A stretch of DNA of 64,000 nucleotides, from positions 29,708-93,707 of the forward strand of contig JAQUFE010000003.1 in assembly GCA_028684815.1 (NCBI GenBank), in the 5' to 3' direction. This document shows, in pieces, positions 1-64,000 of this stretch (positions within the stretch are counted from its first letter, which is position 1; every line of letters starts with the position of its first letter). Source of the DNA: Sulfurimonas sp. (GTDB taxonomy: Bacteria > Campylobacterota > Campylobacteria > Campylobacterales > Sulfurimonadaceae). Made by a program: the position numbers and the translations under genes. A model generated the notes under the pieces. The model made no database searches and had not been told where the DNA came from. It saw nothing but the letters and a program-made list of their open reading frames with translations.

Positions 1-224
1 TTGATAAGTTTAAAAAGTACAAAACAAGAGTATTTAAAAAGATAGAGAAAAAAACAATTATCTTTAAAAATATAGATGTTATTCCATATCCTAATACTAA
101 AGATGTTTATCAGATAACTTTTTATGAAAATTACAAATCTGATACTTTTGAGTTTAATGGAGATAAAACGCTAATTGTAAGACTTGATGAATCTGACAAG
201 ATGAAAATTTTAACAGAAAAATAA
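1..224 (+). CDS. C-terminal end of a Csd6/Pgp2-like L,D-carboxypeptidase (partial)
   Basis: This is an open frame that enters from the left edge (first full codon at base 3) and stops with TAA at 222-224, so only about 73 C-terminal residues are visible. The residues VIPYPNTKDVYQITFYENYKS and the ending KILTEK resemble, from memory, the C-terminal NTF2-like domain of the Helicobacter Csd6 / Campylobacter Pgp2 family, which trims peptidoglycan tetrapeptides to tripeptides. The YkuD catalytic domain lies outside the window and cannot be checked. The next gene starts one base after the stop and is a Csd4/Pgp1-type enzyme of the same pathway, which supports the call. It was too short for the ORF track. 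Confidence 0.55.
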   Translation, partial: DKFKKYKTRVFKKIEKKTIIFKNIDVIPYPNTKDVYQITFYENYKSDTFEFNGDKTLIVRLDESDKMKILTEK

Positions 225-225
225 A

Positions 226-1524
226 ATGATATATAAGAAATTATTTATACTTGTTTTTCTACTATTGCATCTATCCCTCTACGCTTCTACAGAAGTTCAA
301 CTTATAAAAAAGCAAAATAGTGACTCAAATACAACACTTCTAGTTATTGGGGGCATCCACGGAGATGAGCCAGGTGGATATTTTGCATCTTCAGTTTTGG
401 CATCCCACTATAAGATACTCTCTAAAAATCTCTGGATAGTCCCTGATTTAAATAAACTCAGTATTCAAGCAGATAAAAGAGGAATATATGGAGATATGAA
501 TAGGAAGTTCTCCTTTGTAAAAGATAGTGATAAGGACAAAAAGAGAGTCGAAGAGATTAAAAAAATTATCTTACAAGAAAATATCTCTTTGGTTTTAAAC
601 CTTCATGATGGAAATGGATTTTATAGAAAAGAGCATCAAGGAAATATCTTTAACCCAAATGCATGGGGACAAACTTGTGTAATAGACCAAAATAGACTCC
701 AACAAGAACAAGAGTTTGGGCATCTAGACTCTATAGCTTCTATTGTTACAACAAACATAAACAAAAAACTTATAAAACAGCACCATACACTTGGTGTTAG
801 AAACACAAACACAAAGTTTGAAGATGAGGCTATGCAACTCTCACTTACATACTTTGCAGTTACAAATAACAAACCAGCCTTTGCCATAGAAACAAGTAAG
901 CATCTCCCTACTCTGGCTCAAAAAGTATTTTATCAACTCCTAGCCATAGAAGAGTTTATGAAGATTATGGAGATTGAGTACGAAAGAGAGTTCGAGCTTA
1001 ATGAAAAAGAACTTGATAAAATATTATCAGATTATGGAGTTTTAAATATAAATAACAATATTTCATTGAATCTACATAATATAAAACCTTCCTTAAGTTA
1101 TATTCCGCTAAAATTATCCGGTAATGTATTTAAGTTTTCTCATCCGCTAGGTAGCATAAAGAAAACAAACAATAGTTTTGTTGTCTATATTGGCAATAAA
1201 ACAGTAACAACATTAAGACCTCAATATTTTGATATTGTAGAAAATAATGATAAAAAATTTGATGTTATTATAGATGGTAATTTAGATTCTGTTGAATTTA
1301 CCTCAACTTTTATTGTAACAGACGAGTTTAATATAGTTGACAGTGATAAGTTTCGTGTAAATATCATAGGTTATAGATCAAACGCTCCTAGTGAAACTGG
1401 AGTCGATATAAATCTAAAAAACTTAGACAAAAACTTTTCTGTTGATAAAAGTCATAAACTATATAGAGTGGAATTTTACAAAGACGGTAAATTTTACGCT
1501 ATGGCAAAGGCTTATTTTAAATAG
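226..1524 (+). CDS. Csd4/Pgp1-like M14 metallocarboxypeptidase (cell shape)
   Basis: 432 aa, close to the length of Helicobacter Csd4. Residues 1-20 are a signal peptide (hydrophobic, ending LYAS), so the enzyme should be periplasmic. The zinc site is visible as GGIHGDEPGG (His45, Glu48) and NLHDGNG (His127), with the probable catalytic Glu at 222 in FAIETSKH. The C-terminal 190 residues would be the accessory beta domains of this family. Csd4/Pgp1 removes the terminal residue from peptidoglycan tripeptides and is needed for helical shape. H. pylori Csd4 has Gln in place of the first zinc His; this protein has the canonical His, as I recall for Campylobacter Pgp1. It starts one base after the Csd6/Pgp2-like stop, so the two are almost certainly co-transcribed. 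Confidence 0.85.
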   Translation: MIYKKLFILVFLLLHLSLYASTEVQLIKKQNSDSNTTLLVIGGIHGDEPGGYFASSVLASHYKILSKNLWIVPDLNKLSIQADKRGIYGDMNRKFSFVKDSDKDKKRVEEIKKIILQENISLVLNLHDGNGFYRKEHQGNIFNPNAWGQTCVIDQNRLQQEQEFGHLDSIASIVTTNINKKLIKQHHTLGVRNTNTKFEDEAMQLSLTYFAVTNNKPAFAIETSKHLPTLAQKVFYQLLAIEEFMKIMEIEYEREFELNEKELDKILSDYGVLNINNNISLNLHNIKPSLSYIPLKLSGNVFKFSHPLGSIKKTNNSFVVYIGNKTVTTLRPQYFDIVENNDKKFDVIIDGNLDSVEFTSTFIVTDEFNIVDSDKFRVNIIGYRSNAPSETGVDINLKNLDKNFSVDKSHKLYRVEFYKDGKFYAMAKAYFK

Positions 1525-1535
1525 GATGTAAATTA

Positions 1536-3071
1536 ATGAAGAAAAAAACAAAACACTCTTATTCAAGTGTGATTTCTGTTAACCCATATAAAGAGAGTTA
1601 CTTTAGTGGTTCTTCAAAATTCCTTTTTAAAAACAACTCACCAAAATATGGTAAAGATCAATATGCAATTTCTTACCTAAATACAAAAAACTTTATAACA
1701 TCACAAATATCTATATCTAAAAACATACCAGATGAAGATATTTATGATGCTATAAATAACAGAGTCTATGATGAATTAGCCTTAGACCAAGCACTCAACT
1801 ATCAGATAGAGTTCATAGAAACATTTAACTCACCTAATCAAAATAACAAAAACTTTCTTGTCTTTATAGTAGATCCGAGCGAAATCAAGAAAACCTTTGC
1901 TAATGTTGTCTCAAAGATAAAGTATATTGACACCATTATACCCTCTCCTTTACTACTTAAATCCCTCTATCAAAAAGATATTATAGAGTCTAATGGTGTA
2001 GATGCTTTTATATATTTTCAAGAAAATGATGCTTCTATCACAATATATAGGGAAAAAGAATTTTTATATACTAAGTCTATAAATTTCTCTTTTTTACAAA
2101 TGCATGAGAGATTTTGTGAACTCTATGGTGAGAGGGTTTTGTATGAAGATTTTATCGATTTTCTAAGTAACTCTAGCCTAAAAGATACTCAGAGCGATTT
2201 TAAAGAGTATTTCATAAAACTCTATAAAGAGATATTTGCGCATATTAATGATATTTTGACTTATGTAAAAAGAGCCTATGATGTAAAAAAAATAGAGCAT
2301 ATTTATATAGATTTACAAATGCAGACTATCACAAAATTAGATGAGATGAGCGAGGTAGAGCTCGGTGTTAAGTCTAGTAGTTATGATTTTAATTATATTT
2401 TTAAAAGTGACGGCAGCTACACAGATCAACTCCATTTTTTGATGCATCTATATACGACTCTGTCAAAAGATGAGAGATATAACTGCAACTTTACTACATT
2501 TCATAGACCTCCAAAATTTGTGCAAAGACAGAGTGGTAAATTATTTATCTTCTGTGCAGCTTCTTTTGTTATTGCCCTTTTATACCCTTTTACATATTGG
2601 AGTTTGGCTTATGCACAAAATTTACAATATGAATTATTAAATGCAGAGTACACAGAACTTCACAATATGAAGATTACAAGAGAGGCAATTATCAAAAACA
2701 AAGAAGCGGCTAAAACGAACCTTTTTACTCTTCTTCAAAAAGAACAAGAAGATTATGCACAAAAGAAGGCCACTCTTATAAAGATTCACGACGTTAAAGT
2801 AAACTACCCTATGAAGGCAAAATTACTAACAATGTTTACAAAGGATTTAAATAAATTTACTATAAAAGTGAACTCTATTGCTTACAATGAAGATAAAGAT
2901 AAAAAAACCTTTACACTAAATCTACTTTCTAAAAAAGACAAAGAAATCACTCAAATGATAGAGTATTTGACAAAAGTTTATGAAGGAAAATATGATTTTT
3001 CTCTAAGACGCATAGAGCTAAAAAATGAGCCAAATCAATATTTTAGTGAATTAAAGGTGATTATATTATGA
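1536..3071 (+). CDS. PilM/PilN-like (GspL/MshI-like) pilus assembly protein
   Basis: 511 aa. The N-terminal part of about 330 residues is soluble and reads like a divergent actin-like PilM/GspL domain. One membrane segment follows at roughly 334-356 (LFIFCAASFVIALLYPF), then a helical stretch and a small C-terminal domain typical of PilN. It would form the inner-membrane platform linking the cytoplasmic ATPase to the periplasmic ring. It is the first gene of the nine-gene cluster, and its stop overlaps the next start in an ATGA. Sequence divergence is high, so the assignment rests on architecture and neighbours. Confidence 0.65.
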   Translation: MKKKTKHSYSSVISVNPYKESYFSGSSKFLFKNNSPKYGKDQYAISYLNTKNFITSQISISKNIPDEDIYDAINNRVYDELALDQALNYQIEFIETFNSPNQNNKNFLVFIVDPSEIKKTFANVVSKIKYIDTIIPSPLLLKSLYQKDIIESNGVDAFIYFQENDASITIYREKEFLYTKSINFSFLQMHERFCELYGERVLYEDFIDFLSNSSLKDTQSDFKEYFIKLYKEIFAHINDILTYVKRAYDVKKIEHIYIDLQMQTITKLDEMSEVELGVKSSSYDFNYIFKSDGSYTDQLHFLMHLYTTLSKDERYNCNFTTFHRPPKFVQRQSGKLFIFCAASFVIALLYPFTYWSLAYAQNLQYELLNAEYTELHNMKITREAIIKNKEAAKTNLFTLLQKEQEDYAQKKATLIKIHDVKVNYPMKAKLLTMFTKDLNKFTIKVNSIAYNEDKDKKTFTLNLLSKKDKEITQMIEYLTKVYEGKYDFSLRRIELKNEPNQYFSELKVIIL

Positions 3072-3700
3072 AAATAATTACTGAAGATTTTTTACAAAAT
3101 ATGGATGCCTCATTTAAAAATAAGAGCAAAAAAGATATCTATATGACATATATTATGATTTTTGGTATCATTTTTACCTTTTCTTATCTCCTCTTTTGGG
3201 ATAGTTCTGAAGCTGCATTTACAGAAAAAAATATGCAGATAAATCAACTCTCTTCTAAAATAACTGCCGATGAAGCTTACTTAGAGGCAAACCCTGAGAA
3301 TAAAATTCTTAACTTAGATCTTGAGATAAACAAATTAGATAGTGCTCTTAAAATACACAAAGAGAACAACGCTTATATAAAGGCCAAGATAGGAACTATC
3401 TCTTCACTTATTTATGATGAGAAAATTTGGGGTGAGTATCTGCACTCTATCTCTATTAACGCTAATAAATATGGTGTTAAAATCATAGATTTTACAAATG
3501 AATATGCAAATACGGATAGAGCTTTTGGGCATATACTAGATATCAATCTAACAACAACTTCCAACTATAAAGATACGCTTAAGTTTATAAATTCACTAGA
3601 GCAGAGTGAGCTAGTAGTAGATGTTCACAGGTTAGCAATAAAATCAAATGAGAGTCTAGATACTAACCTATCAATTTCAGTCTGGGGGATTACATACTAA
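3068..3700 (+). CDS. PilO/MshJ-like inner-membrane assembly protein
   Basis: 210 aa with one membrane segment near residues 27-46 (MTYIMIFGIIFTFSYLLFW), then a long helical region (residues 50-110) that is probably coiled coil, then a small alpha/beta domain ending SLDTNLSISVWGITY. This is the layout of PilO / GspM / MshJ proteins, which pair with the PilN-like partner. The start ATG overlaps the upstream stop by 4 bases, and the next gene begins within its own stop (TAATG). The role is inferred from topology and position. Confidence 0.6.
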   Translation: MKIITEDFLQNMDASFKNKSKKDIYMTYIMIFGIIFTFSYLLFWDSSEAAFTEKNMQINQLSSKITADEAYLEANPENKILNLDLEINKLDSALKIHKENNAYIKAKIGTISSLIYDEKIWGEYLHSISINANKYGVKIIDFTNEYANTDRAFGHILDINLTTTSNYKDTLKFINSLEQSELVVDVHRLAIKSNESLDTNLSISVWGITY

Positions 3701-4161
3701 TGAAAATATGCAAAATCATCATAGCATCTCTCCTGTTTTTACAGACGACCTACAGTGCCAATGAGCTCTCATGGGTTGATACTCAAATAGATGCTATCAA
3801 GCCAGAAAGAGTAGGTATAGATGATTCAAAAATTATAAAAGTAGAAGACCCTTTTATATTTTTCAAAAAAGACTCTAAAAAAGATAAGAGTATAAAAATC
3901 TCTACTTCTGTAAAACACAAAAATATTGTAAAGCAAATTCCTAGCACAAATAATGATGTAAAACAAACACCTCCTGATATGAAACTCAGTGCTATTATAA
4001 ACAACTCTGCACTTATAAATGGAGAGTGGTATAGAGTAAACCAATATGTAGCAGATTTTATGGTGTTGAGCGTCACAAGAACGAGCGTAGTGCTTACAAA
4101 AGGCAAAGAGAAGTTAGTTCTTACTACAAACGAGCAAAACAAAAATCTAAAATTTAAATAA
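3700..4161 (+). CDS. Small exported PilP/MshK-like protein
   Basis: 153 aa with a signal peptide (residues 1-19, IIIASLLFLQTTYS). A Lys-rich low-complexity middle is followed by a compact C-terminal domain, DMKLSAIINNSALINGEWYRVNQYV, resembling the periplasmic homology region of GspC/PilP/MshK proteins that contact the secretin. It sits directly between the PilO-like gene and the secretin gene, the usual place for such a linker. Family membership is inferred and no strict motif decides it. Confidence 0.55.
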   Translation: MKICKIIIASLLFLQTTYSANELSWVDTQIDAIKPERVGIDDSKIIKVEDPFIFFKKDSKKDKSIKISTSVKHKNIVKQIPSTNNDVKQTPPDMKLSAIINNSALINGEWYRVNQYVADFMVLSVTRTSVVLTKGKEKLVLTTNEQNKNLKFK

Positions 4162-4175
4162 ACTAGGATTAGAGA

Positions 4176-5795
4176 ATGAAATTTATAAAAAAAATAGTTA
4201 CCTTTTCACTACTTACACTTCTTCTATCAAGTAGTTCTTATGCAAATTGTTCCTATGAACTCTTTAGTATAAGTTCTACAAAAGATACAAAAATTATAGA
4301 TTTTATAGAGCAACTTAGTGATGAATGTGAATTTAGCGTGATAGTCACTGATCCTCATGCTCAAAATTTTTTAGAGACTAAGCTGAACAAAACTCACCTT
4401 AAAAATCTGACTATAGAGGAAGTGTTAAATATCATATTAAAAGAGAACAACCTTTACTATGAACTGCAAAACAACATATTAAAAATTTCATATTTAAATA
4501 CAAAAATTTTTGGCATAGATTATATCCTCTCACAAAGAAAAGGTAGTGGAAGCACAAACATAACTCTTAGTTCATCATCTGCGACAAGCACCTCTGCAAA
4601 CAGTACAGCAAGAGCTGGAACTAATTCTAATACTTCTACAGATGGTAACCCATCAGCAGAGTCAGGAATAAAAATCGAATCTACTGATGAAGTGAAATTT
4701 TGGGAAGAGCTTGATTTAGAACTTCAAAGAGTTATTAACAGACCTCAAGATCTATATCAAGCAGATGCTCCTATTATTAACAAAAATGCTGGGCTTATCA
4801 CTATTACCGCTACTGTTAAACAGATGCAAAGACTTGAAAAATACTTAAAAAAACTTCAAGACAAGGTTCAGTTACAAGTCCTTATAGATGTACAACTCCT
4901 ATCTGTTACAATGGAAGAAGGCAAGAGTACTGGAGTTGATTGGCAGCAACTCTATAAACTTCAAAACCTTGAGCTCTCTACTAACTATATCTCCAAAGGA
5001 AATGTTCTTGAATGGGATGAGAAAGGGATAACTAAAGTCGGAGCTCAGACTGCAAATAATGCGAATCTTCTTACAATTAAAGCAGGTGGTAGCCTAAATG
5101 AAGTTATAAAATTTCTACAAACACAAGGTGATGTTGTATCTATATCAAACCCAAAAGTCTTAACTCTTAACAACCAACCAGCACTAATCACTGCAGGGAC
5201 TGAGTATTTTTACAAAATAAAATCTGAAACAAATCAACAAGGCTCAGGTGGTGGAGTAGCAGCTACAACTCAAAATGACACTATCCAGTCTGTTTTTGCA
5301 GGGGTACTTTTAGATATCACTCCAGAAATTGCTGATGACAAGACTATAACACTAAAAATAAATCCATCACTATCTGAGACTTCACAAGACTTGTCACAAA
5401 AAACTTCAGAAGATAGAAAAATGCCACCGGATCTTAATCGTCGCCAGCTCTCATCTGTTGTAACAGTAAAGGATGGAAATAGAATTATTTTAGGTGGTTT
5501 AATTAACTCAAGAAATGTACAAAAATCCAATAAAGTTCCACTCTTAGGAGATATTCCAGGTTTAAGTTACCTCTTTAAATATGAGGAGACAACAAAACAG
5601 GTTCAAGAACTTGTAATTGTTATTGAACCTCATATCATAGATAGGGCTAACAACGTCCTCTCTCTTAGTGATCTAGGTTACGAGGGTATTTCTGACTCCG
5701 CCGCTGGTATAAAAAATCTACCTATCTCAACAGATTTAAATGGCGAGATAGAGTCTAAAGAAGTCCAAGCGGTTAAAGATCAAGATGAAAAATAA
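4176..5795 (+). CDS. mshL: Secretin of the PilQ/MshL/GspD family
   Basis: 539 aa with a signal peptide (residues 1-24, ending SSYANC). Residues 30-110 look like an STN-type N domain. A Ser/Thr-rich linker of about 40 residues at 118-165 comes before the secretin core. The hallmark C-terminal region is clear: VTVKDGNRIILGGLI, then NKVPLLGDIPGLSYLF and ELVIVIEPHII. The protein would form the outer-membrane channel for the pilus or secreted substrate. The start of the next ATPase gene overlaps this stop, as is common in MSHA loci (mshL-mshM). The MSHA assignment over T4aP or T2SS rests on the following mshM-N-E-G-like order. Confidence 0.85.
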   Translation: MKFIKKIVTFSLLTLLLSSSSYANCSYELFSISSTKDTKIIDFIEQLSDECEFSVIVTDPHAQNFLETKLNKTHLKNLTIEEVLNIILKENNLYYELQNNILKISYLNTKIFGIDYILSQRKGSGSTNITLSSSSATSTSANSTARAGTNSNTSTDGNPSAESGIKIESTDEVKFWEELDLELQRVINRPQDLYQADAPIINKNAGLITITATVKQMQRLEKYLKKLQDKVQLQVLIDVQLLSVTMEEGKSTGVDWQQLYKLQNLELSTNYISKGNVLEWDEKGITKVGAQTANNANLLTIKAGGSLNEVIKFLQTQGDVVSISNPKVLTLNNQPALITAGTEYFYKIKSETNQQGSGGGVAATTQNDTIQSVFAGVLLDITPEIADDKTITLKINPSLSETSQDLSQKTSEDRKMPPDLNRRQLSSVVTVKDGNRIILGGLINSRNVQKSNKVPLLGDIPGLSYLFKYEETTKQVQELVIVIEPHIIDRANNVLSLSDLGYEGISDSAAGIKNLPISTDLNGEIESKEVQAVKDQDEK

Positions 5796-6600
5796 TATCT
5801 TTGAAAATTCTAAGGGCGTTTTTCTTGACTCTGTTGATTCAAAAGACTATGTACAGCTAGACCGTGTCTCATCAATATATCAATCTTTAAAGAATTCTGT
5901 CAAAAAGCCTCTAAAAATGGTGCTTTTATATGGTAAACCAGGTACTGGTAAGAGTATGTTTTTAAACAAACTCTATCATGATCTCTCAGCTTCTCAAAAA
6001 GTAATTATATATCAAACTCCTATCCTTGATGAGAGTGAATTTTTTAAATCTCTTGCGCAAGATATTTTTGATATAGAGTATCAAGGGGAGTTAAACTTTA
6101 CGCAATTTATGAATATAGTTAAAAACAATAGTTTTGAAGATTTAGAAGTACCACTGGTGCTTTTAGACGAGGCTCAACTATATTCTAATCTTATGATGGA
6201 GAAAATCAGGCTTCTCTCAGACACAAGAAGTGTAAAGTTTGTTATAACTCTGCACAAAACAAACAAAGAAGATCTTATTGCAAAAGAGCATTTCAAAACT
6301 AGGATTTGGGAGACCATAGAGTTGGATAATGCTCTAAGCAATGAACTAAAAATTTACATACAAAAAAAACTAATCAAAGCGGACTGTTATGACACTGCAA
6401 ATATGTTTAGCCAAAGTAGCGTAAACTTGATATATAAACTGACACAAGGTAACTATAGAGAGACTAACAAACTTCTATATACTCTTTTTGATATATACTC
6501 ATGGTATATACAAAACTCTCCAAATAGTATAAAAACAGATGAAGTGTCAAAAAAAATCATAGAGATGTCAGCAATCCATACAGGCCTTATAGATGCTTAA
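5785..6600 (+). CDS. mshM: MshM/ExeA-like AAA ATPase
   Basis: 271 aa cytoplasmic ATPase. Walker A is YGKPGTGKSM (about residues 49-58) and Walker B is VPLVLLDEAQ. The C-terminal third is helical, as in the ExeA/MshM/GspA family, which is thought to help assemble or position the secretin. Unlike ExeA, it has no peptidoglycan-binding tail. The start overlaps the secretin stop and the stop overlaps the next start, so translation is coupled. Confidence 0.8.
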   Translation: MKNNIFENSKGVFLDSVDSKDYVQLDRVSSIYQSLKNSVKKPLKMVLLYGKPGTGKSMFLNKLYHDLSASQKVIIYQTPILDESEFFKSLAQDIFDIEYQGELNFTQFMNIVKNNSFEDLEVPLVLLDEAQLYSNLMMEKIRLLSDTRSVKFVITLHKTNKEDLIAKEHFKTRIWETIELDNALSNELKIYIQKKLIKADCYDTANMFSQSSVNLIYKLTQGNYRETNKLLYTLFDIYSWYIQNSPNSIKTDEVSKKIIEMSAIHTGLIDA

Positions 6601-7369
6601 TGTATATGATTTAGAAAAAAAGTATAGGCTCTATAAACTAAAAAGCTATATACCATATATGGTCGTATTTGTAAGTTTATGTGTCATTTTCACAGTTATC
6701 TTGTTTGTTAAAAACTCTGATATGTTTAAGAGTAACAAAGCACAGCACAACCAAAAAACTCTCCAAACTCAGATAGAACAAGCAAAAATCACACCTAAAG
6801 AAGAAGTTATTGAAAAGGAAGTCATTGAAAAAAATGAAACGCTTATTCTTACTCCATCACTAAACTTTATGTCAAACATAAAGGATAGCCCTATTGAGGT
6901 GAAACAGCAAAGAGTTGTTAATAAAGAGCAAAGAGAAAAAAACACTCAACAAGAAGAGGCGAAGCAAGAGGTATTTTTAAAACCTACAAATGAAGAGTTA
7001 GATGCAGCTATTATTGAAGAAATAGAAATCCATAAAAGCCATCCACTAAAGATACAAAGACAAAATACCCAAAATGATTTAAACCTTGTTTTAGAGAGAT
7101 TTAGCAAAAACAATAATCCTGCACTTAGTCTCTTTATTGCTAAAAAATATTATGAAATGCAAGACTATCATCAGTCATATAACTATGCTTTAATCACCAA
7201 CAGAATCAACGATAACATAGAGGCTAGTTGGATTGTATTTGCAAAGTCTTTAGTTAAACTCGGTAGAAGGGATGAAGCTATAAAAACACTAAATAGCTAT
7301 TTTAAGTATTCAAAATCAACTCAAGCAAAAACTCTCTTAGAAGAGATAGAGAGAGGAAAGTTTAGATGA
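6593..7369 (+). CDS. MshN-like TPR protein with one membrane anchor
   Basis: 258 aa. A short cytoplasmic tail leads into one membrane segment (about residues 21-40, YMVVFVSLCVIFTVILFV). A Lys/Glu/Gln-rich stretch of about 110 residues probably spans the periplasm. The C-terminal third has TPR-like helices (ALSLFIAKKYYEMQDYHQSYNYAL and WIVFAKSLVKLGRRDEAIKTL). This matches MshN of MSHA loci, and the position between the MshM-like and MshE-like genes agrees. It overlaps the upstream gene by 8 bases. Confidence 0.65.
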   Translation: MLNVYDLEKKYRLYKLKSYIPYMVVFVSLCVIFTVILFVKNSDMFKSNKAQHNQKTLQTQIEQAKITPKEEVIEKEVIEKNETLILTPSLNFMSNIKDSPIEVKQQRVVNKEQREKNTQQEEAKQEVFLKPTNEELDAAIIEEIEIHKSHPLKIQRQNTQNDLNLVLERFSKNNNPALSLFIAKKYYEMQDYHQSYNYALITNRINDNIEASWIVFAKSLVKLGRRDEAIKTLNSYFKYSKSTQAKTLLEEIERGKFR

Positions 7370-7908
7370 AAATAATTCTATTTGTACTTTTAGCTTTTAA
7401 TATATATGCAGATATAAAACAGGATATGCTTAATCTTTATCAAGATAAAAAATATAAAGAAGCTTGTATTATGGGATTTGCTAATTTTAAATATAAAGAG
7501 CAAGATGAAGATTTCGTTTCACTATACGCTTTTTCTTGTCTTCATTCAGACTATATAGATAGACTAGCCTTACCTATAGCTATGCTAAAACTCTCAAGTG
7601 AAGCTCGTGCTAATTCAGCTTATTTTTCTACCATACTTATGCAAAAAAAACTTCTATACCATGCACTTATAGATAATAAGGACCTATCACTTTTAAGATT
7701 TCCTTCCACTGACTATGTACTCTCTAAAGTATTTGATTTTTATGTTGAACTTGGCATTCATGAACAAAAAGAGGTTTATTTGTTTGTTGATAAAGAAGAT
7801 GAAAAATTAAAATATAAACTATATATTAGAAATGATAAAGAACTAAAAAAAATGGTCATTGAAGAGTTTTATGATACAATCCTTCTAAAAACGCACACAT
7901 ACTGGTAG
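7366..7908 (+). CDS. Exported helical protein of the pilus cluster, unknown function
   Basis: 180 aa, not recognised. It begins with a short signal peptide (MKIILFVLLAFNIYA, residues 1-15). The mature part is mostly helical, with a SEL1/TPR-like feel in residues 18-80 (YQDKKYKEACIMGFANF), and ends in a short beta-rich region. Its start overlaps the MshN-like stop by 4 bases and the MshE-like gene follows 12 bases later, so it belongs to the assembly operon and probably acts in the periplasm. No function is claimed. Confidence 0.6.
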   Translation: MKIILFVLLAFNIYADIKQDMLNLYQDKKYKEACIMGFANFKYKEQDEDFVSLYAFSCLHSDYIDRLALPIAMLKLSSEARANSAYFSTILMQKKLLYHALIDNKDLSLLRFPSTDYVLSKVFDFYVELGIHEQKEVYLFVDKEDEKLKYKLYIRNDKELKKMVIEEFYDTILLKTHTYW

Positions 7909-7920
7909 AGTGAAACTATA

Positions 7921-9657
7921 ATGGACAGAATAACAAACGATTTACTTGCAAATGGCTCTATAATGCAGTCACAAGTTGACAGATTGCTAGCAAAAGGCTT
8001 GAGTTCAGATTTAATTTTAAGAGATATTACTCTATCTGGGTTTATGACTATGGATAGACTTATCCGCTTTATAGTTGAAAAAATCAGAAATGGTGTTTAC
8101 GAACTCTCAATCATTGACAATTATGACTATATAAGCGAAAAAGACGTTTTGCAAAAACTCTCTAGTGAGATGGAACTATCTTTCTTGGATCTAGACTCTA
8201 TAGATATGGACTACAAACTTACTAATAATGTGTCAATAGCACAACTTAAAAAATATACAGCGCTCCCCGTCTCTCAAGATGAGATGTATATAACTATAGC
8301 CTTTAGTGATCCCTTAAACATCGAAGCACAAGAAGCCATTCAAAGAGTCTTCCCAAGAAAAATCATAAAAATAGCTACAGCTACAAAAAAACAGATTCAT
8401 TCTTATCTCTTTAAAGTAGAGTTAAAAGATAGTGTAAAAGATTTAGTTAAAAAAATAAAAGATGAGCTTAACTCCATTAGTTCTATAGAAGAACAGCAAG
8501 ATGCCTCATCTATTTTACTCCTTATTGATGTTATCTTAAGGGCATGTATTAGAAGTAGAGCTAGCGATGTTCACATAGAACCAACTGAGAAAAACTGTGT
8601 AGTTCGGGGACGCATAGATGGTAAACTAGCTGAAATTTTTATCTTTGAAAAAGATATCTACCCTCCATTAGCATCAAGACTAAAACTACTAGCAAATCTA
8701 GATATTGCTGAGAGAAGAAAACCTCAAGATGGCCGTTTTTCAAGCAATATTGGGGATAGAGAGTATGATTTTCGTATATCTACGCTTCCTATTCTCTATG
8801 GTGAATCCATTGTTATGCGCATCCTTGATAAGGAAAAAGCCCTTGTAAGATTAGAAGATGCTGGCATGGATTCGCTAAGCTACAACAAACTCCTAAAAGG
8901 ACTTAAAGAACCATTTGGCATCATCCTAGTAACTGGCCCAACAGGAAGTGGCAAGACTACAACACTCTATGGTGCCTTAAACGAACTTAGAAATGTAGAA
9001 GACAAAGTTATTACAGTTGAAGATCCTGTAGAGTACAGGATGAACCTTATCCAACAAGTTCAAGTAAATCCTAAAATCGGCTTAACTTTTAGCGTTGCAC
9101 TAAGATCTATCCTTAGACAAGATCCAGATAAAATCATGATAGGTGAGATTCGTGACCAAGAGACACTAGAAATCGCCATCAAAGCTGCACTTACTGGTCA
9201 CTTAGTTATCTCTACACTCCATACAAACGACTCTATAAGCGCTATACCGCGTATGGTAGATATGGGCATAGAAAACTACCTTATAAGCGGTGCATTGGTT
9301 GCTATTCAAGCGCAAAGGCTAGTTAGAAAAATTTGCACTAAGTGCAGGGTGATTGAAAAAATTCCAGCATCTATCATTGAGGGCATAAGCGAATTCCTTC
9401 CGCAAAACTACATTTTTTACAAAGGCGAAGGATGCAAAGAGTGTAACGATACTGGATATATGGGAAGAGAGATGATTTGTGAAGTTTTAAATATTACGGA
9501 TAAACTATCATCCCTTATAGCTAAAGGCGCATCCAAAGAGGTTCTGCTGCAACAGGCTGTAGATGAAGGTTTCATAGGTATCTTTGAAAATGGAATTCAA
9601 AAAGCACTAGATGGAGTTACAAGCATTGAAGAGGTACTTAGGGTAGCAAAAGGATGA
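7921..9657 (+). CDS. mshE: MshE/GspE/PilB-type assembly ATPase
   Basis: 578 aa hexameric ATPase that powers pilin or pseudopilin polymerisation. Residues 1-160 form the MshEN/GspE N-terminal domain. The core contains ASDVHIEPTE, Walker A GPTGSGKTTT (about residue 340), Walker B MIGEIRDQETLE and the His box HLVISTLHTND. Near the C-terminus, CTKCR...CKECNDTG supplies the four cysteines of the zinc knob found in GspE/PilB. No retraction ATPase (PilT) is present in the window. It is followed with a 4-base overlap by its membrane partner. Confidence 0.9.
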   Translation: MDRITNDLLANGSIMQSQVDRLLAKGLSSDLILRDITLSGFMTMDRLIRFIVEKIRNGVYELSIIDNYDYISEKDVLQKLSSEMELSFLDLDSIDMDYKLTNNVSIAQLKKYTALPVSQDEMYITIAFSDPLNIEAQEAIQRVFPRKIIKIATATKKQIHSYLFKVELKDSVKDLVKKIKDELNSISSIEEQQDASSILLLIDVILRACIRSRASDVHIEPTEKNCVVRGRIDGKLAEIFIFEKDIYPPLASRLKLLANLDIAERRKPQDGRFSSNIGDREYDFRISTLPILYGESIVMRILDKEKALVRLEDAGMDSLSYNKLLKGLKEPFGIILVTGPTGSGKTTTLYGALNELRNVEDKVITVEDPVEYRMNLIQQVQVNPKIGLTFSVALRSILRQDPDKIMIGEIRDQETLEIAIKAALTGHLVISTLHTNDSISAIPRMVDMGIENYLISGALVAIQAQRLVRKICTKCRVIEKIPASIIEGISEFLPQNYIFYKGEGCKECNDTGYMGREMICEVLNITDKLSSLIAKGASKEVLLQQAVDEGFIGIFENGIQKALDGVTSIEEVLRVAKG

Positions 9658-10895
9658 AGTACTTTGTAGCAACTATTTTAACTAAAGGCAAAAGATTAGA
9701 GATACCATTGTATGCTAAAGATAGAAAAGAAGCTAATAATAATGTAAAGTTAAAATACTCTGGCATCGTTATAAAAGTTGTAGAAAAGGACGAACCACTA
9801 GAAGAGAAGTTTAAGAGATTTAGAGCAAATTTTGCTCAAAATATAAAAAAAAGAAAAATCAAGCCAGATGCGCTTATCGCCGCTATTAGACAGTTAGCAG
9901 TTATGACAAATGCTAGCATCTCAATACATGATTCACTTAGTGAGATAGCTTCTTCGAGTGATGATGGAACATTAAATTATGTTTTTGGCAAGCTAGCAGA
10001 TGAGATAAATTCTGGGCATTCACTCTCTTCATCTATGAAAAACTTTCATTTTGAGCTAGGAAGTTTAACTATAGCGATGGTTCATCTCGGAGAAAAAACT
10101 GGTAATCTAGACGAAGCACTATATTCACTCGCCAATATGCTAGAAGAGATACGCGCAAACTATACCAAATTTAAAAAAGCGATGGCATATCCAAGAAACG
10201 TTATGATAGCTATGGCTATAGCTTTTACAATCCTTATATCCTATGTTGTCCCAAAATTTAAAGATATCTTTGAACAACTAAAAACAGAGTTACCTCTACC
10301 AACACAGATACTACTAAAGCTAGAATCTCTACTTAATAATTATGGTCTATACCTTATAGCTGGTCTAGTTTTATCTTTTATAATATTTAAATATCTCTTA
10401 TCTAACTATAAAAATATAAGACTTGCTTGGCATAAAATACTTCTTAGGATATACCTTATAAAAAATATTATAGTATTTTCTACTCTTAGTAGGTTTACTC
10501 TAGTATTTTCAGAGCTTGTTCGTGCTGGTATCCCAATAGCTGAGGCGCTAGAGACATCCGTCTCTATGATAGACAATCTAGCACTTAAAATAAAGCTCTC
10601 GTCTGTAAGATTAACAGTAGAAAAAGGTGGCACACTAAATACTGGGCTTAAAGAGACAGAACTCTTTGAAAATATGATTATACAGATGGTAAGAGCAGCA
10701 GAAGATAGTGGTACTCTAGATGCAATGATGCAAAAGGTTGCTGAGTTTTATAAGATGAAGTTTGACGCTATTATAGATGGTCTCTCTGAGGCAATTGAGC
10801 CAATAATGCTCATCATTATAGCCGCTATGGTAACGCTACTAGCCCTTGGAATTTTCTTACCTATTTGGGGAATGGGTTCTGCTGTTGGGGGTTAA
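9654..10895 (+). CDS. mshG: MshG/GspF/PilC-type inner-membrane platform protein
   Basis: 413 aa polytopic protein with two GspF domains (about residues 75-200 and 275-400). Membrane segments are visible at about 177-197, 225-245 and 382-402. Typical motifs are AIRQLAVMTNASISIHDSL and the mirrored FTLVFSELVRAGIPIAEALE, then AAEDSGTLDAMM in the second domain. It is the rotor/platform paired with the MshE-like ATPase. It is the last gene of the cluster, and its stop overlaps the convergent yigZ stop by 4 bases. Confidence 0.9.
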   Translation: MKYFVATILTKGKRLEIPLYAKDRKEANNNVKLKYSGIVIKVVEKDEPLEEKFKRFRANFAQNIKKRKIKPDALIAAIRQLAVMTNASISIHDSLSEIASSSDDGTLNYVFGKLADEINSGHSLSSSMKNFHFELGSLTIAMVHLGEKTGNLDEALYSLANMLEEIRANYTKFKKAMAYPRNVMIAMAIAFTILISYVVPKFKDIFEQLKTELPLPTQILLKLESLLNNYGLYLIAGLVLSFIIFKYLLSNYKNIRLAWHKILLRIYLIKNIIVFSTLSRFTLVFSELVRAGIPIAEALETSVSMIDNLALKIKLSSVRLTVEKGGTLNTGLKETELFENMIIQMVRAAEDSGTLDAMMQKVAEFYKMKFDAIIDGLSEAIEPIMLIIIAAMVTLLALGIFLPIWGMGSAVGG

Positions 10896-11464
10896 ACTAT
10901 CTCTATTAGCCTATTCATTTTTTGCAAAAACAGATCCATACTCTCTTTAGAAGATTTTAGTCTATATAGAGTTTGGTTGTCAAAACTTTTTTCAACTATA
11001 TCGATACCTAACTCTTCACACTCATACTCAACCATTCTAATATTTGAGTATTCAAAGCGTATCTCAACCTCTTCTTCTTTTTTATACTCTAAGAGTTTGA
11101 CTTTTTGCAAACTTAAGTTTATAGCATCACTATATGCACGAACAAGTCCTCCTGGCCCTAGTTTTGTCCCACCAAAGTATCTAACAATAATCACTGCTGT
11201 ATTTATCAGTTTAGCTCCTTGAAGCACAAAAAGAGAGGGCCTGCCTGAGGTTCCTTTTGGTTCACCATCATCACTTGAGTATTCTACAACTTGATCATAC
11301 TCATTTAGATATCTAAAAGCCACTACAAAATGTCTAGCTTTTGGATGCTTTTGTTTTAGCTCTTCTAAGGTCTTTTCATATTCTGAAAAAGGAGTAATGT
11401 AAGCTATGAATTTTGATTGTTTAACTTCAAGAGTATCCGTGTAAATAGCATCTACATAATTCAT
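10892..11464 (-). CDS. yigZ: YigZ/IMPACT family protein
   Basis: 190 aa. It carries the family signatures SSDDGEPKGTSGRP and VRYFGGTKLGPGGLVRAYSDA in the N-terminal domain (residues 1-115) and a small ferredoxin-like C-terminal domain. YigZ/IMPACT proteins are linked to translation regulation in eukaryotes; the bacterial role is poorly defined. It is convergent with the pilus operon (4-base overlap of the ends), so it is transcribed separately. Confidence 0.9.
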   Translation of the reverse strand: MNYVDAIYTDTLEVKQSKFIAYITPFSEYEKTLEELKQKHPKARHFVVAFRYLNEYDQVVEYSSDDGEPKGTSGRPSLFVLQGAKLINTAVIIVRYFGGTKLGPGGLVRAYSDAINLSLQKVKLLEYKKEEEVEIRFEYSNIRMVEYECEELGIDIVEKSFDNQTLYRLKSSKESMDLFLQKMNRLIEIV

Positions 11465-11599
11465 TACAGCTATTTTCTCTCAAAAAAAAAGTTTTTATTG
11501 TAGCTTTTAGGTATGATAATTAATGCCATACTACATAATAAAGAGGTAGCTAGAACAGTTGTTCTAACTATTATAAGAGGCGTTTGCTCCTTATAAAAT

Positions 11600-12310
11600 T
11601 TATGCAAGGTTAGTAAAAACTCTATGCACATCTTCATCATCTTCAAGTTTTTCTAAAATCTTGTCAATCTCTTCGTGTTGCTCATCTGTTATGCTTATTG
11701 GCGAGTTTGCCATTCTTTCAAGATTCGCTTTTTTAATCTCTATATTCATCTCTTCTAATGCTTCTGTTAGAGTTCCAAAGCTTGTATAGTCTCCTGTAAC
11801 TAAACAGACTCCATCTTCAGCTTCTATCTCTTCTAAACCTGCATCTATGAGTTCAAGCTCTAACTCTTCAACATCCATATCATTTTTAAACTCAAACTCT
11901 ATAACTGATTTTCTATCAAACATAAATTCTAGTGAGCCATTTGTTAGTAACTCACCTCCATGTTTAGTTAGTATATTTTTAATATTAGCAACTGTTCTAG
12001 TATTGTTATCTGTCATACACTCTATAAAGATTAAGACACCATGAGGTGCTTTACCCTCAAAATTTACTTCAAGCATATTTGTAATATCTTTAGCAGTTGC
12101 TCTTTTTATAGCTGCATCTATATTGTCTTTTGGCATATTTTCAGCTTTCGCATTAAGTATAGCTGTACGAAGCTTCGCATTCATATCAGGATCGCCACCA
12201 CCCTCTTTTGCTGCTATTGTGATAATTTTGCCTAACTTTGGAAACAACTTTGACATTGCTCCCCATCTCTTTAGCTTTGATGCTTTTCTATATTCAAAAG
12301 CTCTTCCCAT
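11600..12310 (-). CDS. yebC: YebC/PmpR family protein
   Basis: 236 aa, full length. The N-terminus [20 protein letters not shown] and the [16 protein letters not shown] region are diagnostic of the YebC/TACO1 family. Members act as transcriptional regulators or as ribosome-associated factors that help at proline stretches. The start is preceded by AAGGAAAG at good spacing. About 12 bases separate it from the upstream small gene, so the two may form one transcript. Confidence 0.93.
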
Positions 12311-12322
12311 TTTATACTTTCC

Positions 12323-12679
12323 TTAACTGATTTGTATGATATTTATAGCATCATCTTTGCTATAATCAACTAAGATTTTGCTAGTCTCACCATCTTTAAC
12401 AAGATTTATAACTAGCTCTCTTATCTCTAGATTTTTATTTTTAAAAAGCTCAATTTTATAAGATTGCAGATTATTAGAGAGTGCATCTACGATTTTTGAA
12501 CTAAGTTTCAACCAATGTCTTTGAACTCTCTCTTCATCCTCATAAAAAAAACCACTTTGGTCATACTCGATCTCTTTAGCTTGACTTGCCACAATACTCA
12601 ACTTGTCAAAGAGTCTTTGTGACTCTACAAAAGAATTTTTTAAGATTTCATAATCACTGTCATTTAGCACATTTTTCAC
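12323..12679 (-). CDS. Small acidic protein upstream of yebC, unknown function
   Basis: 118 aa, not recognised. It is soluble and largely helical in residues 1-80, with no signal peptide or membrane segment. A small C-terminal beta part reads ELVINLVKDGETSKILVDYSKDD. It is 12 bases upstream of yebC in the same direction and divergent from the gene at 12757. Codon use is like its neighbours. It is probably a lineage-restricted conserved protein. Confidence 0.6.
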   Translation of the reverse strand: MKNVLNDSDYEILKNSFVESQRLFDKLSIVASQAKEIEYDQSGFFYEDEERVQRHWLKLSSKIVDALSNNLQSYKIELFKNKNLEIRELVINLVKDGETSKILVDYSKDDAINIIQIS

Positions 12680-12756
12680 CTATAAAATTGTATTTTAAAT
12701 TCAAAAATGTATAATACCATACATATAATGTTTTTAAGTCTTATCTAAGGATAGAA

Positions 12757-13248
12757 ATGAAGCTTAGTTTTCGGCTCAAGCACCACTTTTTCAGTGCTTT
12801 TCGTGAGTTTTTTGTTCATCATCATGGCTCTTTAGAGTTTCGTGCTAAAATTTTTGCACTCCTTATCTCATCAAATGAAGATGCAGATGAAGAGAACTAC
12901 ACCATTGTAGAAAAAATAGCTCTAGATATATACAAAGGTGATCAAGATAGAGCAGATCTTTTAGTTCTAACTACAAGGGAGCTGGTAAAAAAAGTACACG
13001 ATATAAGTAGCTTAGATATAGACACCCTAGTTTCGCACATCCAAAAAGAGTTAAAAATCATCCCACGATATGCAAAAAAAATAGATATAGAGTCTCTAAA
13101 ACCTCTTACAGAGATAAACAGAGATATAGATACTCTAGCTTATCAAAAAAATATTTTAGAATTTTTACAAAATCTAAAAGATGATACCCTTTGTAGTCAA
13201 AAATCTCAAATAGAAAAAGATGAAAAAAATCTAATAGCTAAATATTAA
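12757..13248 (+). CDS. Hypothetical protein, possibly TerB-like
   Basis: 163 aa, cytoplasmic. After a basic, His-rich start (RLKHHFFSAFREFFVHHHG), residues 30-100 form helices (FALLISSNEDADEENYTIVEKIALDIY) that resemble the acidic TerB/DjlA-type fold, but I cannot confirm this by eye. The RBS is AAGGATAG before the ATG. Its stop overlaps the convergent TtcA-like gene by 11 bases. No function is assigned. Confidence 0.6.
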   Translation: MKLSFRLKHHFFSAFREFFVHHHGSLEFRAKIFALLISSNEDADEENYTIVEKIALDIYKGDQDRADLLVLTTRELVKKVHDISSLDIDTLVSHIQKELKIIPRYAKKIDIESLKPLTEINRDIDTLAYQKNILEFLQNLKDDTLCSQKSQIEKDEKNLIAKY

Positions 13249-13996
13249 ACTTCTCTTTGACAAAAAAACTATCCACTGAAATATTTTTAAATGCAGCATT
13301 CATAGAAGTAAAAAGCGATGGAAACTCTTTTTCCATCTTATTTAGCATCTCTTTTGTGTTTGCTCTAGCGTGTGGCATCTTTATGTCAAAACGCATGGCA
13401 GGACAAGCTTCATCACCAATAGCGGCAATATTATTAGACTCAACAAAGGCTCTTAGTTGTCTCTCGCGCATCTGTATGAGTGGGCGAATAACAATGATAC
13501 CATTATCAGCCCTATACTTTGGAGCAAGTGAGCGCATCTGGCCATTGTAGATAAAGTTCATAAAAAAACTCTCAGCCGCATCGTCCATGTGATGCCCTAA
13601 AGCTAGTTTATTGCAGCCATATTTCTCTGCAACTCCATAGAGTGTACCTCTTCTCATTCTTGAGAAAAAACTACAAAAGGATGAATTTTTTCTAATCTTC
13701 TCTTTGGCTAAATCATAAGTTTTAGTATCATGGAAGATATGCTCTATCTCATGCTCCTTGCAGTGTGCGATGAGTGCTTCATAGTTCTCTCCCATACCAT
13801 AGCCAACCGTTACAGCTAAGAACTCGAACTTAAATGGTGCGCGTCTCTGTTGCTCTTTTAGGGCATGAATCATAGTAAGTGAGTCCTTTCCGCCGCTTAG
13901 ACCCACTAAAATCTTATCACCCTCTTCTATTAGCTCAAACTCGGCATTTGTACGCCCCAGTTTTGACATGATTTTTTGAGAAATTATTATTGACAT
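13238..13996 (-). CDS. ttcA: TtcA-like tRNA 2-thiocytidine synthetase (atypical cysteines)
   Basis: 252 aa PP-loop enzyme. The ATP loop is VGLSGGKDSL (about residues 32-41), and LALGHHMDDAAESF is the typical following motif. TtcA adds sulfur to C32 of tRNA using a [4Fe-4S] cluster held in E. coli by the two Cys of CSLCSRLRRG and the first Cys of CNLC. Here these read CSFFSRMRRG and CPAM, so one of the three expected ligands is Phe. The DNA codes for TGT AGT TTT TTC at this point. Overall similarity to TtcA is strong. Reduced ligation, an alternative ligand or a related tRNA thiolase are all possible. Confidence 0.75.
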   Translation of the reverse strand: MSIIISQKIMSKLGRTNAEFELIEEGDKILVGLSGGKDSLTMIHALKEQQRRAPFKFEFLAVTVGYGMGENYEALIAHCKEHEIEHIFHDTKTYDLAKEKIRKNSSFCSFFSRMRRGTLYGVAEKYGCNKLALGHHMDDAAESFFMNFIYNGQMRSLAPKYRADNGIIVIRPLIQMRERQLRAFVESNNIAAIGDEACPAMRFDIKMPHARANTKEMLNKMEKEFPSLFTSMNAAFKNISVDSFFVKEKFNI

Positions 13997-14007
13997 ATCA
14001 GATTAAA

Positions 14008-14715
14008 TCAGTTTTTATTTAATGAGAGAACTATCTTATCTACCATTTTCATAACAAACTCAGCACTCTCTATAGCACTAGTCTCTAAAAACTCATCAAA
14101 AGAAAAACTCGCATCCATATCAGCAGCATCGCTAATAGCGCGAAGTATGAAAAAATCAACTCCTAGAGCATCACAAACAACTGCAACACTCCCACCTTCC
14201 ATCTCAAGAGCATCTGCTTCAAAAGTTGAGCCTATCCAGTTCTTTCTCTCTTCATTTGCAACAAACTGATCACCAGTTGCAATAATGCCCTCAACTACAC
14301 TTTTACCCATCTCTTTAGCTACTTGTTTGCTCATCTCTATTAGAGCTTTATTAGCTTCAACAAAAACACTTCCCTCAGGAACAAAACCAAAAGGATGCCC
14401 AAAAGCTGTTATATCTAAATCGTGTTGAGCTAGTTTTGTAGCTACTATCAAATCACCTACTTTTAACTTAGGTGATACCGCACCAGCTACACCTGAGAAA
14501 AGCAGTTTTTCTGCTCCAAAATGCTCTATCATAGTAGATGCAGTAAGTGCTGAGAAGACTTTTCCAATCTTACTATATGCTATAACTAACTCAATGCCAT
14601 TATAAGTAGCTTCATAGTACTTATTTCCAGCATAGTTTGTTGTTTTGTAATCTTTTAATTTCTCTAAAATTGGTGCTATCTCTTCTGGCATCGCACCCAT
14701 TATTGCTATTTTCAT
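14008..14715 (-). CDS. mtnN: 5'-methylthioadenosine / S-adenosylhomocysteine nucleosidase
   Basis: 235 aa, full length. Motifs include the N-terminal IMGAMPEEIAP with the catalytic Glu of PEE, SGVAGAVSP, the nucleoside site ALEMEGGSVA and the catalytic Asp of AISDAADMD. It hydrolyses MTA and SAH, recycling by-products of SAM reactions. In Helicobacter and Campylobacter the same enzyme also cleaves aminodeoxyfutalosine for menaquinone synthesis, a likely extra role here but one not visible in the sequence. It lies 11 bases upstream of the ttcA-like gene on the same strand. Confidence 0.93.
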   Translation of the reverse strand: MKIAIMGAMPEEIAPILEKLKDYKTTNYAGNKYYEATYNGIELVIAYSKIGKVFSALTASTMIEHFGAEKLLFSGVAGAVSPKLKVGDLIVATKLAQHDLDITAFGHPFGFVPEGSVFVEANKALIEMSKQVAKEMGKSVVEGIIATGDQFVANEERKNWIGSTFEADALEMEGGSVAVVCDALGVDFFILRAISDAADMDASFSFDEFLETSAIESAEFVMKMVDKIVLSLNKN

Positions 14716-14790
14716 ATATTACCTTAGTGTTTACTATTTGAGCGATTGTAGCAAAATAATGGTTAAAATTATTTTATCTCCAATGAGTCA

Positions 14791-15909
14791 TCATCCTTTT
14801 TCCAAACTACGTCTAAAAATCGCAAGTGTTACAAGAAAAAAGATCATACCTATAACAAAGATCCAGAGCATATCAATCCAAACAACAGCAAACCCAGCAT
14901 CTCTATATAGAACTGCCTGTGCAAAGCTTACGAAGTGAGTGTTAGGTAGAAGATACATCAAATACTGAAGTGCTTGAGGCATGCTCTCAAAAGGAGTAAA
15001 TGCACCTGACAAAATCATAATTGGTAAGATTGTTAAGATTAAGATCAAGCCAAATTGTGGCATTGTACGTGCGATCGTACCCATAAAGATCCCCATTGAA
15101 GCGGTAGCAAAAAGAATCAATGAAGTGCCTGCTAAAAAGAGAAAAAGTGAACCAGCTAGTGGTACGCTAAGGATCCCTTTAACAACAAAGAGTAGTGCAA
15201 ATATTACTGCAACAAGTACAATAAAACTCATCGACCATATCTTACCAAGCATAATCTCCGTTGCATTAACGGGAAGTACCAAGAGGTGCTCTAATGTTCC
15301 ATGTTCACGCTCACGAATGAGTGCAGCACCTGATAGCATAATAGAGATCATTGTAATATAATTAATGATTGCCATAATCCCTCCAAACCAAGTGCTATCA
15401 AGTGTTGGGTTGTACTTCATCCTAGTAACTATGTTGATGGGAAGTTTCATCTCTGTAGTTTGCAAAAAATCTGCAAGCTCTTTAGTGATGATTTGTTGTA
15501 TATAACCAGCACCAATCCCCGCTTGTGTTAAGCGTGTTGCGTCTATATTTAGTTGCAGATCTGCCACTTTGCTACTAACTATATCCTTTTCAAACCCTGA
15601 GGGGATAACAACTACAAAGGTATATCTTCCTGCGTCCATACCTGCATCCATCTCATCAGATGAGATAAGACCAGACATCTTAAAGCGCGGTGGATAGAAA
15701 GAGCTGCTAAGTTGCCTTGAGATTGTAGTTCGATCTTGATCTACAAAGGCTATTGGTGCATTGTGCACTTCAACTGAAGCAGATGTTGCATCTATATAGA
15801 TCCCAAAAGAGAAGACCCAAGCAATAAGAATCATCATAACTTTATCGCCCAATAAAATGCGAAGCTCTTTAATCCCAAAACGAAAAATATTAAGTAGATG
15901 TTTTCTCAC
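14791..15909 (-). CDS. YhhJ-like ABC-2 transporter permease
   Basis: 372 aa. One membrane segment at about residues 24-40 is followed by a large extracytoplasmic domain (residues 45-175) and then five C-terminal membrane segments, the ABC-2 permease layout. The motif LIREREHGTLEHLLVLPV before the membrane block is diagnostic. It follows the RbbA-like gene by one base, as in the E. coli yhiI-rbbA-yhhJ cluster. It probably forms an export channel with the permease half of RbbA, drawing on the HlyD and TolC partners encoded upstream. The substrate is unknown. Confidence 0.87.
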   Translation of the reverse strand: MRKHLLNIFRFGIKELRILLGDKVMMILIAWVFSFGIYIDATSASVEVHNAPIAFVDQDRTTISRQLSSSFYPPRFKMSGLISSDEMDAGMDAGRYTFVVVIPSGFEKDIVSSKVADLQLNIDATRLTQAGIGAGYIQQIITKELADFLQTTEMKLPINIVTRMKYNPTLDSTWFGGIMAIINYITMISIMLSGAALIREREHGTLEHLLVLPVNATEIMLGKIWSMSFIVLVAVIFALLFVVKGILSVPLAGSLFLFLAGTSLILFATASMGIFMGTIARTMPQFGLILILTILPIMILSGAFTPFESMPQALQYLMYLLPNTHFVSFAQAVLYRDAGFAVVWIDMLWIFVIGMIFFLVTLAIFRRSLEKG

Positions 15910-15910
15910 T

Positions 15911-18619
15911 CTATTTCTCCTGCTGTTTTAAAAGCATCATACTACTGAGTGTTATCACAATTATTGCTATCAATAATGCAAGCATATCAGGATAAACTCC
16001 TGAAAAATCAACATTTTTACTAAAGATAGCCCTACTTATATTGATAAAATATGTCACTGGAAAAATAGTACCAATAATAGCACCTACGCCCTCAAGAGAA
16101 CTTACAGGATCTTTAAGTCCAGAGTAGTTAATAGTTGGTATAAGTGTAAGTATTGCAGTAGCGGCTAAAGCAGCTATCTGAGTCTGTGCGAAAGAGGAGA
16201 TTAAAAAACCCAATCCAGTTGTGGTGATTACAAAAAGTAAAGCTGCAAGGCTAAGTAGTGCTAAGCTCCCTTTTAAAGGTACATCAAACAGCCAAACAGA
16301 TAGTGCCACTAAACCAAAGAAACCTATCATACTTACAACAACATAGGGAATTTGTTTGCCTATTAAAAATTCTAACTTAGTAACAGGTGTCGCATAGAAG
16401 TTAATAATAGATCCCATCTCTTTTTCGCGAACAACACTAAGTGCCATCAATATAGCAGGAACAAAGATAAGTAGCATGGGAATAACTGCTGGAACCATTG
16501 CATTTAGACTTTTAAAGTCTGGGTTGTAACGGTAACGCATCTCTATGTTTGCAGCTGAGAGTGTCGGAACATAGCCTAAGGTTTGCTTTGCTAAGTGTTT
16601 AATATAGTCATAGTGCATTCCAGTTAAATAACCTTTTATTGTCTCCGCACGAAAAGGCATTGCGCCATTTACCCAAACCGCTACATCCACAGATTCTGAT
16701 CGAAGCAGACTCTTAGCAAAACCGGGAGGAATTACTACAGCGACAATAATTTCTCCGCTTTTCATTCTCCTATCTAGTTCCTCTTGTGAACTCAAATCAC
16801 TCTCTTGTACAAAATAGCGAGATCCTGAGATATTTTGAATATAGTCTCTACTTTGTGGAGTTTTATCTTGATCTAGTGCAGAAAATTTTAGATCTTCTAC
16901 ATCTAGTGTAATACCATAACTCATTATAAATAGTAAAAAAACCATACCTACTAGTGCAAAAGTTAAGCGAATTGGATCACGAACTAACTCTAACGACTCT
17001 CGATAACTATATCCAAAAAGTCTCCGCAGACTAAATTCTTTATGCTTATGAAGACTATCTTCCATAAGCTTAATATCTGTATCAGCAATTTTTTCCTGTG
17101 TAGCATCTTCAAGGTAGTCAATAAATGCCTCTTCAAGTGTATCTTTGCCTTTTTTCTCTATCAACACTTTTGGTGTATCACTATCAAGAACTTTTCCCTG
17201 ATGCATCAAAGAGATGCGATCACATCTCTCTCCTTCATTCATAAAGTGAGTAGATATAAAAATAGTTACACCATCACCTCTTGCAAGATCTACTAGTAGT
17301 TTCCAAAAACTATCTCTTGAGATTGGATCAACTCCCGATGTCGGCTCATCAAGTATTAGCATTTGTGGTTTATGAATCACTGCAACTGCTAAAGAGAGTC
17401 TCTGACGAATACCAAGAGGTAGGTTTGATGCATTTACATCTCTATAATCATTGAGATAAAAACGCTCTAACATCTCTTTTATACGCTTTTGGATCTTCTC
17501 CTTTGGTATATGAAAAAGTTGTGCATGAAGGAGTAGATTTTGATAGACACTAAGTTCTGTATATAGCGAGAAGGCTTGTGTCATATAACCAACATTATTT
17601 CGAATTTCAATATCTCCGCTATTGGCAAGTTTACCAAAGAGCCATGCTTCTCCTTCGCTTTGTGGTAAAAGTCCTGTTAGCATCTTCATAGTCGTGGTTT
17701 TACCACAACCATTTGAGCCTAAAAACCCAAAGATCTCCCCTTTCCTGATTTTAAAGCTAACACTATCAACTGCTATAAAATCACCAAATTTTTTAGTCAA
17801 TCCCTCTGCTACAATGGCATAGTCTTCATTTTTATCTTCATACTTAGGAACAACAAGCTTCTCATGTCCTCTGCTCTTTTCTTCTGGGAGCAAAGCGATA
17901 AAAGCTTCATCTAAATTATCTGTATCGGTTTTCTCTTTTAGCTCAAAGGGCGTACCTCTAAAGAGTATCTCTCCATCATCCATAGCGATGATATGATCAA
18001 ACTCTTCTGCCTCTTCCATATATGCTGTAGCTACCAAGACACTCATATTTGAGCGATTTTGGCGTATATGATCTATAAGTGTCCAAAACTGTTTTCTTGA
18101 GAGTGGATCTACACCAGTAGTAGGCTCATCTAATATTAAGAGATCTGGGTCATGAATCAAAGCACAACAGAGTCCCAGTTTTTGTTTCATACCACCAGAG
18201 AGTTTTCCAGCAGGACGATCTTTGAAATTGAGAAGCCCTGTACTCTGCAGAAGAAGTTCTATTCGAGATTCTCTCTCTTTTTTATCTTGTTGAAAAAGAC
18301 GAGCAAAAAACTCTATATTTTCATAAACAGAGAGTGACATATAGAGATTTTTACCAAGTCCTTGTGGCATATAAGCGATGCGTGAACAAATGCTATTTCG
18401 GTTTTTTTTATTCTCTATATCAATATCCAAAACTTCAATAGTTCCACTTTGTATTTTTCTCACTCCAGATATCAATGCCATAGTAGTTGATTTACCAACA
18501 CCGTCAGGTCCAATAAATCCAACCATAGATCCAGCAGGAATCTCTAAAGTAATATTATCAATGGCTACTACATCACCGTAGTGATGTGAGACACCTTTGA
18601 GTCTTGCAACAATATTCAT
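15911..18619 (-). CDS. RbbA/YhiH-like ABC transporter: two ATPase domains fused to a permease
   Basis: 902 aa. NBD1 has Walker [11 protein letters not shown], signature LSGGMKQKL and Walker [11 protein letters not shown], but its switch region reads [10 protein letters not shown], where STH is usual, so the H-loop His is missing. NBD2 (about residues 268-500) has [10 protein letters not shown] and [10 protein letters not shown] with an intact [10 protein letters not shown], but its signature is [10 protein letters not shown] instead of LSGGQ. An ABC-2 permease domain of six predicted segments follows (about 530-900). Two NBDs with complementary defects in one chain are, as far as I recall, characteristic of this family. 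It sits between the HlyD-like gene and yhhJ, with gaps of 2 and 1 bases. Confidence 0.87.
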
Positions 18620-18621
18620 TT

Positions 18622-19611
18622 TTAATTATCACGACTTTTTGAGTCTGCTAAATTATTTAAAAACTCAGGCCAAGGGCTTGAGCTCTTTAGTTGTATATAA
18701 GCGACTCCAGGCAAACCAGTCTTTACTTTTTCTATATGTTTAGCCAATAGATCTGCATCAATTTTAACTTTTATGCGAAACATCAACTTTTCACGCTCAC
18801 TCTCTGTCTCTATCTCTTTTGGAGTAAATTGTGCCTCTGCCGAGATAAAAGTAACTTTAGCAGGAATAGCAACACTTGGTAGAGCATCTAGGATAATACG
18901 AGCTTCTGAACCGATATTGATATGAGCAACTTTGGAAGTTGGTAAAAAAACTGTCATAAATACATCTGTTAACTTCAAAACAGAGAGAACCCGTCCTCCA
19001 TTACCAACAACTTCACCAGGTTCAACTAAACGATATAATACTCGTCCATCAATAGGTGATTTTAATATGCTATCTTCTATATTAACCTTGATAGTTTCAA
19101 CTAGTGCTTGAGCCTCTTTAATAGCAGCTTTAGCACTTGTTGCTTGTGCTTTAGCTGCTGCAAGTCCAGCTTTTAAACGCTCCACTGTTGTCTCATCTTG
19201 TTGCAGCGTAGCAAGAGGAATATTTTTATCTACATAGAGTGATTCTGAGCGAACTAAATTTTTAAGTGCATGATCTAGTCCACTTTGCCGCTCGGTAACT
19301 ATCGCTTGTGCATACTTTTCATTTTGTAGAGATTGCTCTTTTTTAGCTTCTGCTTGCATAAGAGATGCTTCAAGTGACTTGATATCCAAGCGTACAAGTA
19401 TTTCATCTTTGCTTACCATATCCCCTTCTTCAACCATGATCTCCTCTACTCTAGCGGAGAGTTTACTGGAAATATCAACTTGTGTACCTTCAATACGACC
19501 ATTACTTGAAGCAAATCCATCAAGCTCATTTGCTTGATTTAAGTAGCGATAAACAAATATAAGTGCAATAACAGTAGATGCGATAAGTAGGCTATATAAA
19601 ATTCTTTTCAT
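18622..19611 (-). CDS. HlyD-family periplasmic adaptor (YhiI-like)
   Basis: 329 aa with an N-terminal membrane anchor (residues 5-22). The lipoyl/barrel-sandwich halves flank a coiled-coil hairpin at about residues 80-180 ([17 protein letters not shown] and [22 protein letters not shown]), and a beta-barrel domain follows. Such adaptors bridge an inner-membrane ABC transporter and TolC. It stands 2 bases before the RbbA-like gene and 7 bases after the TolC-like gene, completing a tripartite exporter. Confidence 0.9.
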
Positions 19612-19618
19612 AAAAGAG

Positions 19619-21952
19619 TCACTCCTTGTTGTTTTTTAAAGCGAGTTCAAGACGCTTGATCAACTGATCATAGCCATCACTATCGAAAAAGAAATCATAT
19701 GAGCCAATATCATGTTGCAACTCTATAAAATCGATCATAAACTTGTAAATGGCACTAGCAGATGCTTGTTCAGATGAAATCATACTCAACTGAGATGTCA
19801 AAAGAACAGTCATAGAATGCGTTCCTTTTGCATAATTTTGTCGAATAATTTCAAAGCTTTTTTTTGCAGCTCTTGCTGCTTGTTTTGAGAGCTGTATAGA
19901 TGGATAACTAGCTTTTATATCGTGCATATCTGAACGAATACGCTCCTTTGTAAGCTCTCTTTGCATCTCTTTCTCAACACCTAATTGCTGTAGTTTTAGA
20001 GATGAGCGGCTTTTACGAGCATTTTTTGCACCACCTTCGAAGAGTGGCAAAGAGACTATAACTCCAACCTGCCAATTGTTTTCATTTTCAAGAGAGACTC
20101 CCAAAAGTTGGTTTCTCTCTTCATCAAAAACACGAGAAACTTCACCTTGTAAGATAACATCTGGTACCCAGTATGAGTGATTATCAGATCTGAGTTGTCT
20201 CTTTTGAGCACCAAGTTGTGCATCTATCATATTGAGTTCTGGTGCAAGTTCTAAGCCTTCATTAACAAAAAATTGTGTCACATATTCATAGTTTTTCTCA
20301 TTTGAGATCTCATTTAATAGTGTTTGATATGGGATTAGACGATTTAAATCTTTTAGATCAATAGGTTGTGTAGCTATTGATTCTGTCATTGGGCGGTGTA
20401 AAATGCGTTTTAAAAGATCTTTTGCTTTTAGAAGACTTGATTGTGCACTAAGAAGATTTTGACGCACTCTTGTGATCTGACTCTCCCAGTAGTAAACATC
20501 AGATAGATCCGAAGCTCCTGAGTTAACACGACTATTTGCTAGATCTAGATTTGTTTGTGTCAAACTTAGATTATATTGTGCAATATTTTTATATGTCTGA
20601 GCTACAAGCACATTTAAAAACACAGTAGTAGCTTGTTTAACTACTTCAAGTTCAAGTGCTTTTTGTTGAGCTTCTTGTGCAATTTGCAGTTTTTTTTGGA
20701 TCTCTAAATTTGCCAAAGCCTTTTGTGAAAAAAGGATCTGTTCTAAAGCAATCGACCCAAAAGTTGTCTTTTGAGCATTAAAACCACTCTTAACATAGGC
20801 ATTATTACTATTTACTTGAGTATATCCAAGGTTTGCTCTTATTTGTGGATATAAAATTGAGCGTACCTCTGCAATATTTTCTTCAGACGCTTTAAGACTA
20901 AGTTGCCCAGCGATAATGTTTAAATTGTTAAGAATTGCTTCTTCTGCAACTCTTGAGAGTGTTAATGGTGTAGTATCATCCCTATCTTCATAGAGTAGTT
21001 TTGCATGTCGAAGCAGTTGGAAGTTTGGATAAACTCCAATGGCACCTGCCGTTTGCATATTAATAGTTAACTCATGTTTTTCTCTAAAGTTAGTTGGTTG
21101 TCTATTTGCAGACTCTCCGCGAAGTACTGAGTGCATGTTTAGTGCTAAACGACGAACTCTTTTAGAAATATCCTTCTCACTATAAGATGAGGCTAAAATT
21201 CCATCAACGGGGCTAAACTCATATGATAAGCTGTAACTTGGTAGTTGCTTTATTATCAAGCCTTTGATCAACTCTTCTTTTGCACTTCTTTTTAGCAAAG
21301 GAAGCTGTGTAATCATAATAGCTTCTGTTTCTGAGGGGATCATTTCTAGTACAGCATCATGCTCACTTTTAATGCGTACAAATGTTAACACAACATCCGC
21401 CTTAGCCGCAAATAGCTTCGCGTGATTGATTGCTTCTGGAAAAAGAGCATAAAGATTCTCATCTATTACAAGTGCAAGATTTGTAAACTCTGTAATCTCT
21501 TTAAATGTTTTAAGTTCTTCATCAAAAGCACTATCAATTTTAAGATAATTAAAATTTTCACTCTTAGCTTGTGCATGCGTCATATCAAAAATAAATGGAG
21601 CAAAAGTTGGCTTATTTAGCTTTATACTTTGACTTGCAATCTGACTTGAATCTACTCCTATTGTCACAACAAAGTCAACTTCTGAATTTTCTTGCAAATC
21701 ATTGAAGTGTTTTTGGATTAGTTGAGTTGAATAGTTTCCATTTAGTTGAACTGACAAAGGAAAGTTAATGATAAACTCACCTTTAGTCAATATAGAAAGC
21801 TCTTCTTTGAGTAGTTCTTCAATCACCTCTGATGAAGCACTTTTACCGTCACTTAGCACAGCAATATTGACAGATGGCAGACTATTGATTACAGCAAAAG
21901 CATTTAAAGAAAACAATAGAGCAAATATAAAGCCAAATAGCTTACTTTTCAT
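19619..21952 (-). CDS. TolC-family outer-membrane factor with N-terminal binding-protein-like domain
   Basis: 777 aa, about 300 residues longer than a usual TolC protein. It has a signal peptide (residues 1-22). Residues about 25-300 do not look like TolC: alternating strands and helices such as VNIAVLSDGKSASS, DFVVTIGVDSSQIA and LALVIDENLYALFPEA resemble the ABC_sub_bind type of periplasmic binding domain. TolC repeats follow (LTLSRVAEEAILNNLNI to the C-terminus, with long coiled-coil segments). The frame is continuous, so this is a real fusion and not two ORFs. It is the first gene of the export operon. A built-in sensor for the exported compound is possible. Confidence 0.8.
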   Translation of the reverse strand: MKSKLFGFIFALLFSLNAFAVINSLPSVNIAVLSDGKSASSEVIEELLKEELSILTKGEFIINFPLSVQLNGNYSTQLIQKHFNDLQENSEVDFVVTIGVDSSQIASQSIKLNKPTFAPFIFDMTHAQAKSENFNYLKIDSAFDEELKTFKEITEFTNLALVIDENLYALFPEAINHAKLFAAKADVVLTFVRIKSEHDAVLEMIPSETEAIMITQLPLLKRSAKEELIKGLIIKQLPSYSLSYEFSPVDGILASSYSEKDISKRVRRLALNMHSVLRGESANRQPTNFREKHELTINMQTAGAIGVYPNFQLLRHAKLLYEDRDDTTPLTLSRVAEEAILNNLNIIAGQLSLKASEENIAEVRSILYPQIRANLGYTQVNSNNAYVKSGFNAQKTTFGSIALEQILFSQKALANLEIQKKLQIAQEAQQKALELEVVKQATTVFLNVLVAQTYKNIAQYNLSLTQTNLDLANSRVNSGASDLSDVYYWESQITRVRQNLLSAQSSLLKAKDLLKRILHRPMTESIATQPIDLKDLNRLIPYQTLLNEISNEKNYEYVTQFFVNEGLELAPELNMIDAQLGAQKRQLRSDNHSYWVPDVILQGEVSRVFDEERNQLLGVSLENENNWQVGVIVSLPLFEGGAKNARKSRSSLKLQQLGVEKEMQRELTKERIRSDMHDIKASYPSIQLSKQAARAAKKSFEIIRQNYAKGTHSMTVLLTSQLSMISSEQASASAIYKFMIDFIELQHDIGSYDFFFDSDGYDQLIKRLELALKNNKE

Positions 21953-22036
21953 GAAGCTCTCCTTTGATTTTAAATAAACACTATTAGCTTAAGAAGTGTC
22001 TTTATTTATTAAACCCTCTGATTATATTATATACTA

Positions 22037-22096
22037 GATTCCATGTCAAGCACGAAATGACGAGGCACACGTCATCCTGAACTTGATTCAGGATCT
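22037..22096. repeat. Intergenic palindromic repeat, family copy 1
   Basis: This contains GATTCCATGTCAAGCACGAAATGACG followed by a 26-base unit, GTCATCCTGAACTTGATTC then AGGATCT. The 26-base unit is identical to 60744-60769, 38.7 kb away. ATCCTGAA-CTTGA-TTCAGGAT is a perfect 8-bp hairpin. It is non-coding, between the TolC-like gene and fabD. Confidence 0.85.
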
Positions 22097-22136
22097 AATT
22101 TAATAATTGTTCAGAGCACTCGATTATTAATTAGAT
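22093..22136 (-). terminator. Long AT-rich inverted repeat just after fabD
   Basis: ATCTAATTTAATAAT and ATTATTAATTAGAT pair over about 14 bp with one bulged base and a 15-base loop, 8 bases beyond the fabD stop. It may end fabD transcription, but there is no clear U-run, so the terminator role is tentative. It abuts the palindromic repeat to its left. Confidence 0.4.
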
Positions 22137-22143
22137 TCTATAG

Positions 22144-23082
22144 TTATTTACAAATTTCTTCTATAACACTCTTTAAACTCGTCATATCAGAGATATTTAA
22201 AGTTGTAAGATCTTTTGCTATTCTTCTATTTAATCCCTTTAGAGTTGAGCCATTTCCAAACTCTATTGCTAAATCAACGTCATTAGATATAGCCAAGATT
22301 GATTGCTTATACTTTACAGGTTTTACAAGTTGTTCACTTAACAAGGAGACGGCATCTGATTTCGTGCTATAGGCTTTTGTTGTAACATTAGAGATTACAG
22401 GAGCTTCAAAGCTATCTTTTATCATGTTATTCATCATCTCTTCTAATGGCTTTTGCGCAGATGCTAAGATCTCACAATGCGATGCAACAGACATATTAAG
22501 CAGTAGTGCTCGCTTTGCGCCAGCGTCTTTAAAAGTCTGCTCTAGTGAGACTAGATCTTCTTTCATACCAGCTACAACGAGTTGTCCATCTTGGTTATAG
22601 TTTGCAGGCCAAACTTTTTTGCCCTCTTTTTGTGCATCTTCGCAGATTAACTCTACACTTGCATCATCAAGCCCAACTATTGCCATCATTCCAGCTTCTA
22701 TTGTCTGGCAAGCCTTTTGCATATAAGCACCACGATTATGCACAAGCTCTACTGCATCAAGGTAGTCTATTGCTCCGCTTGCACATAGTGCTGAGAATTC
22801 TCCTAGAGAGTGACCCAAAAACATCGTAGCTTTAATATCAGGACAAGCATCTTTAAAAAGTTTGTAAGCTATCATCTGCACCAAAAGAATTGCAGGTTGT
22901 GTGTAAGCTGTTTGATTGAGCTTTTCATTCTCTTCAAATATAAGCTCTTTAAAATCTACACCTATTCTTTGTGAAGCTTTTTCAAACATCTCTTTAGCCA
23001 GATTTGAATTTTCATAAAAGTCTCTACCCATTCCAACTGCTTGGCTACCCTGCCCTGCAAATATCATTGCTATTTTACTCAT
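22144..23082 (-). CDS. fabD: Malonyl-CoA:ACP transacylase
   Basis: 312 aa, full length. The N-terminus MIFAGQGSQAVGMG, the nucleophile elbow FLGHSLGEFSAL and the catalytic His in VASHCEIL are all present. It loads malonyl groups onto acyl carrier protein in fatty acid synthesis. It appears to be a single-gene unit, with 261 bases upstream and the repeat element downstream. Confidence 0.95.
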   Translation of the reverse strand: MSKIAMIFAGQGSQAVGMGRDFYENSNLAKEMFEKASQRIGVDFKELIFEENEKLNQTAYTQPAILLVQMIAYKLFKDACPDIKATMFLGHSLGEFSALCASGAIDYLDAVELVHNRGAYMQKACQTIEAGMMAIVGLDDASVELICEDAQKEGKKVWPANYNQDGQLVVAGMKEDLVSLEQTFKDAGAKRALLLNMSVASHCEILASAQKPLEEMMNNMIKDSFEAPVISNVTTKAYSTKSDAVSLLSEQLVKPVKYKQSILAISNDVDLAIEFGNGSTLKGLNRRIAKDLTTLNISDMTSLKSVIEEICK

Positions 23083-23343
23083 AAAATCACCTTTAAATTA
23101 ATATTGAAATTATATCTAAGTTGTTTATATCTTCAAGGAAATATAGTAAAAAAATCTCAAAATAAGAGTATTTGCTTTAATATCATTTAATTTGTGTAAT
23201 TTAAGTTTGATTAATTGAATCGGTTTAAGATAAGGAGGATTTATCAACACTAGCCTCTCCAAAGATTGAAGAGTTAAAGCTAAGTGTTTTAATAGTAGAG
23301 CAACTTTACATGCTTAATGTAAATATTTTATAGAGTTTAAAAA

Positions 23344-23862
23344 CTAGTCGCAACCACAACCGCTACCGCCACCAGATCCGCAACAACCGTCTTCTTGCAT
23401 ATTCTCAGCAGGAATTCCAGACAGAGCTTCTTCAGCAGATGCTTCTCTTACATTGTTGATAACTACGCTAAACATTAAATCTTTACCAGCTAAAGGATGA
23501 TTAAAATCTATTATAACGCTGTCAGTTCCTATCTCTTGAACTACAACTTGAACAGTTCCACCATCTTCACCTTGACCATAGAGAGTCATCCCTACTTCTA
23601 AATCTATCCCAGCAAATTGGTCTTTTGGAACTTCTTGTTTAGCATCAGGATTGTGAGTTCCATAAGCATCTTCAGCTTTTACTAAAACATCACCTTTTTC
23701 GCCTATTGCCATATTTTGTATTCCATTTTCTAGTCCTGGAATAACTTGACCTTTACCAAACATAAATACTAGGGGTGCTTCACCTAAGTTTGAGTCTACT
23801 ACTTTGTCACCATCACGAACTTCATATTCTAATGATACTATTTGATTTGTTTCTATTGCCAT
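23344..23862 (-). CDS. slyD: SlyD-like FKBP peptidyl-prolyl isomerase / metallochaperone
   Basis: 172 aa. The FKBP part starts VSLEYEVRDGDKVVDSN and contains FMFGKGQVIPGLENGI. The inserted flap domain includes VLVKAEDAYGTHNPDAKQEVP. The tail DGCCGSGGGSGCGCD is Cys-rich, as in SlyD proteins that hand nickel to enzymes. It works in the cytoplasm. It follows the Tol-Pal genes on the same strand, as I recall for H. pylori. Confidence 0.92.
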   Translation of the reverse strand: MAIETNQIVSLEYEVRDGDKVVDSNLGEAPLVFMFGKGQVIPGLENGIQNMAIGEKGDVLVKAEDAYGTHNPDAKQEVPKDQFAGIDLEVGMTLYGQGEDGGTVQVVVQEIGTDSVIIDFNHPLAGKDLMFSVVINNVREASAEEALSGIPAENMQEDGCCGSGGGSGCGCD

Positions 23863-23932
23863 AAATAAGCCTTTTTTAAATTTTTTTGGATTTTAACATA
23901 AGTTAAACAATATCTCCAAATCTTCCTTTAAA

Positions 23933-24853
23933 CTACTTCATCTGACTAAGCTTAGTTTTTGCTATGCCTGCTGCTTTAGAATCTGGATACTTGGAAATAA
24001 CCCCACTATAGAAAGATTTTGCATTCTTCTCATCGGAAGTTTCATGCATAGAGATAGCAGTATGAAGCATCAACGTAGGCATATAATCAGCTTTAGAATA
24101 AAGTGATGCACTCTTTTTAAAGTATGCAATTGCCTCCGCATAATTTTTTCTATAATAATTCATCTCACCTATCATATAGTGAGCTCTAGCGGGTCTATAG
24201 TTATTATTTATAAGATGAGTATAGTACTCTATACTTTTTGTATAATGTTTTTTGTCATAACTCTCTTGCGCTAACTTCTCTACCTCTGCATTTGGAATTG
24301 TGTCAGATTGAGAACTTTGTTTTGGTAGATCTTTTTTTAACTCTTTTGAGACTAGCTCTTTAAATTTATTTAAATCGCCTACTAAAATGTTGTACTCTTT
24401 TTTTGTAACGTATGAAGACTCTATACTCTCAAGTAAAACTACTGTCTTAGCTAGAGTTTGCTTTATCTCTTTAATCTCTACTGCATTTACTTGGGAAATT
24501 TCACTAAGTCTTTTCTCATACTCATTAGAGTTTTTTAACCCCTGCTCATTTTTTCTCTCAAGCTCTTGCAAACTTAATCTATTTTCTTGAGATTTTCTAG
24601 TAAGACCCTCAATAATAGTCTGAAGACCATCTATTCTCTCTCTTAGAGATTCAACTTCATTTGCTTGATTATTGCTTTTTACAACAACTTTGTTTAGTTT
24701 GTCTTTTGTTTGAAGGATAACTTTTTCGCTTTGGGTTAAGCCGTAAGGTTGAGAATCATCTAGATTACCAGCGCCAAAAGCAGAAGGTTCAGCAGCTAAT
24801 AATCTTAATGGCAAGATAGCTGCAAGGATTGCAGCTAAATAGATACTTTTCAT
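23933..24853 (-). CDS. cpoB: CpoB/YbgF-like Tol-Pal associated protein
   Basis: 306 aa with a signal peptide (residues 1-20). Residues about 45-150 are predicted coiled coil (VESLRERIDGLQTIIEGL). The C-terminal 120 residues are TPR repeats (AQESYDKKHYTKSIEYYTHLI and NYYRKNYAEAIAYFKKSA). CpoB couples peptidoglycan synthesis with outer-membrane constriction at division. It starts 3 bases after the pal stop, as the last gene of tolQRAB-pal-cpoB. Confidence 0.87.
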   Translation of the reverse strand: MKSIYLAAILAAILPLRLLAAEPSAFGAGNLDDSQPYGLTQSEKVILQTKDKLNKVVVKSNNQANEVESLRERIDGLQTIIEGLTRKSQENRLSLQELERKNEQGLKNSNEYEKRLSEISQVNAVEIKEIKQTLAKTVVLLESIESSYVTKKEYNILVGDLNKFKELVSKELKKDLPKQSSQSDTIPNAEVEKLAQESYDKKHYTKSIEYYTHLINNNYRPARAHYMIGEMNYYRKNYAEAIAYFKKSASLYSKADYMPTLMLHTAISMHETSDEKNAKSFYSGVISKYPDSKAAGIAKTKLSQMK

Positions 24854-24856
24854 TTA

Positions 24857-25411
24857 TTATGGAAGAAGCTTAAAGTCAACACGACGATTTTGTGCCCAGC
24901 ACTCTCTAGTTTTTTCAGTACAAACTGGATTGCTCTCACCATAACTCACCATTGTAATGCGAGTCTCACTAACACCCTCAGATACTAATGCTTTTTTTAC
25001 ACTTGATGCTCTTTTTAACCCTAGTGCAAAGTTATACTCATCACTTCCCCACTCATCACAATTACCTTCAAGTTTAATAGTATAAGAACTTGCTGTACCT
25101 TTTGCTACAGTTGAGTTATTTGTAACTTTATCTTGCATATCAGAACGGATATTAAATTTGTCAAAGTCAAAATATACTGTAGAGAGCTCTTTTTCTAAAT
25201 TTGCCATATTCATCTCGCTTGAATCTGAACCATACATAGAATTCTCACCTATAGATGAGTCTTCTCCTGAAACAACTTCAGTTCTTACACTTTCAACTTC
25301 TTGAGCTACTACTTCTTGCTGAACTCTCTCATCGACCACTGGTTCTTTATCAGCACACCCACTAAAAACTAAAAGTGCCATTGCAACACTTGATATTATG
25401 ATTTTTTTCAT
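24857..25411 (-). CDS. pal: Peptidoglycan-associated lipoprotein Pal
   Basis: 184 aa from the ATG at 25411. That start gives a lipoprotein signal MKKIIISSVAMALLVFSGC and has an AAGGATAT site upstream, while the ORF-track start 30 bases earlier would bury the signal. The lipobox is VFSGC. The C-terminal OmpA-like domain includes YFDFDKFNIRSD, EGNCDEWGSDEYNFALGLKRA and CWAQNRRVDFKL. It anchors the outer membrane to peptidoglycan and binds TolB. Confidence 0.92.
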   Translation of the reverse strand: MKKIIISSVAMALLVFSGCADKEPVVDERVQQEVVAQEVESVRTEVVSGEDSSIGENSMYGSDSSEMNMANLEKELSTVYFDFDKFNIRSDMQDKVTNNSTVAKGTASSYTIKLEGNCDEWGSDEYNFALGLKRASSVKKALVSEGVSETRITMVSYGESNPVCTEKTRECWAQNRRVDFKLLP

Positions 25412-25511
25412 ACTTGTATATCCTTGATTTAAAATTACCATGATTGTACCAAAAAAAAAGTAATAAACTAATATATAGAGCTAAAAACTACTAATTAGCC
25501 CCATAAACTGG

Positions 25512-26768
25512 CTACCAATCCATTGCTTGCAATCTTCCATGTTTAAGTGGAAAGAGATAGTTTTTATTGTGATGCAATCTTATGATGCCAATAGAGCTTT
25601 GAGATTTATAATTTTTTATAAATAAAACAGCATCTCCATCTACAGAAAATTTAGGAAATTCGTTTATGCCTGTAGCAGTAAGCCTTCTTATAAAGTCTGT
25701 TTTAGTAGAAATCAGATGTAAATTAAATGTGTTTGCAGAAAAGGCATTTGAGCTCTCTCTTGATTTATATACTATATAATCTCCATGAGCACTACATGCC
25801 GAGTTACTTTTACCATAGTAAACCATCTGTTCAACACTATTACCTTCAATCTTTTTAGAAAAAATATTTGGATAGCCCAATCTTCCTGAGACAAACACTA
25901 TAGTATCATCATTTAAAAATTGACCATTAACATCTATGCCAGCATAATTTGTAAGCTTTTTGCTCTTAGCAGATGCTACATCATATATATACACATCTGG
26001 CTGTCCATCAGGCGCCATAGTTAAGAGCAATCTCTTTGAATCCTTACTTACATCTGAACACACCATCATTCCATCAGAAGAGATTATAGATTTACTTTGA
26101 CCCGTTCTTATATTTACATGTTTTAGAGTTGGTTTTTTAGCATCAAGTGATGTATAGTAAAATGCATCTTGATTTTTATTTGCCCATTTTGGAAAAATAT
26201 TAAATCCACCCTTTATTACAGTGTGCTGATATGCTAGTGTATAGTCTGAGATAACTATCTCTGTTTTTTGTGGAGCTACTGTCCTTGAAAAAATCACTCT
26301 TCTTTTCATCCATTCAACTGGGGGGGCTTGCATATACTCATTTATATCATAAGCAATAGTATGAGCAACAAACATAAAGACATTTTTCTTACTAATCTTG
26401 TACTGTTTTATTAAAACATTTTTTTCTTTGTGTATTAGTTTTAAATCTACATTTAGAGCACCACTATCATCTTGATACATCTTATACCTTAAGACATAAT
26501 CCGCGTCTTTATTCTCAACCATTACACTTGCATCATTAAAATGCGTTTTACGATGATGTCTATCTACATTAAAAAGGGATAGAACGTTCAAATCAGCAAC
26601 AATAGTTTTAAAAAAACTCTCTTTAAATGTATTGTCATAGCTGATTGATGAGTCCTCTACTGCTATACTAGGTAGGGATTCTACTTTTTTTATAACCTCT
26701 ATAGTTGCATCGCTTGCATGCGAGATACCAAACACAAATAAAAAAATCAACAATATTCTCAAAGTCAC
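25512..26768 (-). CDS. tolB: TolB translocation protein
   Basis: 418 aa periplasmic protein with a signal peptide (residues 1-18). An N-terminal domain to about residue 150 is followed by WD40-like propeller repeats (SKDSKRLLLTMAPDGQPDVYIYDV and NDDTIVFVSGRLGYPNIF). It links TolA/Pal in the Tol system. The start overlaps the TolA stop by 4 bases, so translation is coupled. Confidence 0.9.
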   Translation of the reverse strand: MTLRILLIFLFVFGISHASDATIEVIKKVESLPSIAVEDSSISYDNTFKESFFKTIVADLNVLSLFNVDRHHRKTHFNDASVMVENKDADYVLRYKMYQDDSGALNVDLKLIHKEKNVLIKQYKISKKNVFMFVAHTIAYDINEYMQAPPVEWMKRRVIFSRTVAPQKTEIVISDYTLAYQHTVIKGGFNIFPKWANKNQDAFYYTSLDAKKPTLKHVNIRTGQSKSIISSDGMMVCSDVSKDSKRLLLTMAPDGQPDVYIYDVASAKSKKLTNYAGIDVNGQFLNDDTIVFVSGRLGYPNIFSKKIEGNSVEQMVYYGKSNSACSAHGDYIVYKSRESSNAFSANTFNLHLISTKTDFIRRLTATGINEFPKFSVDGDAVLFIKNYKSQSSIGIIRLHHNKNYLFPLKHGRLQAMDW

Positions 26769-27481
26769 TCCTTAGCTTTTAAAACTATAGTATAATTACC
26801 AGATTTATTTTGTGGATTCATAGGAAACAAAACCCCTAAAAGTCTATCTTTGATCTTATCGCACTCTTCATTTAAAGCACCATTTGCAGAATAAGTTAAG
26901 ATTCTAAAATCCATAACTTTTCCAATAGAGTTCAACTCTATAACTGCTTTGACACTATATCCCTCAGAGTTTGAAGGTGGGAAAAAGTTCTGATATACTA
27001 AAGCCTGAATTTTAGCAAAATATTCATTAACCGCGTCCGCACTTGAGTCTTTTTTGGAATCCTCACTATTTTTAACCATATCATTAGCTAAAACTTTTTG
27101 CGAGCTTTTACTTGTTATATTTTGATCTATTACTTTAGATTTTTTAGCTATCTCTTGGAGTCTTTTGTTTTCAACTTTTTTTTCTTTTGGTTTTATTTTT
27201 TTAACATCTTTAGTCCAGACATCACTAAATAGTTCATCTATATTTATCTCTTTTGACTCAACTGGAGTAACCTGTTCTTCTTGTTTTTGAGGAGTTGCTT
27301 TTGTGCTTTTTTGCACCTTTGGCATCTCTAGCGAGATAGATATATAGTTATCTTTTTTTAGAGCGTATGCATCTATTTTTGAATTTGAAAAAAGAGTTTG
27401 TATGATTAAAAAGAAAAAAAAAGAAAAAAGCGATATCGAGATAAGGCCGCTAGTATAAAAATATGTATTGTTACTATCCAT
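26765..27481 (-). CDS. tolA: TolA-like protein (TonB C-terminal type)
   Basis: 238 aa. One N-terminal membrane segment (about residues 13-30, GLISISLFSFFFFLIIQTLF) leads into a Lys/Glu-rich stretch of about 120 residues, and the C-terminal domain NFFPPSNSEGYSVKAVIELNSIGKVMDF is of TolA/TonB type. It transmits energy from TolQR to the outer membrane. The position between tolR (8-base overlap) and tolB makes TolA the best name, although the linker is short compared with E. coli TolA. Confidence 0.8.
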   Translation of the reverse strand: MDSNNTYFYTSGLISISLFSFFFFLIIQTLFSNSKIDAYALKKDNYISISLEMPKVQKSTKATPQKQEEQVTPVESKEINIDELFSDVWTKDVKKIKPKEKKVENKRLQEIAKKSKVIDQNITSKSSQKVLANDMVKNSEDSKKDSSADAVNEYFAKIQALVYQNFFPPSNSEGYSVKAVIELNSIGKVMDFRILTYSANGALNEECDKIKDRLLGVLFPMNPQNKSGNYTIVLKAKE

Positions 27482-27863
27482 TTGTAGCTAATGAAACCTC
27501 AGAAAAACCTGCCTGTTTTACAGCAGCTAAGACTGACATAACAACACCGTAGTCCAAAGTTTTATCCGCACTAATAAGCACAGTAGCTTTTAAGTCCAGT
27601 TTTTTAGAATAAAGAAAGAAATTGTCCATAAACTCATGAAGTTGATAATTGTCTTTATTTATTTTAACATTTTGCTCTTTATCTATTGAGATGTGAACAG
27701 GTGGGATTTTAGATAGTTGTTGGCTCATAGAACCTTGTGGAAGCCTAATGCTCTCTTCATATATAATATTTGGGGCTATAACCATTAAGATAGCTAGTAA
27801 AACCAACATTACATCCACAAGTGGAGTAATATTTAGTTCTGGTTTATCATCAAAATCATACAT
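27474..27863 (-). CDS. tolR: TolR/ExbD-family protein
   Basis: 129 aa. One membrane helix carries the essential Asp: LNITPLVDVMLVLLAILMVIAP. The periplasmic domain is short, with typical VLISADKTLDYGVVMSVLAAVKQAGF. It forms the proton-driven motor with TolQ, 11 bases upstream. Confidence 0.93.
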   Translation of the reverse strand: MYDFDDKPELNITPLVDVMLVLLAILMVIAPNIIYEESIRLPQGSMSQQLSKIPPVHISIDKEQNVKINKDNYQLHEFMDNFFLYSKKLDLKATVLISADKTLDYGVVMSVLAAVKQAGFSEVSLATNG

Positions 27864-27874
27864 AAATCAGGCTC

Positions 27875-28444
27875 TTAGTCATTTTTTCTAGCTAATATAG
27901 CTTCGATTTGCATCTGAATAAATCCAACAAGCTCAAAAGAATTTCTTTTTAAAACCTGATGATAAGTATATGCAAATATAGCTACAAAAATACCAGCGGC
28001 AGTTGCTATGAGTGCATCTGAGACACCACTTGAGATAATGGACATACTTCCACTACTCTGACCTATATGAGTAAAGGTATCAAGAATAGATACAACAGTT
28101 CCAAATAGTCCAATAAAAGGTGTCGTAGATGCAAAGATAGAGAGAAGTGAAAGACCTTTTGTAGCCTCTTTCGTAGCAGCTAACAAGGCTAAATCTAAAA
28201 TCTCTTTATTTACATTTGACCTTGTCTTTATAAAGTTATTTAAAAATGAGCTCTCACTAACTTTAGAAGCGCCCATAAGAAGAGACTCTAGTGAGTTACT
28301 CTCAATTTTTAGCCAACTGTTTATAGAGAAGTAGCGATAAAAAAATACCCAGTTTAAAACTATAAAGTATATTGACAAAAGAGCCAAAACACCTATAGTT
28401 ACTGGGTGACTCTTAAGATAAAAGTCAATTATGTTGTTAAGCAT
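27875..28444 (-). CDS. tolQ: TolQ/ExbB-family proton channel
   Basis: 189 aa with three membrane segments (about residues 17-37, 98-120 and 138-160). The conserved block LLSIFASTTPFIGLFGTVVSILDTF is followed by SGVSDALIATAAGIFVAI. It uses the proton gradient to drive TolA. It lies 3 bases downstream of atpC, so the Tol genes probably read through from the ATP synthase operon. Confidence 0.93.
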   Translation of the reverse strand: MLNNIIDFYLKSHPVTIGVLALLSIYFIVLNWVFFYRYFSINSWLKIESNSLESLLMGASKVSESSFLNNFIKTRSNVNKEILDLALLAATKEATKGLSLLSIFASTTPFIGLFGTVVSILDTFTHIGQSSGSMSIISSGVSDALIATAAGIFVAIFAYTYHQVLKRNSFELVGFIQMQIEAILARKND

Positions 28445-28447
28445 ATA

Positions 28448-28840
28448 CTATAACAATCTTCTAGCTGCTGATTCTATTCTAGCTGTAGCTGATGCGATTG
28501 CTGGATTATGGTCAGCAATATCGTTAATAAGCTTTTTAGCATCTTCTAGAGCATTAGCAACAGCACTTTCACTATCACCACGAATAGCAACAGCACCTTC
28601 AACTAAGACGATAACTTTGGTTTCATCAACTTGAACTACGCCCCAGTTTATTAAGATCGACTCAACTGTTTTATCATCTTTTTCGATGTCTATAACGCCA
28701 GCATCTAACAAAGTTGTTAGAGATGCGTGATGTGGTAAGACACCGAATTCTCCCTCTTCGCCTGGAAGAGTTACGCTAACGACGACATCGTTAAAGATTT
28801 CACCATTAGGAGTCAGGATTTCAAGTTTTAACTTATCCAT
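28448..28840 (-). CDS. atpC: F1 ATP synthase epsilon subunit
   Basis: 130 aa. The N-terminal beta-sandwich domain is recognisable (LEILTPNGEIFNDVVVSVTLPGEEGEFGVLPHH), and the C-terminal helices are short. It forms the rotor foot with gamma. It follows atpD by 22 bases. Confidence 0.95.
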   Translation of the reverse strand: MDKLKLEILTPNGEIFNDVVVSVTLPGEEGEFGVLPHHASLTTLLDAGVIDIEKDDKTVESILINWGVVQVDETKVIVLVEGAVAIRGDSESAVANALEDAKKLINDIADHNPAIASATARIESAARRLL

Positions 28841-28862
28841 TACAATCCTTTAGTATTGCGAG

Positions 28863-31159
<2,297 letters not shown>

Positions 31160-31169
31160 AAAGTTTTCC

Positions 31170-32687
31170 TTACGCTACTACGAAAGTAGCTTTGAATTCT
31201 TCAAGTGCTTTGATAAGTAGTGCTCTAGTATCATCATCTACTTTTGAAGTGCTTCTAATACTCTCAAAAATTTGAGGATAACTAGCTTCTATAAATGGAT
31301 ATAACTCAGCTTCAAAACGAACAACATTTGATGGAGGCATATCATCTAAGAAACCTTCATTACCAGCAAAAATAATAGCAACTTGCTTCTCAGCAGATAG
31401 TGGAGAGAATGGTCCCTGTTTTAGAACCTCTACCATTCTTTGGCCACGTTCAAGTTGGTTACGAGAAGTCTCATCAAGGTCAGATGCAAACTGTGCAAAT
31501 GCTTGAAGCTCACGATATTGTGCAAGGTCAAGTCTAAGTGTTCCAGCAACTTGCTTAGTAGCTTTAATCTGAGCAGCACCACCAACACGAGATACAGATA
31601 GACCAACGTTAATCGCTGGACGAACACCAGAGTTAAATAGTTCAGTCTCAAGGAAGATTTGACCATCTGTAATAGAGATAACGTTTGTTGGAATATATGC
31701 CGCAACGTCTCCTGCTTGTGTTTCAATAATCGGAAGAGCAGTTAATGAACCAGCACCTTTCTCATCTGAAACCTTAGCAGCTCTTTCTAAAAGGCGAGAG
31801 TGAATATAAAAAACATCCCCAGGATATGCTTCACGACCTGGAGGACGGCGAAGGATAAGTGACATTTCACGGTATGCAACTGCATGTTTACTTAAATCAT
31901 CATATATGATTAGACCGTGTCTAGCGTTGTCACGGAAATATTCACCCATAGTAACACCAGTATATGGAGCTAAAAATTGTAGTGCTGCTGCTTCAGATGC
32001 AGTAGCTGATACAATTATAGTGTACTCCATTGCACCATGTTCTTCTAGACGGCGAATGATTTGAGCTACAGTTGATTCTTTTTGTCCGATTGCAACATAT
32101 ACACAAGAAACGCCATTACCCTTTTGGTTAATGATTGCATCTATTGCAACTGTTGTTTTACCAGTCTGTCTATCACCAATGATAAGTTCTCTTTGACCAC
32201 GGCCAATTGGAACTAGTGCATCAATCGCTTTAATACCAGTAGCTAGTGGCTCATGAACAGATTTTCTATCCATAATTCCAGGTGCTTTTTCTTCAACGAA
32301 ACGAACTTCAGTTGTCTCAATCGGACCTTTACCATCAATTGGCTCACCTAGTGCATTAACTACGCGACCTAAAAGAGCATCTCCTACTGGAACTTTAAGT
32401 AGACGGCCTAGTCTTTTAACACTCATGCCCTCTTTTAAGTCTACTCCAAGACCAAGAATAACAATACCTACGCTACTCTCTTGAAGGTTCATAACTAAAC
32501 CTCTAGTCCCCTCTTCAAACTCTACCATTTCTCCAGCCATAACATTGTTAAGTCCGTAAACTTGAGCAACGCCATCAGCGTAAGAGACAATTTTACCTAT
32601 CTCATTTATATCAACACTTAGTTCAAAGTTATCGATACGCTCTTTAATTATTGAGCTGATTTCATCAGCTTGTATTTTTGCTACCAC
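31170..32687 (-). CDS. atpA: F1 ATP synthase alpha subunit
   Basis: 505 aa. Walker A is [12 protein letters not shown] and the alpha-subunit block [14 protein letters not shown] is followed by [15 protein letters not shown]. It is the non-catalytic nucleotide-binding subunit and full length. Operon order is delta-alpha-gamma-beta-epsilon. Confidence 0.97.
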
Positions 32688-32710
32688 TATTTTTCTCCTC
32701 TCGTTGAAAG

Positions 32711-33244
32711 TTAAATTGCTTTTATTATATGTTGTATAATTTGATCGTTGATTCTTGTTTTAGAGAAGTTAATCTCTATACCTAAATCTTCAACATCCAC
32801 TTTGATACCATTAAAGTTATCTTTAACAAACGAAAGTGAAATGTTTGAATCAAACTTTTTACTTAAACCATTGCTTAAGTCTTCTATGACTTTTGTATCT
32901 AAATCGCTATCGCTATAAACATTACCTTTGTAAGTTTTATCTGTATGAGCTGTATCTTTTCTCATTGATTCAGCCATAGCTGGAATGATTTCTATACGGT
33001 TTTTCTCAACTAACAACTTAATCAAAGAGTCAATATTGCTAGATTTAGCAGGTTTTACACTCGCTAAAAGTATATCTAGTTTTTGCTCTTTACTTACATT
33101 TGAACTGCTCATAATTTCAACAAACTTAGCGTCTTCAAAGAACTTTGCTAGAGTGTCAAAAAGCAGAGTCGCATTTTTCATTGACTCTGCATCTAAACCC
33201 TCTTTAAAAGCTTTAATGTATCTTTTTGCTATCAATTCTTCCAT
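32711..33244 (-). CDS. atpH: F1 ATP synthase delta subunit
   Basis: 177 aa. The N-terminus [14 protein letters not shown] and the C-terminal domain with [20 protein letters not shown] match the delta/OSCP family, which joins the F1 head to the stator stalk. It begins directly after the atpF stop. Confidence 0.92.
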
Positions 33245-33760
33245 CTATGCCACCTTCTTTAAGATAACATTAGCCATAGCTTCTTTATCGAAACTCTCAC
33301 TACTTTGACTTAACACTTCGTTTAGCACACTCTCAACAACACCTCGAACCATTCTTCTTTGTTCAAACTCCATCAGTGATGCACTCTGTTTAGTAATATT
33401 TACTAAATCTGATTCACACTGAAGCATAATGCTGTCATTTAAAATCTTATTCTCTTTTTTTGAAGCAGCTACTAACTCTTCTGCAAACTTTTCAGCTTCA
33501 GAAATTTTAGAAAGTGCATCTTTTTTAAGATTTACAGATTCATTTAATTTATCTTGTACTTTTTGCAACTCATCAGCTATGCCTTGGCTTCTAGCTGCGA
33601 AGTAATTTTTAGCAGGTTCAGCTACAAGGTACCAAATAAGCCCAAAAAATAGTAAAAAGTTTACTGTTCTTTGAACGATATCAGTCCCCCCACTCTCTGC
33701 ACCACTAGATGCTAATGCATAAGTTGATATCATCATTATTAAAAGTAAAATTCTACTCAC
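33245..33760 (-). CDS. atpF: Fo ATP synthase subunit b
   Basis: 171 aa. An N-terminal hydrophobic stretch (1-16) may be a cleaved or extra segment. The b-type membrane helix follows at about 30-47 (TVNFLLFFGLIWYLVAEPAKNYF), and then a long charged helix to about residue 140. The extra N-terminal segment is, as I recall, usual for this subunit in Campylobacterota. It is paired with b' 9 bases upstream. Confidence 0.9.
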   Translation of the reverse strand: MSRILLLIMMISTYALASSGAESGGTDIVQRTVNFLLFFGLIWYLVAEPAKNYFAARSQGIADELQKVQDKLNESVNLKKDALSKISEAEKFAEELVAASKKENKILNDSIMLQCESDLVNITKQSASLMEFEQRRMVRGVVESVLNEVLSQSSESFDKEAMANVILKKVA

Positions 33761-33769
33761 ACCACATCC

Positions 33770-34192
33770 TTATATTTGACTAAATTTAGCTTTAACAGCT
33801 TCTTTAAACAGTGGAACTTGAGACATAATGTCTTTCGTTAACTGCTCTTTAGTTTGAGCAAGTAATTGCTCAAATTCTAAATACTGACTAGCTAATTCAG
33901 CTCGTTTTGCTTCTATCTTACTCTCTGCTAACTCTTTAGCATCTTGTATTACTTTCTCTCTTAGGGCCGCAGCTTCTAGTTTAGCATTAGTAATTATTAG
34001 TTTAGCTTTTGAATTGAGTTCGTTGATTTCATCATCATTATTGCCAACTTTTTGCAAATCTTTTTTGATGTCATCATCTCTTTTATTCATAAAACTAAAT
34101 AATGGATTATATAGCCAACTATTAAGAACGGCGATTAGTGAAAGAAATACAACAAATGTAGCTAAAAGTAGTATCGGATTAATATCTAACAT
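33770..34192 (-). CDS. atpF': Fo ATP synthase subunit b'
   Basis: 140 aa. The single membrane helix at residues 5-25 ends in LNSWLYNPLFSFMNKRDDDI, followed by a long coiled-coil helix. This is the divergent b' partner, so the stator should be a b/b' heterodimer. It is the first gene of the ATP synthase operon here, behind a strong AGGAGGTGCT site. Genes for subunits a and c are not in the window. Confidence 0.9.
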   Translation of the reverse strand: MLDINPILLLATFVVFLSLIAVLNSWLYNPLFSFMNKRDDDIKKDLQKVGNNDDEINELNSKAKLIITNAKLEAAALREKVIQDAKELAESKIEAKRAELASQYLEFEQLLAQTKEQLTKDIMSQVPLFKEAVKAKFSQI

Positions 34193-34194
34193 AG

Positions 34195-34220
34195 CACCTC
34201 CTAAAAGTTGCGTGATTATA
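34195..34220 (-). promoter_or_regulatory. Probable promoter -10 and RBS for the atp operon
   Basis: On the minus strand, TATAAT (34215-34220, in TAGTATAAT) lies 23 bases before the atpF' ATG. A long T-run and AT-rich DNA stand upstream in place of a -35 box, the pattern known for Campylobacterota sigma-70 promoters. AGGAGG at 34197-34202 is the ribosome site. The short distance implies a leader of only about 15 bases. Confidence 0.5.
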
Positions 34221-34316
34221 CTATTACAAAATTGAAAGGATAGTTAAATCAAAAAAAAATTTAAAAGAAATTTGTTAATTTTACAAACTAAGTAAAATCT
34301 ACACAGATATTTGAGG

Positions 34317-35159
34317 CTATTTTGAGATATATTCTAATAAATTACTAATTTGACTCTCATTGTCAAACTCTATAGTTAGTTTATTGCTTGAAGTTTTAAC
34401 TCTTAACCCCAAAGAGTCAAATTTTTCCATTATCTCACTAAAATCAAATTTATTACTTTGACTCTTAGAAGAGGCTGGTTTTTTCTCATCTTTGATATTT
34501 TTTATAATAGCTTCAACTTCTCTAACACTTAACTTTTGCCCAATTATTGAGTTAACGATAATCTGCTGCTCTTTCTCATCTAGCCCAATTAAGACCTTAG
34601 CATGTCCAGCTGTAATCTTCTTTTCAACCAAAGCTCTTTGAGTTTTAACAGAGAGTTGCAGCAATCTAATAGTGTTTGTTATGTGAGTCCTACTCTTATG
34701 TATCTTGCTTGCAAGCTCTTCTTGTGTAACATTATACATTTTGATAAGTTCACTATAAGCCTCAGCTAACTCAACTGCATTCAACTCATCTCTTTGAATA
34801 TTTTCAATCAGAGCAAATTGGCGCATCTTTTGTTCATCAGAATTTAAAAGGATTGCGCGGATAGTTTTTAACTTTACAAGTTTTGAAGCACGAAGTCTTC
34901 TCTCCCCAGCAATAAGCACATAACCATCAAAGTCTTGAGTTACAACTATGGGTTGCAGGAGCCCATCATGTTTTATAGATTCACCCAATTCTAAAAGCGA
35001 GTTCTCATCAAAGTGTTTTCTAGGTTGGTATGGATTTGGTCTGATATCTTTTACACTTAGTTCAATAACAGCATCTCTTGCGGTACTCTCATTTTCATAA
35101 GCTTCATCCATTTCGCCAAGAAGTGCATCTAAACCGCGGCCGAGTTTTTGAGACTTCAT
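34317..35159 (-). CDS. parB: ParB/Spo0J chromosome partition protein
   Basis: 280 aa. The CTP-binding/ParB box is visible as IRPNPYQPRKHFDE and IAGERRLRASKL, then ENIQRDELNAVELAEAY and an HTH region (TQEELASKIHKSRTHITNTIRLL). It loads at parS and spreads as a clamp. No parS-like TGTTTCACGTGAAACA was seen in the window. It overlaps the parA stop by one base. Confidence 0.95.
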   Translation of the reverse strand: MKSQKLGRGLDALLGEMDEAYENESTARDAVIELSVKDIRPNPYQPRKHFDENSLLELGESIKHDGLLQPIVVTQDFDGYVLIAGERRLRASKLVKLKTIRAILLNSDEQKMRQFALIENIQRDELNAVELAEAYSELIKMYNVTQEELASKIHKSRTHITNTIRLLQLSVKTQRALVEKKITAGHAKVLIGLDEKEQQIIVNSIIGQKLSVREVEAIIKNIKDEKKPASSKSQSNKFDFSEIMEKFDSLGLRVKTSSNKLTIEFDNESQISNLLEYISK

Positions 35160-35941
35160 TATGCTATTATCGATTGTGCCAGATTTTGATAGGCAATAGA
35201 GCCTATTGATTTTACATCATAAAGAATCGCAGGTTTTCCAAAAGATGGAGCTTCTGCAAGTTTTACATTTCGTGGTACTACTATGTATTCGTTTTGCATA
35301 TCTTTAAATAACTTACCCTTAAAGTGTTGAGAAAGATCCGCAAAAACTTGTTTTGAGAGATTATTTTGAGAACTAAACATAGTTGGCAAAAAACCTTTAA
35401 TGCTAAGTTTTGGATTAATCGATTTTCTTACAAGTTTAACTGTATTTAAGAGTTGTGCTAAGCCTTCGAGCGCAAAAAATTCACACTGGATTGGAATGAT
35501 AACTGAGTTAGATGCACATAGTGCATTTATAGTCATTGGTCCTAGTGCTGGGGGTGAGTCTATAATAATATAGTCATAATCTTTTCTAACATTTGCTATA
35601 GCTCTTTTTAGTACTAACTCTCTTCCTTCTTTGTTGTCATTGTCATAGTACTCTTTTTCAATTCCAACAAGCCCTATATTTGATGGAGCTAAGTGAAGTG
35701 TTGGAAGATCTGACTTTAGGATGATATCTTTTAATTTTTTTGTTCCAATAAGCACATGGTAGATGTTAAACTCATAATCATTTCTATGAAATCCTAGCGA
35801 TGTTGTGGCGTTAGCCTGTGGATCTGAGTCAATCAAAAGCACTTTTTTTTCTGCAACAGCCAGTGACGCAGCTAAGTTAACAGCAGTAGTTGTTTTACCA
35901 ACTCCGCCTTTTTGATTTGCAATTACTATTACTTCACTCAT
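35159..35941 (-). CDS. parA: ParA/Soj chromosome partition ATPase
   Basis: 260 aa. The deviant Walker A is NQKGGVGKTTTAVNLA, the second motif VLLIDSDPQANAT and the third DYIIIDSPPALG. It forms the nucleoid gradient used by ParB. Its start overlaps the birA stop by 4 bases. Confidence 0.96.
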   Translation of the reverse strand: MSEVIVIANQKGGVGKTTTAVNLAASLAVAEKKVLLIDSDPQANATTSLGFHRNDYEFNIYHVLIGTKKLKDIILKSDLPTLHLAPSNIGLVGIEKEYYDNDNKEGRELVLKRAIANVRKDYDYIIIDSPPALGPMTINALCASNSVIIPIQCEFFALEGLAQLLNTVKLVRKSINPKLSIKGFLPTMFSSQNNLSKQVFADLSQHFKGKLFKDMQNEYIVVPRNVKLAEAPSFGKPAILYDVKSIGSIAYQNLAQSIIA

Positions 35942-36591
35942 CTTCTACTATATATCCTCTCGCCGTTACTTATGATTGAACCATCTTGCTGAAGCTTGAC
36001 ATCTTCTAATGGAATTTTTGTATTTTGATTATGTGTAAAAAAGTTTTTGTTCTTGTAAAATTCTAGCTCATATTTACTAAAAACTTGCTTCCATAAAAAC
36101 TTTTCATCAATTTTTTTGAAATACTTTCTGAGTATTTCTTTTTTATCTACTATAATATCGAGCTTTGCAAACCCTACTGGAGAAGTCACTAAATTTAGCC
36201 CGAGACCACATATAATAGCATCTCCTTCAAGATTTGTAATCATACCACCAGTTTTTTTATCATCTATATAGAAGTCATTTGGCCACTTTATCCAAACACT
36301 AGAACCCTCTTCGCAAAGTAGACTCTTAAAAAGATAGGAGAAGTAGATCGATGCAGACTCTAGTTTGAGATCTTTTGGTAGGTCACTAAGTTTTATGGCA
36401 AAAGATAAAAAAAGGTTTCCCTCTTGTGAGTTCCAAGTGTTATCTCTACTTCCAACTCCAGCACTCTGTAAATCGCTAACAACTGCAAAGGGTGCCTCTA
36501 TCTCTTTACTCTTTATAAGTTTTTTTAAGAGATTTTGAGTAGAATCAATCTCTTTAAGATAGAGTATCTGCACAAAGGAGTCTTTGCCCAT
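35938..36591 (-). CDS. birA: Biotin--protein ligase (monofunctional)
   Basis: 217 aa. Catalytic motifs are GVGSRDNTWNSQEGNLFLS and VWIKWPNDFYIDDKKTGGM. It has no N-terminal helix-turn-helix, so it is a ligase only and not a bio-operon repressor. It activates acetyl-CoA carboxylase and similar enzymes. The ORF overlaps the end of fmt by 38 bases; a GTG six codons in (VQILYLKEIDST) would shorten this overlap and is a fair alternative start. Confidence 0.9.
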   Translation of the reverse strand: MGKDSFVQILYLKEIDSTQNLLKKLIKSKEIEAPFAVVSDLQSAGVGSRDNTWNSQEGNLFLSFAIKLSDLPKDLKLESASIYFSYLFKSLLCEEGSSVWIKWPNDFYIDDKKTGGMITNLEGDAIICGLGLNLVTSPVGFAKLDIIVDKKEILRKYFKKIDEKFLWKQVFSKYELEFYKNKNFFTHNQNTKIPLEDVKLQQDGSIISNGERIYSRR

Positions 36592-37462
36592 TTATGTAAG
36601 ATAGGATATCCATCTCTTTTTTTGAAGCAGGTTGCACCATAAAGACTCTTATGCTGCCTTTTTTACATCCTACGACTATGCTATCTTTTGCTATAGAGAG
36701 GATACTCCCCTCTTTATTAGTAGATGTGGCATCTTCAAGTGAGATATTTTTTAGCTTTAATCCACTATCAAGATAGATGCCAGGCCAAGGAGTAAATGCA
36801 CGATATTTATTATAAATCACTTGTGCATCTAAAAACTCTATTTTGCCATCTTCTTTAGTGATTTTTTTACAATGAGAAGCCTGACTATCATCTTGTTTTA
36901 TAGCTTTGAGTGAGTCAAAGTTTTTTAAAACATCAATAGTAAGCTTTGTTGCTACTTCTGTTAATCTATCAAACAAAGCCTCAACCATCTCATCATCTTC
37001 AACACTGATAGTCTCTATCTGTAAGATATCTCCAGTATCTAGCCCCTCGTCCATAAGCATAGCTGTTACACCTGTTTTATCATCACCATGAAGCAAGGTT
37101 TGTTGGATTGGACTTGCACCTCTATACTCTGGAAGTATTGAAGCGTGAAGGTTTATACACGCGGCGTGCTGTAGTACTTCAAGCGGTAAAATCTGTCCAT
37201 AGGCTGCTACGACTATAAAGTCACACTCTATGCCTAAAAGTTCATCTACAACCTCTTTGTCTCTTAGTCTTTGTGGTTGATAGACTTCTATGTTATGTCT
37301 CTGTGCTAAAGTTTTTACAACAGGCGGAGTCATAACTTTTTTTCGCCCTACTGGCTTGTCAGGCTGTGTATAAACCGCTACAACTTCCATATTTGGAGTA
37401 TCTATAATTTTGTCTAAAATAGCTTTTGCATAAAAGGGTGTACCCATAAATATTATACGCAT
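36554..37462 (-). CDS. fmt: Methionyl-tRNA formyltransferase
   Basis: 302 aa from the ATG at 37462, which forms a TGATG overlap with the proB stop behind AGGAG. The ORF track instead starts at a GTG one codon earlier. The N-terminus RIIFMGTPFYAKAIL, the formyl-THF site CINLHASILPEYRGASPIQ and the C-terminal domain (TPWPGIYLDSGLKL) are present. It formylates initiator tRNA. Confidence 0.95.
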   Translation of the reverse strand: MRIIFMGTPFYAKAILDKIIDTPNMEVVAVYTQPDKPVGRKKVMTPPVVKTLAQRHNIEVYQPQRLRDKEVVDELLGIECDFIVVAAYGQILPLEVLQHAACINLHASILPEYRGASPIQQTLLHGDDKTGVTAMLMDEGLDTGDILQIETISVEDDEMVEALFDRLTEVATKLTIDVLKNFDSLKAIKQDDSQASHCKKITKEDGKIEFLDAQVIYNKYRAFTPWPGIYLDSGLKLKNISLEDATSTNKEGSILSIAKDSIVVGCKKGSIRVFMVQPASKKEMDILSYINGQRLLCADTLS

Positions 37463-38229
37463 CACACCTCTCCTTTAGTAAATAGTGTACCGCCTCTATG
37501 TTTAGCATCTAACATATAACTCTTTGCATCACTTAGGTCAAATCCACTAGCTAAAAACATGTCAATATTGTGTTTTAAAAGATAAGATGCAGCTTTAAGT
37601 TTTGTTACTATACCGCCAGTTGCAAAGGTTCCATGAGGAGTTGCCTCTCTGCCCAATGCACACTCATCAATCTCTCTTACGATTTTTTGAACTTTTGCAT
37701 TAGGATTTTTATGTGGATCTTCATCATAGTAGGCATCTATATCTGAGAGAATTATTAACAAGTCACTATTAGTATGCTTTGTCATATATGCTGAGAGTTG
37801 GTCGTTATCTCCTACTACAAGCTCTTCTGTAGCTGTTGCATCATTTTCATTTATGATAGGAATAACACCGCTACTAAGAAGTGTATCTACTGTATCTTTG
37901 ATTTTTTTTGTTTCTTCATCTTTGTTTAGATTTGCGGCAGTAACTAAAACCTGTGAAGTAATTATGTTATATTTTTGAAACTCTTGTGCATATTTATGCA
38001 TCAAAACTGGCTGCCCGATGGAAGCTAGAGCTTGTTTATTTTTTAAGATGCTACGATTAAGTTGAACCTTTGTATATCCAGCTGCAACTGCACCCGAAGA
38101 GACTAAAAGAACTTCATTCTCCTCTCTTAACTCTACTAAAAACTCCACTAAAGCTCTCATTCTCTCTTTAGCTATAGAGTCGCCCTCTGTTAAAACAGCA
38201 CTACCAACTTTAACAACCACTCGTCTCAT
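37462..38229 (-). CDS. proB: Glutamate 5-kinase (short form without PUA domain)
   Basis: 255 aa. The amino-acid-kinase fold begins VVKVGSAVLT, with LLVSSGAVAAG, INENDATATEELVVGDND and GTFATGGIVTKLKAA. The E. coli enzyme has about 110 more residues, a PUA domain, that this protein lacks. It makes the first step of proline synthesis. It lies 2 bases after obg. Confidence 0.93.
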   Translation of the reverse strand: MRRVVVKVGSAVLTEGDSIAKERMRALVEFLVELREENEVLLVSSGAVAAGYTKVQLNRSILKNKQALASIGQPVLMHKYAQEFQKYNIITSQVLVTAANLNKDEETKKIKDTVDTLLSSGVIPIINENDATATEELVVGDNDQLSAYMTKHTNSDLLIILSDIDAYYDEDPHKNPNAKVQKIVREIDECALGREATPHGTFATGGIVTKLKAASYLLKHNIDMFLASGFDLSDAKSYMLDAKHRGGTLFTKGEV

Positions 38230-38231
38230 TT

Positions 38232-39332
38232 CTAGTCTCTATCTACTTGAACTAGGTTAAATAGGGCATTTTTTAGAGCTGAAATATTTTTTGAAGTAGC
38301 CGAAGATATAGGAGCTATAAAGTAAGGCTTAGTTCTATCATATCCAAGCGTCTCATCAGCACTCTCTTGTATGAAGTAAGGGATGTTAGCATCAAAATCA
38401 AAATCGCTCTTTTTTGTTGGGGAGAGTTCAAAAAGCTCTATAAAACCATTTACAAGGTTCTCAACATCTTCTTGTGGCACTACATCTAATCGAGTAAGAG
38501 CAATAGCGAATTTATTTTCACCTAAATTTTGCGAAAAAGCGGATATCTCTTCTCTTAGAGTATCTATCTGCTCTTTTAAATCTCTATAAGATGCCAAATC
38601 TATCATATATAAAAGAATTTTCGTTCTCTCAATATGTCTTAAAAATTCAATTCCAAGACCCTTGCCCTCATGAGCTCCGCCAATAATACCAGGAATATCA
38701 GCCATTACAAATGACTCATAATCTCCAATATCAACTTGACCTAGCTTAGGTGTGAGTGTTGTAAACTCATAGTTTGCTATCTCTGGTCTTGCATTTGAGA
38801 GTGTTGAGATAAGAGTAGATTTGCCAACATTAGGAAAACCGACAAGACCCACATCTGCGATAAGTTTAAGGTCTAGTCTTATCTCTCTTGTCTCACCTTT
38901 TTCACCTGGTTGTGCATAAGTTGGTCTTTGGTTTGTTGATGATTTAAAGTGAATATTTCCAAGTCCACCTTTTCCACCTTCTAAAAACTTAACCTCTTGG
39001 CCATCTACGAGCATATCAAGAAGGACTTCGCCACTCTCTACGTCAATTATTTGAGTCCCAGGAGGCACGATAATGACTTTTTTCTGGCCAGATTTTCCGC
39101 TCATTCTAGAACCTTCACCAGGTCTTCCACCATCAGCTTTTATATGCATCTTTTTTTGGAAGTGAGATAGTGTGTGAGTGTTGTTATCACACTTAAACCA
39201 GATATCTCCACCCTTTCCACCATCGCCACCATTTGGACCACCATTTAGTACAAACTTCTCACGACGAAAAGCGACACATCCTTGTCCGCCTTTTCCTGAA
39301 CTAACTTTTAACTCAACGCTATCTGTAAACAA
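38232..39332 (-). CDS. obg: Obg GTPase
   Basis: 366 aa with a TTG start, supported by AAGGAG seven bases upstream and by the canonical beginning [25 protein letters not shown]. The Gly-rich Obg fold covers residues 1-157. The G domain has G1 GFPNVGKST and G3 [10 protein letters not shown]. It takes part in late 50S subunit assembly and stress control. It shares the neighbourhood with rpmA and rplU, as in many bacteria. Confidence 0.95.
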
Positions 39333-39512
39333 AGTAAACTCCTTGTTATTATAAACTCGACATAGATATAAATCACTCGCTTTGGCGAATTTATCATTCT
39401 GAAATGTTCAGTTTTATAAACTTAAATACTTAAGAACAAACTATTAAATAAAGAGTAAATTGTTAAATATTTATATTTCTTTAGGTGCAAAACCTAAAAT
39501 TTGTGAGTAGAG

Positions 39513-39536
39513 ATATTTGAGCCGAAGCTCAAATAT
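39513..39536 (-). terminator. Perfect hairpin after rpmA
   Basis: ATATTTGAGC-TTCG-GCTCAAATAT (minus strand) is a perfect 10-bp stem with a UUCG tetraloop, 9 bases beyond the rpmA stop. The tetraloop is unusually stable. The following bases are CTCTACTC, not a U-run, so it may act as an RNA 3' end protector as well as, or in place of, an intrinsic terminator. Confidence 0.6.
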
Positions 39537-39544
39537 TTGTGGAA

Positions 39545-39802
39545 TTATGCAGCAGTTACGATTGAAACTTGTTGACGCTTTTTATCTTTTCTATGAAAAG
39601 TTACAACACCATCAACTAGTGCAAATATAGTATGATCTTTTCCCATACCAACATTTTTTCCAGGATGAACCTTAGTTCCTCTTTGACGAATAATGATGTT
39701 TCCAGCTACTACAGCCTCTCCACCAAACTTCTTAACACCAAGTCTTCTACCAGCTGAGTCACGATTATTCTGTGTACTACCTTGACCTTTTTTGTGTGCC
39801 AT
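39545..39802 (-). CDS. rpmA: 50S ribosomal protein L27
   Basis: 85 aa, full length. The N-terminus [27 protein letters not shown] and [24 protein letters not shown] are diagnostic. No extended N-terminus needing cleavage (as in Firmicutes) is seen. It sits downstream of rplU with a 149-base gap containing GTAAAAGG/CCTTTTAC and other short hairpins. Confidence 0.98.
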
Positions 39803-39951
39803 TACTATCTCCTTAAATTTAGTTCCTAAATTTAAGGAACCGATATATTTTTATTTATTACGTAAAAGGAACAAAGTCCCTTTTACTACGCTAACGCTTA
39901 GTTTTCTTCAGCAGAAAGCTCGCGCAACTAGTTGCTTTTTAGCTTTTGTTG

Positions 39952-40260
39952 TTACGCTGCTATTTTCGTGATACGAACACGTGTGAAGTCTCTTCTGAAA
40001 CCTCTTTTAACTTTAGAGTCCTTACGACGACGCTTTTTAAAAGTAATAACTTTTCTATCGCGTCCTTCGTTAATTACTTCAGCAGTAACAATAGCACCAT
40101 CTACAAATGGCGCTCCCATTTTAAGTTCTCCTGCATTAACAGCTAGAACTTCTTTAATCTCGATAGTAGCTTTTGGCTCAAGAGACATCTTATCAAATAG
40201 TAAAATATCACCCTCTTGAACTTTATACTGCTTACCACCGTTTTTGATAATTGCGTACAT
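39952..40260 (-). CDS. rplU: 50S ribosomal protein L21
   Basis: 102 aa from the ATG at 40260 ([14 protein letters not shown]). The ORF track uses a TTG two codons earlier, but the family begins at MYAI and AAGGAA sits 8 bases upstream of the ATG. The C-terminal RNA-binding motif [22 protein letters not shown] is intact. Confidence 0.97.
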
Positions 40261-40380
40261 GTACAAATTCCTTGAATCTTTATAAAAGTTCGGAATTGTA
40301 TCTAAATAAGCTTTAATTTTTATTTAGTTTTAGAGTTTGCCCTATATTTCTTAAAATTTTCTGCCTACTCAAATATCTCG

Positions 40381-40548
40381 TTAGTACCTTTTATAATCAT
40401 CTTTTAAAAACACTTCACTATCATCTCGCTCTATATCTTTGCCCTGTAGGTAACCTATACCTTGCTCTACAAGTAGCTCTATAAACGCCAGCTCTGATTT
40501 TTCTTGTTCCCAAGCTGGAGCTTGGGAACAAGAAAGTAAGAAAGACAA
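40381..40548 (-). pseudogene. Probable remnant of the N-terminus of a type I restriction HsdR subunit
   Basis: A minus-strand frame, too short for the ORF track, encodes KSELAFIELLVEQGIGYLQG followed by KDIERDDSEVFLKDDYKRY and a stop. This resembles the start of HsdR proteins (a helix of type EEALIELLEEQGYEYLHG, then an ERDSY-like segment). An HsdR is about 1000 residues long, so only a scrap remains. The upstream part of the frame runs through a 34-bp palindrome and has only a TTG as possible start. The rest of the 289-base gap between rplU and the aldo/keto reductase shows no other gene. Confidence 0.45.
40501..40534. repeat. Perfect 34-bp palindromic element
   Basis: TTCTTGTTCCCAAGCT-GG-AGCTTGGGAACAAGAA has perfect 16-bp arms around a 2-base centre. 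It lies at the 5' side of the HsdR-like remnant and 22 bases beyond the aldo/keto reductase stop. It may work as a terminator hairpin for neither or both sides, or be a small dispersed palindromic element; no second copy is in the window. Confidence 0.85.
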
Positions 40549-40555
40549 ATGGTGT

Positions 40556-41575
40556 TTAGCCCATCGGGTACATAATTTCCTCTTGTATAACTCTTATCTT
40601 TTGCATCACCTCATCACTTAGAACAAGATCCATCGCTGCAAATGAGGCATCTAATTGCTCTGCGTTTACTGCTCCTATAATGGTAGAAGCCACAAAGTCA
40701 AACTGCTTTGAGTAGGCTACTGCTAGGGTTACTGGGCTTATCTCTAAGCTTTTTGCTATCTCCATATACTTCGCGGTAGATGCTAATGATTTTTCATTTA
40801 CAAATCTTGTTCCTTGCGCTTTTGTACGAACATCTTTGCTTTTAAGATATTCACTAAATCTTGCATCTGATGGATAAAAAGCACCGTTATACTTTCCACT
40901 CAAAACTCCACCAGCTATGGGCGAGTACGGCAAAAGTGAGATTTGCTCTTTTTGGCAGATAAGAGAAAGTTCATCTAAAAACCGTGGATTGTTCAAAGAG
41001 AAGTTGTTTTGAATGGACTCAAACCTTGAGATGCCAAGTCTTTTTGAAGTCTCATTTGCTTTTGTCAGTCCATAAGCGCTATCGTTTGATGTTCCTATGT
41101 ATCTGACTTTGCCCTCTTTTACAAGCTCATCAAAGGCTAAAAGTGACTCTTCTATGGGAACTATAGTATCTGGCCAGTGCATCTGGTAAAGGTCTATATA
41201 GTCCGTTTGAAGTCTCTTTAAACTCCCCTCCACTGCTCTTTTTATATGGAACTTATCAACAGCAGTAAAACCATGACGAACAGGCGGAACAAACCAACCA
41301 TTTGCGGCTCCTGCTATCTTAGATGCTAAGATGATGCTATCTCTGTGTTTTGTCTTTAACCACTTACCTACTATGGTCTCAGTCGCTCCAACATAGCTCT
41401 CTTTTGGAGGAACTGGATAGAGTTCTGCAGTATCGAAAAAGTTTATGCCTCTCTCATAAGCTTTGTCCATGATTTTAAAAGACTCTTGCTCATCACTCCA
41501 ACTTCCAAAACCCATAGTTCCTAAGCATATTGGCGTAACTCTAAGCCCAGTTTTTCCGATGTATCTATAGTTCAT
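40556..41575 (-). CDS. Aldo/keto reductase (Tas/YdhF-like)
   Basis: 339 aa TIM-barrel NADPH oxidoreductase. The catalytic residues are visible: Asp and Tyr in FFDTAELYP, Lys in ILASKIAG and His in YQMHWPD. The cofactor region near the C-terminus (AVAYSKQFDFVASTIIGAVNAEQL) is intact. The substrate cannot be told from the sequence. The small VF530 gene lies 20 bases upstream on the same strand. Confidence 0.9.
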   Translation of the reverse strand: MNYRYIGKTGLRVTPICLGTMGFGSWSDEQESFKIMDKAYERGINFFDTAELYPVPPKESYVGATETIVGKWLKTKHRDSIILASKIAGAANGWFVPPVRHGFTAVDKFHIKRAVEGSLKRLQTDYIDLYQMHWPDTIVPIEESLLAFDELVKEGKVRYIGTSNDSAYGLTKANETSKRLGISRFESIQNNFSLNNPRFLDELSLICQKEQISLLPYSPIAGGVLSGKYNGAFYPSDARFSEYLKSKDVRTKAQGTRFVNEKSLASTAKYMEIAKSLEISPVTLAVAYSKQFDFVASTIIGAVNAEQLDASFAAMDLVLSDEVMQKIRVIQEEIMYPMG

Positions 41576-41595
41576 TTGTACTCCTTCAATTATCT

Positions 41596-41826
41596 CTACT
41601 TCGCATCTATCATCTTAAGATACAACTCTTCAACCTTCTCTCTAGCCCAAGGGGTTTTTCTAAGAAACTTCAAACTAGAATTAACCGTAGGGTCAAACAA
41701 AAAGCATCTTATCTCTATAAGCTTCCCCAGTTTTTTCCAACCATAATGCTTCACAAGCTCTTCTAAAATATCTTTTAGTTTAACACCGTGAAGCGGATTG
41801 TTTTTGTTTTTATCTTGCTCACTCAT
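41596..41826 (-). CDS. VF530-family small DNA-binding protein (DUF2132)
   Basis: 76 aa. The sequence [34 protein letters not shown] followed by [23 protein letters not shown] is typical of the VF530 family, small helical proteins reported to bind DNA. It probably shares a transcript with the aldo/keto reductase 20 bases downstream. Confidence 0.88.
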
Positions 41827-41895
41827 AATCTACCTTTTTTTATAATCTTTCATCTATTTTATCAACTCTACTTTTCTCAATCTTTGCTTATTTTA

Positions 41896-42567
41896 CTACA
41901 CAAACTCCAAGGCTTTCTGGTCAAATTGATATGTTTTGTGAGATATTTTTGTTAGGATTTTTTTACTTGCTAAGTCTTTAAAGAGTTTTATAAGAGTTGG
42001 TTTTGAGATGCTTACCTCTTGCATGATGTCGGCGTAAGATGCTAAAAGTTGGCATTTTTCATCTAAGTTGTCCATTATAAATCGTATTACATCAACTTGC
42101 TTTGAGTCTGTGATGGCTGAGATGGTTCTAATGATATTTGAATTTTTCTGTATCTCTTTTTTTTGCATAAGCGGTAAGAGTATGTCATGCAGAGTATTTA
42201 GCAACTCTTTTAGGTTTATAGGTTTTACTATGTAGTTCTCTACCTTTAGTTTTATAGCATCTAGTAGGTACTTTGTATCTGTGTGAGCAGTTGTGAGGAT
42301 TGTAGGGATATGGATATTGTGAACCTCTTTTAACTCTCTTAAAAAGTCGATACCATTTTCATTTTCTAGCAAAATATCTGATACTATAACATCAACTCTA
42401 TGTCTTTTTATAACATCAAGCGCCTCTCTTGATGTTTTTACAGCAAAGATGTTTTTCACAAAATCGCCTAACATATCTTTAGTTTGATATAAAAGTGAGT
42501 CATCATCTTCTAAGTAGAGTATGTTGTAGCCATTTAGTATGTTTAAGTTTCTAGTTATCATTTTCAT
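41896..42567 (-). CDS. Response regulator with C-terminal helix-turn-helix
   Basis: 223 aa. The receiver domain has an acidic patch EDDD (20-23), phospho-acceptor Asp64 in VIVSDILLEN, then TTAHTD and the conserved Lys of YIVKPINL. The C-terminal 90 residues are not OmpR- or NarL-like; they contain a winged-helix-like segment (VSISKPTLIKLFKDLASKKILTKIS). It overlaps the kinase gene by 17 bases. It is the output of the kinase/binding-protein set and faces away from the formate dehydrogenase operon, its most likely target by position. Confidence 0.88.
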   Translation of the reverse strand: MKMITRNLNILNGYNILYLEDDDSLLYQTKDMLGDFVKNIFAVKTSREALDVIKRHRVDVIVSDILLENENGIDFLRELKEVHNIHIPTILTTAHTDTKYLLDAIKLKVENYIVKPINLKELLNTLHDILLPLMQKKEIQKNSNIIRTISAITDSKQVDVIRFIMDNLDEKCQLLASYADIMQEVSISKPTLIKLFKDLASKKILTKISHKTYQFDQKALEFV

Positions 42568-44140
42568 CCTTGAGTGGTATAGTTATGCTAAAGAGTGTGC
42601 ATTTTTGAAACTCTTTATTTTGTATTTTATAGTAAACATTCTTACACTCAATTTTACCGTTCATATGTTTTTGCACAATCTGTTGTGACATATAGAGCCC
42701 AATGCCAGTTCCACTACTCTTATATTTTGTTGTATAGTAAGGTTCAAAGATGTGATCTATTATCTCTTCATCGATGCCGCCACCATTGTCTACTATGTTT
42801 ACTCTTATGTTATTTTTCGACTTTTTAACTACTACTTCTATATATCTTTTATACTCTTTATCTTTTAGTGCATCTATAGCGTTTGAGATGATGTTTAAAA
42901 AAACATGTGAGAGTTCATTATAAAAACCATAAATCTCCTCATCAGCTTTAACATTTAGTAAAAAACAAACCTCTTCTTTTTCTAGTAAATATTTAGACAG
43001 AAGAAAGGAGTGTTGAATACATTTTTTTATAAAAAATCTCTCTTTAGATCTACTAGGCTTAAAGAAATTTTGAAAATCATCTAGCGTTTTTGACATATTG
43101 TCACCAAGTAACGTTGCATCCTCAACTTTTTGTTTTAAAACCTCTGGTGTCAGTTTTCCTAACTCCATCTTAGTCTCAACACCTTGTACTATCATCATCA
43201 AAGAAGAGAGTGGTTGTCTCCACTGATGAGCGATGTTTGCTATCATCTCCCCAAGGCTTGCAAGTCTGGCTTGTTGAAACATTATCAGGTCTTTTTTCCT
43301 TGAGTTTGCAACCTCAAAAGCTATACGTTTTTCTAAAGATTCATTTAGTTTTAGTAGCTCTTTTGTTTTCTCATTTACAACATCTTCAAGCCCAAAGTGA
43401 ATCTTTTTAAAGTGCATAATTATCATAACTGAGAGCATAATAGAAAAAACAAAAACAAAGATTATAGAAATATTTAGTATAGTTGAGAGAGTATTAAAGA
43501 TATTTTGAGTATCTCTTTTCTCACGAATTGCCATATTTAGATCATAGTTAGTTAGATTTGTAAGGTAGATAGAGATTGCATTTACTTCAAAATTTACTTT
43601 TTGTATAAGAGTCTCTATTTTTATACTATTTGGACTTTTTAACTCAAGCAAAATCTCACTTACAAGAATATCTACCTTTTTGATTTTTTCATTTATATTT
43701 GAGATGATGCTTCTTTGTAAGATTTTGTTTTGGTTTTGGTTTCCAATAGTAAAGAGTTTTTTTATAGATTTCGTTATAAAAGAAGCTTTATATTCATCTG
43801 AAAAGTTTATCTCTATATACTTTGCCCAATTATCTTTAATAACTTGCTCTCCTAAAGTTATAACATCATAAGAGTATTTCAAATCTATATTTTTGTTATA
43901 CACATCTAATATAGTCTCTTGTATATTTATAAGATAAGCATCTTTTATAGCTTCAAGTTTTAAGATGGGCTTTGTTCTTTTTTCAAACAAAACATCAAAA
44001 TCGTTTTTTATAGTATAGATGGAGATTTGCGAGAGAGCTATAATAGACATCATACCACCAATGATAATAAACATCAAAATAGATGTTTTATATGAAAATG
44101 AAATTTTTTCTATAGATGCGAGTAGTTTTTTAATCTTCAT
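42551..44140 (-). CDS. Membrane sensor histidine kinase
   Basis: 529 aa. Two membrane helices (about 19-42 and 216-242) bracket a helical periplasmic domain of about 170 residues. The phospho-acceptor box is LGEMIANIAHQWRQPLSSL (His near residue 306). The ATPase domain has NIISNAIDAL, VDNGGGIDEEIIDHIFEPYYTTK and GTGIGLYMSQQIV. The HWRQPL type of H box is common in Campylobacterota. It overlaps the binding-protein gene by 11 bases and the regulator by 17, so the three are co-translated. Confidence 0.92.
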   Translation of the reverse strand: MKIKKLLASIEKISFSYKTSILMFIIIGGMMSIIALSQISIYTIKNDFDVLFEKRTKPILKLEAIKDAYLINIQETILDVYNKNIDLKYSYDVITLGEQVIKDNWAKYIEINFSDEYKASFITKSIKKLFTIGNQNQNKILQRSIISNINEKIKKVDILVSEILLELKSPNSIKIETLIQKVNFEVNAISIYLTNLTNYDLNMAIREKRDTQNIFNTLSTILNISIIFVFVFSIMLSVMIIMHFKKIHFGLEDVVNEKTKELLKLNESLEKRIAFEVANSRKKDLIMFQQARLASLGEMIANIAHQWRQPLSSLMMIVQGVETKMELGKLTPEVLKQKVEDATLLGDNMSKTLDDFQNFFKPSRSKERFFIKKCIQHSFLLSKYLLEKEEVCFLLNVKADEEIYGFYNELSHVFLNIISNAIDALKDKEYKRYIEVVVKKSKNNIRVNIVDNGGGIDEEIIDHIFEPYYTTKYKSSGTGIGLYMSQQIVQKHMNGKIECKNVYYKIQNKEFQKCTLFSITIPLKDENDN

Positions 44141-45272
44141 TTTTAACTTCTATAAAATTTGAGTTTTTATATTTGTAGAGATAGACTTTGTTATGGAGTT
44201 GTGTATTTTTAAAGCCAATCTCTAAAGCACCCAAAGAGTCACTTTTAAGACTTTTTATCTCTTTTAAAAACTTCTCTCTTGTTATATCACCTTTCATATT
44301 TTGCAGGGCTGCTACTACTGTTTTTGCGGCAAGAAACGACTCTAGAGATATAAATCCAAGTGCCTGATTTGGATAGTATTTTTGCATAAGCTCTTTATAC
44401 TCCAAAACGACGCTTAGTTTAGAATTTTTGTAGTTTGGTACGACTTCGCTAAAGAGTAAATTAGTAGTGTTTTTGTCTAACTCTTTTACCATCTCATCAG
44501 CATCCCCAAAGGAGATATTGCAAAAGTAAGTATTTTTAAAAATCTTATCTTCTTTAGCAGTTTTTATAAAAAGAGCATTGGCTCTATGAGCTCCAACCAT
44601 TAGTATTGCCTCAGGTTGAACACTCTTTATCTCATATAGCGCGTGTTTTATGGAGAGAGTATTTCTTTTGTAAGTACCCTCACCTGCTAACTTTAAGCCT
44701 CTTTTACCTAAAGATTCTAGAAGTGATACAAAACCCTCTTCTCCATAATCATCATTTTGGTAAAAAACTGCAAATCTTTTTACACCTTTTTTCTCATAAA
44801 GATACTTCACAATAGCATCTATTTCTTGGTCATAAGAGCTTCTAAAGTTTACAAAGTATTTATTGTTTTTATCTCTTAAAAATTCAGCTCCACTAAATGG
44901 AGCTATAAAAGGTATTTTATTTTCTTGAAGTATAGGTAAGCTTTTTTTTACCGTAGGAGTTCCGACAAAACCAAAAAAGGCAAATATATTTTCATCTATA
45001 AGCTTCCTAATATTTTTTATAGTTCGCTCAGGCTCATACATATCATCATAAACTATAAGAGATATTTTTTTATCTTTTAAAAGGTTGTTATCATTAGCAT
45101 ATCTAAAATAAGCGTTAGCACCACTATAAACAGAACTACCCCAAGCTTTCATAATCCCAGTATTAGCAACAGAGATACCTAACTTTAAGCTCTCTTCTGT
45201 AAACCTCTCATCTCTAAGAGAAAAGTATAAAAAAATTAAAACCCCAATTAGAGCTAGAAAATACCTTATCAC
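44130..45272 (-). CDS. Type 1 periplasmic binding protein (LivJ-like) of a sensory operon
   Basis: 380 aa. The N-terminus (residues 3-19, YFLALIGVLIFLYFS) is a membrane anchor or signal. The rest is a Leu/Ile/Val-binding-protein-like fold (LGISVANTGIMKAWGSSVYSGANAYF, FAFFGFVGTPTVKKSLPIL and YQNDDYGEEGFVSLL). No ABC transporter genes follow; instead it is fused by overlap to a histidine kinase gene, so it probably senses a ligand for the kinase and does not feed a transporter. The ligand is unknown. Confidence 0.87.
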   Translation of the reverse strand: MIRYFLALIGVLIFLYFSLRDERFTEESLKLGISVANTGIMKAWGSSVYSGANAYFRYANDNNLLKDKKISLIVYDDMYEPERTIKNIRKLIDENIFAFFGFVGTPTVKKSLPILQENKIPFIAPFSGAEFLRDKNNKYFVNFRSSYDQEIDAIVKYLYEKKGVKRFAVFYQNDDYGEEGFVSLLESLGKRGLKLAGEGTYKRNTLSIKHALYEIKSVQPEAILMVGAHRANALFIKTAKEDKIFKNTYFCNISFGDADEMVKELDKNTTNLLFSEVVPNYKNSKLSVVLEYKELMQKYYPNQALGFISLESFLAAKTVVAALQNMKGDITREKFLKEIKSLKSDSLGALEIGFKNTQLHNKVYLYKYKNSNFIEVKNED

Positions 45273-45366
45273 CCATAAGCCTTTTTTATGATGATTGTAT
45301 CATAAATGGATTGATTTTTATATTTTTGGTAATCAGTAAAGTATATTTTACTTTTTAAGTATTATT

Positions 45367-45415
45367 AAAGTTTCATGAAGCTAAACTTTGGTCATATTTT
45401 TTTTACCAAAAGGAG
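45367..45415 (+). promoter_or_regulatory. Inverted repeats in the fdh leader
   Basis: Two nested repeats precede the first fdh gene. AAAGTTT-N9-AAACTTT (45367-45389) looks like an operator for a dimeric regulator. TTTGGT-N12-ACCAAA (45387-45410) could fold next to the AGGAG ribosome site at 45411-45415. They lie in the 150-base gap shared with the divergent sensor operon. Binding is not shown. Confidence 0.4.
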
Positions 45416-45422
45416 TTTATAG

Positions 45423-47090
45423 ATGCAAGAGTTTATCTACTATAGTGATAGAGGACTTGATTTTCCGCTTCCTGAGCACATTCTAGTTACTTCGACTTAT
45501 GAGCAAAAAAACAGTTTTATTGTCTCAAACTCACAAGAGGTGCATGGAGAAGTAATCGCTGATGAGATTGACTTTTACATCTCTAACTCACAAGATTCCA
45601 TAGCAGATAAGATTAAAAATGTTGAAAAACTCTACGAGATAAATGCTATTCGCTTTGATATGGCACAAGATGTGAGTTTCAGCCAAGATGTCTCTAAAGA
45701 GGTTTTACTCATAGCAACAAAAGAGCAAAAGGAGAGTTTCCTTAAGGCTATGGTTCCAGATGAGTTTAATCTTTTTCATGTACTTCCAGATGCTATAAAA
45801 TCTATTGATGGCCACATTGGAGCTTTGAATGCTGTTATTAATGACACATTTAAAGATGCTACGCTTAAAGTTTCTCAGGTAGTTTGGTTTGATCGCGACA
45901 AAAGAAAAAAAGAGAGAAGCGGAGTTTACGATCCACAAGAGAATTCTATAGATGCAACACTTGCAACACTTAGAAAAAATCTTACAAACTATGACTATAA
46001 AAAATTTACTATTTATGATCAAAACATCTGTCAATACCATGAAAGACGAGAAGAAGTTTGCTCCAAATGTGAAGAGGTATGCCCAACTGTTGCCATCATC
46101 AAAATTGATGAGAGTAAACATCTAAAGTTTTCACAAATAGATTGTCATGGCTGTGGTGGCTGCATCTCTGTTTGTCCTGCAGGCGCGTTAGACTATGCCC
46201 CAACTACTAGAGAGAGCATCTATGAGATGGCTAAACATTTTCGTTATCACACACCTTTAGTTATACCAAAGATTATGAATCTTAAAGATTTAGAAATCTC
46301 TTTAAAAGAGAATGTTTTACCTCTAAAGATAGAAGGCGAAAAGTTCCTGCATGAGTCAACTTTTCTGACTCTACTTCAAGAGTCTGGCTCTCAGGTAATT
46401 TTCTACTCAGATTTTTTATCTAAGGGTGTAAAAGATTCCATCTTAATTTTAAATCAAATCTATCAAAAAAAGTACAACAAAGATGCAATCCTTGTTGCTG
46501 CTAACAAAGAAGAACTCCAAGATGCTATACAAAAGGCTGAGTTTATAGAAAACTCAAGATATTCATACAATGAGATAGGTTCTAAAAAAAGAGAGGTTTT
46601 CTCACTTCGTCTCTCACACATGATAGGCGAAGAAGATTTGGGAGTAGTCACTACTGGCGAGCATGTTCACTACGCTACTGTAAAAGTTGACCAAGACAAA
46701 TGTACACTCTGTTTAGCTTGTGTTGGAGCTTGTAATGTAGATGCACTTGTAGCAGACCCGAAGACTTATGAGTTAAAACTAAATGCTTCAATCTGTACGG
46801 CATGTGGATATTGTGTTCCATCTTGTCCTGAAAAAGATTGTCTCACTTTAGAGCAAGATATTATAGAGTTAAAACCATCTTGGTTTAAAGAGACAACACT
46901 TGCTAAAGATACTCTTTTTGCTTGTGTTGAGTGCGGAGTAGAGTTTGCAACCACTAAGTCAGTTGAAAAAATCGCTGCGATGATGGGGCCTATTTTTGCA
47001 CTTACAAGCCCAGTAAAACAAAGAACACTCTACTGCTGTGAAAACTGCAAACCAAAACTAATGATAAAAGAAGGACTACTAAATGCGTAA
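45423..47090 (+). CDS. Multi-cluster ferredoxin-like protein of the formate dehydrogenase operon
   Basis: 555 aa, cytoplasmic by sequence (no signal). It has one atypical Cys group CSKCEEVC with CHGCGGCISVCPAGAL (about residues 213-257), a second two-cluster group CTLCLACVGACNVDAL and CTACGYCVPSCPEKDC (about 426-476), and a C-terminal pair CVECGVEF...CCENCK that resembles a zinc ribbon. It should bind three or four [4Fe-4S] clusters. It could donate or accept electrons in enzyme maturation. It opens the operon behind AGGAG and overlaps the chaperone gene by 8 bases. Confidence 0.8.
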   Translation: MQEFIYYSDRGLDFPLPEHILVTSTYEQKNSFIVSNSQEVHGEVIADEIDFYISNSQDSIADKIKNVEKLYEINAIRFDMAQDVSFSQDVSKEVLLIATKEQKESFLKAMVPDEFNLFHVLPDAIKSIDGHIGALNAVINDTFKDATLKVSQVVWFDRDKRKKERSGVYDPQENSIDATLATLRKNLTNYDYKKFTIYDQNICQYHERREEVCSKCEEVCPTVAIIKIDESKHLKFSQIDCHGCGGCISVCPAGALDYAPTTRESIYEMAKHFRYHTPLVIPKIMNLKDLEISLKENVLPLKIEGEKFLHESTFLTLLQESGSQVIFYSDFLSKGVKDSILILNQIYQKKYNKDAILVAANKEELQDAIQKAEFIENSRYSYNEIGSKKREVFSLRLSHMIGEEDLGVVTTGEHVHYATVKVDQDKCTLCLACVGACNVDALVADPKTYELKLNASICTACGYCVPSCPEKDCLTLEQDIIELKPSWFKETTLAKDTLFACVECGVEFATTKSVEKIAAMMGPIFALTSPVKQRTLYCCENCKPKLMIKEGLLNA

Positions 47091-47697
47091 TGAAGAAATA
47101 GATAGAGCAAGACTGTTTATATATAACTTACTGTCTCTTTTGTTTGTAGAGAGCCATGTTAAAAGTGAGCTAGTTCAAATCAAAGAGAACTTAAAACTTC
47201 TCTCTTTAAGCTCTTTTGATGATGATGTAAGTGAGGCAGCATCTTTGATTTTACAAAACTTAGAGAGTGGCTCTGATGATGAGCTTTATGTTGAGTATCA
47301 AGAGCTATTTTTAGTTCCATTTTCATCTTTTATCTCTCTTAGTGCTTCGTACTATTATGAGCAAAGAGAAGGTGGAATGATGCTCTTAAAGGTAAGAGAT
47401 ATCTTAGCTAGAACTAAGATCAGAAAAGATGAAGCTTCTTTTAGTGCCCCAGAAGATCACTTTGGTTTTATCTTCACATTAGCAGCTTATATTATAGAAC
47501 AAGGGATGAAAGATGAGTTAGATGCATCTTTGCAAAAAGAGCTTTTTGAAGCGGTTATAAATCCATTTTGCGATGAAATAGCTTACAAAATGATGTCTAG
47601 CGATACAAAGCTTTACTCCAATGTTGGGGCAATTTTGGGTAACTTTTGTAATTTTGAAAGAGCATACTTGGATGTGACAAAAATAAAAGCAGCTTAA
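47083..47697 (+). CDS. TorD/DmsD-family chaperone for formate dehydrogenase
   Basis: 204 aa, all helical. Features of the TorD family are visible: NEEIDRARLFIYNLLSLLF at the N-terminus, YVEYQELFLVPFSSFISLSASYYYEQREGG, and PEDHFGFIFTLAAYII. Such proteins bind the Tat signal of a molybdenum enzyme until the cofactor is in place. The partner here should be FdhA, three genes on. The stop is followed by a 7-bp hairpin. Confidence 0.87.
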   Translation: MRNEEIDRARLFIYNLLSLLFVESHVKSELVQIKENLKLLSLSSFDDDVSEAASLILQNLESGSDDELYVEYQELFLVPFSSFISLSASYYYEQREGGMMLLKVRDILARTKIRKDEASFSAPEDHFGFIFTLAAYIIEQGMKDELDASLQKELFEAVINPFCDEIAYKMMSSDTKLYSNVGAILGNFCNFERAYLDVTKIKAA

Positions 47698-47701
47698 AGG
47701 T

Positions 47702-47720
47702 GGAGACTAAAAAAGTCTCC
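47702..47720 (+). repeat. Hairpin between the chaperone and the small Tat gene
   Basis: GGAGACT-AAAAA-AGTCTCC is a perfect 7-bp stem four bases after the chaperone stop, inside the operon. A looser similar hairpin (GGGACTTTAGTCTC) lies at about 48067-48080 before fdhA. These could set transcript stability or attenuate read-through between chaperone and catalytic genes. Confidence 0.5.
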
Positions 47721-47775
47721 CTAAGGGTTTATTTGGAACTTTTAGGGTGGCTTTTAACCACAAATAAGAAGAGGA

Positions 47776-48015
47776 GTGAGTATGTCTGATGATATATTAA
47801 AAAGAAGGGATTTTCTCAAGCGCGCTGGAATTGCCGCTTCAGTTCTTGCTACTTCAGTAGTCGCAGTTGCTGCTACAACTGAGGGTCAGCATAGAGGTCA
47901 TAGAGGAAACAGCGAAAACATAGGAGATGGTGTTGTAGTTGGGTCTTCAAATAAAAAAGAGATTTTGTATACAAAGACTCAAAACTGGGAAGAGTTTTAC
48001 CAAGCGGCAAAGTAA
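47776..48015 (+). CDS. Small Tat-signal protein of formate dehydrogenase operons
   Basis: 80 codons, 79 aa; the second Met two codons in (MSDDILKRRDFLKRAG) is also possible, with GAGGAG upstream favouring the region. The Tat motif KRRDFLKRAG and hydrophobic stretch IAASVLATSVVAVAA are followed by about 45 polar residues ending WEEFYQAAK. This is the pattern of the formate dehydrogenase region TAT target family (TIGR02811, from memory). The molecular role is not established. It is separated from fdhA by 123 bases with hairpins. Confidence 0.8.
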   Translation: MSMSDDILKRRDFLKRAGIAASVLATSVVAVAATTEGQHRGHRGNSENIGDGVVVGSSNKKEILYTKTQNWEEFYQAAK

Positions 48016-48086
48016 CACCTTACAACTCTCGAAAAACTCATTTTTCGTAGCTTCAGGGGTTGAAAGGGACTTTAGTCTCTCCTATT

Positions 48087-48106
48087 AAAACGAACTTGTT
48101 CGTTTT
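48087..48106 (+). repeat. Palindromic hairpin upstream of fdhA
   Basis: AAAACGAAC-TT-GTTCGTTTT is a perfect 9-bp stem with a 2-base centre, 32 bases before the fdhA ATG. Its core CGAACTTGTTCG is the same 12 bases found at 54768-54779 after the NifS-like gene, where the outer pairs are CCC/GGG instead. It could be an operator, an attenuator or a repeat-family member. Confidence 0.6.
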
Positions 48107-48138
48107 GATATATAAATAAAAAAAGAAGGAAGAATAAG

Positions 48139-50937
48139 ATGAAAATGCTTAAAAGCTTTGGGAGAAGAAGTTTTTTAAAAATGGCTTCTCTTGCAACAGC
48201 TACAACAGCAACTTCTGCATTTGCAAGCAATAGCGTCTTAAGAGGGGCAACCAAGGATGAGATTAGAAATCCATATCCTGGTTCAAAACTCATTAAGACA
48301 ATTTGTACGCACTGTTCAGTAGGTTGTGGAGTTATAGCTGAAGTTCAAAATAATGTATGGGTTCGCCAAGAGGTAGCTCATGACCACCCTATTAGTCACG
48401 GAGGGCATTGCTGTAAAGGTGCCGATATGATTGATAAAGTTAGAGGTACTAACAGACTCAAATATCCAACTGCTAAAGTAAATGGCAAGTGGGCAAGACT
48501 TGACTGGGACAAGGCTATGAGCCAAATTTCAGATCAACTAATCGGCATCAGAGAAAAGTATGGTGCGGATGCAGTTCAGTTTTTAGGTTCTGCAAAATGT
48601 AGTAACGAGCAAGCTTATTATATAAGAAAGTTCGCAGCTATGTTTGGAACAAACAACATAGATCACCAAGCTAGAATTTGACATAGTCCAACAGTTGCCG
48701 GTGTGGCAAATACATGGGGTTATGGAGCTATGACAAATCATCTAGGTGACATGCAAAACTCAAAAGCTATTATTATTTTTGGAGCAAATCCAGCATCTAA
48801 TCATCCGATTGCGATGCAACATATTTTAAAAGCAAAAGAACAAAATGGGGCAAAAATAATTGTTATTGACCCAAGATATACAAAAACTGCTGCAAAAAGC
48901 GATATATATTGTCGCATAAGAACAGGAACTGATATCGCATTTTTATACGGAATGATAAGACTCATCCGTGATAACAACTGGTATGACAAATCTTTTATAA
49001 ACGATAGAGTTTATGGGATGGAAGAGATTTTCAAAGAGTGTGAAGAGTATACTCCAGAGCACGTTGAAGATATAACAGGATGTCCAAAAGAGCTTCTAAT
49101 CCAAGCTGCAACTGCCTTTGCAACAGCAGAACCAGGTTGTCTGATTTGGAACCAAGGATGGACTCAACACACTGTTGGATCATCAAACACAAGACTAGGC
49201 TCAATCCTACAACTTGTTCTTGGAAACATGGGTAAACCAGGTGGTGGAACTAATATCTTAAGAGGTCATGACAATGTTCAAGGCTCTACAGATATGGGTT
49301 GTCTTTCCGATACTCTTCCAGGATATTACGGACTTGCTGAGGGTTCATGGAAATACTTTGCATCTCAATGGAAAGTTGATTATGAGTGGTTAAAAGGTCG
49401 ATTTAAATCTAAAGAGATGATGGAAGCAAAAGGCTTTAGTTTAAGTTTATGGATGAACGGTGTTTTAGATGAAGCAAATGCTAAAAATAATGCTGGTACT
49501 CCTCTAAAAGCTCTAGTATGTATAGGAAATGGAATATCAACCATTACTCAAACACACAAAGTTAAAGAGGCTCTTGATAAGCTAGATTTAGTTGTTTTTA
49601 TAGACCCTTATGTAAATGATGCGGCTGTTATTACTACAAGAGATAACAACCTCTACTTACTTCCAGCAGCATCTCAAGTTGAGTGTAGCGGAACTGTTGT
49701 AAACACAGGAAGAAGTGCACAGTGGAGAAGTAAAGTTATTGAGCCTCTATATGAAGCAAGACCAGATGAAGAGATTTTATTTGATTTTGCAAAAAGAATG
49801 GGCTTTTATGATGAATTTACAGCTGGTATGGGCAAAGGTAAAGATTTTACTTGGCCAGAAGATGCAACAGATGAGATAGCAAGAAGCTTAAAAACTGTCG
49901 GTTTTCAAGGTAGAACTGCTGCAAGAGTTAAAAAGCATACAGAGAATTGGCATCTTTTTGATACAACTTCACTCAAAGGAAGAGGTCCAGTATCTAAAGA
50001 GTATTATGGATTACCATGGCCTTGTTGGACGCAAGAACATCCTGGAAGCCCAGTTTTATATAATATAAATCTACCAGTTAGTCAAGGTGGTATGGGCTTT
50101 AGAACTAGATTTGGTACTGAGCGAAATGGTGTATCTCTGCTAGCAGCTGATGGCGCGGCACCTGTTGGTTCACGTATCAAAGGTGGATATGATGAGATTA
50201 CTTCTCAAAATATTGAAAACTTAAGTGGTATCAAACTAACAGATGAAGAGAAAAAACTCGTTGAGGGTAAAAACTGGAAGACTGATGATAGTGGCATCTT
50301 AGTTAGAAATGCCCTAAAAGCTGGACTTGCTCCTTATGGGAATGCAAGAGCTAGAACTATTGTTTGGGGCTTTAGAGATGAGATTCCAAAACATAGAGAG
50401 CCATTGCACTCATTTAGACAAGATTTAGTAAAAAGATATCCAGCAGTTGCAGATATAGAAAATCACTATAGAACAACTGTTCGTTATGCAAGTGAGCAAA
50501 ACGCTCAAAACTGGGTTGCCGATTATCCTATAAACATTGTCTCAGGAAGAGTTGTTGAGCATATGGGAACAGGAACAGAGACTCGTGCATCTAAATACCT
50601 AGCTGAACTCTCAGGAGAGATGTATGGTGAACTTCATCCAGAACTAGCTGCAAAACTAGGTATCAGAGATGGCGAGATGATGTGGGTTTATGGAACTGGC
50701 GAGGGTAAAATTAAGATTAAGTGTAAATACTCTTATAGAGTAGATGAGAACTCGGTCTTTTTACCTCAAAACTTCTCTGGTGTTTGGAGTGGTGAGAGTT
50801 TAGAGAGTAGATATCCAGCAGGAACTGCTCCTCATAGTTTTGGTGAGAACTCTAACCAAGTTACAAGTTACGGTTACGACCAACAGACATCTTGTCCAGA
50901 GACTAAGTGTTCTTTGGTAAGAATTGAAAGAGCATAG
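48139..50937 (+). CDS. fdhA: Formate dehydrogenase catalytic subunit, selenocysteine-containing
   Basis: 932 aa when the in-frame TGA at 48679-48681 is read as selenocysteine (residue 181). The ORF track splits it into 48139-48681 and 48703-50937, which share one frame. The Tat signal is GRRSFLKMASLA, so the enzyme is periplasmic. The [4Fe-4S] motif CTHCSVGCGV...CCKGADM comes first. The active site reads HQARI-U-HSPTVAG, matching the usual position of Sec or Cys. The molybdopterin domains follow (IFGANPASNHPI and LGNMGKPGGGTNILRGHDNVQG). It oxidises formate to CO2 with FdhB and FdhC. A SECIS-like hairpin lies just after the TGA. The selenocysteine genes themselves are not in the window. Confidence 0.96.
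48679..48709 (+). promoter_or_regulatory. UGA(Sec) codon and bacterial SECIS-like hairpin
   Basis: TGA at 48679 is followed after 13 bases by TTGCC-GGTGT-GGCAA (48695-48709), a 5-bp stem with GGU at the start of the loop. The E. coli fdhF SECIS has a hairpin with GGUC in its loop at nearly the same distance, so the placement and loop sequence fit SelB recognition. Confidence 0.85.
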
Positions 50938-50947
50938 GAGAAGTAAA

Positions 50948-51538
50948 ATGAGTAAGCCAGAATATGCAAGAATGAAATTTTACTGCGATGAGGATCTTTG
51001 TATTGACTGTAATGGTTGTGTTGTAGCTTGTAAAGAAGCTCACGAAGTTCCAGTTGGAATAAATAGAAGAAAAGTTGTAACTATCAACGAGGGTATTGTA
51101 GGTAAAGAGATCTCTTTATCTATGGCATGTATGCATTGTACAGATGCACCGTGTCAACAAGTTTGTCCAGTTGATTGTTTCTATATAAGAGTGGATGGGA
51201 TAGTCCTCCACGACAAAGATAAGTGTATCGGTTGTGGGTATTGTCTATTTGCTTGTCCTTTTGGTGCGCCACAGTTCCCTCAAGATGGAGCTTTTGGTAT
51301 AAAAGGTAAGATGGACAAATGTACAATGTGTGCAGGTGGTCCAGAAGAGACTAACTCTCCTGCAGAGTTCAATAAATATGGACAAAACAGAATTGCAGAG
51401 GGTAAAGTCCCAATGTGTGCATCTATGTGTTCAACTAAAGCGTTATTGGTTGGAGATTCAACAGAAGTAGCAGCTATTAAAACATATAGATCTGTAGCTC
51501 ATGGAAAAGGCATATCAACACAGTCTTACGGTTGGTAG
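50948..51538 (+). CDS. fdhB: Formate dehydrogenase iron-sulfur subunit
   Basis: 196 aa from the ATG at 50948 (MSKPEYARMKF), chosen because AGGAGAAG stands just upstream; the ORF-track start lies inside the fdhA end. Four Cys groups hold four [4Fe-4S] clusters: CIDCNGCVVAC, CMHCTDAPCQQVC, CIGCGYCLFAC and CTMCAGG...CASMC. It passes electrons from FdhA to the cytochrome b. There is no signal peptide, so it should be exported with FdhA by the Tat route. Confidence 0.95.
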   Translation: MSKPEYARMKFYCDEDLCIDCNGCVVACKEAHEVPVGINRRKVVTINEGIVGKEISLSMACMHCTDAPCQQVCPVDCFYIRVDGIVLHDKDKCIGCGYCLFACPFGAPQFPQDGAFGIKGKMDKCTMCAGGPEETNSPAEFNKYGQNRIAEGKVPMCASMCSTKALLVGDSTEVAAIKTYRSVAHGKGISTQSYGW

Positions 51539-51547
51539 GAGTTTATA

Positions 51548-52495
51548 ATGCAAAGTAGTACATTTTTTACTAGAAACAAAGCATATATATTTACTCTCTT
51601 AGGTCTAGGCCTTGTTGGTTTTGTATTTGTAGGATTTATGATGATTATGGATTGGGAGTACTTTTTAAAGTACCCCCTCCATGTTATTTTAACTGGAGAT
51701 ACTAGCGGAGTTCTATCTGAGCCAACTTCAAACTACCAAGCAATGGTAAATGCGGCTTTTGGACCTAGTTACAACTCTATTGCCCCTGAGATTATTCGTG
51801 CAAGTAATGAGAGACAAGAGTTTATATGGTGGGTTTTTGTAGCTGAGATTGCAATCTTTTGTTTTATGTATGCAAAGTACGGAAGAAAAGTTGCAATAGT
51901 TACAAACCCTAGTGATGAAGTTCAAGTTTTTAGTATATTTCACAGAGCTGTAATTTGGTTAAATATTATCGTAATATCTGCTTTAATAATTACAGGCTTT
52001 AACATAACTTGGGGTATGCGTTCAGGTGGTGGAGATATAGCATTTTTTCTAAGAAGTTCACATGAGATGCTAGGTCTGGTCTGGCTCCCATTATGGTTTG
52101 CTATGACTCTTGTTGCATTTAAAGATGCAAAGATTCTTTTTAACAACTCTTTGAGTAAAAAGTTGATTTTAAAAGGTAGTTATTCGCCAATGGGTAGGAT
52201 TATTTTTATAGTTTTTGTTATTATGGGAGCGAGTCTGCTCTTTAGTGGTATAACTATTTGGTATCTTCATCCTGATGCGTATACGCACAGTGAGTTTATC
52301 CAACTCAAAAGATATCTGCTCTATGTCCATTTTGGAGCTAGTGTACTAATCATGTTTTTCTTGATGGATTTTGTTTACTCGGTAATGGTCGCAGTAAAAG
52401 GAAATCTTAAAGGGTTAATAACAGGAAAATATCCACGAGAGCATCTTGAGCAATTAGCGCCTGATGTTTTAAAAGATATAGAAGAAAAAAGGTAG
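51548..52495 (+). CDS. fdhC: Formate dehydrogenase cytochrome b subunit
   Basis: 315 aa with about five membrane segments (near 13-35, 96-112, 133-155, 175-195 and 215-245, then 265-285). Candidate haem His residues include FHRAVIWL, RSSHEMLGL and YVHFGASVL. It anchors the enzyme and passes electrons to menaquinone. It starts 9 bases after fdhB. Confidence 0.92.
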   Translation: MQSSTFFTRNKAYIFTLLGLGLVGFVFVGFMMIMDWEYFLKYPLHVILTGDTSGVLSEPTSNYQAMVNAAFGPSYNSIAPEIIRASNERQEFIWWVFVAEIAIFCFMYAKYGRKVAIVTNPSDEVQVFSIFHRAVIWLNIIVISALIITGFNITWGMRSGGGDIAFFLRSSHEMLGLVWLPLWFAMTLVAFKDAKILFNNSLSKKLILKGSYSPMGRIIFIVFVIMGASLLFSGITIWYLHPDAYTHSEFIQLKRYLLYVHFGASVLIMFFLMDFVYSVMVAVKGNLKGLITGKYPREHLEQLAPDVLKDIEEKR

Positions 52496-52500
52496 TCTCA

Positions 52501-53331
52501 ATGACTAAATTAATGACAAGCAACGAGATTCCACAACTACATCCTAATCTAGGTGAACACACTAAAAGAGTGGTCATAGAGAGATTTGATTTAGATGGAG
52601 TCGATACCTTTGAAGACTATGTTATAAAAGAGCAAAGAGTTAAGTTTTTTTTAAATGGAGTTAAGTTTCTCTCAGTCATGTGCATCGCAAAATATCAAGA
52701 TGCACATATTGTAGGTTTTTTACTCTCAGAAGCTGTCATTAAGAGTCTTGATGATGTTAAGAGTCTTGAAGTTAGCGATGATGGGCTCAGCGTCTATGTA
52801 GATGCTGATGTCTCTCAAGAAGGATATGATAATCTCTTTAAAGAAAAAACTCTAACTTCAGGCTGTTGTATCGGTGTAACAGGAAATGCTGAAGAGCTTT
52901 TTAAATGCTCATTTATTAGCACTGACTACACTATTAGTGCAGAAGATGCACTAAAGACAATGAGAAGTTTTTCAAAGCCATCTGAGCTATTTGATAATAC
53001 TGGTTGCGTTCACAAAGCAAGACTTGTTTTAGAAGATGGTAGCTTTTTTGAAGCTGAGGACATAGGAAGACACAACGCTATTGATAAGGTTGTTGGTCTT
53101 GCATCTCTTAGTAAAAAAGATATACAAAGATCTGTTTTATATGCAAGTGGAAGATTATCTATGGAGATGGTAGTGAAGTGTGTTATGCACAAGATTCCCA
53201 TAGTTATATCAAAAGCTGCTGTTACATTTCAAGGTATAAAAGCTGCGAATGAGCATGGCATCACTCTTGTTGGTTTTGCAAGAGGAAACAAGATGAATCT
53301 ATATACCCATTCTGCTAGAATAGGTGTATAG
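52501..53331 (+). CDS. fdhD: FdhD sulfurtransferase for formate dehydrogenase maturation
   Basis: 276 aa. The active-site region is LTSGCCIGVTGN, a CC pair where E. coli has CxxC. Other family blocks are NTGCVHKARLVLEDG, AEDIGRHNAIDKVVG and SGRLSMEMVVKCVMHKIPIVISKAA. FdhD passes sulfur from a cysteine desulfurase (IscS in E. coli) to the molybdenum cofactor. It is the last gene of the operon, starting 5 bases after fdhC. The NifS-like gene 331 bases later is a candidate partner. Confidence 0.94.
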   Translation: MTKLMTSNEIPQLHPNLGEHTKRVVIERFDLDGVDTFEDYVIKEQRVKFFLNGVKFLSVMCIAKYQDAHIVGFLLSEAVIKSLDDVKSLEVSDDGLSVYVDADVSQEGYDNLFKEKTLTSGCCIGVTGNAEELFKCSFISTDYTISAEDALKTMRSFSKPSELFDNTGCVHKARLVLEDGSFFEAEDIGRHNAIDKVVGLASLSKKDIQRSVLYASGRLSMEMVVKCVMHKIPIVISKAAVTFQGIKAANEHGITLVGFARGNKMNLYTHSARIGV

Positions 53332-53364
53332 ACTATTTGCCACACTGAAGAGAGTGACTCCTCT

Positions 53365-53418
53365 TTTGTAAAGAAACTTCGATTTGTAAAGAAACTTCGT
53401 TTTCTAAAGAAACTTCGT
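53365..53418. repeat. Three 18-base tandem direct repeats
   Basis: TTTGTAAAGAAACTTCGA, TTTGTAAAGAAACTTCGT and TTTCTAAAGAAACTTCGT stand in direct succession, followed by a partial TTTGTG. Copies differ at one or two positions, so the array is recent. There is no spacer, so this is not a CRISPR. Confidence 0.93.
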
Positions 53419-53485
53419 TTTGTGGGAGGGATTACATATCCCAAAATTATTTCCAAACTATGAGAAGTGAATTTTTTCATAATCA

Positions 53486-53646
53486 GCAAGGCACTCCAAT
53501 GTATGCTTCCCCTAGCTAAAGAGGAGTACCTTGCTTAAACCTTGTTAGGTGCTCCAACATACGCTTCCCCTAGCTAAAGAGGGGCACCTACTTAAATTTT
53601 GTTAGGTACTTCAAGATATGCTTCCCCTAGCTAAGGGAAGTACCTA
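53486..53646. repeat. Three tandem 57-58-base hairpin units with compensatory arms
   Basis: Unit arms: GCAAGGCACTCC/GGAGTACCTTGC (53486-53534), TAGGTGCTCC/GGGGCACCTA (53546-53590) and TAGGTACTTC/GAAGTACCTA (53603-53646). All units share the interior GCTTCCCCTAGCTAA. Arms 2 and 3 differ at two 5' positions; one is matched by a change in the 3' arm that restores a pair (G-C to A-T), the other keeps a wobble or full pair. Unit 3 is perfect over 10 bp. An alternative inner stem CCCCT/AGGGG exists in unit 2. Confidence 0.9.
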
Positions 53647-53662
53647 CTTTAAGAGGATAAAA

Positions 53663-54637
53663 ATGTTACATTTAAACAAACTACAATATAACCCTCTAAA
53701 TATCGTAGAACTCTCAAACTCACTCTCGCTAAATGCATTAAAACAAAATGAAGACTATGAAAAGCTATGTTTGGATTTTCAGACAAAATATAAGCGCAAG
53801 ATGCTAAAAACATTTTCTTTTTCAAAAGAGGGTTTTTTAGGTCTTTTCCTTGAGTTAGATGCAAATATTGCAATTAGTAGGGGTGAGAGCCAAGCTGTTA
53901 TTGAAGCTGGCTTACTATATGAAAAACTTGGATTTACCATCACATGGCTTGAACTAAACAGAGATGGAGGTGTGAACTTATCAAACTTAAACGATATAGA
54001 CTTTATATTTATCTCCTCTTATGTAATGGATACCTTTGTAAAAACAGATTTAAAAGAGATAAAAAAAAGAGTAGATGCAAAGATTATCTCTAATGCATCT
54101 GCTCATTATCATCAATGTAGTGATGCCCTTTATTTTGATTCTTATAAGTTAACAGGCTTTGCCCTTAGCGGAGTTTTACTCTTTGATGATGAGATGTTTG
54201 AGCTAATAAGTATAGGATTTATGGATACAATTACTCTAAAACTCTCCTTAGATGCACTAAAGATGCAGAGCTTTAACACTACGCTAAAAGCTAAGTTTTT
54301 AGAAGAGTTAAAGAGGATTTTTAAAGAAGATTTATACTTTTTTGTCTCCCCAGATTCTACACTTGAATACTCTCTTCATTTTGGACTAAAGGGTATAAAG
54401 GCTAGAGAGTTTATAAGAACTTTAGCTCTTAGTAAACTCTTTATTACAAATGGAGAGGGCTGCTCACTAGGACTTGCAAAACCATCAAGAGTTATTCAGG
54501 CTATGGGTTATAGTGAGGAGCAAAGTAGAAATAGTATTGAGCTATCTTTTGTAGATGAAATGAGTGATAAAGAGATAGAGAGTGCAGTAAAGACTATGCA
54601 TCTAAAATATATTCAGCTACTCTCTTTTAGTGAGTAA
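53663..54637 (+). CDS. Degenerate cysteine-desulfurase (NifS/IscS)-like protein
   Basis: 324 aa from the ATG at 53663, which has AGAGGATAAAA before it; the ORF-track start 45 bases earlier lies in a repeat. The C-terminal part matches the NifS active-loop region: LFITNGEGCSLGLAKPSRVIQAMG, then SRNSIELSFVDEMSDKEIESAV. A likely PLP lysine region is FDSYKLTGFALSGVLLF. Yet the NifS stretch HVNNEIG reads SSYVMDTF, and the PLP Asp region (DAAQ) reads SNASAHYHQ, so residues normally needed for catalysis seem lost. The loop Cys is kept. Its position after fdhD suggests a sulfur or selenium carrier role, but this is inference. Confidence 0.65.
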   Translation: MLHLNKLQYNPLNIVELSNSLSLNALKQNEDYEKLCLDFQTKYKRKMLKTFSFSKEGFLGLFLELDANIAISRGESQAVIEAGLLYEKLGFTITWLELNRDGGVNLSNLNDIDFIFISSYVMDTFVKTDLKEIKKRVDAKIISNASAHYHQCSDALYFDSYKLTGFALSGVLLFDDEMFELISIGFMDTITLKLSLDALKMQSFNTTLKAKFLEELKRIFKEDLYFFVSPDSTLEYSLHFGLKGIKAREFIRTLALSKLFITNGEGCSLGLAKPSRVIQAMGYSEEQSRNSIELSFVDEMSDKEIESAVKTMHLKYIQLLSFSE

Positions 54638-54660
54638 CAAAGAGCCTTAGCAAAATCTAA

Positions 54661-54856
54661 CATCTCTTACAAGATTCATCGTGGAGAACGCCAAGAGTTA
54701 GCATTCCTAAAAAACCTGCTTGCGAAGAGATGTATTACTTTAAAGTTGTTAGGGCTTTTGGAACCCCGAACTTGTTCGGGGCAATTGGGCTTAAAATAAC
54801 ATCAGCCCCGAAACATCATGGAGAATGCCATTGGCTAGCATTCCTAAAGTTCGGGG
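54661..54856. repeat. Second family of nested hairpin repeats (two copies plus a small palindrome)
   Basis: Copy A (54661-54732) and copy B (54806-54856) share a core ATCRTGGAGAAYGCCA...TAGCATTCCTAAA with inner stem GAATGC/GCATTC (one mismatch in A). Outer stems differ but pair in each copy: CATCTCTT/AAGAGATG in A and CCCCGAA/TTCGGGG in B. Between them lies CCCCGAAC-TT-GTTCGGGG (54764-54781), a perfect 8-bp hairpin. They fill the gap between the convergent NifS-like and serA genes. Confidence 0.85.
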
Positions 54857-54883
54857 TTTCATTAGTTTTTTGTTGTCTTCTAC

Positions 54884-56479
54884 TTAAATCCTAGCGTAAT
54901 CAACACTCAAACAAGCGTCAAGCTCTCCTAGCTCTTTTAAAGTTTTCTCATCAACTCCATCATCAACTAAAATAACTGCCAATGCTTCTGAATCTTTATT
55001 CCTTGCAAGTGAAAAGTCTGCAATATTTACATTGTTTTTAGCTAAAGTTGAACCAATGCTACCAATAACACCAGGAACATCACTATTTTTAAACAAAATC
55101 ATATTGCCTTTTAGTGCAACTTCAATATCAAAACCATCAATTGCTACAATTCTCTTAATGCCATCATCAAAGATAGTAGCACTAATAGTTGTAGTACCCT
55201 CAGCCGTAGTTAGTTTAACTGTTATAAGGCTTTTAAAAACTGATGAATCACTAAGCTCTTCTGACTCTATCTTAATGCCTTTTTCTTTTGCAACAAATTC
55301 AGCATTTACATAGTTTATGGTATCGCTTGAGCTTTCACTCATAGCACCAACTGCGACAAAAGTAGAAAGAGACTCAACATACTTAGCTATCTCACCTTGT
55401 CCACTAACTTTTATAGCTACGATTTGAGACTGGTTTATCTGAGATGCCAAAAAGCCTATCTTTTGTCCCATCTCTAAAAATGGCTTTACAAAAGATGGTA
55501 TTTTACTCTCATCTATTGGCAAGTTCATCGCATGAGCAAATGAGATGCCTTTAGCTGCTTCTATTGCATTTTGTGCAGCCTGAGTCCCAATGTTGTACTG
55601 CGACTCATAAGTATTTGCACCTAAGTGTGGAGAGACGATGATGTTATCAAGATCTAAAAGGGGATGATCTGTTGCTGGTTCTTTGTTAAAAACATCAATA
55701 CCTGCAAAACGGATTTTTTTAGATTTTAAATTATTATAGAGTGCTTCTTCATTATAAAGTCCACCTCTTGCACAGTTGATTAAGACTACTCCATCTTTCA
55801 TCTTAGCAATTTCTGGCTCATCTATCATATTTAAGGTTTCTTTATTTTTAGGAGTGTGAATCGTAATAATATCACAAGCTAAAATATCCTCAAAATTTTT
55901 AGTATAAGTCATATCTAGGTCGGTAACTTTTGATGGGCTAATATATGGGTCATAAGCGATGATATCCATCTCAAAAGATTTAGCTCTTATTGCTACACGT
56001 GAGCCAATATTACCAAAACCGATAACACCTAGTTTTTTTCCTTTCATCTCATAACCATACCACTTCTCTCTTTTCCAGATTCTTTGGTTTTTAAGGTGGT
56101 CATGTGAGTATGGAAACATTCTCATACATGAGAGCATGTGAGCTAGGGTGAGTTCTACTGCTGCCACTGTGTTTGCAGTTGGTACATTCATAACGATGAT
56201 ACCCTCTTTTGAACATCCATCTATATCTACATTATCAACACCAACACCTGCACGTACTATAGCTTTCATGTTTTTAGCAGCTGCAATAAAAGCCGTGTCT
56301 ACATCTGTAGAACTTCTCGTTATTGCAACATCTGCAGTAGCGATTATATCAAGAAGTTTTACCTTATCTTCATCAGCTGCCATTATTAAGTTAATATTCT
56401 CATCACTCTTAAGCATCTCAAGACCAGCTTCATGGATATGATCACAGACTACTATTGTATGTTTTTTACGACTCGGCAT
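54884..56479 (-). CDS. serA: D-3-phosphoglycerate dehydrogenase
   Basis: 531 aa, the long form. The NAD motif is LGVIGFGNIGSRVA, with the catalytic Arg in NCARGG and His in SPHLGANTYESQ. An intervening ASB domain and a C-terminal ACT domain (MILFKNSDVPGVIGSIGSTLAKNNVNIADF) follow. It catalyses the first step of serine synthesis; the ACT domain would sense serine. The order serA - small membrane protein - rpsA matches that recalled for H. pylori. Confidence 0.96.
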   Translation of the reverse strand: MPSRKKHTIVVCDHIHEAGLEMLKSDENINLIMAADEDKVKLLDIIATADVAITRSSTDVDTAFIAAAKNMKAIVRAGVGVDNVDIDGCSKEGIIVMNVPTANTVAAVELTLAHMLSCMRMFPYSHDHLKNQRIWKREKWYGYEMKGKKLGVIGFGNIGSRVAIRAKSFEMDIIAYDPYISPSKVTDLDMTYTKNFEDILACDIITIHTPKNKETLNMIDEPEIAKMKDGVVLINCARGGLYNEEALYNNLKSKKIRFAGIDVFNKEPATDHPLLDLDNIIVSPHLGANTYESQYNIGTQAAQNAIEAAKGISFAHAMNLPIDESKIPSFVKPFLEMGQKIGFLASQINQSQIVAIKVSGQGEIAKYVESLSTFVAVGAMSESSSDTINYVNAEFVAKEKGIKIESEELSDSSVFKSLITVKLTTAEGTTTISATIFDDGIKRIVAIDGFDIEVALKGNMILFKNSDVPGVIGSIGSTLAKNNVNIADFSLARNKDSEALAVILVDDGVDEKTLKELGELDACLSVDYARI

Positions 56480-56516
56480 TTAATGCCTCCCTTAATGTAA
56501 TTTTATATTTAATCAT

Positions 56517-56996
56517 TTATGTATCTTCTTTGAAAAGTTCTACATTAGCTGATATTTGATAATTTTTCAAGACTCTAACTAGAGAGTTGAGCCTATCTAC
56601 ATCTCTAGAATAGATAAGTAACTCTACACTATTTTTCTCTCTTACAAGATAATATTTTAAGCCATGTTGCTTTAGCTCCTCTTTTAAACAAAAGAGTTGA
56701 TATGGATCTAGGAGTGAGGCCGATAGTTTGTAGGTAGTTTTACTTACTATCTCTTCATTTAGATCTAGCTCTATAAAGACTTCATTGACGGGATAAAAAT
56801 ATCCTAACTTTTGGGTTTTTGAAAAATGATTTAACCAAACATCTTGGGGTTTTTTCTGCAAAATTTCACTCTTATGTGTAAGTGGCTGCCCATAGTCTTG
56901 TTCATATGAAGGATTTATAGAGATAAGGAAAAAGATGATAAAAATGGCAACTCCAAGTGCTAAGACCGGAGTAAACCATTTTAATATTTTTTTCAT
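56517..56996 (-). CDS. Small membrane-anchored protein between rpsA and serA
   Basis: 159 aa. One N-terminal membrane helix (residues 8-28, FTPVLALGVAIFIIFFLISI) is followed by a periplasmic alpha/beta domain with a SPOR-like feel at the end (YYLVREKNSVELLIYSRDVDRLNSLVRVLKNY). It occupies the same place as a conserved hypothetical gene in H. pylori. It starts 1 base after the rpsA stop. The function is unknown. Confidence 0.7.
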   Translation of the reverse strand: MKKILKWFTPVLALGVAIFIIFFLISINPSYEQDYGQPLTHKSEILQKKPQDVWLNHFSKTQKLGYFYPVNEVFIELDLNEEIVSKTTYKLSASLLDPYQLFCLKEELKQHGLKYYLVREKNSVELLIYSRDVDRLNSLVRVLKNYQISANVELFKEDT

Positions 56997-56997
56997 C

Positions 56998-58656
56998 TTA
57001 TTGGAATTTGTCTTTTATAAGATCCCCTAGAGAGTTTGACGTAGTATCATTAATCTCATCTAAAAGTTCTTGGTTTTTAATATAGTCTAGTTTTTTAACA
57101 GATAGACGGATACGGTCTCTTTTTGTATCTATAACTGCGATTGCTGCTTCTATCTCTTGGCCTACTTCTAACTCCTCTTTTACTAGTGGAGCTAAGTCTT
57201 CATCACGAATAAGTGCATCTACCCCATCTTCTAGTGATACAAAAACACCAAAATCTTTGATATCACGAATAGTTCCCTTAACAGTTGTGTTTACTCTATG
57301 GTTTGTAGCAAACTTGTCAATAGGACTCTCTAGTAGAGTTTTACGGTTTAGTGATATTTTTTGGTCTTCTTCGTTGATCTTAGCAATCTTAACTTCAACT
57401 TCTTCACCAATTTTTAAAACATCTTTACACTTGATGTTTTTATCCCATGAGATGTCTTGATTGTGAAGAAGTCCTTCTACTGAACCAACACGAACAAACG
57501 CACCAAAGTCAGTTAAAGAAGTAACTTCTCCAGTTACTACATCACCTTCACGAAAGTTTTTGATAAACTCATCAAATGGTTTTGGAAGTAGTCTCTTTAG
57601 TGAAACTCTCAGTTTATGTGTTTTAGGATTTATCTCAATAACTTCAACATCAATCTCTTGTCCAACTGTTAAATAATCATTTGGATTTTTAACATTTTTG
57701 CTCCAAGTGATTTCAGAGATGTGTAAGAAACCTTCTATATCATTTCCTAAATCAACAAAAACACCATAAGCCTCAATGTTTGAAACTGTAACAGTAATAG
57801 TATCACCCTCATCTAACTCGCTCTCAACTTCTGCCCATGGATCTGGTTGAACTGCTTTGATAGAGAGAGATAGATGTCTTTTATCTTTGTCATAAGAGAT
57901 AGCTTTTACAGTTACTGTATCACCTTCTTTATAGAGCTTTGAAGGGTTAACTGGACCTTTATAGCTGATTTCATTGTAGTGAACTAAACCATCAACACCA
58001 CCAACATCTACGAACATTCCGTAGCTAGTGATTTTCTTGATAGTACCCTCAACTAAAATATCATCTTCCATTAGTTTGTCAATGATCTCTTTTTTCTTTT
58101 TTCTCTCTTCGTTAAATAGTTTACGACGAGATACTACTATAGAGTTCTCTTCTGCATCTATCTTTACAACTTGAGCTTTTATTTTGCGACCAACAACTTC
58201 ATCACTCTCTTTAAAAGCAGCAAGTGAGCGAGGCATAAAGAAAGATACATCATCAGCTTCTACTACGTATCCACCACGATTTTTCTTAGTTATAACGCCC
58301 TCAATAATCAATTCTTCAAAGTCATCTTTGTGTGCTTCAATGAAGTCAATAGTCTTTTGTAGCTCTAACACTTTTTTGTAAGAGATTTTAGGACGCTCAT
58401 TGTAGTATCCCATAACCATTACTTTTATCTTATCGCCAGCATTAAACATTAAACTGCCATCTTTTGAGCGGATCTCATCAAGGCTAATAATACCCTCTAA
58501 CTTATCGCCAACACCTACTAATGCTCTGTTCTCATCTTCTTGAACTTCAACTATTTCGCCCTCTACGATGCGACTTGTTTCTTGTTGTTTCTCACTTGCA
58601 GCGAACATCTCTGCAAAATTTTCTTCTTCTTCAAATGATTCGTTATCGAACGCCAT
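56998..58656 (-). CDS. rpsA: 30S ribosomal protein S1
   Basis: 552 aa with six S1 repeats. Clear units are VEGTIKKITSYGMFVDVGGVDGLVHYNEI, VTVSNIEAYGVFVDLGNDIEGFLHISEI and VTGEVTSLTDFGAFVRVGSVEGLLHNQDI. The first two repeats are more divergent, as usual. It helps mRNA binding to the ribosome. The gene is followed by the small membrane protein without a gap. Confidence 0.95.
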   Translation of the reverse strand: MAFDNESFEEEENFAEMFAASEKQQETSRIVEGEIVEVQEDENRALVGVGDKLEGIISLDEIRSKDGSLMFNAGDKIKVMVMGYYNERPKISYKKVLELQKTIDFIEAHKDDFEELIIEGVITKKNRGGYVVEADDVSFFMPRSLAAFKESDEVVGRKIKAQVVKIDAEENSIVVSRRKLFNEERKKKKEIIDKLMEDDILVEGTIKKITSYGMFVDVGGVDGLVHYNEISYKGPVNPSKLYKEGDTVTVKAISYDKDKRHLSLSIKAVQPDPWAEVESELDEGDTITVTVSNIEAYGVFVDLGNDIEGFLHISEITWSKNVKNPNDYLTVGQEIDVEVIEINPKTHKLRVSLKRLLPKPFDEFIKNFREGDVVTGEVTSLTDFGAFVRVGSVEGLLHNQDISWDKNIKCKDVLKIGEEVEVKIAKINEEDQKISLNRKTLLESPIDKFATNHRVNTTVKGTIRDIKDFGVFVSLEDGVDALIRDEDLAPLVKEELEVGQEIEAAIAVIDTKRDRIRLSVKKLDYIKNQELLDEINDTTSNSLGDLIKDKFQ

Positions 58657-58756
58657 TACCTATCCTCTTGTTACATAAAAATTGCGTGATTGTACCTTAA
58701 TTATGTTTATTTTACTATAAATTTAAAAATGTAGATGTAAAATTTTGATAAAAAAA

Positions 58757-58797
58757 CTATCTATTAATATTCTTTTGTATAGAGTTTACTACATTTT
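58757..58797. repeat. 41-bp direct repeat, left copy (duplicate of ispH 3' end)
   Basis: It matches 59787-59827 at 39 of 41 positions. The right copy is the last 41 bases of ispH including its stop codon, and the repeat begins exactly at that stop. The two copies flank 989 bases holding the DUF502 gene. Confidence 0.93.
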
Positions 58798-58880
58798 AAT
58801 TTCTTACTTAATAGCAAATTTTAGTATATTTGTACACATTTGATATTATTTAAAAATTATTTAGCTTTTAGAAGATATAT

Positions 58881-59029
58881 ATGAAACCCGCTGAAATAAT
58901 AAGCATTCAACTTAAAGATACGGCTCGAGTGTAATTGATTGTAAAACAGCAATAAATGTTGCTCGACCAGTAGAAGTGTTTACTAAAGAGTTTGCTGACT
59001 CTTTAATAATCTTGGTGGACTGGGTTTAA
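58881..59029 (+). pseudogene. Possible gene fragment with frameshift
   Basis: A frame from ATG reads MKPAEIISIQLKDTARV then stops; the -1 frame from the same area reads VIDCKTAINVARPVEVFTKE then FADSLIILVDWV and stop. Joined, they look like a protein end. I do not recognise the family, and this could be chance. Confidence 0.25.
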
Positions 59030-59056
59030 GCCACTCAACGGAACTAGAGAGTAAGC

Positions 59057-59650
59057 TTACTCTATTTTGGGTTGGTTGTTTTTACCAGAAGAAATACCAG
59101 CAGTCATAATAAATCTGATAGATTCTTCAATACTCATATCAATAGGTGTGAGATTTTTTTTAGGTATGAGTAAACTGTATCCACCAATCTGATAACTCAT
59201 TTGCAAGTAAACTAGCACTGGCTCTTCTATATCAAGGTTATCAAATTTACTAAGTTCTTCTTGGGTAATTAAGCCAATAATTTTTGCATCCATCGCAGGA
59301 ATATCTACTAAAACAGTTATCTTGTCTTTTTTATCTTTCATATTTGAGAAGAAGTTGTAAAAATCTTTCATACCACCAAAAACGCTACCAATAATTGGCA
59401 TTTTTTCTATTGTAGTGTCGATGAAAGTTCTAAATTTCTGCACAATCCAAAACTTTAAAAGTATCCCAATAATGTAAACAAATACAAGTCCTAAAACAAT
59501 GCCTAAACCTGGTACATAATATTCCTCAGGGAGCATAAGAAGTAAAAGCTGTTTAAAAAATGTTTCTGTCTTTTCTAAAATCCAAATAATAATATAAAAA
59601 GCCAAAGCCGTAGGAAGTATAAGACCTAAACCATTAAAAAATGTTTTCAC
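59057..59650 (-). CDS. DUF502-family membrane protein
   Basis: 197 aa from the GTG at 59650 (VKTFFNGLGLILPTALAFY), chosen because GAGGAG is 5 bases upstream; the ORF-track ATG 30 bases earlier would overlap this site. Two membrane helices (about 7-28 and 48-70) and then a conserved soluble part (FRTFIDTTIEKMPIIGSVFGGMKDFYNFF and VLVYLQMSYQIGGYSLLIPKKNLTPIDMSIEESIRFIMTAG) are typical of DUF502. The function is unknown. It interrupts the rpsA-ispH pair and lies between two copies of a 41-bp repeat. Confidence 0.87.
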   Translation of the reverse strand: MKTFFNGLGLILPTALAFYIIIWILEKTETFFKQLLLLMLPEEYYVPGLGIVLGLVFVYIIGILLKFWIVQKFRTFIDTTIEKMPIIGSVFGGMKDFYNFFSNMKDKKDKITVLVDIPAMDAKIIGLITQEELSKFDNLDIEEPVLVYLQMSYQIGGYSLLIPKKNLTPIDMSIEESIRFIMTAGISSGKNNQPKIE

Positions 59651-59786
59651 CGTAGTCTCCTCTCTTTTTTGCCATACCACCTCTAAGAGATGATATATGT
59701 ATATCGCTATATTCTCTCAAGGTGTAGTTATGCTTATTTCTTCTATATTTATTCCATCTCAAAAGTGTGTATAAATGAGAAAATTT

Positions 59787-59827
59787 CTATCTGTTAATAT
59801 TTTTTTGTATAGAGTTTACTACATTTT
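59787..59827. repeat. 41-bp direct repeat, right copy (within ispH)
   Basis: It is the C-terminal coding end of ispH starting at its TAG stop (59787-59789). It pairs with 58757-58797 in the same orientation, with two mismatches. Confidence 0.93.
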
Positions 59828-60620
59828 GGATAATCCAATCAGGCGTAGATGCACCAGCACTAATGCCACAAAACTCTTTATCTCTAAACCACTCATAATC
59901 TAAATCATTTTCATCTTCTATATGATAACTAGATGGACAAAACTCTTCTGAGATGCTAAAGAGTTGCTTAGTATTTGATGAGTTTTTTCCACCAATAATA
60001 ACCATAACATCAGCTCTTTTAGAGATCTTTCTAACAGCCTCTTGATTTTCAAAAGTAGCATTACAGATAGTGTTAAAGACTCTAACTTCTTTATGTCTTG
60101 GTATAAGATAGTTTGCAACTTCCATGTAGTCCTCAACTCTTCTAGTTGTTTGAGCTACAAGGGCAATCCTCTCTTTGAGTTTTACATCTTCTAAATCTTT
60201 AGGACAAGTTACAACCTTAGCCCCATAAGTAGCATAACTTTTTACTCCCTTTATCTCAGGATGGGCATCATCTCCAAAGATTACAATATCATAACCAGCT
60301 TCACTCATCTCTTGGCAAATCTGCTGTGGTTTTGTTACATAAGGGCAAGTGGCATCTACTACATCAACCCTATTTTCTATTAACTCTTCAAGTTCATTTT
60401 TGGGGATGCCATGAGTTCGAATGACTGCTTTATCACCTGTTTTGAAACTCTTATGGTCATCTGTAAGTCCAACTTTAAAGTCTTTCTCTAGTCTTGCAAT
60501 CTCTTTTGAGTTATGAATAAGTGGCCCATAAGTAGCAGAGTTTTTATTCTCTTCTGCTATCTTAATAGCACGCTTAACTCCAAAACAAAATCCATAATTT
60601 TCAGCTAATTCAATTTTCAT
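59787..60620 (-). CDS. ispH: 4-hydroxy-3-methylbut-2-enyl diphosphate reductase
   Basis: 277 aa from the ATG at 60620 (MKIELAENYGFCFGV), which has AAGGAGAC upstream. The 35 extra residues of the ORF-track start are translation of an intergenic palindromic repeat. The three cluster Cys are in YGFCFGV, DATCPYV and NTICNATFENQ. It makes IPP and DMAPP in the MEP pathway. The last 41 bases are duplicated 1030 bases away. Confidence 0.96.
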   Translation of the reverse strand: MKIELAENYGFCFGVKRAIKIAEENKNSATYGPLIHNSKEIARLEKDFKVGLTDDHKSFKTGDKAVIRTHGIPKNELEELIENRVDVVDATCPYVTKPQQICQEMSEAGYDIVIFGDDAHPEIKGVKSYATYGAKVVTCPKDLEDVKLKERIALVAQTTRRVEDYMEVANYLIPRHKEVRVFNTICNATFENQEAVRKISKRADVMVIIGGKNSSNTKQLFSISEEFCPSSYHIEDENDLDYEWFRDKEFCGISAGASTPDWIIQNVVNSIQKNINR

Positions 60621-60654
60621 TATTATCTGTCTCCTTGCCTTGAAACATATTTTA

Positions 60655-60769
60655 TCATCCTGAGATTCCGTGTCAAGCACGGAATGACGGAGGATTTTAT
60701 CATCCTGAGGTTCCGCGTCAAGCACGGGATGACAAAGTATTTTGTCATCCTGAACTTGATTCAGGATCT
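60655..60769. repeat. Intergenic palindromic repeat cluster, three units
   Basis: Units of about 45 bases start TCATCCTGA at 60655, 60700 and 60745. Unit 1 holds ATTCCGTG-TCAAG-CACGGAAT (8-bp perfect). Unit 2 is a looser version. Unit 3 is ATCCTGAA-CTTGA-TTCAGGAT. The last 26 bases (60744-60769) are identical to 22071-22096. They lie between aroA and ispH, upstream of the ispH RBS. Confidence 0.9.
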
Positions 60770-60803
60770 CTCGTTTCGTATCTAAATGAAACTCATCTCT
60801 TGT

Positions 60804-62084
60804 TTACTTAAATTCTACTTTTGTTATCTTTTGTAGTAGCTCAAAAAAGTTTGGAAAAGATGTGTTTATGCACTCTATATCAGTCACATTCATCCCGCAT
60901 CTAAGCCCAGCGATAATAAAACTCATGGCGATTCTATGATCTCCATGGCTATCAACTCTCGCACTTTTCATCTCGCTACCCACAACCTTATAGCCATCTT
61001 TGTACTCATGAACTTCTATGCCAGATGAACGCAGTCCTTCAACTACTGTAGAGATTCTGTCGCACTCTTTTACACGCAATTCTTCGGCATTTTTTACAAG
61101 ACTCTCACCTTCTGCACAAGCAAAAGCGATAGAGAGTGCTGGAAGCTCATCTATAAGCCATGAGATGTTATCTTCTACTACGATGCCCTTAAGCGGAGCA
61201 TATTTTACATGTATATTGCCTATTGGCTCGTATCTGTTCTCAGTTAGTTCGTAACTAATATCAGCTCCCATTCTCTCTAATGCCTTAAAAGCTTCTATGC
61301 GAGTAGGATTTAGCGTAACGCCTTCTAAAACTATACTCGCATCTGGAGTGATAGCCGCAGCCACTGCAAAGAAAAAGGCACTTGATGGATCAGCTGGAAC
61401 TCTAAGCTCAAGGGGAGAGAGAAGCTTTTTCATTGGAGCTATTGTAGTCGTTAATCCATCTGTTTTTATATCTGCACCCATTCCTTTGAGCATTCTCTCA
61501 GTATGGTCACGAGAGAGTTCAGGCTCGCTAAACGAGCAGACTCCATCAGCGCTAAGTGCTGCTAAAATCATACAAGATTTAACCTGCGCAGATGCGATTT
61601 TGCTTCTATAATCAAAGGCTTTAAGTTTAGCTCCACGGATACTAAGCGGAGCTAGATTTCCTTCATCTCTACCATCTATCATAGCACCAATTTCACGCAA
61701 AGGTTCTGTTACTCTTTTCATTGGACGCTTACGTAGATATTTATCGCCAGTTAAGATAAAGTGACCTTTTGCAGAACTTAAAAGTCCACAAAAAAGTCTG
61801 ATGCCAGTTCCAGAGTTTCCACAATCTAAAATCTCAAAAGACTCTTTTATTCCATTTGAAGTGATCTTAATAGTCTCTCCATCATCTTCAATTTTCGCAC
61901 CTAGATTTTTAACAATCTCTAATGAGTTCAAAGTATCCTCAGCTCTTAGAAAGTTTTTTATCTCACTAGTTCCATCTGCTAGCATAGCAAACATAGCACA
62001 GCGGTGTGATATTGATTTATCAGATGCGATATTGTCTATTTTAAGAGAAAAACTACTCGTACTACTAACTATGACTTCGCTCAT
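60804..62084 (-). CDS. aroA: 3-phosphoshikimate 1-carboxyvinyltransferase (EPSP synthase)
   Basis: 426 aa, full length. The motifs [40 protein letters not shown] and [12 protein letters not shown] are all present. It makes EPSP in aromatic amino acid synthesis. Its start overlaps the pheT stop by 4 bases. Confidence 0.96.
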
Positions 62085-64000
62085 CTAAGCCCTACTTTTA
62101 ACTCTTCATTTAGAGATTTTAAAATAGTGTCCATAGTCGATGTGATGTCATCTTCTTCTAATGTTTTCTCATACGACTGAAGCACAAAACGGATAGAAAG
62201 ACTCATGTTTTTCCCTAAAGCTTTATCACTATATCTATCCACTGGATAAAATCTAATAAGCTCTTTTGTTGCATTTTTTTCAATCACATTCTTAACTTCT
62301 TCATACTTCATAGACTTTGGCATTATGATACTTAAATCTCTTATAGATGATTGATACTTTGATGATGTTTTTGCAGTCTTTAGTCCAAACTCAAGTTTAG
62401 TAAAATCAAGCTCACAAAGGTAAGTAGCCTCAAGGTCATAGTTCTCTTCAACGCTAGGATGCAGACGAAAAAGCTCTCCTATTATCTCACCATTTTGTAT
62501 AACTGATGCACATTGATAAATATGAGATAATTTATGCTTAGTCTCATATTCTTTGAGTGTAAATTCTCCGATAATATCTGAGATTTTTTGACTAAAACAT
62601 GCAAAATCAACACTTTGAGGTTTGCCAGCATTTATCAGGCTATCTCTCTCTTTATCTCCACTAAAGATAAAAGCTATCTTTAGAGACTCCTCTCTACTTG
62701 GGCTAAAAACTGAACCAACTTCAAAGAGTTTTACAGAGTTTATCCCATTTTTTACATTATGTGAGGCCGCTTTTAGTAGCCCCGTTAGGAGCGTAGGTCT
62801 AAGAGTATCAAGTGTGTTTACTATTGGGTTTAGAAGTTCTAAATCTTCATGAGTTGTCTCAAACCCATACTCTGTTAAAACTTTTTTCTCATCAAAAACA
62901 AAGGCGACATTTTCAAAAAAACCACTCTGTGCAGCTCTGTGTCTATATATAGTTCTTTTTTTGTATGCAAAATAGTCATCTTGAAGCTTAGAAGATTCAG
63001 CAAAAACAAAAGGCTTAGAAGGGATGTTGTCTATCCCAACAAGGCGCACTATCTCCTCAACTATATCTTGCTTATTTGTGATGTCGTGACGAAATCTAGG
63101 CACAGTGATAACAAAGTTATCTTGTGATGATTTATTTGTATCAAAACCTAAATTTCTTAAAATCTTAGTGATTCTAACTCTATCAATCTCAGCGCCAATA
63201 ATCTCATCAATCTCTTTTTTTGTAACAGTTATAATCTTATCTTCATAAGAGTCACCAAGCTCTATAGTTCCGCCATAAACAAGCGAAGATGAGTAAGATT
63301 CTATGATATTTAGACAAAAATCAAGCCCTTGATTAAGCTCAGGTTCACTTCCTCTTGATGTTCTGTAGTACATTGGTCCAGAGTCTATTTTCGACTCTTG
63401 CATTTTTTTAGAGATAATATCTGGCGGAATATAACTTGCCTCTATTAAAACAGTAGACTCTTCATCTTTTGCTTTAGATGCATCTTCTTGAATAATTCCA
63501 ATAGTTGATGCTTTCTCATCACTTGCACTAGAGTAGATGCTAGCATAAGAATTTTCATCTTTTTTAAGTTCTATCTTTGCTATGGATTCTCCATTTGCAG
63601 AGAAAAATCCATAATCATAAACTCTCAGAATAACACCACTGCTATGCGTTACATATAGCATAAGTGATTCTATATCTGTACCTCTTGACTCATCTAACTG
63701 AGCTAGCCTTAGCTTGACTATAAGAGGAAGAGCTAACTCTTTTATATCAACTGCTCTGTAGCGGAGATTCACATCAAGTTGAGCTTCATGTGAAAGGCTT
63801 AAAATTCGCCCTATTCCAACTCTTTTGTCTTCATCTTCATTTACCAAAGTCTCTATAAGAGGTTTATCATAAGCTGCACTTAAATCTCTTGCAACACCTC
63901 TAATACTTAGGCAGTCTCCACGATTTGCAGTAAGTTCTATCTCGATTAGATCATCATTTAGTGCAGCGATTGTGCAAACTTCTTGACCGAGTTCATACTC
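62081..64000 (-). CDS. pheT: Phenylalanyl-tRNA synthetase beta subunit (5' end outside window)
   Basis: The frame stays open to the right edge: beyond the ORF-track start (a TTG at 63847) it continues upstream through [20 protein letters not shown], a typical B-domain block. So 639 of about 780 residues are visible. Later domains seen include B5 ([28 protein letters not shown]) and the C-terminal anticodon-binding FDX domain ([19 protein letters not shown]). pheS should lie beyond the edge. The aroA start overlaps its stop. Confidence 0.95.

Follow-up and report, generated by a model that had tools for sequence, protein, structure and literature searches.

Introduction

In E. coli, circular molecules that retain part of a locus have been integrated by a single crossover, leaving that part duplicated (PMC3240628), and homology-facilitated illegitimate recombination is known from naturally competent bacteria (PMC3240628). 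Genomic islands can, for their part, reconstitute the genes that they enter (PMC12884075). We compared with these systems a locus in a draft genome of Sulfurimonas sp., contained in a window of 64,000 nucleotides, by which we mean the whole stretch of DNA analysed. As in a Campbell-type single-crossover insertion, a short target duplication flanks a foreign insert and the gene end is kept, but the duplication is 41 bp here, compared with 109 to 950 bp in the E. coli experiment (PMC3240628). An integrative island of the tyrosine recombinase type in a gene 3' end likewise has direct repeats and a restored gene end (PMC12884075). In contrast to such islands, the insert described here is about 1 kb long with one gene and no integrase, its site is not recurrent in the genus, and its repeat carries a resident lineage-specific codon. 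The single gene encodes a DUF502 protein, which is a clear member of that family (PF04367) by its Pfam score of 70.6 bits, above the gathering threshold (cut-off, 23.8).

The locus provides a clean case of a single, apparently foreign gene between the core genes ispH and rpsA, neither of which is harmed, and the scar at the insertion limits the mechanisms that are possible. It reveals no new system, being an ordinary insertion of a known kind with an informative scar. Its main use is as one case for studying the entry of small foreign DNA into genomes in the absence of an integrase.

Duplication of the ispH end

Two direct repeats, identical at 39 of 41 positions and spaced 1,030 bp from start to start, enclose 989 bp that include the DUF502 gene (Table 1). 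An earlier note on this DNA had described these repeats as running from the ispH stop codon, and its account was confirmed when the coordinates were re-derived. The right copy forms the 3' end of the ispH reading frame and includes its stop codon. The left copy runs into host sequence and is contiguous with the corresponding sequence of G092, the closest species compared by IspH (96% amino acid identity), exactly to position 58797, beyond which the two diverge. The repeat can be extended to 52 bp at 88% identity (58746/59776), with a sharp drop in identity at the ispH stop codon. The 25-bp exact core occurs twice in the window and in none of 100 shuffles, and the 41-mer, with up to three mismatches allowed, is present in only these two copies in the 2.27-Mb genome, indicating that the repeat is not due to chance. 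The same count rules against the alternative considered in the earlier note, that the repeat is a common genomic sequence.

Table 1. Features of the ispH-rpsA region, in window coordinates
Feature	Position	Strand	Remarks
rpsA (ribosomal protein S1)	56998..58656	-	follows ispH directly in most of the genus
Distal ispH 3'-end copy, non-coding	58757..58797	-	joined to ancestral ispH-rpsA intergenic sequence, contiguous with the G092 empty site
Downstream insert tail, 259 bp	58798..59056	.	no convincing relative; short broken reading frames at about 58881-59029 (+)
DUF502 membrane protein gene	59057..59650	-	197 aa from likely GTG start; PF04367, E 1.2e-19
Upstream insert tail	59651..59786	-	no relative found
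Proximal repeat copy, last 41 bp of ispH including stop codon	59787..59827	-	
ispH (lytB), intact	59787..60620	-	PF02401, TIGR00216

Both repeat copies encode ...SIQKNINR followed by a stop. The last IspH residue is Lys in the near relatives G092, G084, G025, and G113 and Arg in both copies here, and the C terminus is variable across the genus, as read from the ispH ends of 32 distinct congeners. The final Arg codon looks derived in this lineage. Since this lineage-specific codon is common to both copies, the duplicate derives from the ispH of this lineage or a very close one rather than that of a distant donor. The copies differ in two codons (AAA/AAG and AAC/AAT), in both cases synonymously. 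The probability that two transitions are both synonymous is approximately 0.1 (0.31 squared, from transition counts), giving a weak hint that both copies were coding when they diverged.

With synonymous differences only, both copies look like functional ispH tails, as would be expected if the segment had been imported from a close strain in which DUF502 already stood behind ispH, with one side joined by homologous recombination in ispH and the other illegitimately. This is the homology-facilitated illegitimate recombination of naturally competent bacteria (PMC3240628). However, the identity of ispH to that of G092 is even along the gene (0.87 to 0.94 per 100 bp), with no imported tract visible, and two illegitimate events would be needed in all. 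We therefore consider import from a close strain quite unlikely.

Comparison with congeners

In G092, the sequence upstream of rpsA, a single tail copy, and the rest of ispH form one continuous stretch, and the window and G092 are collinear over approximately 40 kb around the site. No second ispH tail copy was found in the downstream sequence examined in 32 distinct congeners, where the best match (27/41) was at background level. The rpsA start codon lies 69 to 253 bp behind ispH in 28 of these 32 genomes. The remaining four are G027, with an insert of 2.6 kb, and G078, G080, and G089, with other genes behind ispH and with rpsA on another contig; the genes seen in the ispH-rpsA gaps of these four are not integrases. 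Judging from match positions, ispH and rpsA are also adjacent in most of the remaining congeners, and DUF502 occupies the place between them in no other of the 135 genomes of the genus. An insertion behind ispH, as proposed in the earlier note, is therefore well supported by comparison with relatives that have one tail copy, adjacent ispH and rpsA, and no DUF502 there. The rpsA-ispH interval, which the note had singled out for this comparison, has a single copy of the ispH tail and no DUF502 segment in G092 as well as in more distant congeners.

The genome is a draft of 101 contigs with 96% completeness, in which chimeric joining at the repeat might give the appearance of an insertion. Such an assembly artefact is nevertheless highly improbable, as the copies differ at two sites, the flanks keep their long collinearity with G092, and the left junction itself would require the repeat in some strain.

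The DNA surrounding the site differs from that of G092 by approximately 10%, and the repeat copies differ from each other at 2 of 41 sites (4.9%). The insertion is thus probably younger than the split from G092, although with 41 sites this estimate is rough.

The insert between ispH and rpsA in G027 (L059:1153-3727) is a different one, with two open reading frames (ORFs), 218 and 304 aa long, of which the longer is lipoprotein-like. It was considered as a parallel case and set aside, as it shows no duplication of the ispH tail.

Contents of the insert and origin of DUF502

DUF502 is the sole gene-sized ORF in the insert, and neither an integrase nor a transposase ORF was found there, which bears out the earlier statement that no integrase is present. 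The longest DUF502 ORF spans 59057-59680, and comparison with homologues points to the GTG at 59650 as the likely start. The G+C content of the insert is 0.307, compared to 0.346 for the window. The ispH tail is followed at the insert junction by AAATTTTCTCATTTATACACAC. Among 399 genomes of the order, the insert tails had nothing better than short AT-rich matches. An Rfam scan of the region with E values up to 1 yielded no match, and DUF502 had no match in the defence-system library. A 48-aa conceptual peptide across the frame break of the downstream tail was discarded, since it gave nothing above noise in the genus and no Pfam match. This tail (58798-59056) folds mildly better than shuffles (z, -2.2), and a perfect 16-bp palindrome, AGAGTAAGCTTACTCT, lies at 59048-59063, across the end of DUF502.

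The similarity between the ends of the insert, scored as terminal inverted repeats, was not above that of shuffles (P = 0.23). Insertion by a transposon was rejected on the lack of terminal inverted repeats and of a transposase and on a duplication that is 41 bp and not short. The usual target duplications of transposons are far shorter than this.

Of the 135 genomes of the genus, 8 have DUF502, counting the one described here. In G005, G012, G103, and G132, it has a common, conserved location, with an M48 peptidase gene in divergent orientation on one side and a patatin-like gene following it; G000 has the M48 peptidase gene without DUF502 or patatin alongside. The pairing of DUF502 with the patatin-like gene is conserved in four congeners (L069, L070, L071, and L072) and also in the metagenome-assembled genome (MAG) L056. 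In contrast, DUF502 stands alone in the insert described here. The protein shares 64% amino acid identity with its counterpart in a MAG from another Campylobacterota lineage, compared to 57 to 59% with the four native copies, and the corresponding nucleotide identities are 72% and 66 to 67%. In the DUF502 tree, the copy groups with the other-lineage MAG (support, 93/92), and the four native copies form a clade (98/99) that excludes it. This grouping, together with the higher identity, indicates that horizontal acquisition of DUF502 is likely, with moderate support from a small sample. A plasmid search with the DUF502 protein returned six matches, all below 60% identity and all on replicons predicted to be non-mobilizable.

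Mode of insertion

Our tentative preference is for a single crossover by which a circular DNA with the ispH tail joined the chromosome. Duplication during break repair comes close behind, and we make no firm decision between the two. By the crossover, a segment of approximately 1 kb with one acquired DUF502 gene would have entered directly after the ispH stop codon, probably later than the split of the lineage from G092. The donor would be a circular or circularised DNA with the last 41 bp or so of ispH from the same or a very close species. A single crossover within this stretch would preserve both ispH and the sequence upstream of rpsA, and the old tail would remain at the other end of the insert as the non-coding copy. 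We infer both the circle and the recombinase, which may be RecA or another. A direct duplication of the putative crossover stretch flanks the insert and is absent from the empty site. However, a homology of 41 bp is near the lower limit for recombination by RecA, which counts against a crossover. The model also needs an incoming molecule that already linked the ispH tail of this lineage to DUF502, and a 25-mer scan of the 135 genomes found no molecule in the genus with the tail next to DUF502. A crossover would explain why the repeat ends precisely at the stop codon only if the donor sequence diverged at that point. The insert may originally have been larger than it is now.

A prior linkage of the ispH tail and DUF502 would be unnecessary if a foreign fragment had been taken up at a staggered break or replication restart behind ispH, with 41 bp of the resident tail copied to its other side, much like a very long target-site duplication. 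The shared lineage-specific Arg codon is expected if one copy was made from the resident gene, so that break repair accounts for it as well as a crossover does, and the lack of an integrase and of terminal inverted repeats agrees with such an origin. On the other hand, the end of the repeat at the exact stop codon would be a coincidence, and the length would be far above that of usual transposon target duplications. The two synonymous differences weakly suggest that both copies were once coding. Break repair or template switching is possible but somewhat less likely than the single crossover.

The earlier note had instead proposed site-specific integration. On this model, an integrative element would have entered at the ispH 3' end, its attB, and rebuilt that end, and the insert would be what is left of the element after loss of its integrase. 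The geometry fits this proposal, as the gene is restored at its 3' end and the direct repeats there run from the stop codon, and the 259-bp tail looks decayed. Gene-reconstituting islands provide a precedent (PMC12884075), and the genome has 11 tyrosine recombinase genes elsewhere, all on other contigs. However, in addition to the lack of an integrase in the insert, the ispH-rpsA intervals inspected, including those of the four congeners in which ispH and rpsA are apart, contained no integrase, and a second tail copy was present in the downstream sequence of none of the 32 congeners examined. No free attP-like copy was found in the genus by the 25-mer scan of 135 genomes. Since the C terminus of IspH varies between species, a foreign attP would need the version of this lineage, and the codon common to both copies is better explained by copying of the resident tail. 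These results do not uphold site-specific integration, and we regard an integrative element as doubtful. Movement of a one-gene cassette without an integrase, in trans by 1 of the 11 host tyrosine recombinases and with the ispH 3' end as the attachment site, appears very unlikely. A narrow literature query in which all terms were required together found no record of ispH as an integration site.

Other features of the window

No long direct repeat of a gene end was present at the other inserts of the window relative to G092. The region at 60649-60770, upstream of ispH, contains repeats with the core CCGTGTCAAGCACGGAATGAC that are absent at the same place in G092. With up to two mismatches, this core occurs 108 times in the genome, 54 times per strand, compared to 0 for the control. 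A segment of approximately 7.5 kb (14634-22144) is missing from the corresponding place in G092 and has no flanking direct repeat; judged by eye, its genes encode ABC-type export proteins, a membrane fusion protein, and an outer-membrane efflux-like protein. Short tandem-like repeats with the units AAAGAAACTTCG and GCTTCCCCTAGCTAAAGAGG are located at 53330-53596, in a stretch that G092 lacks.
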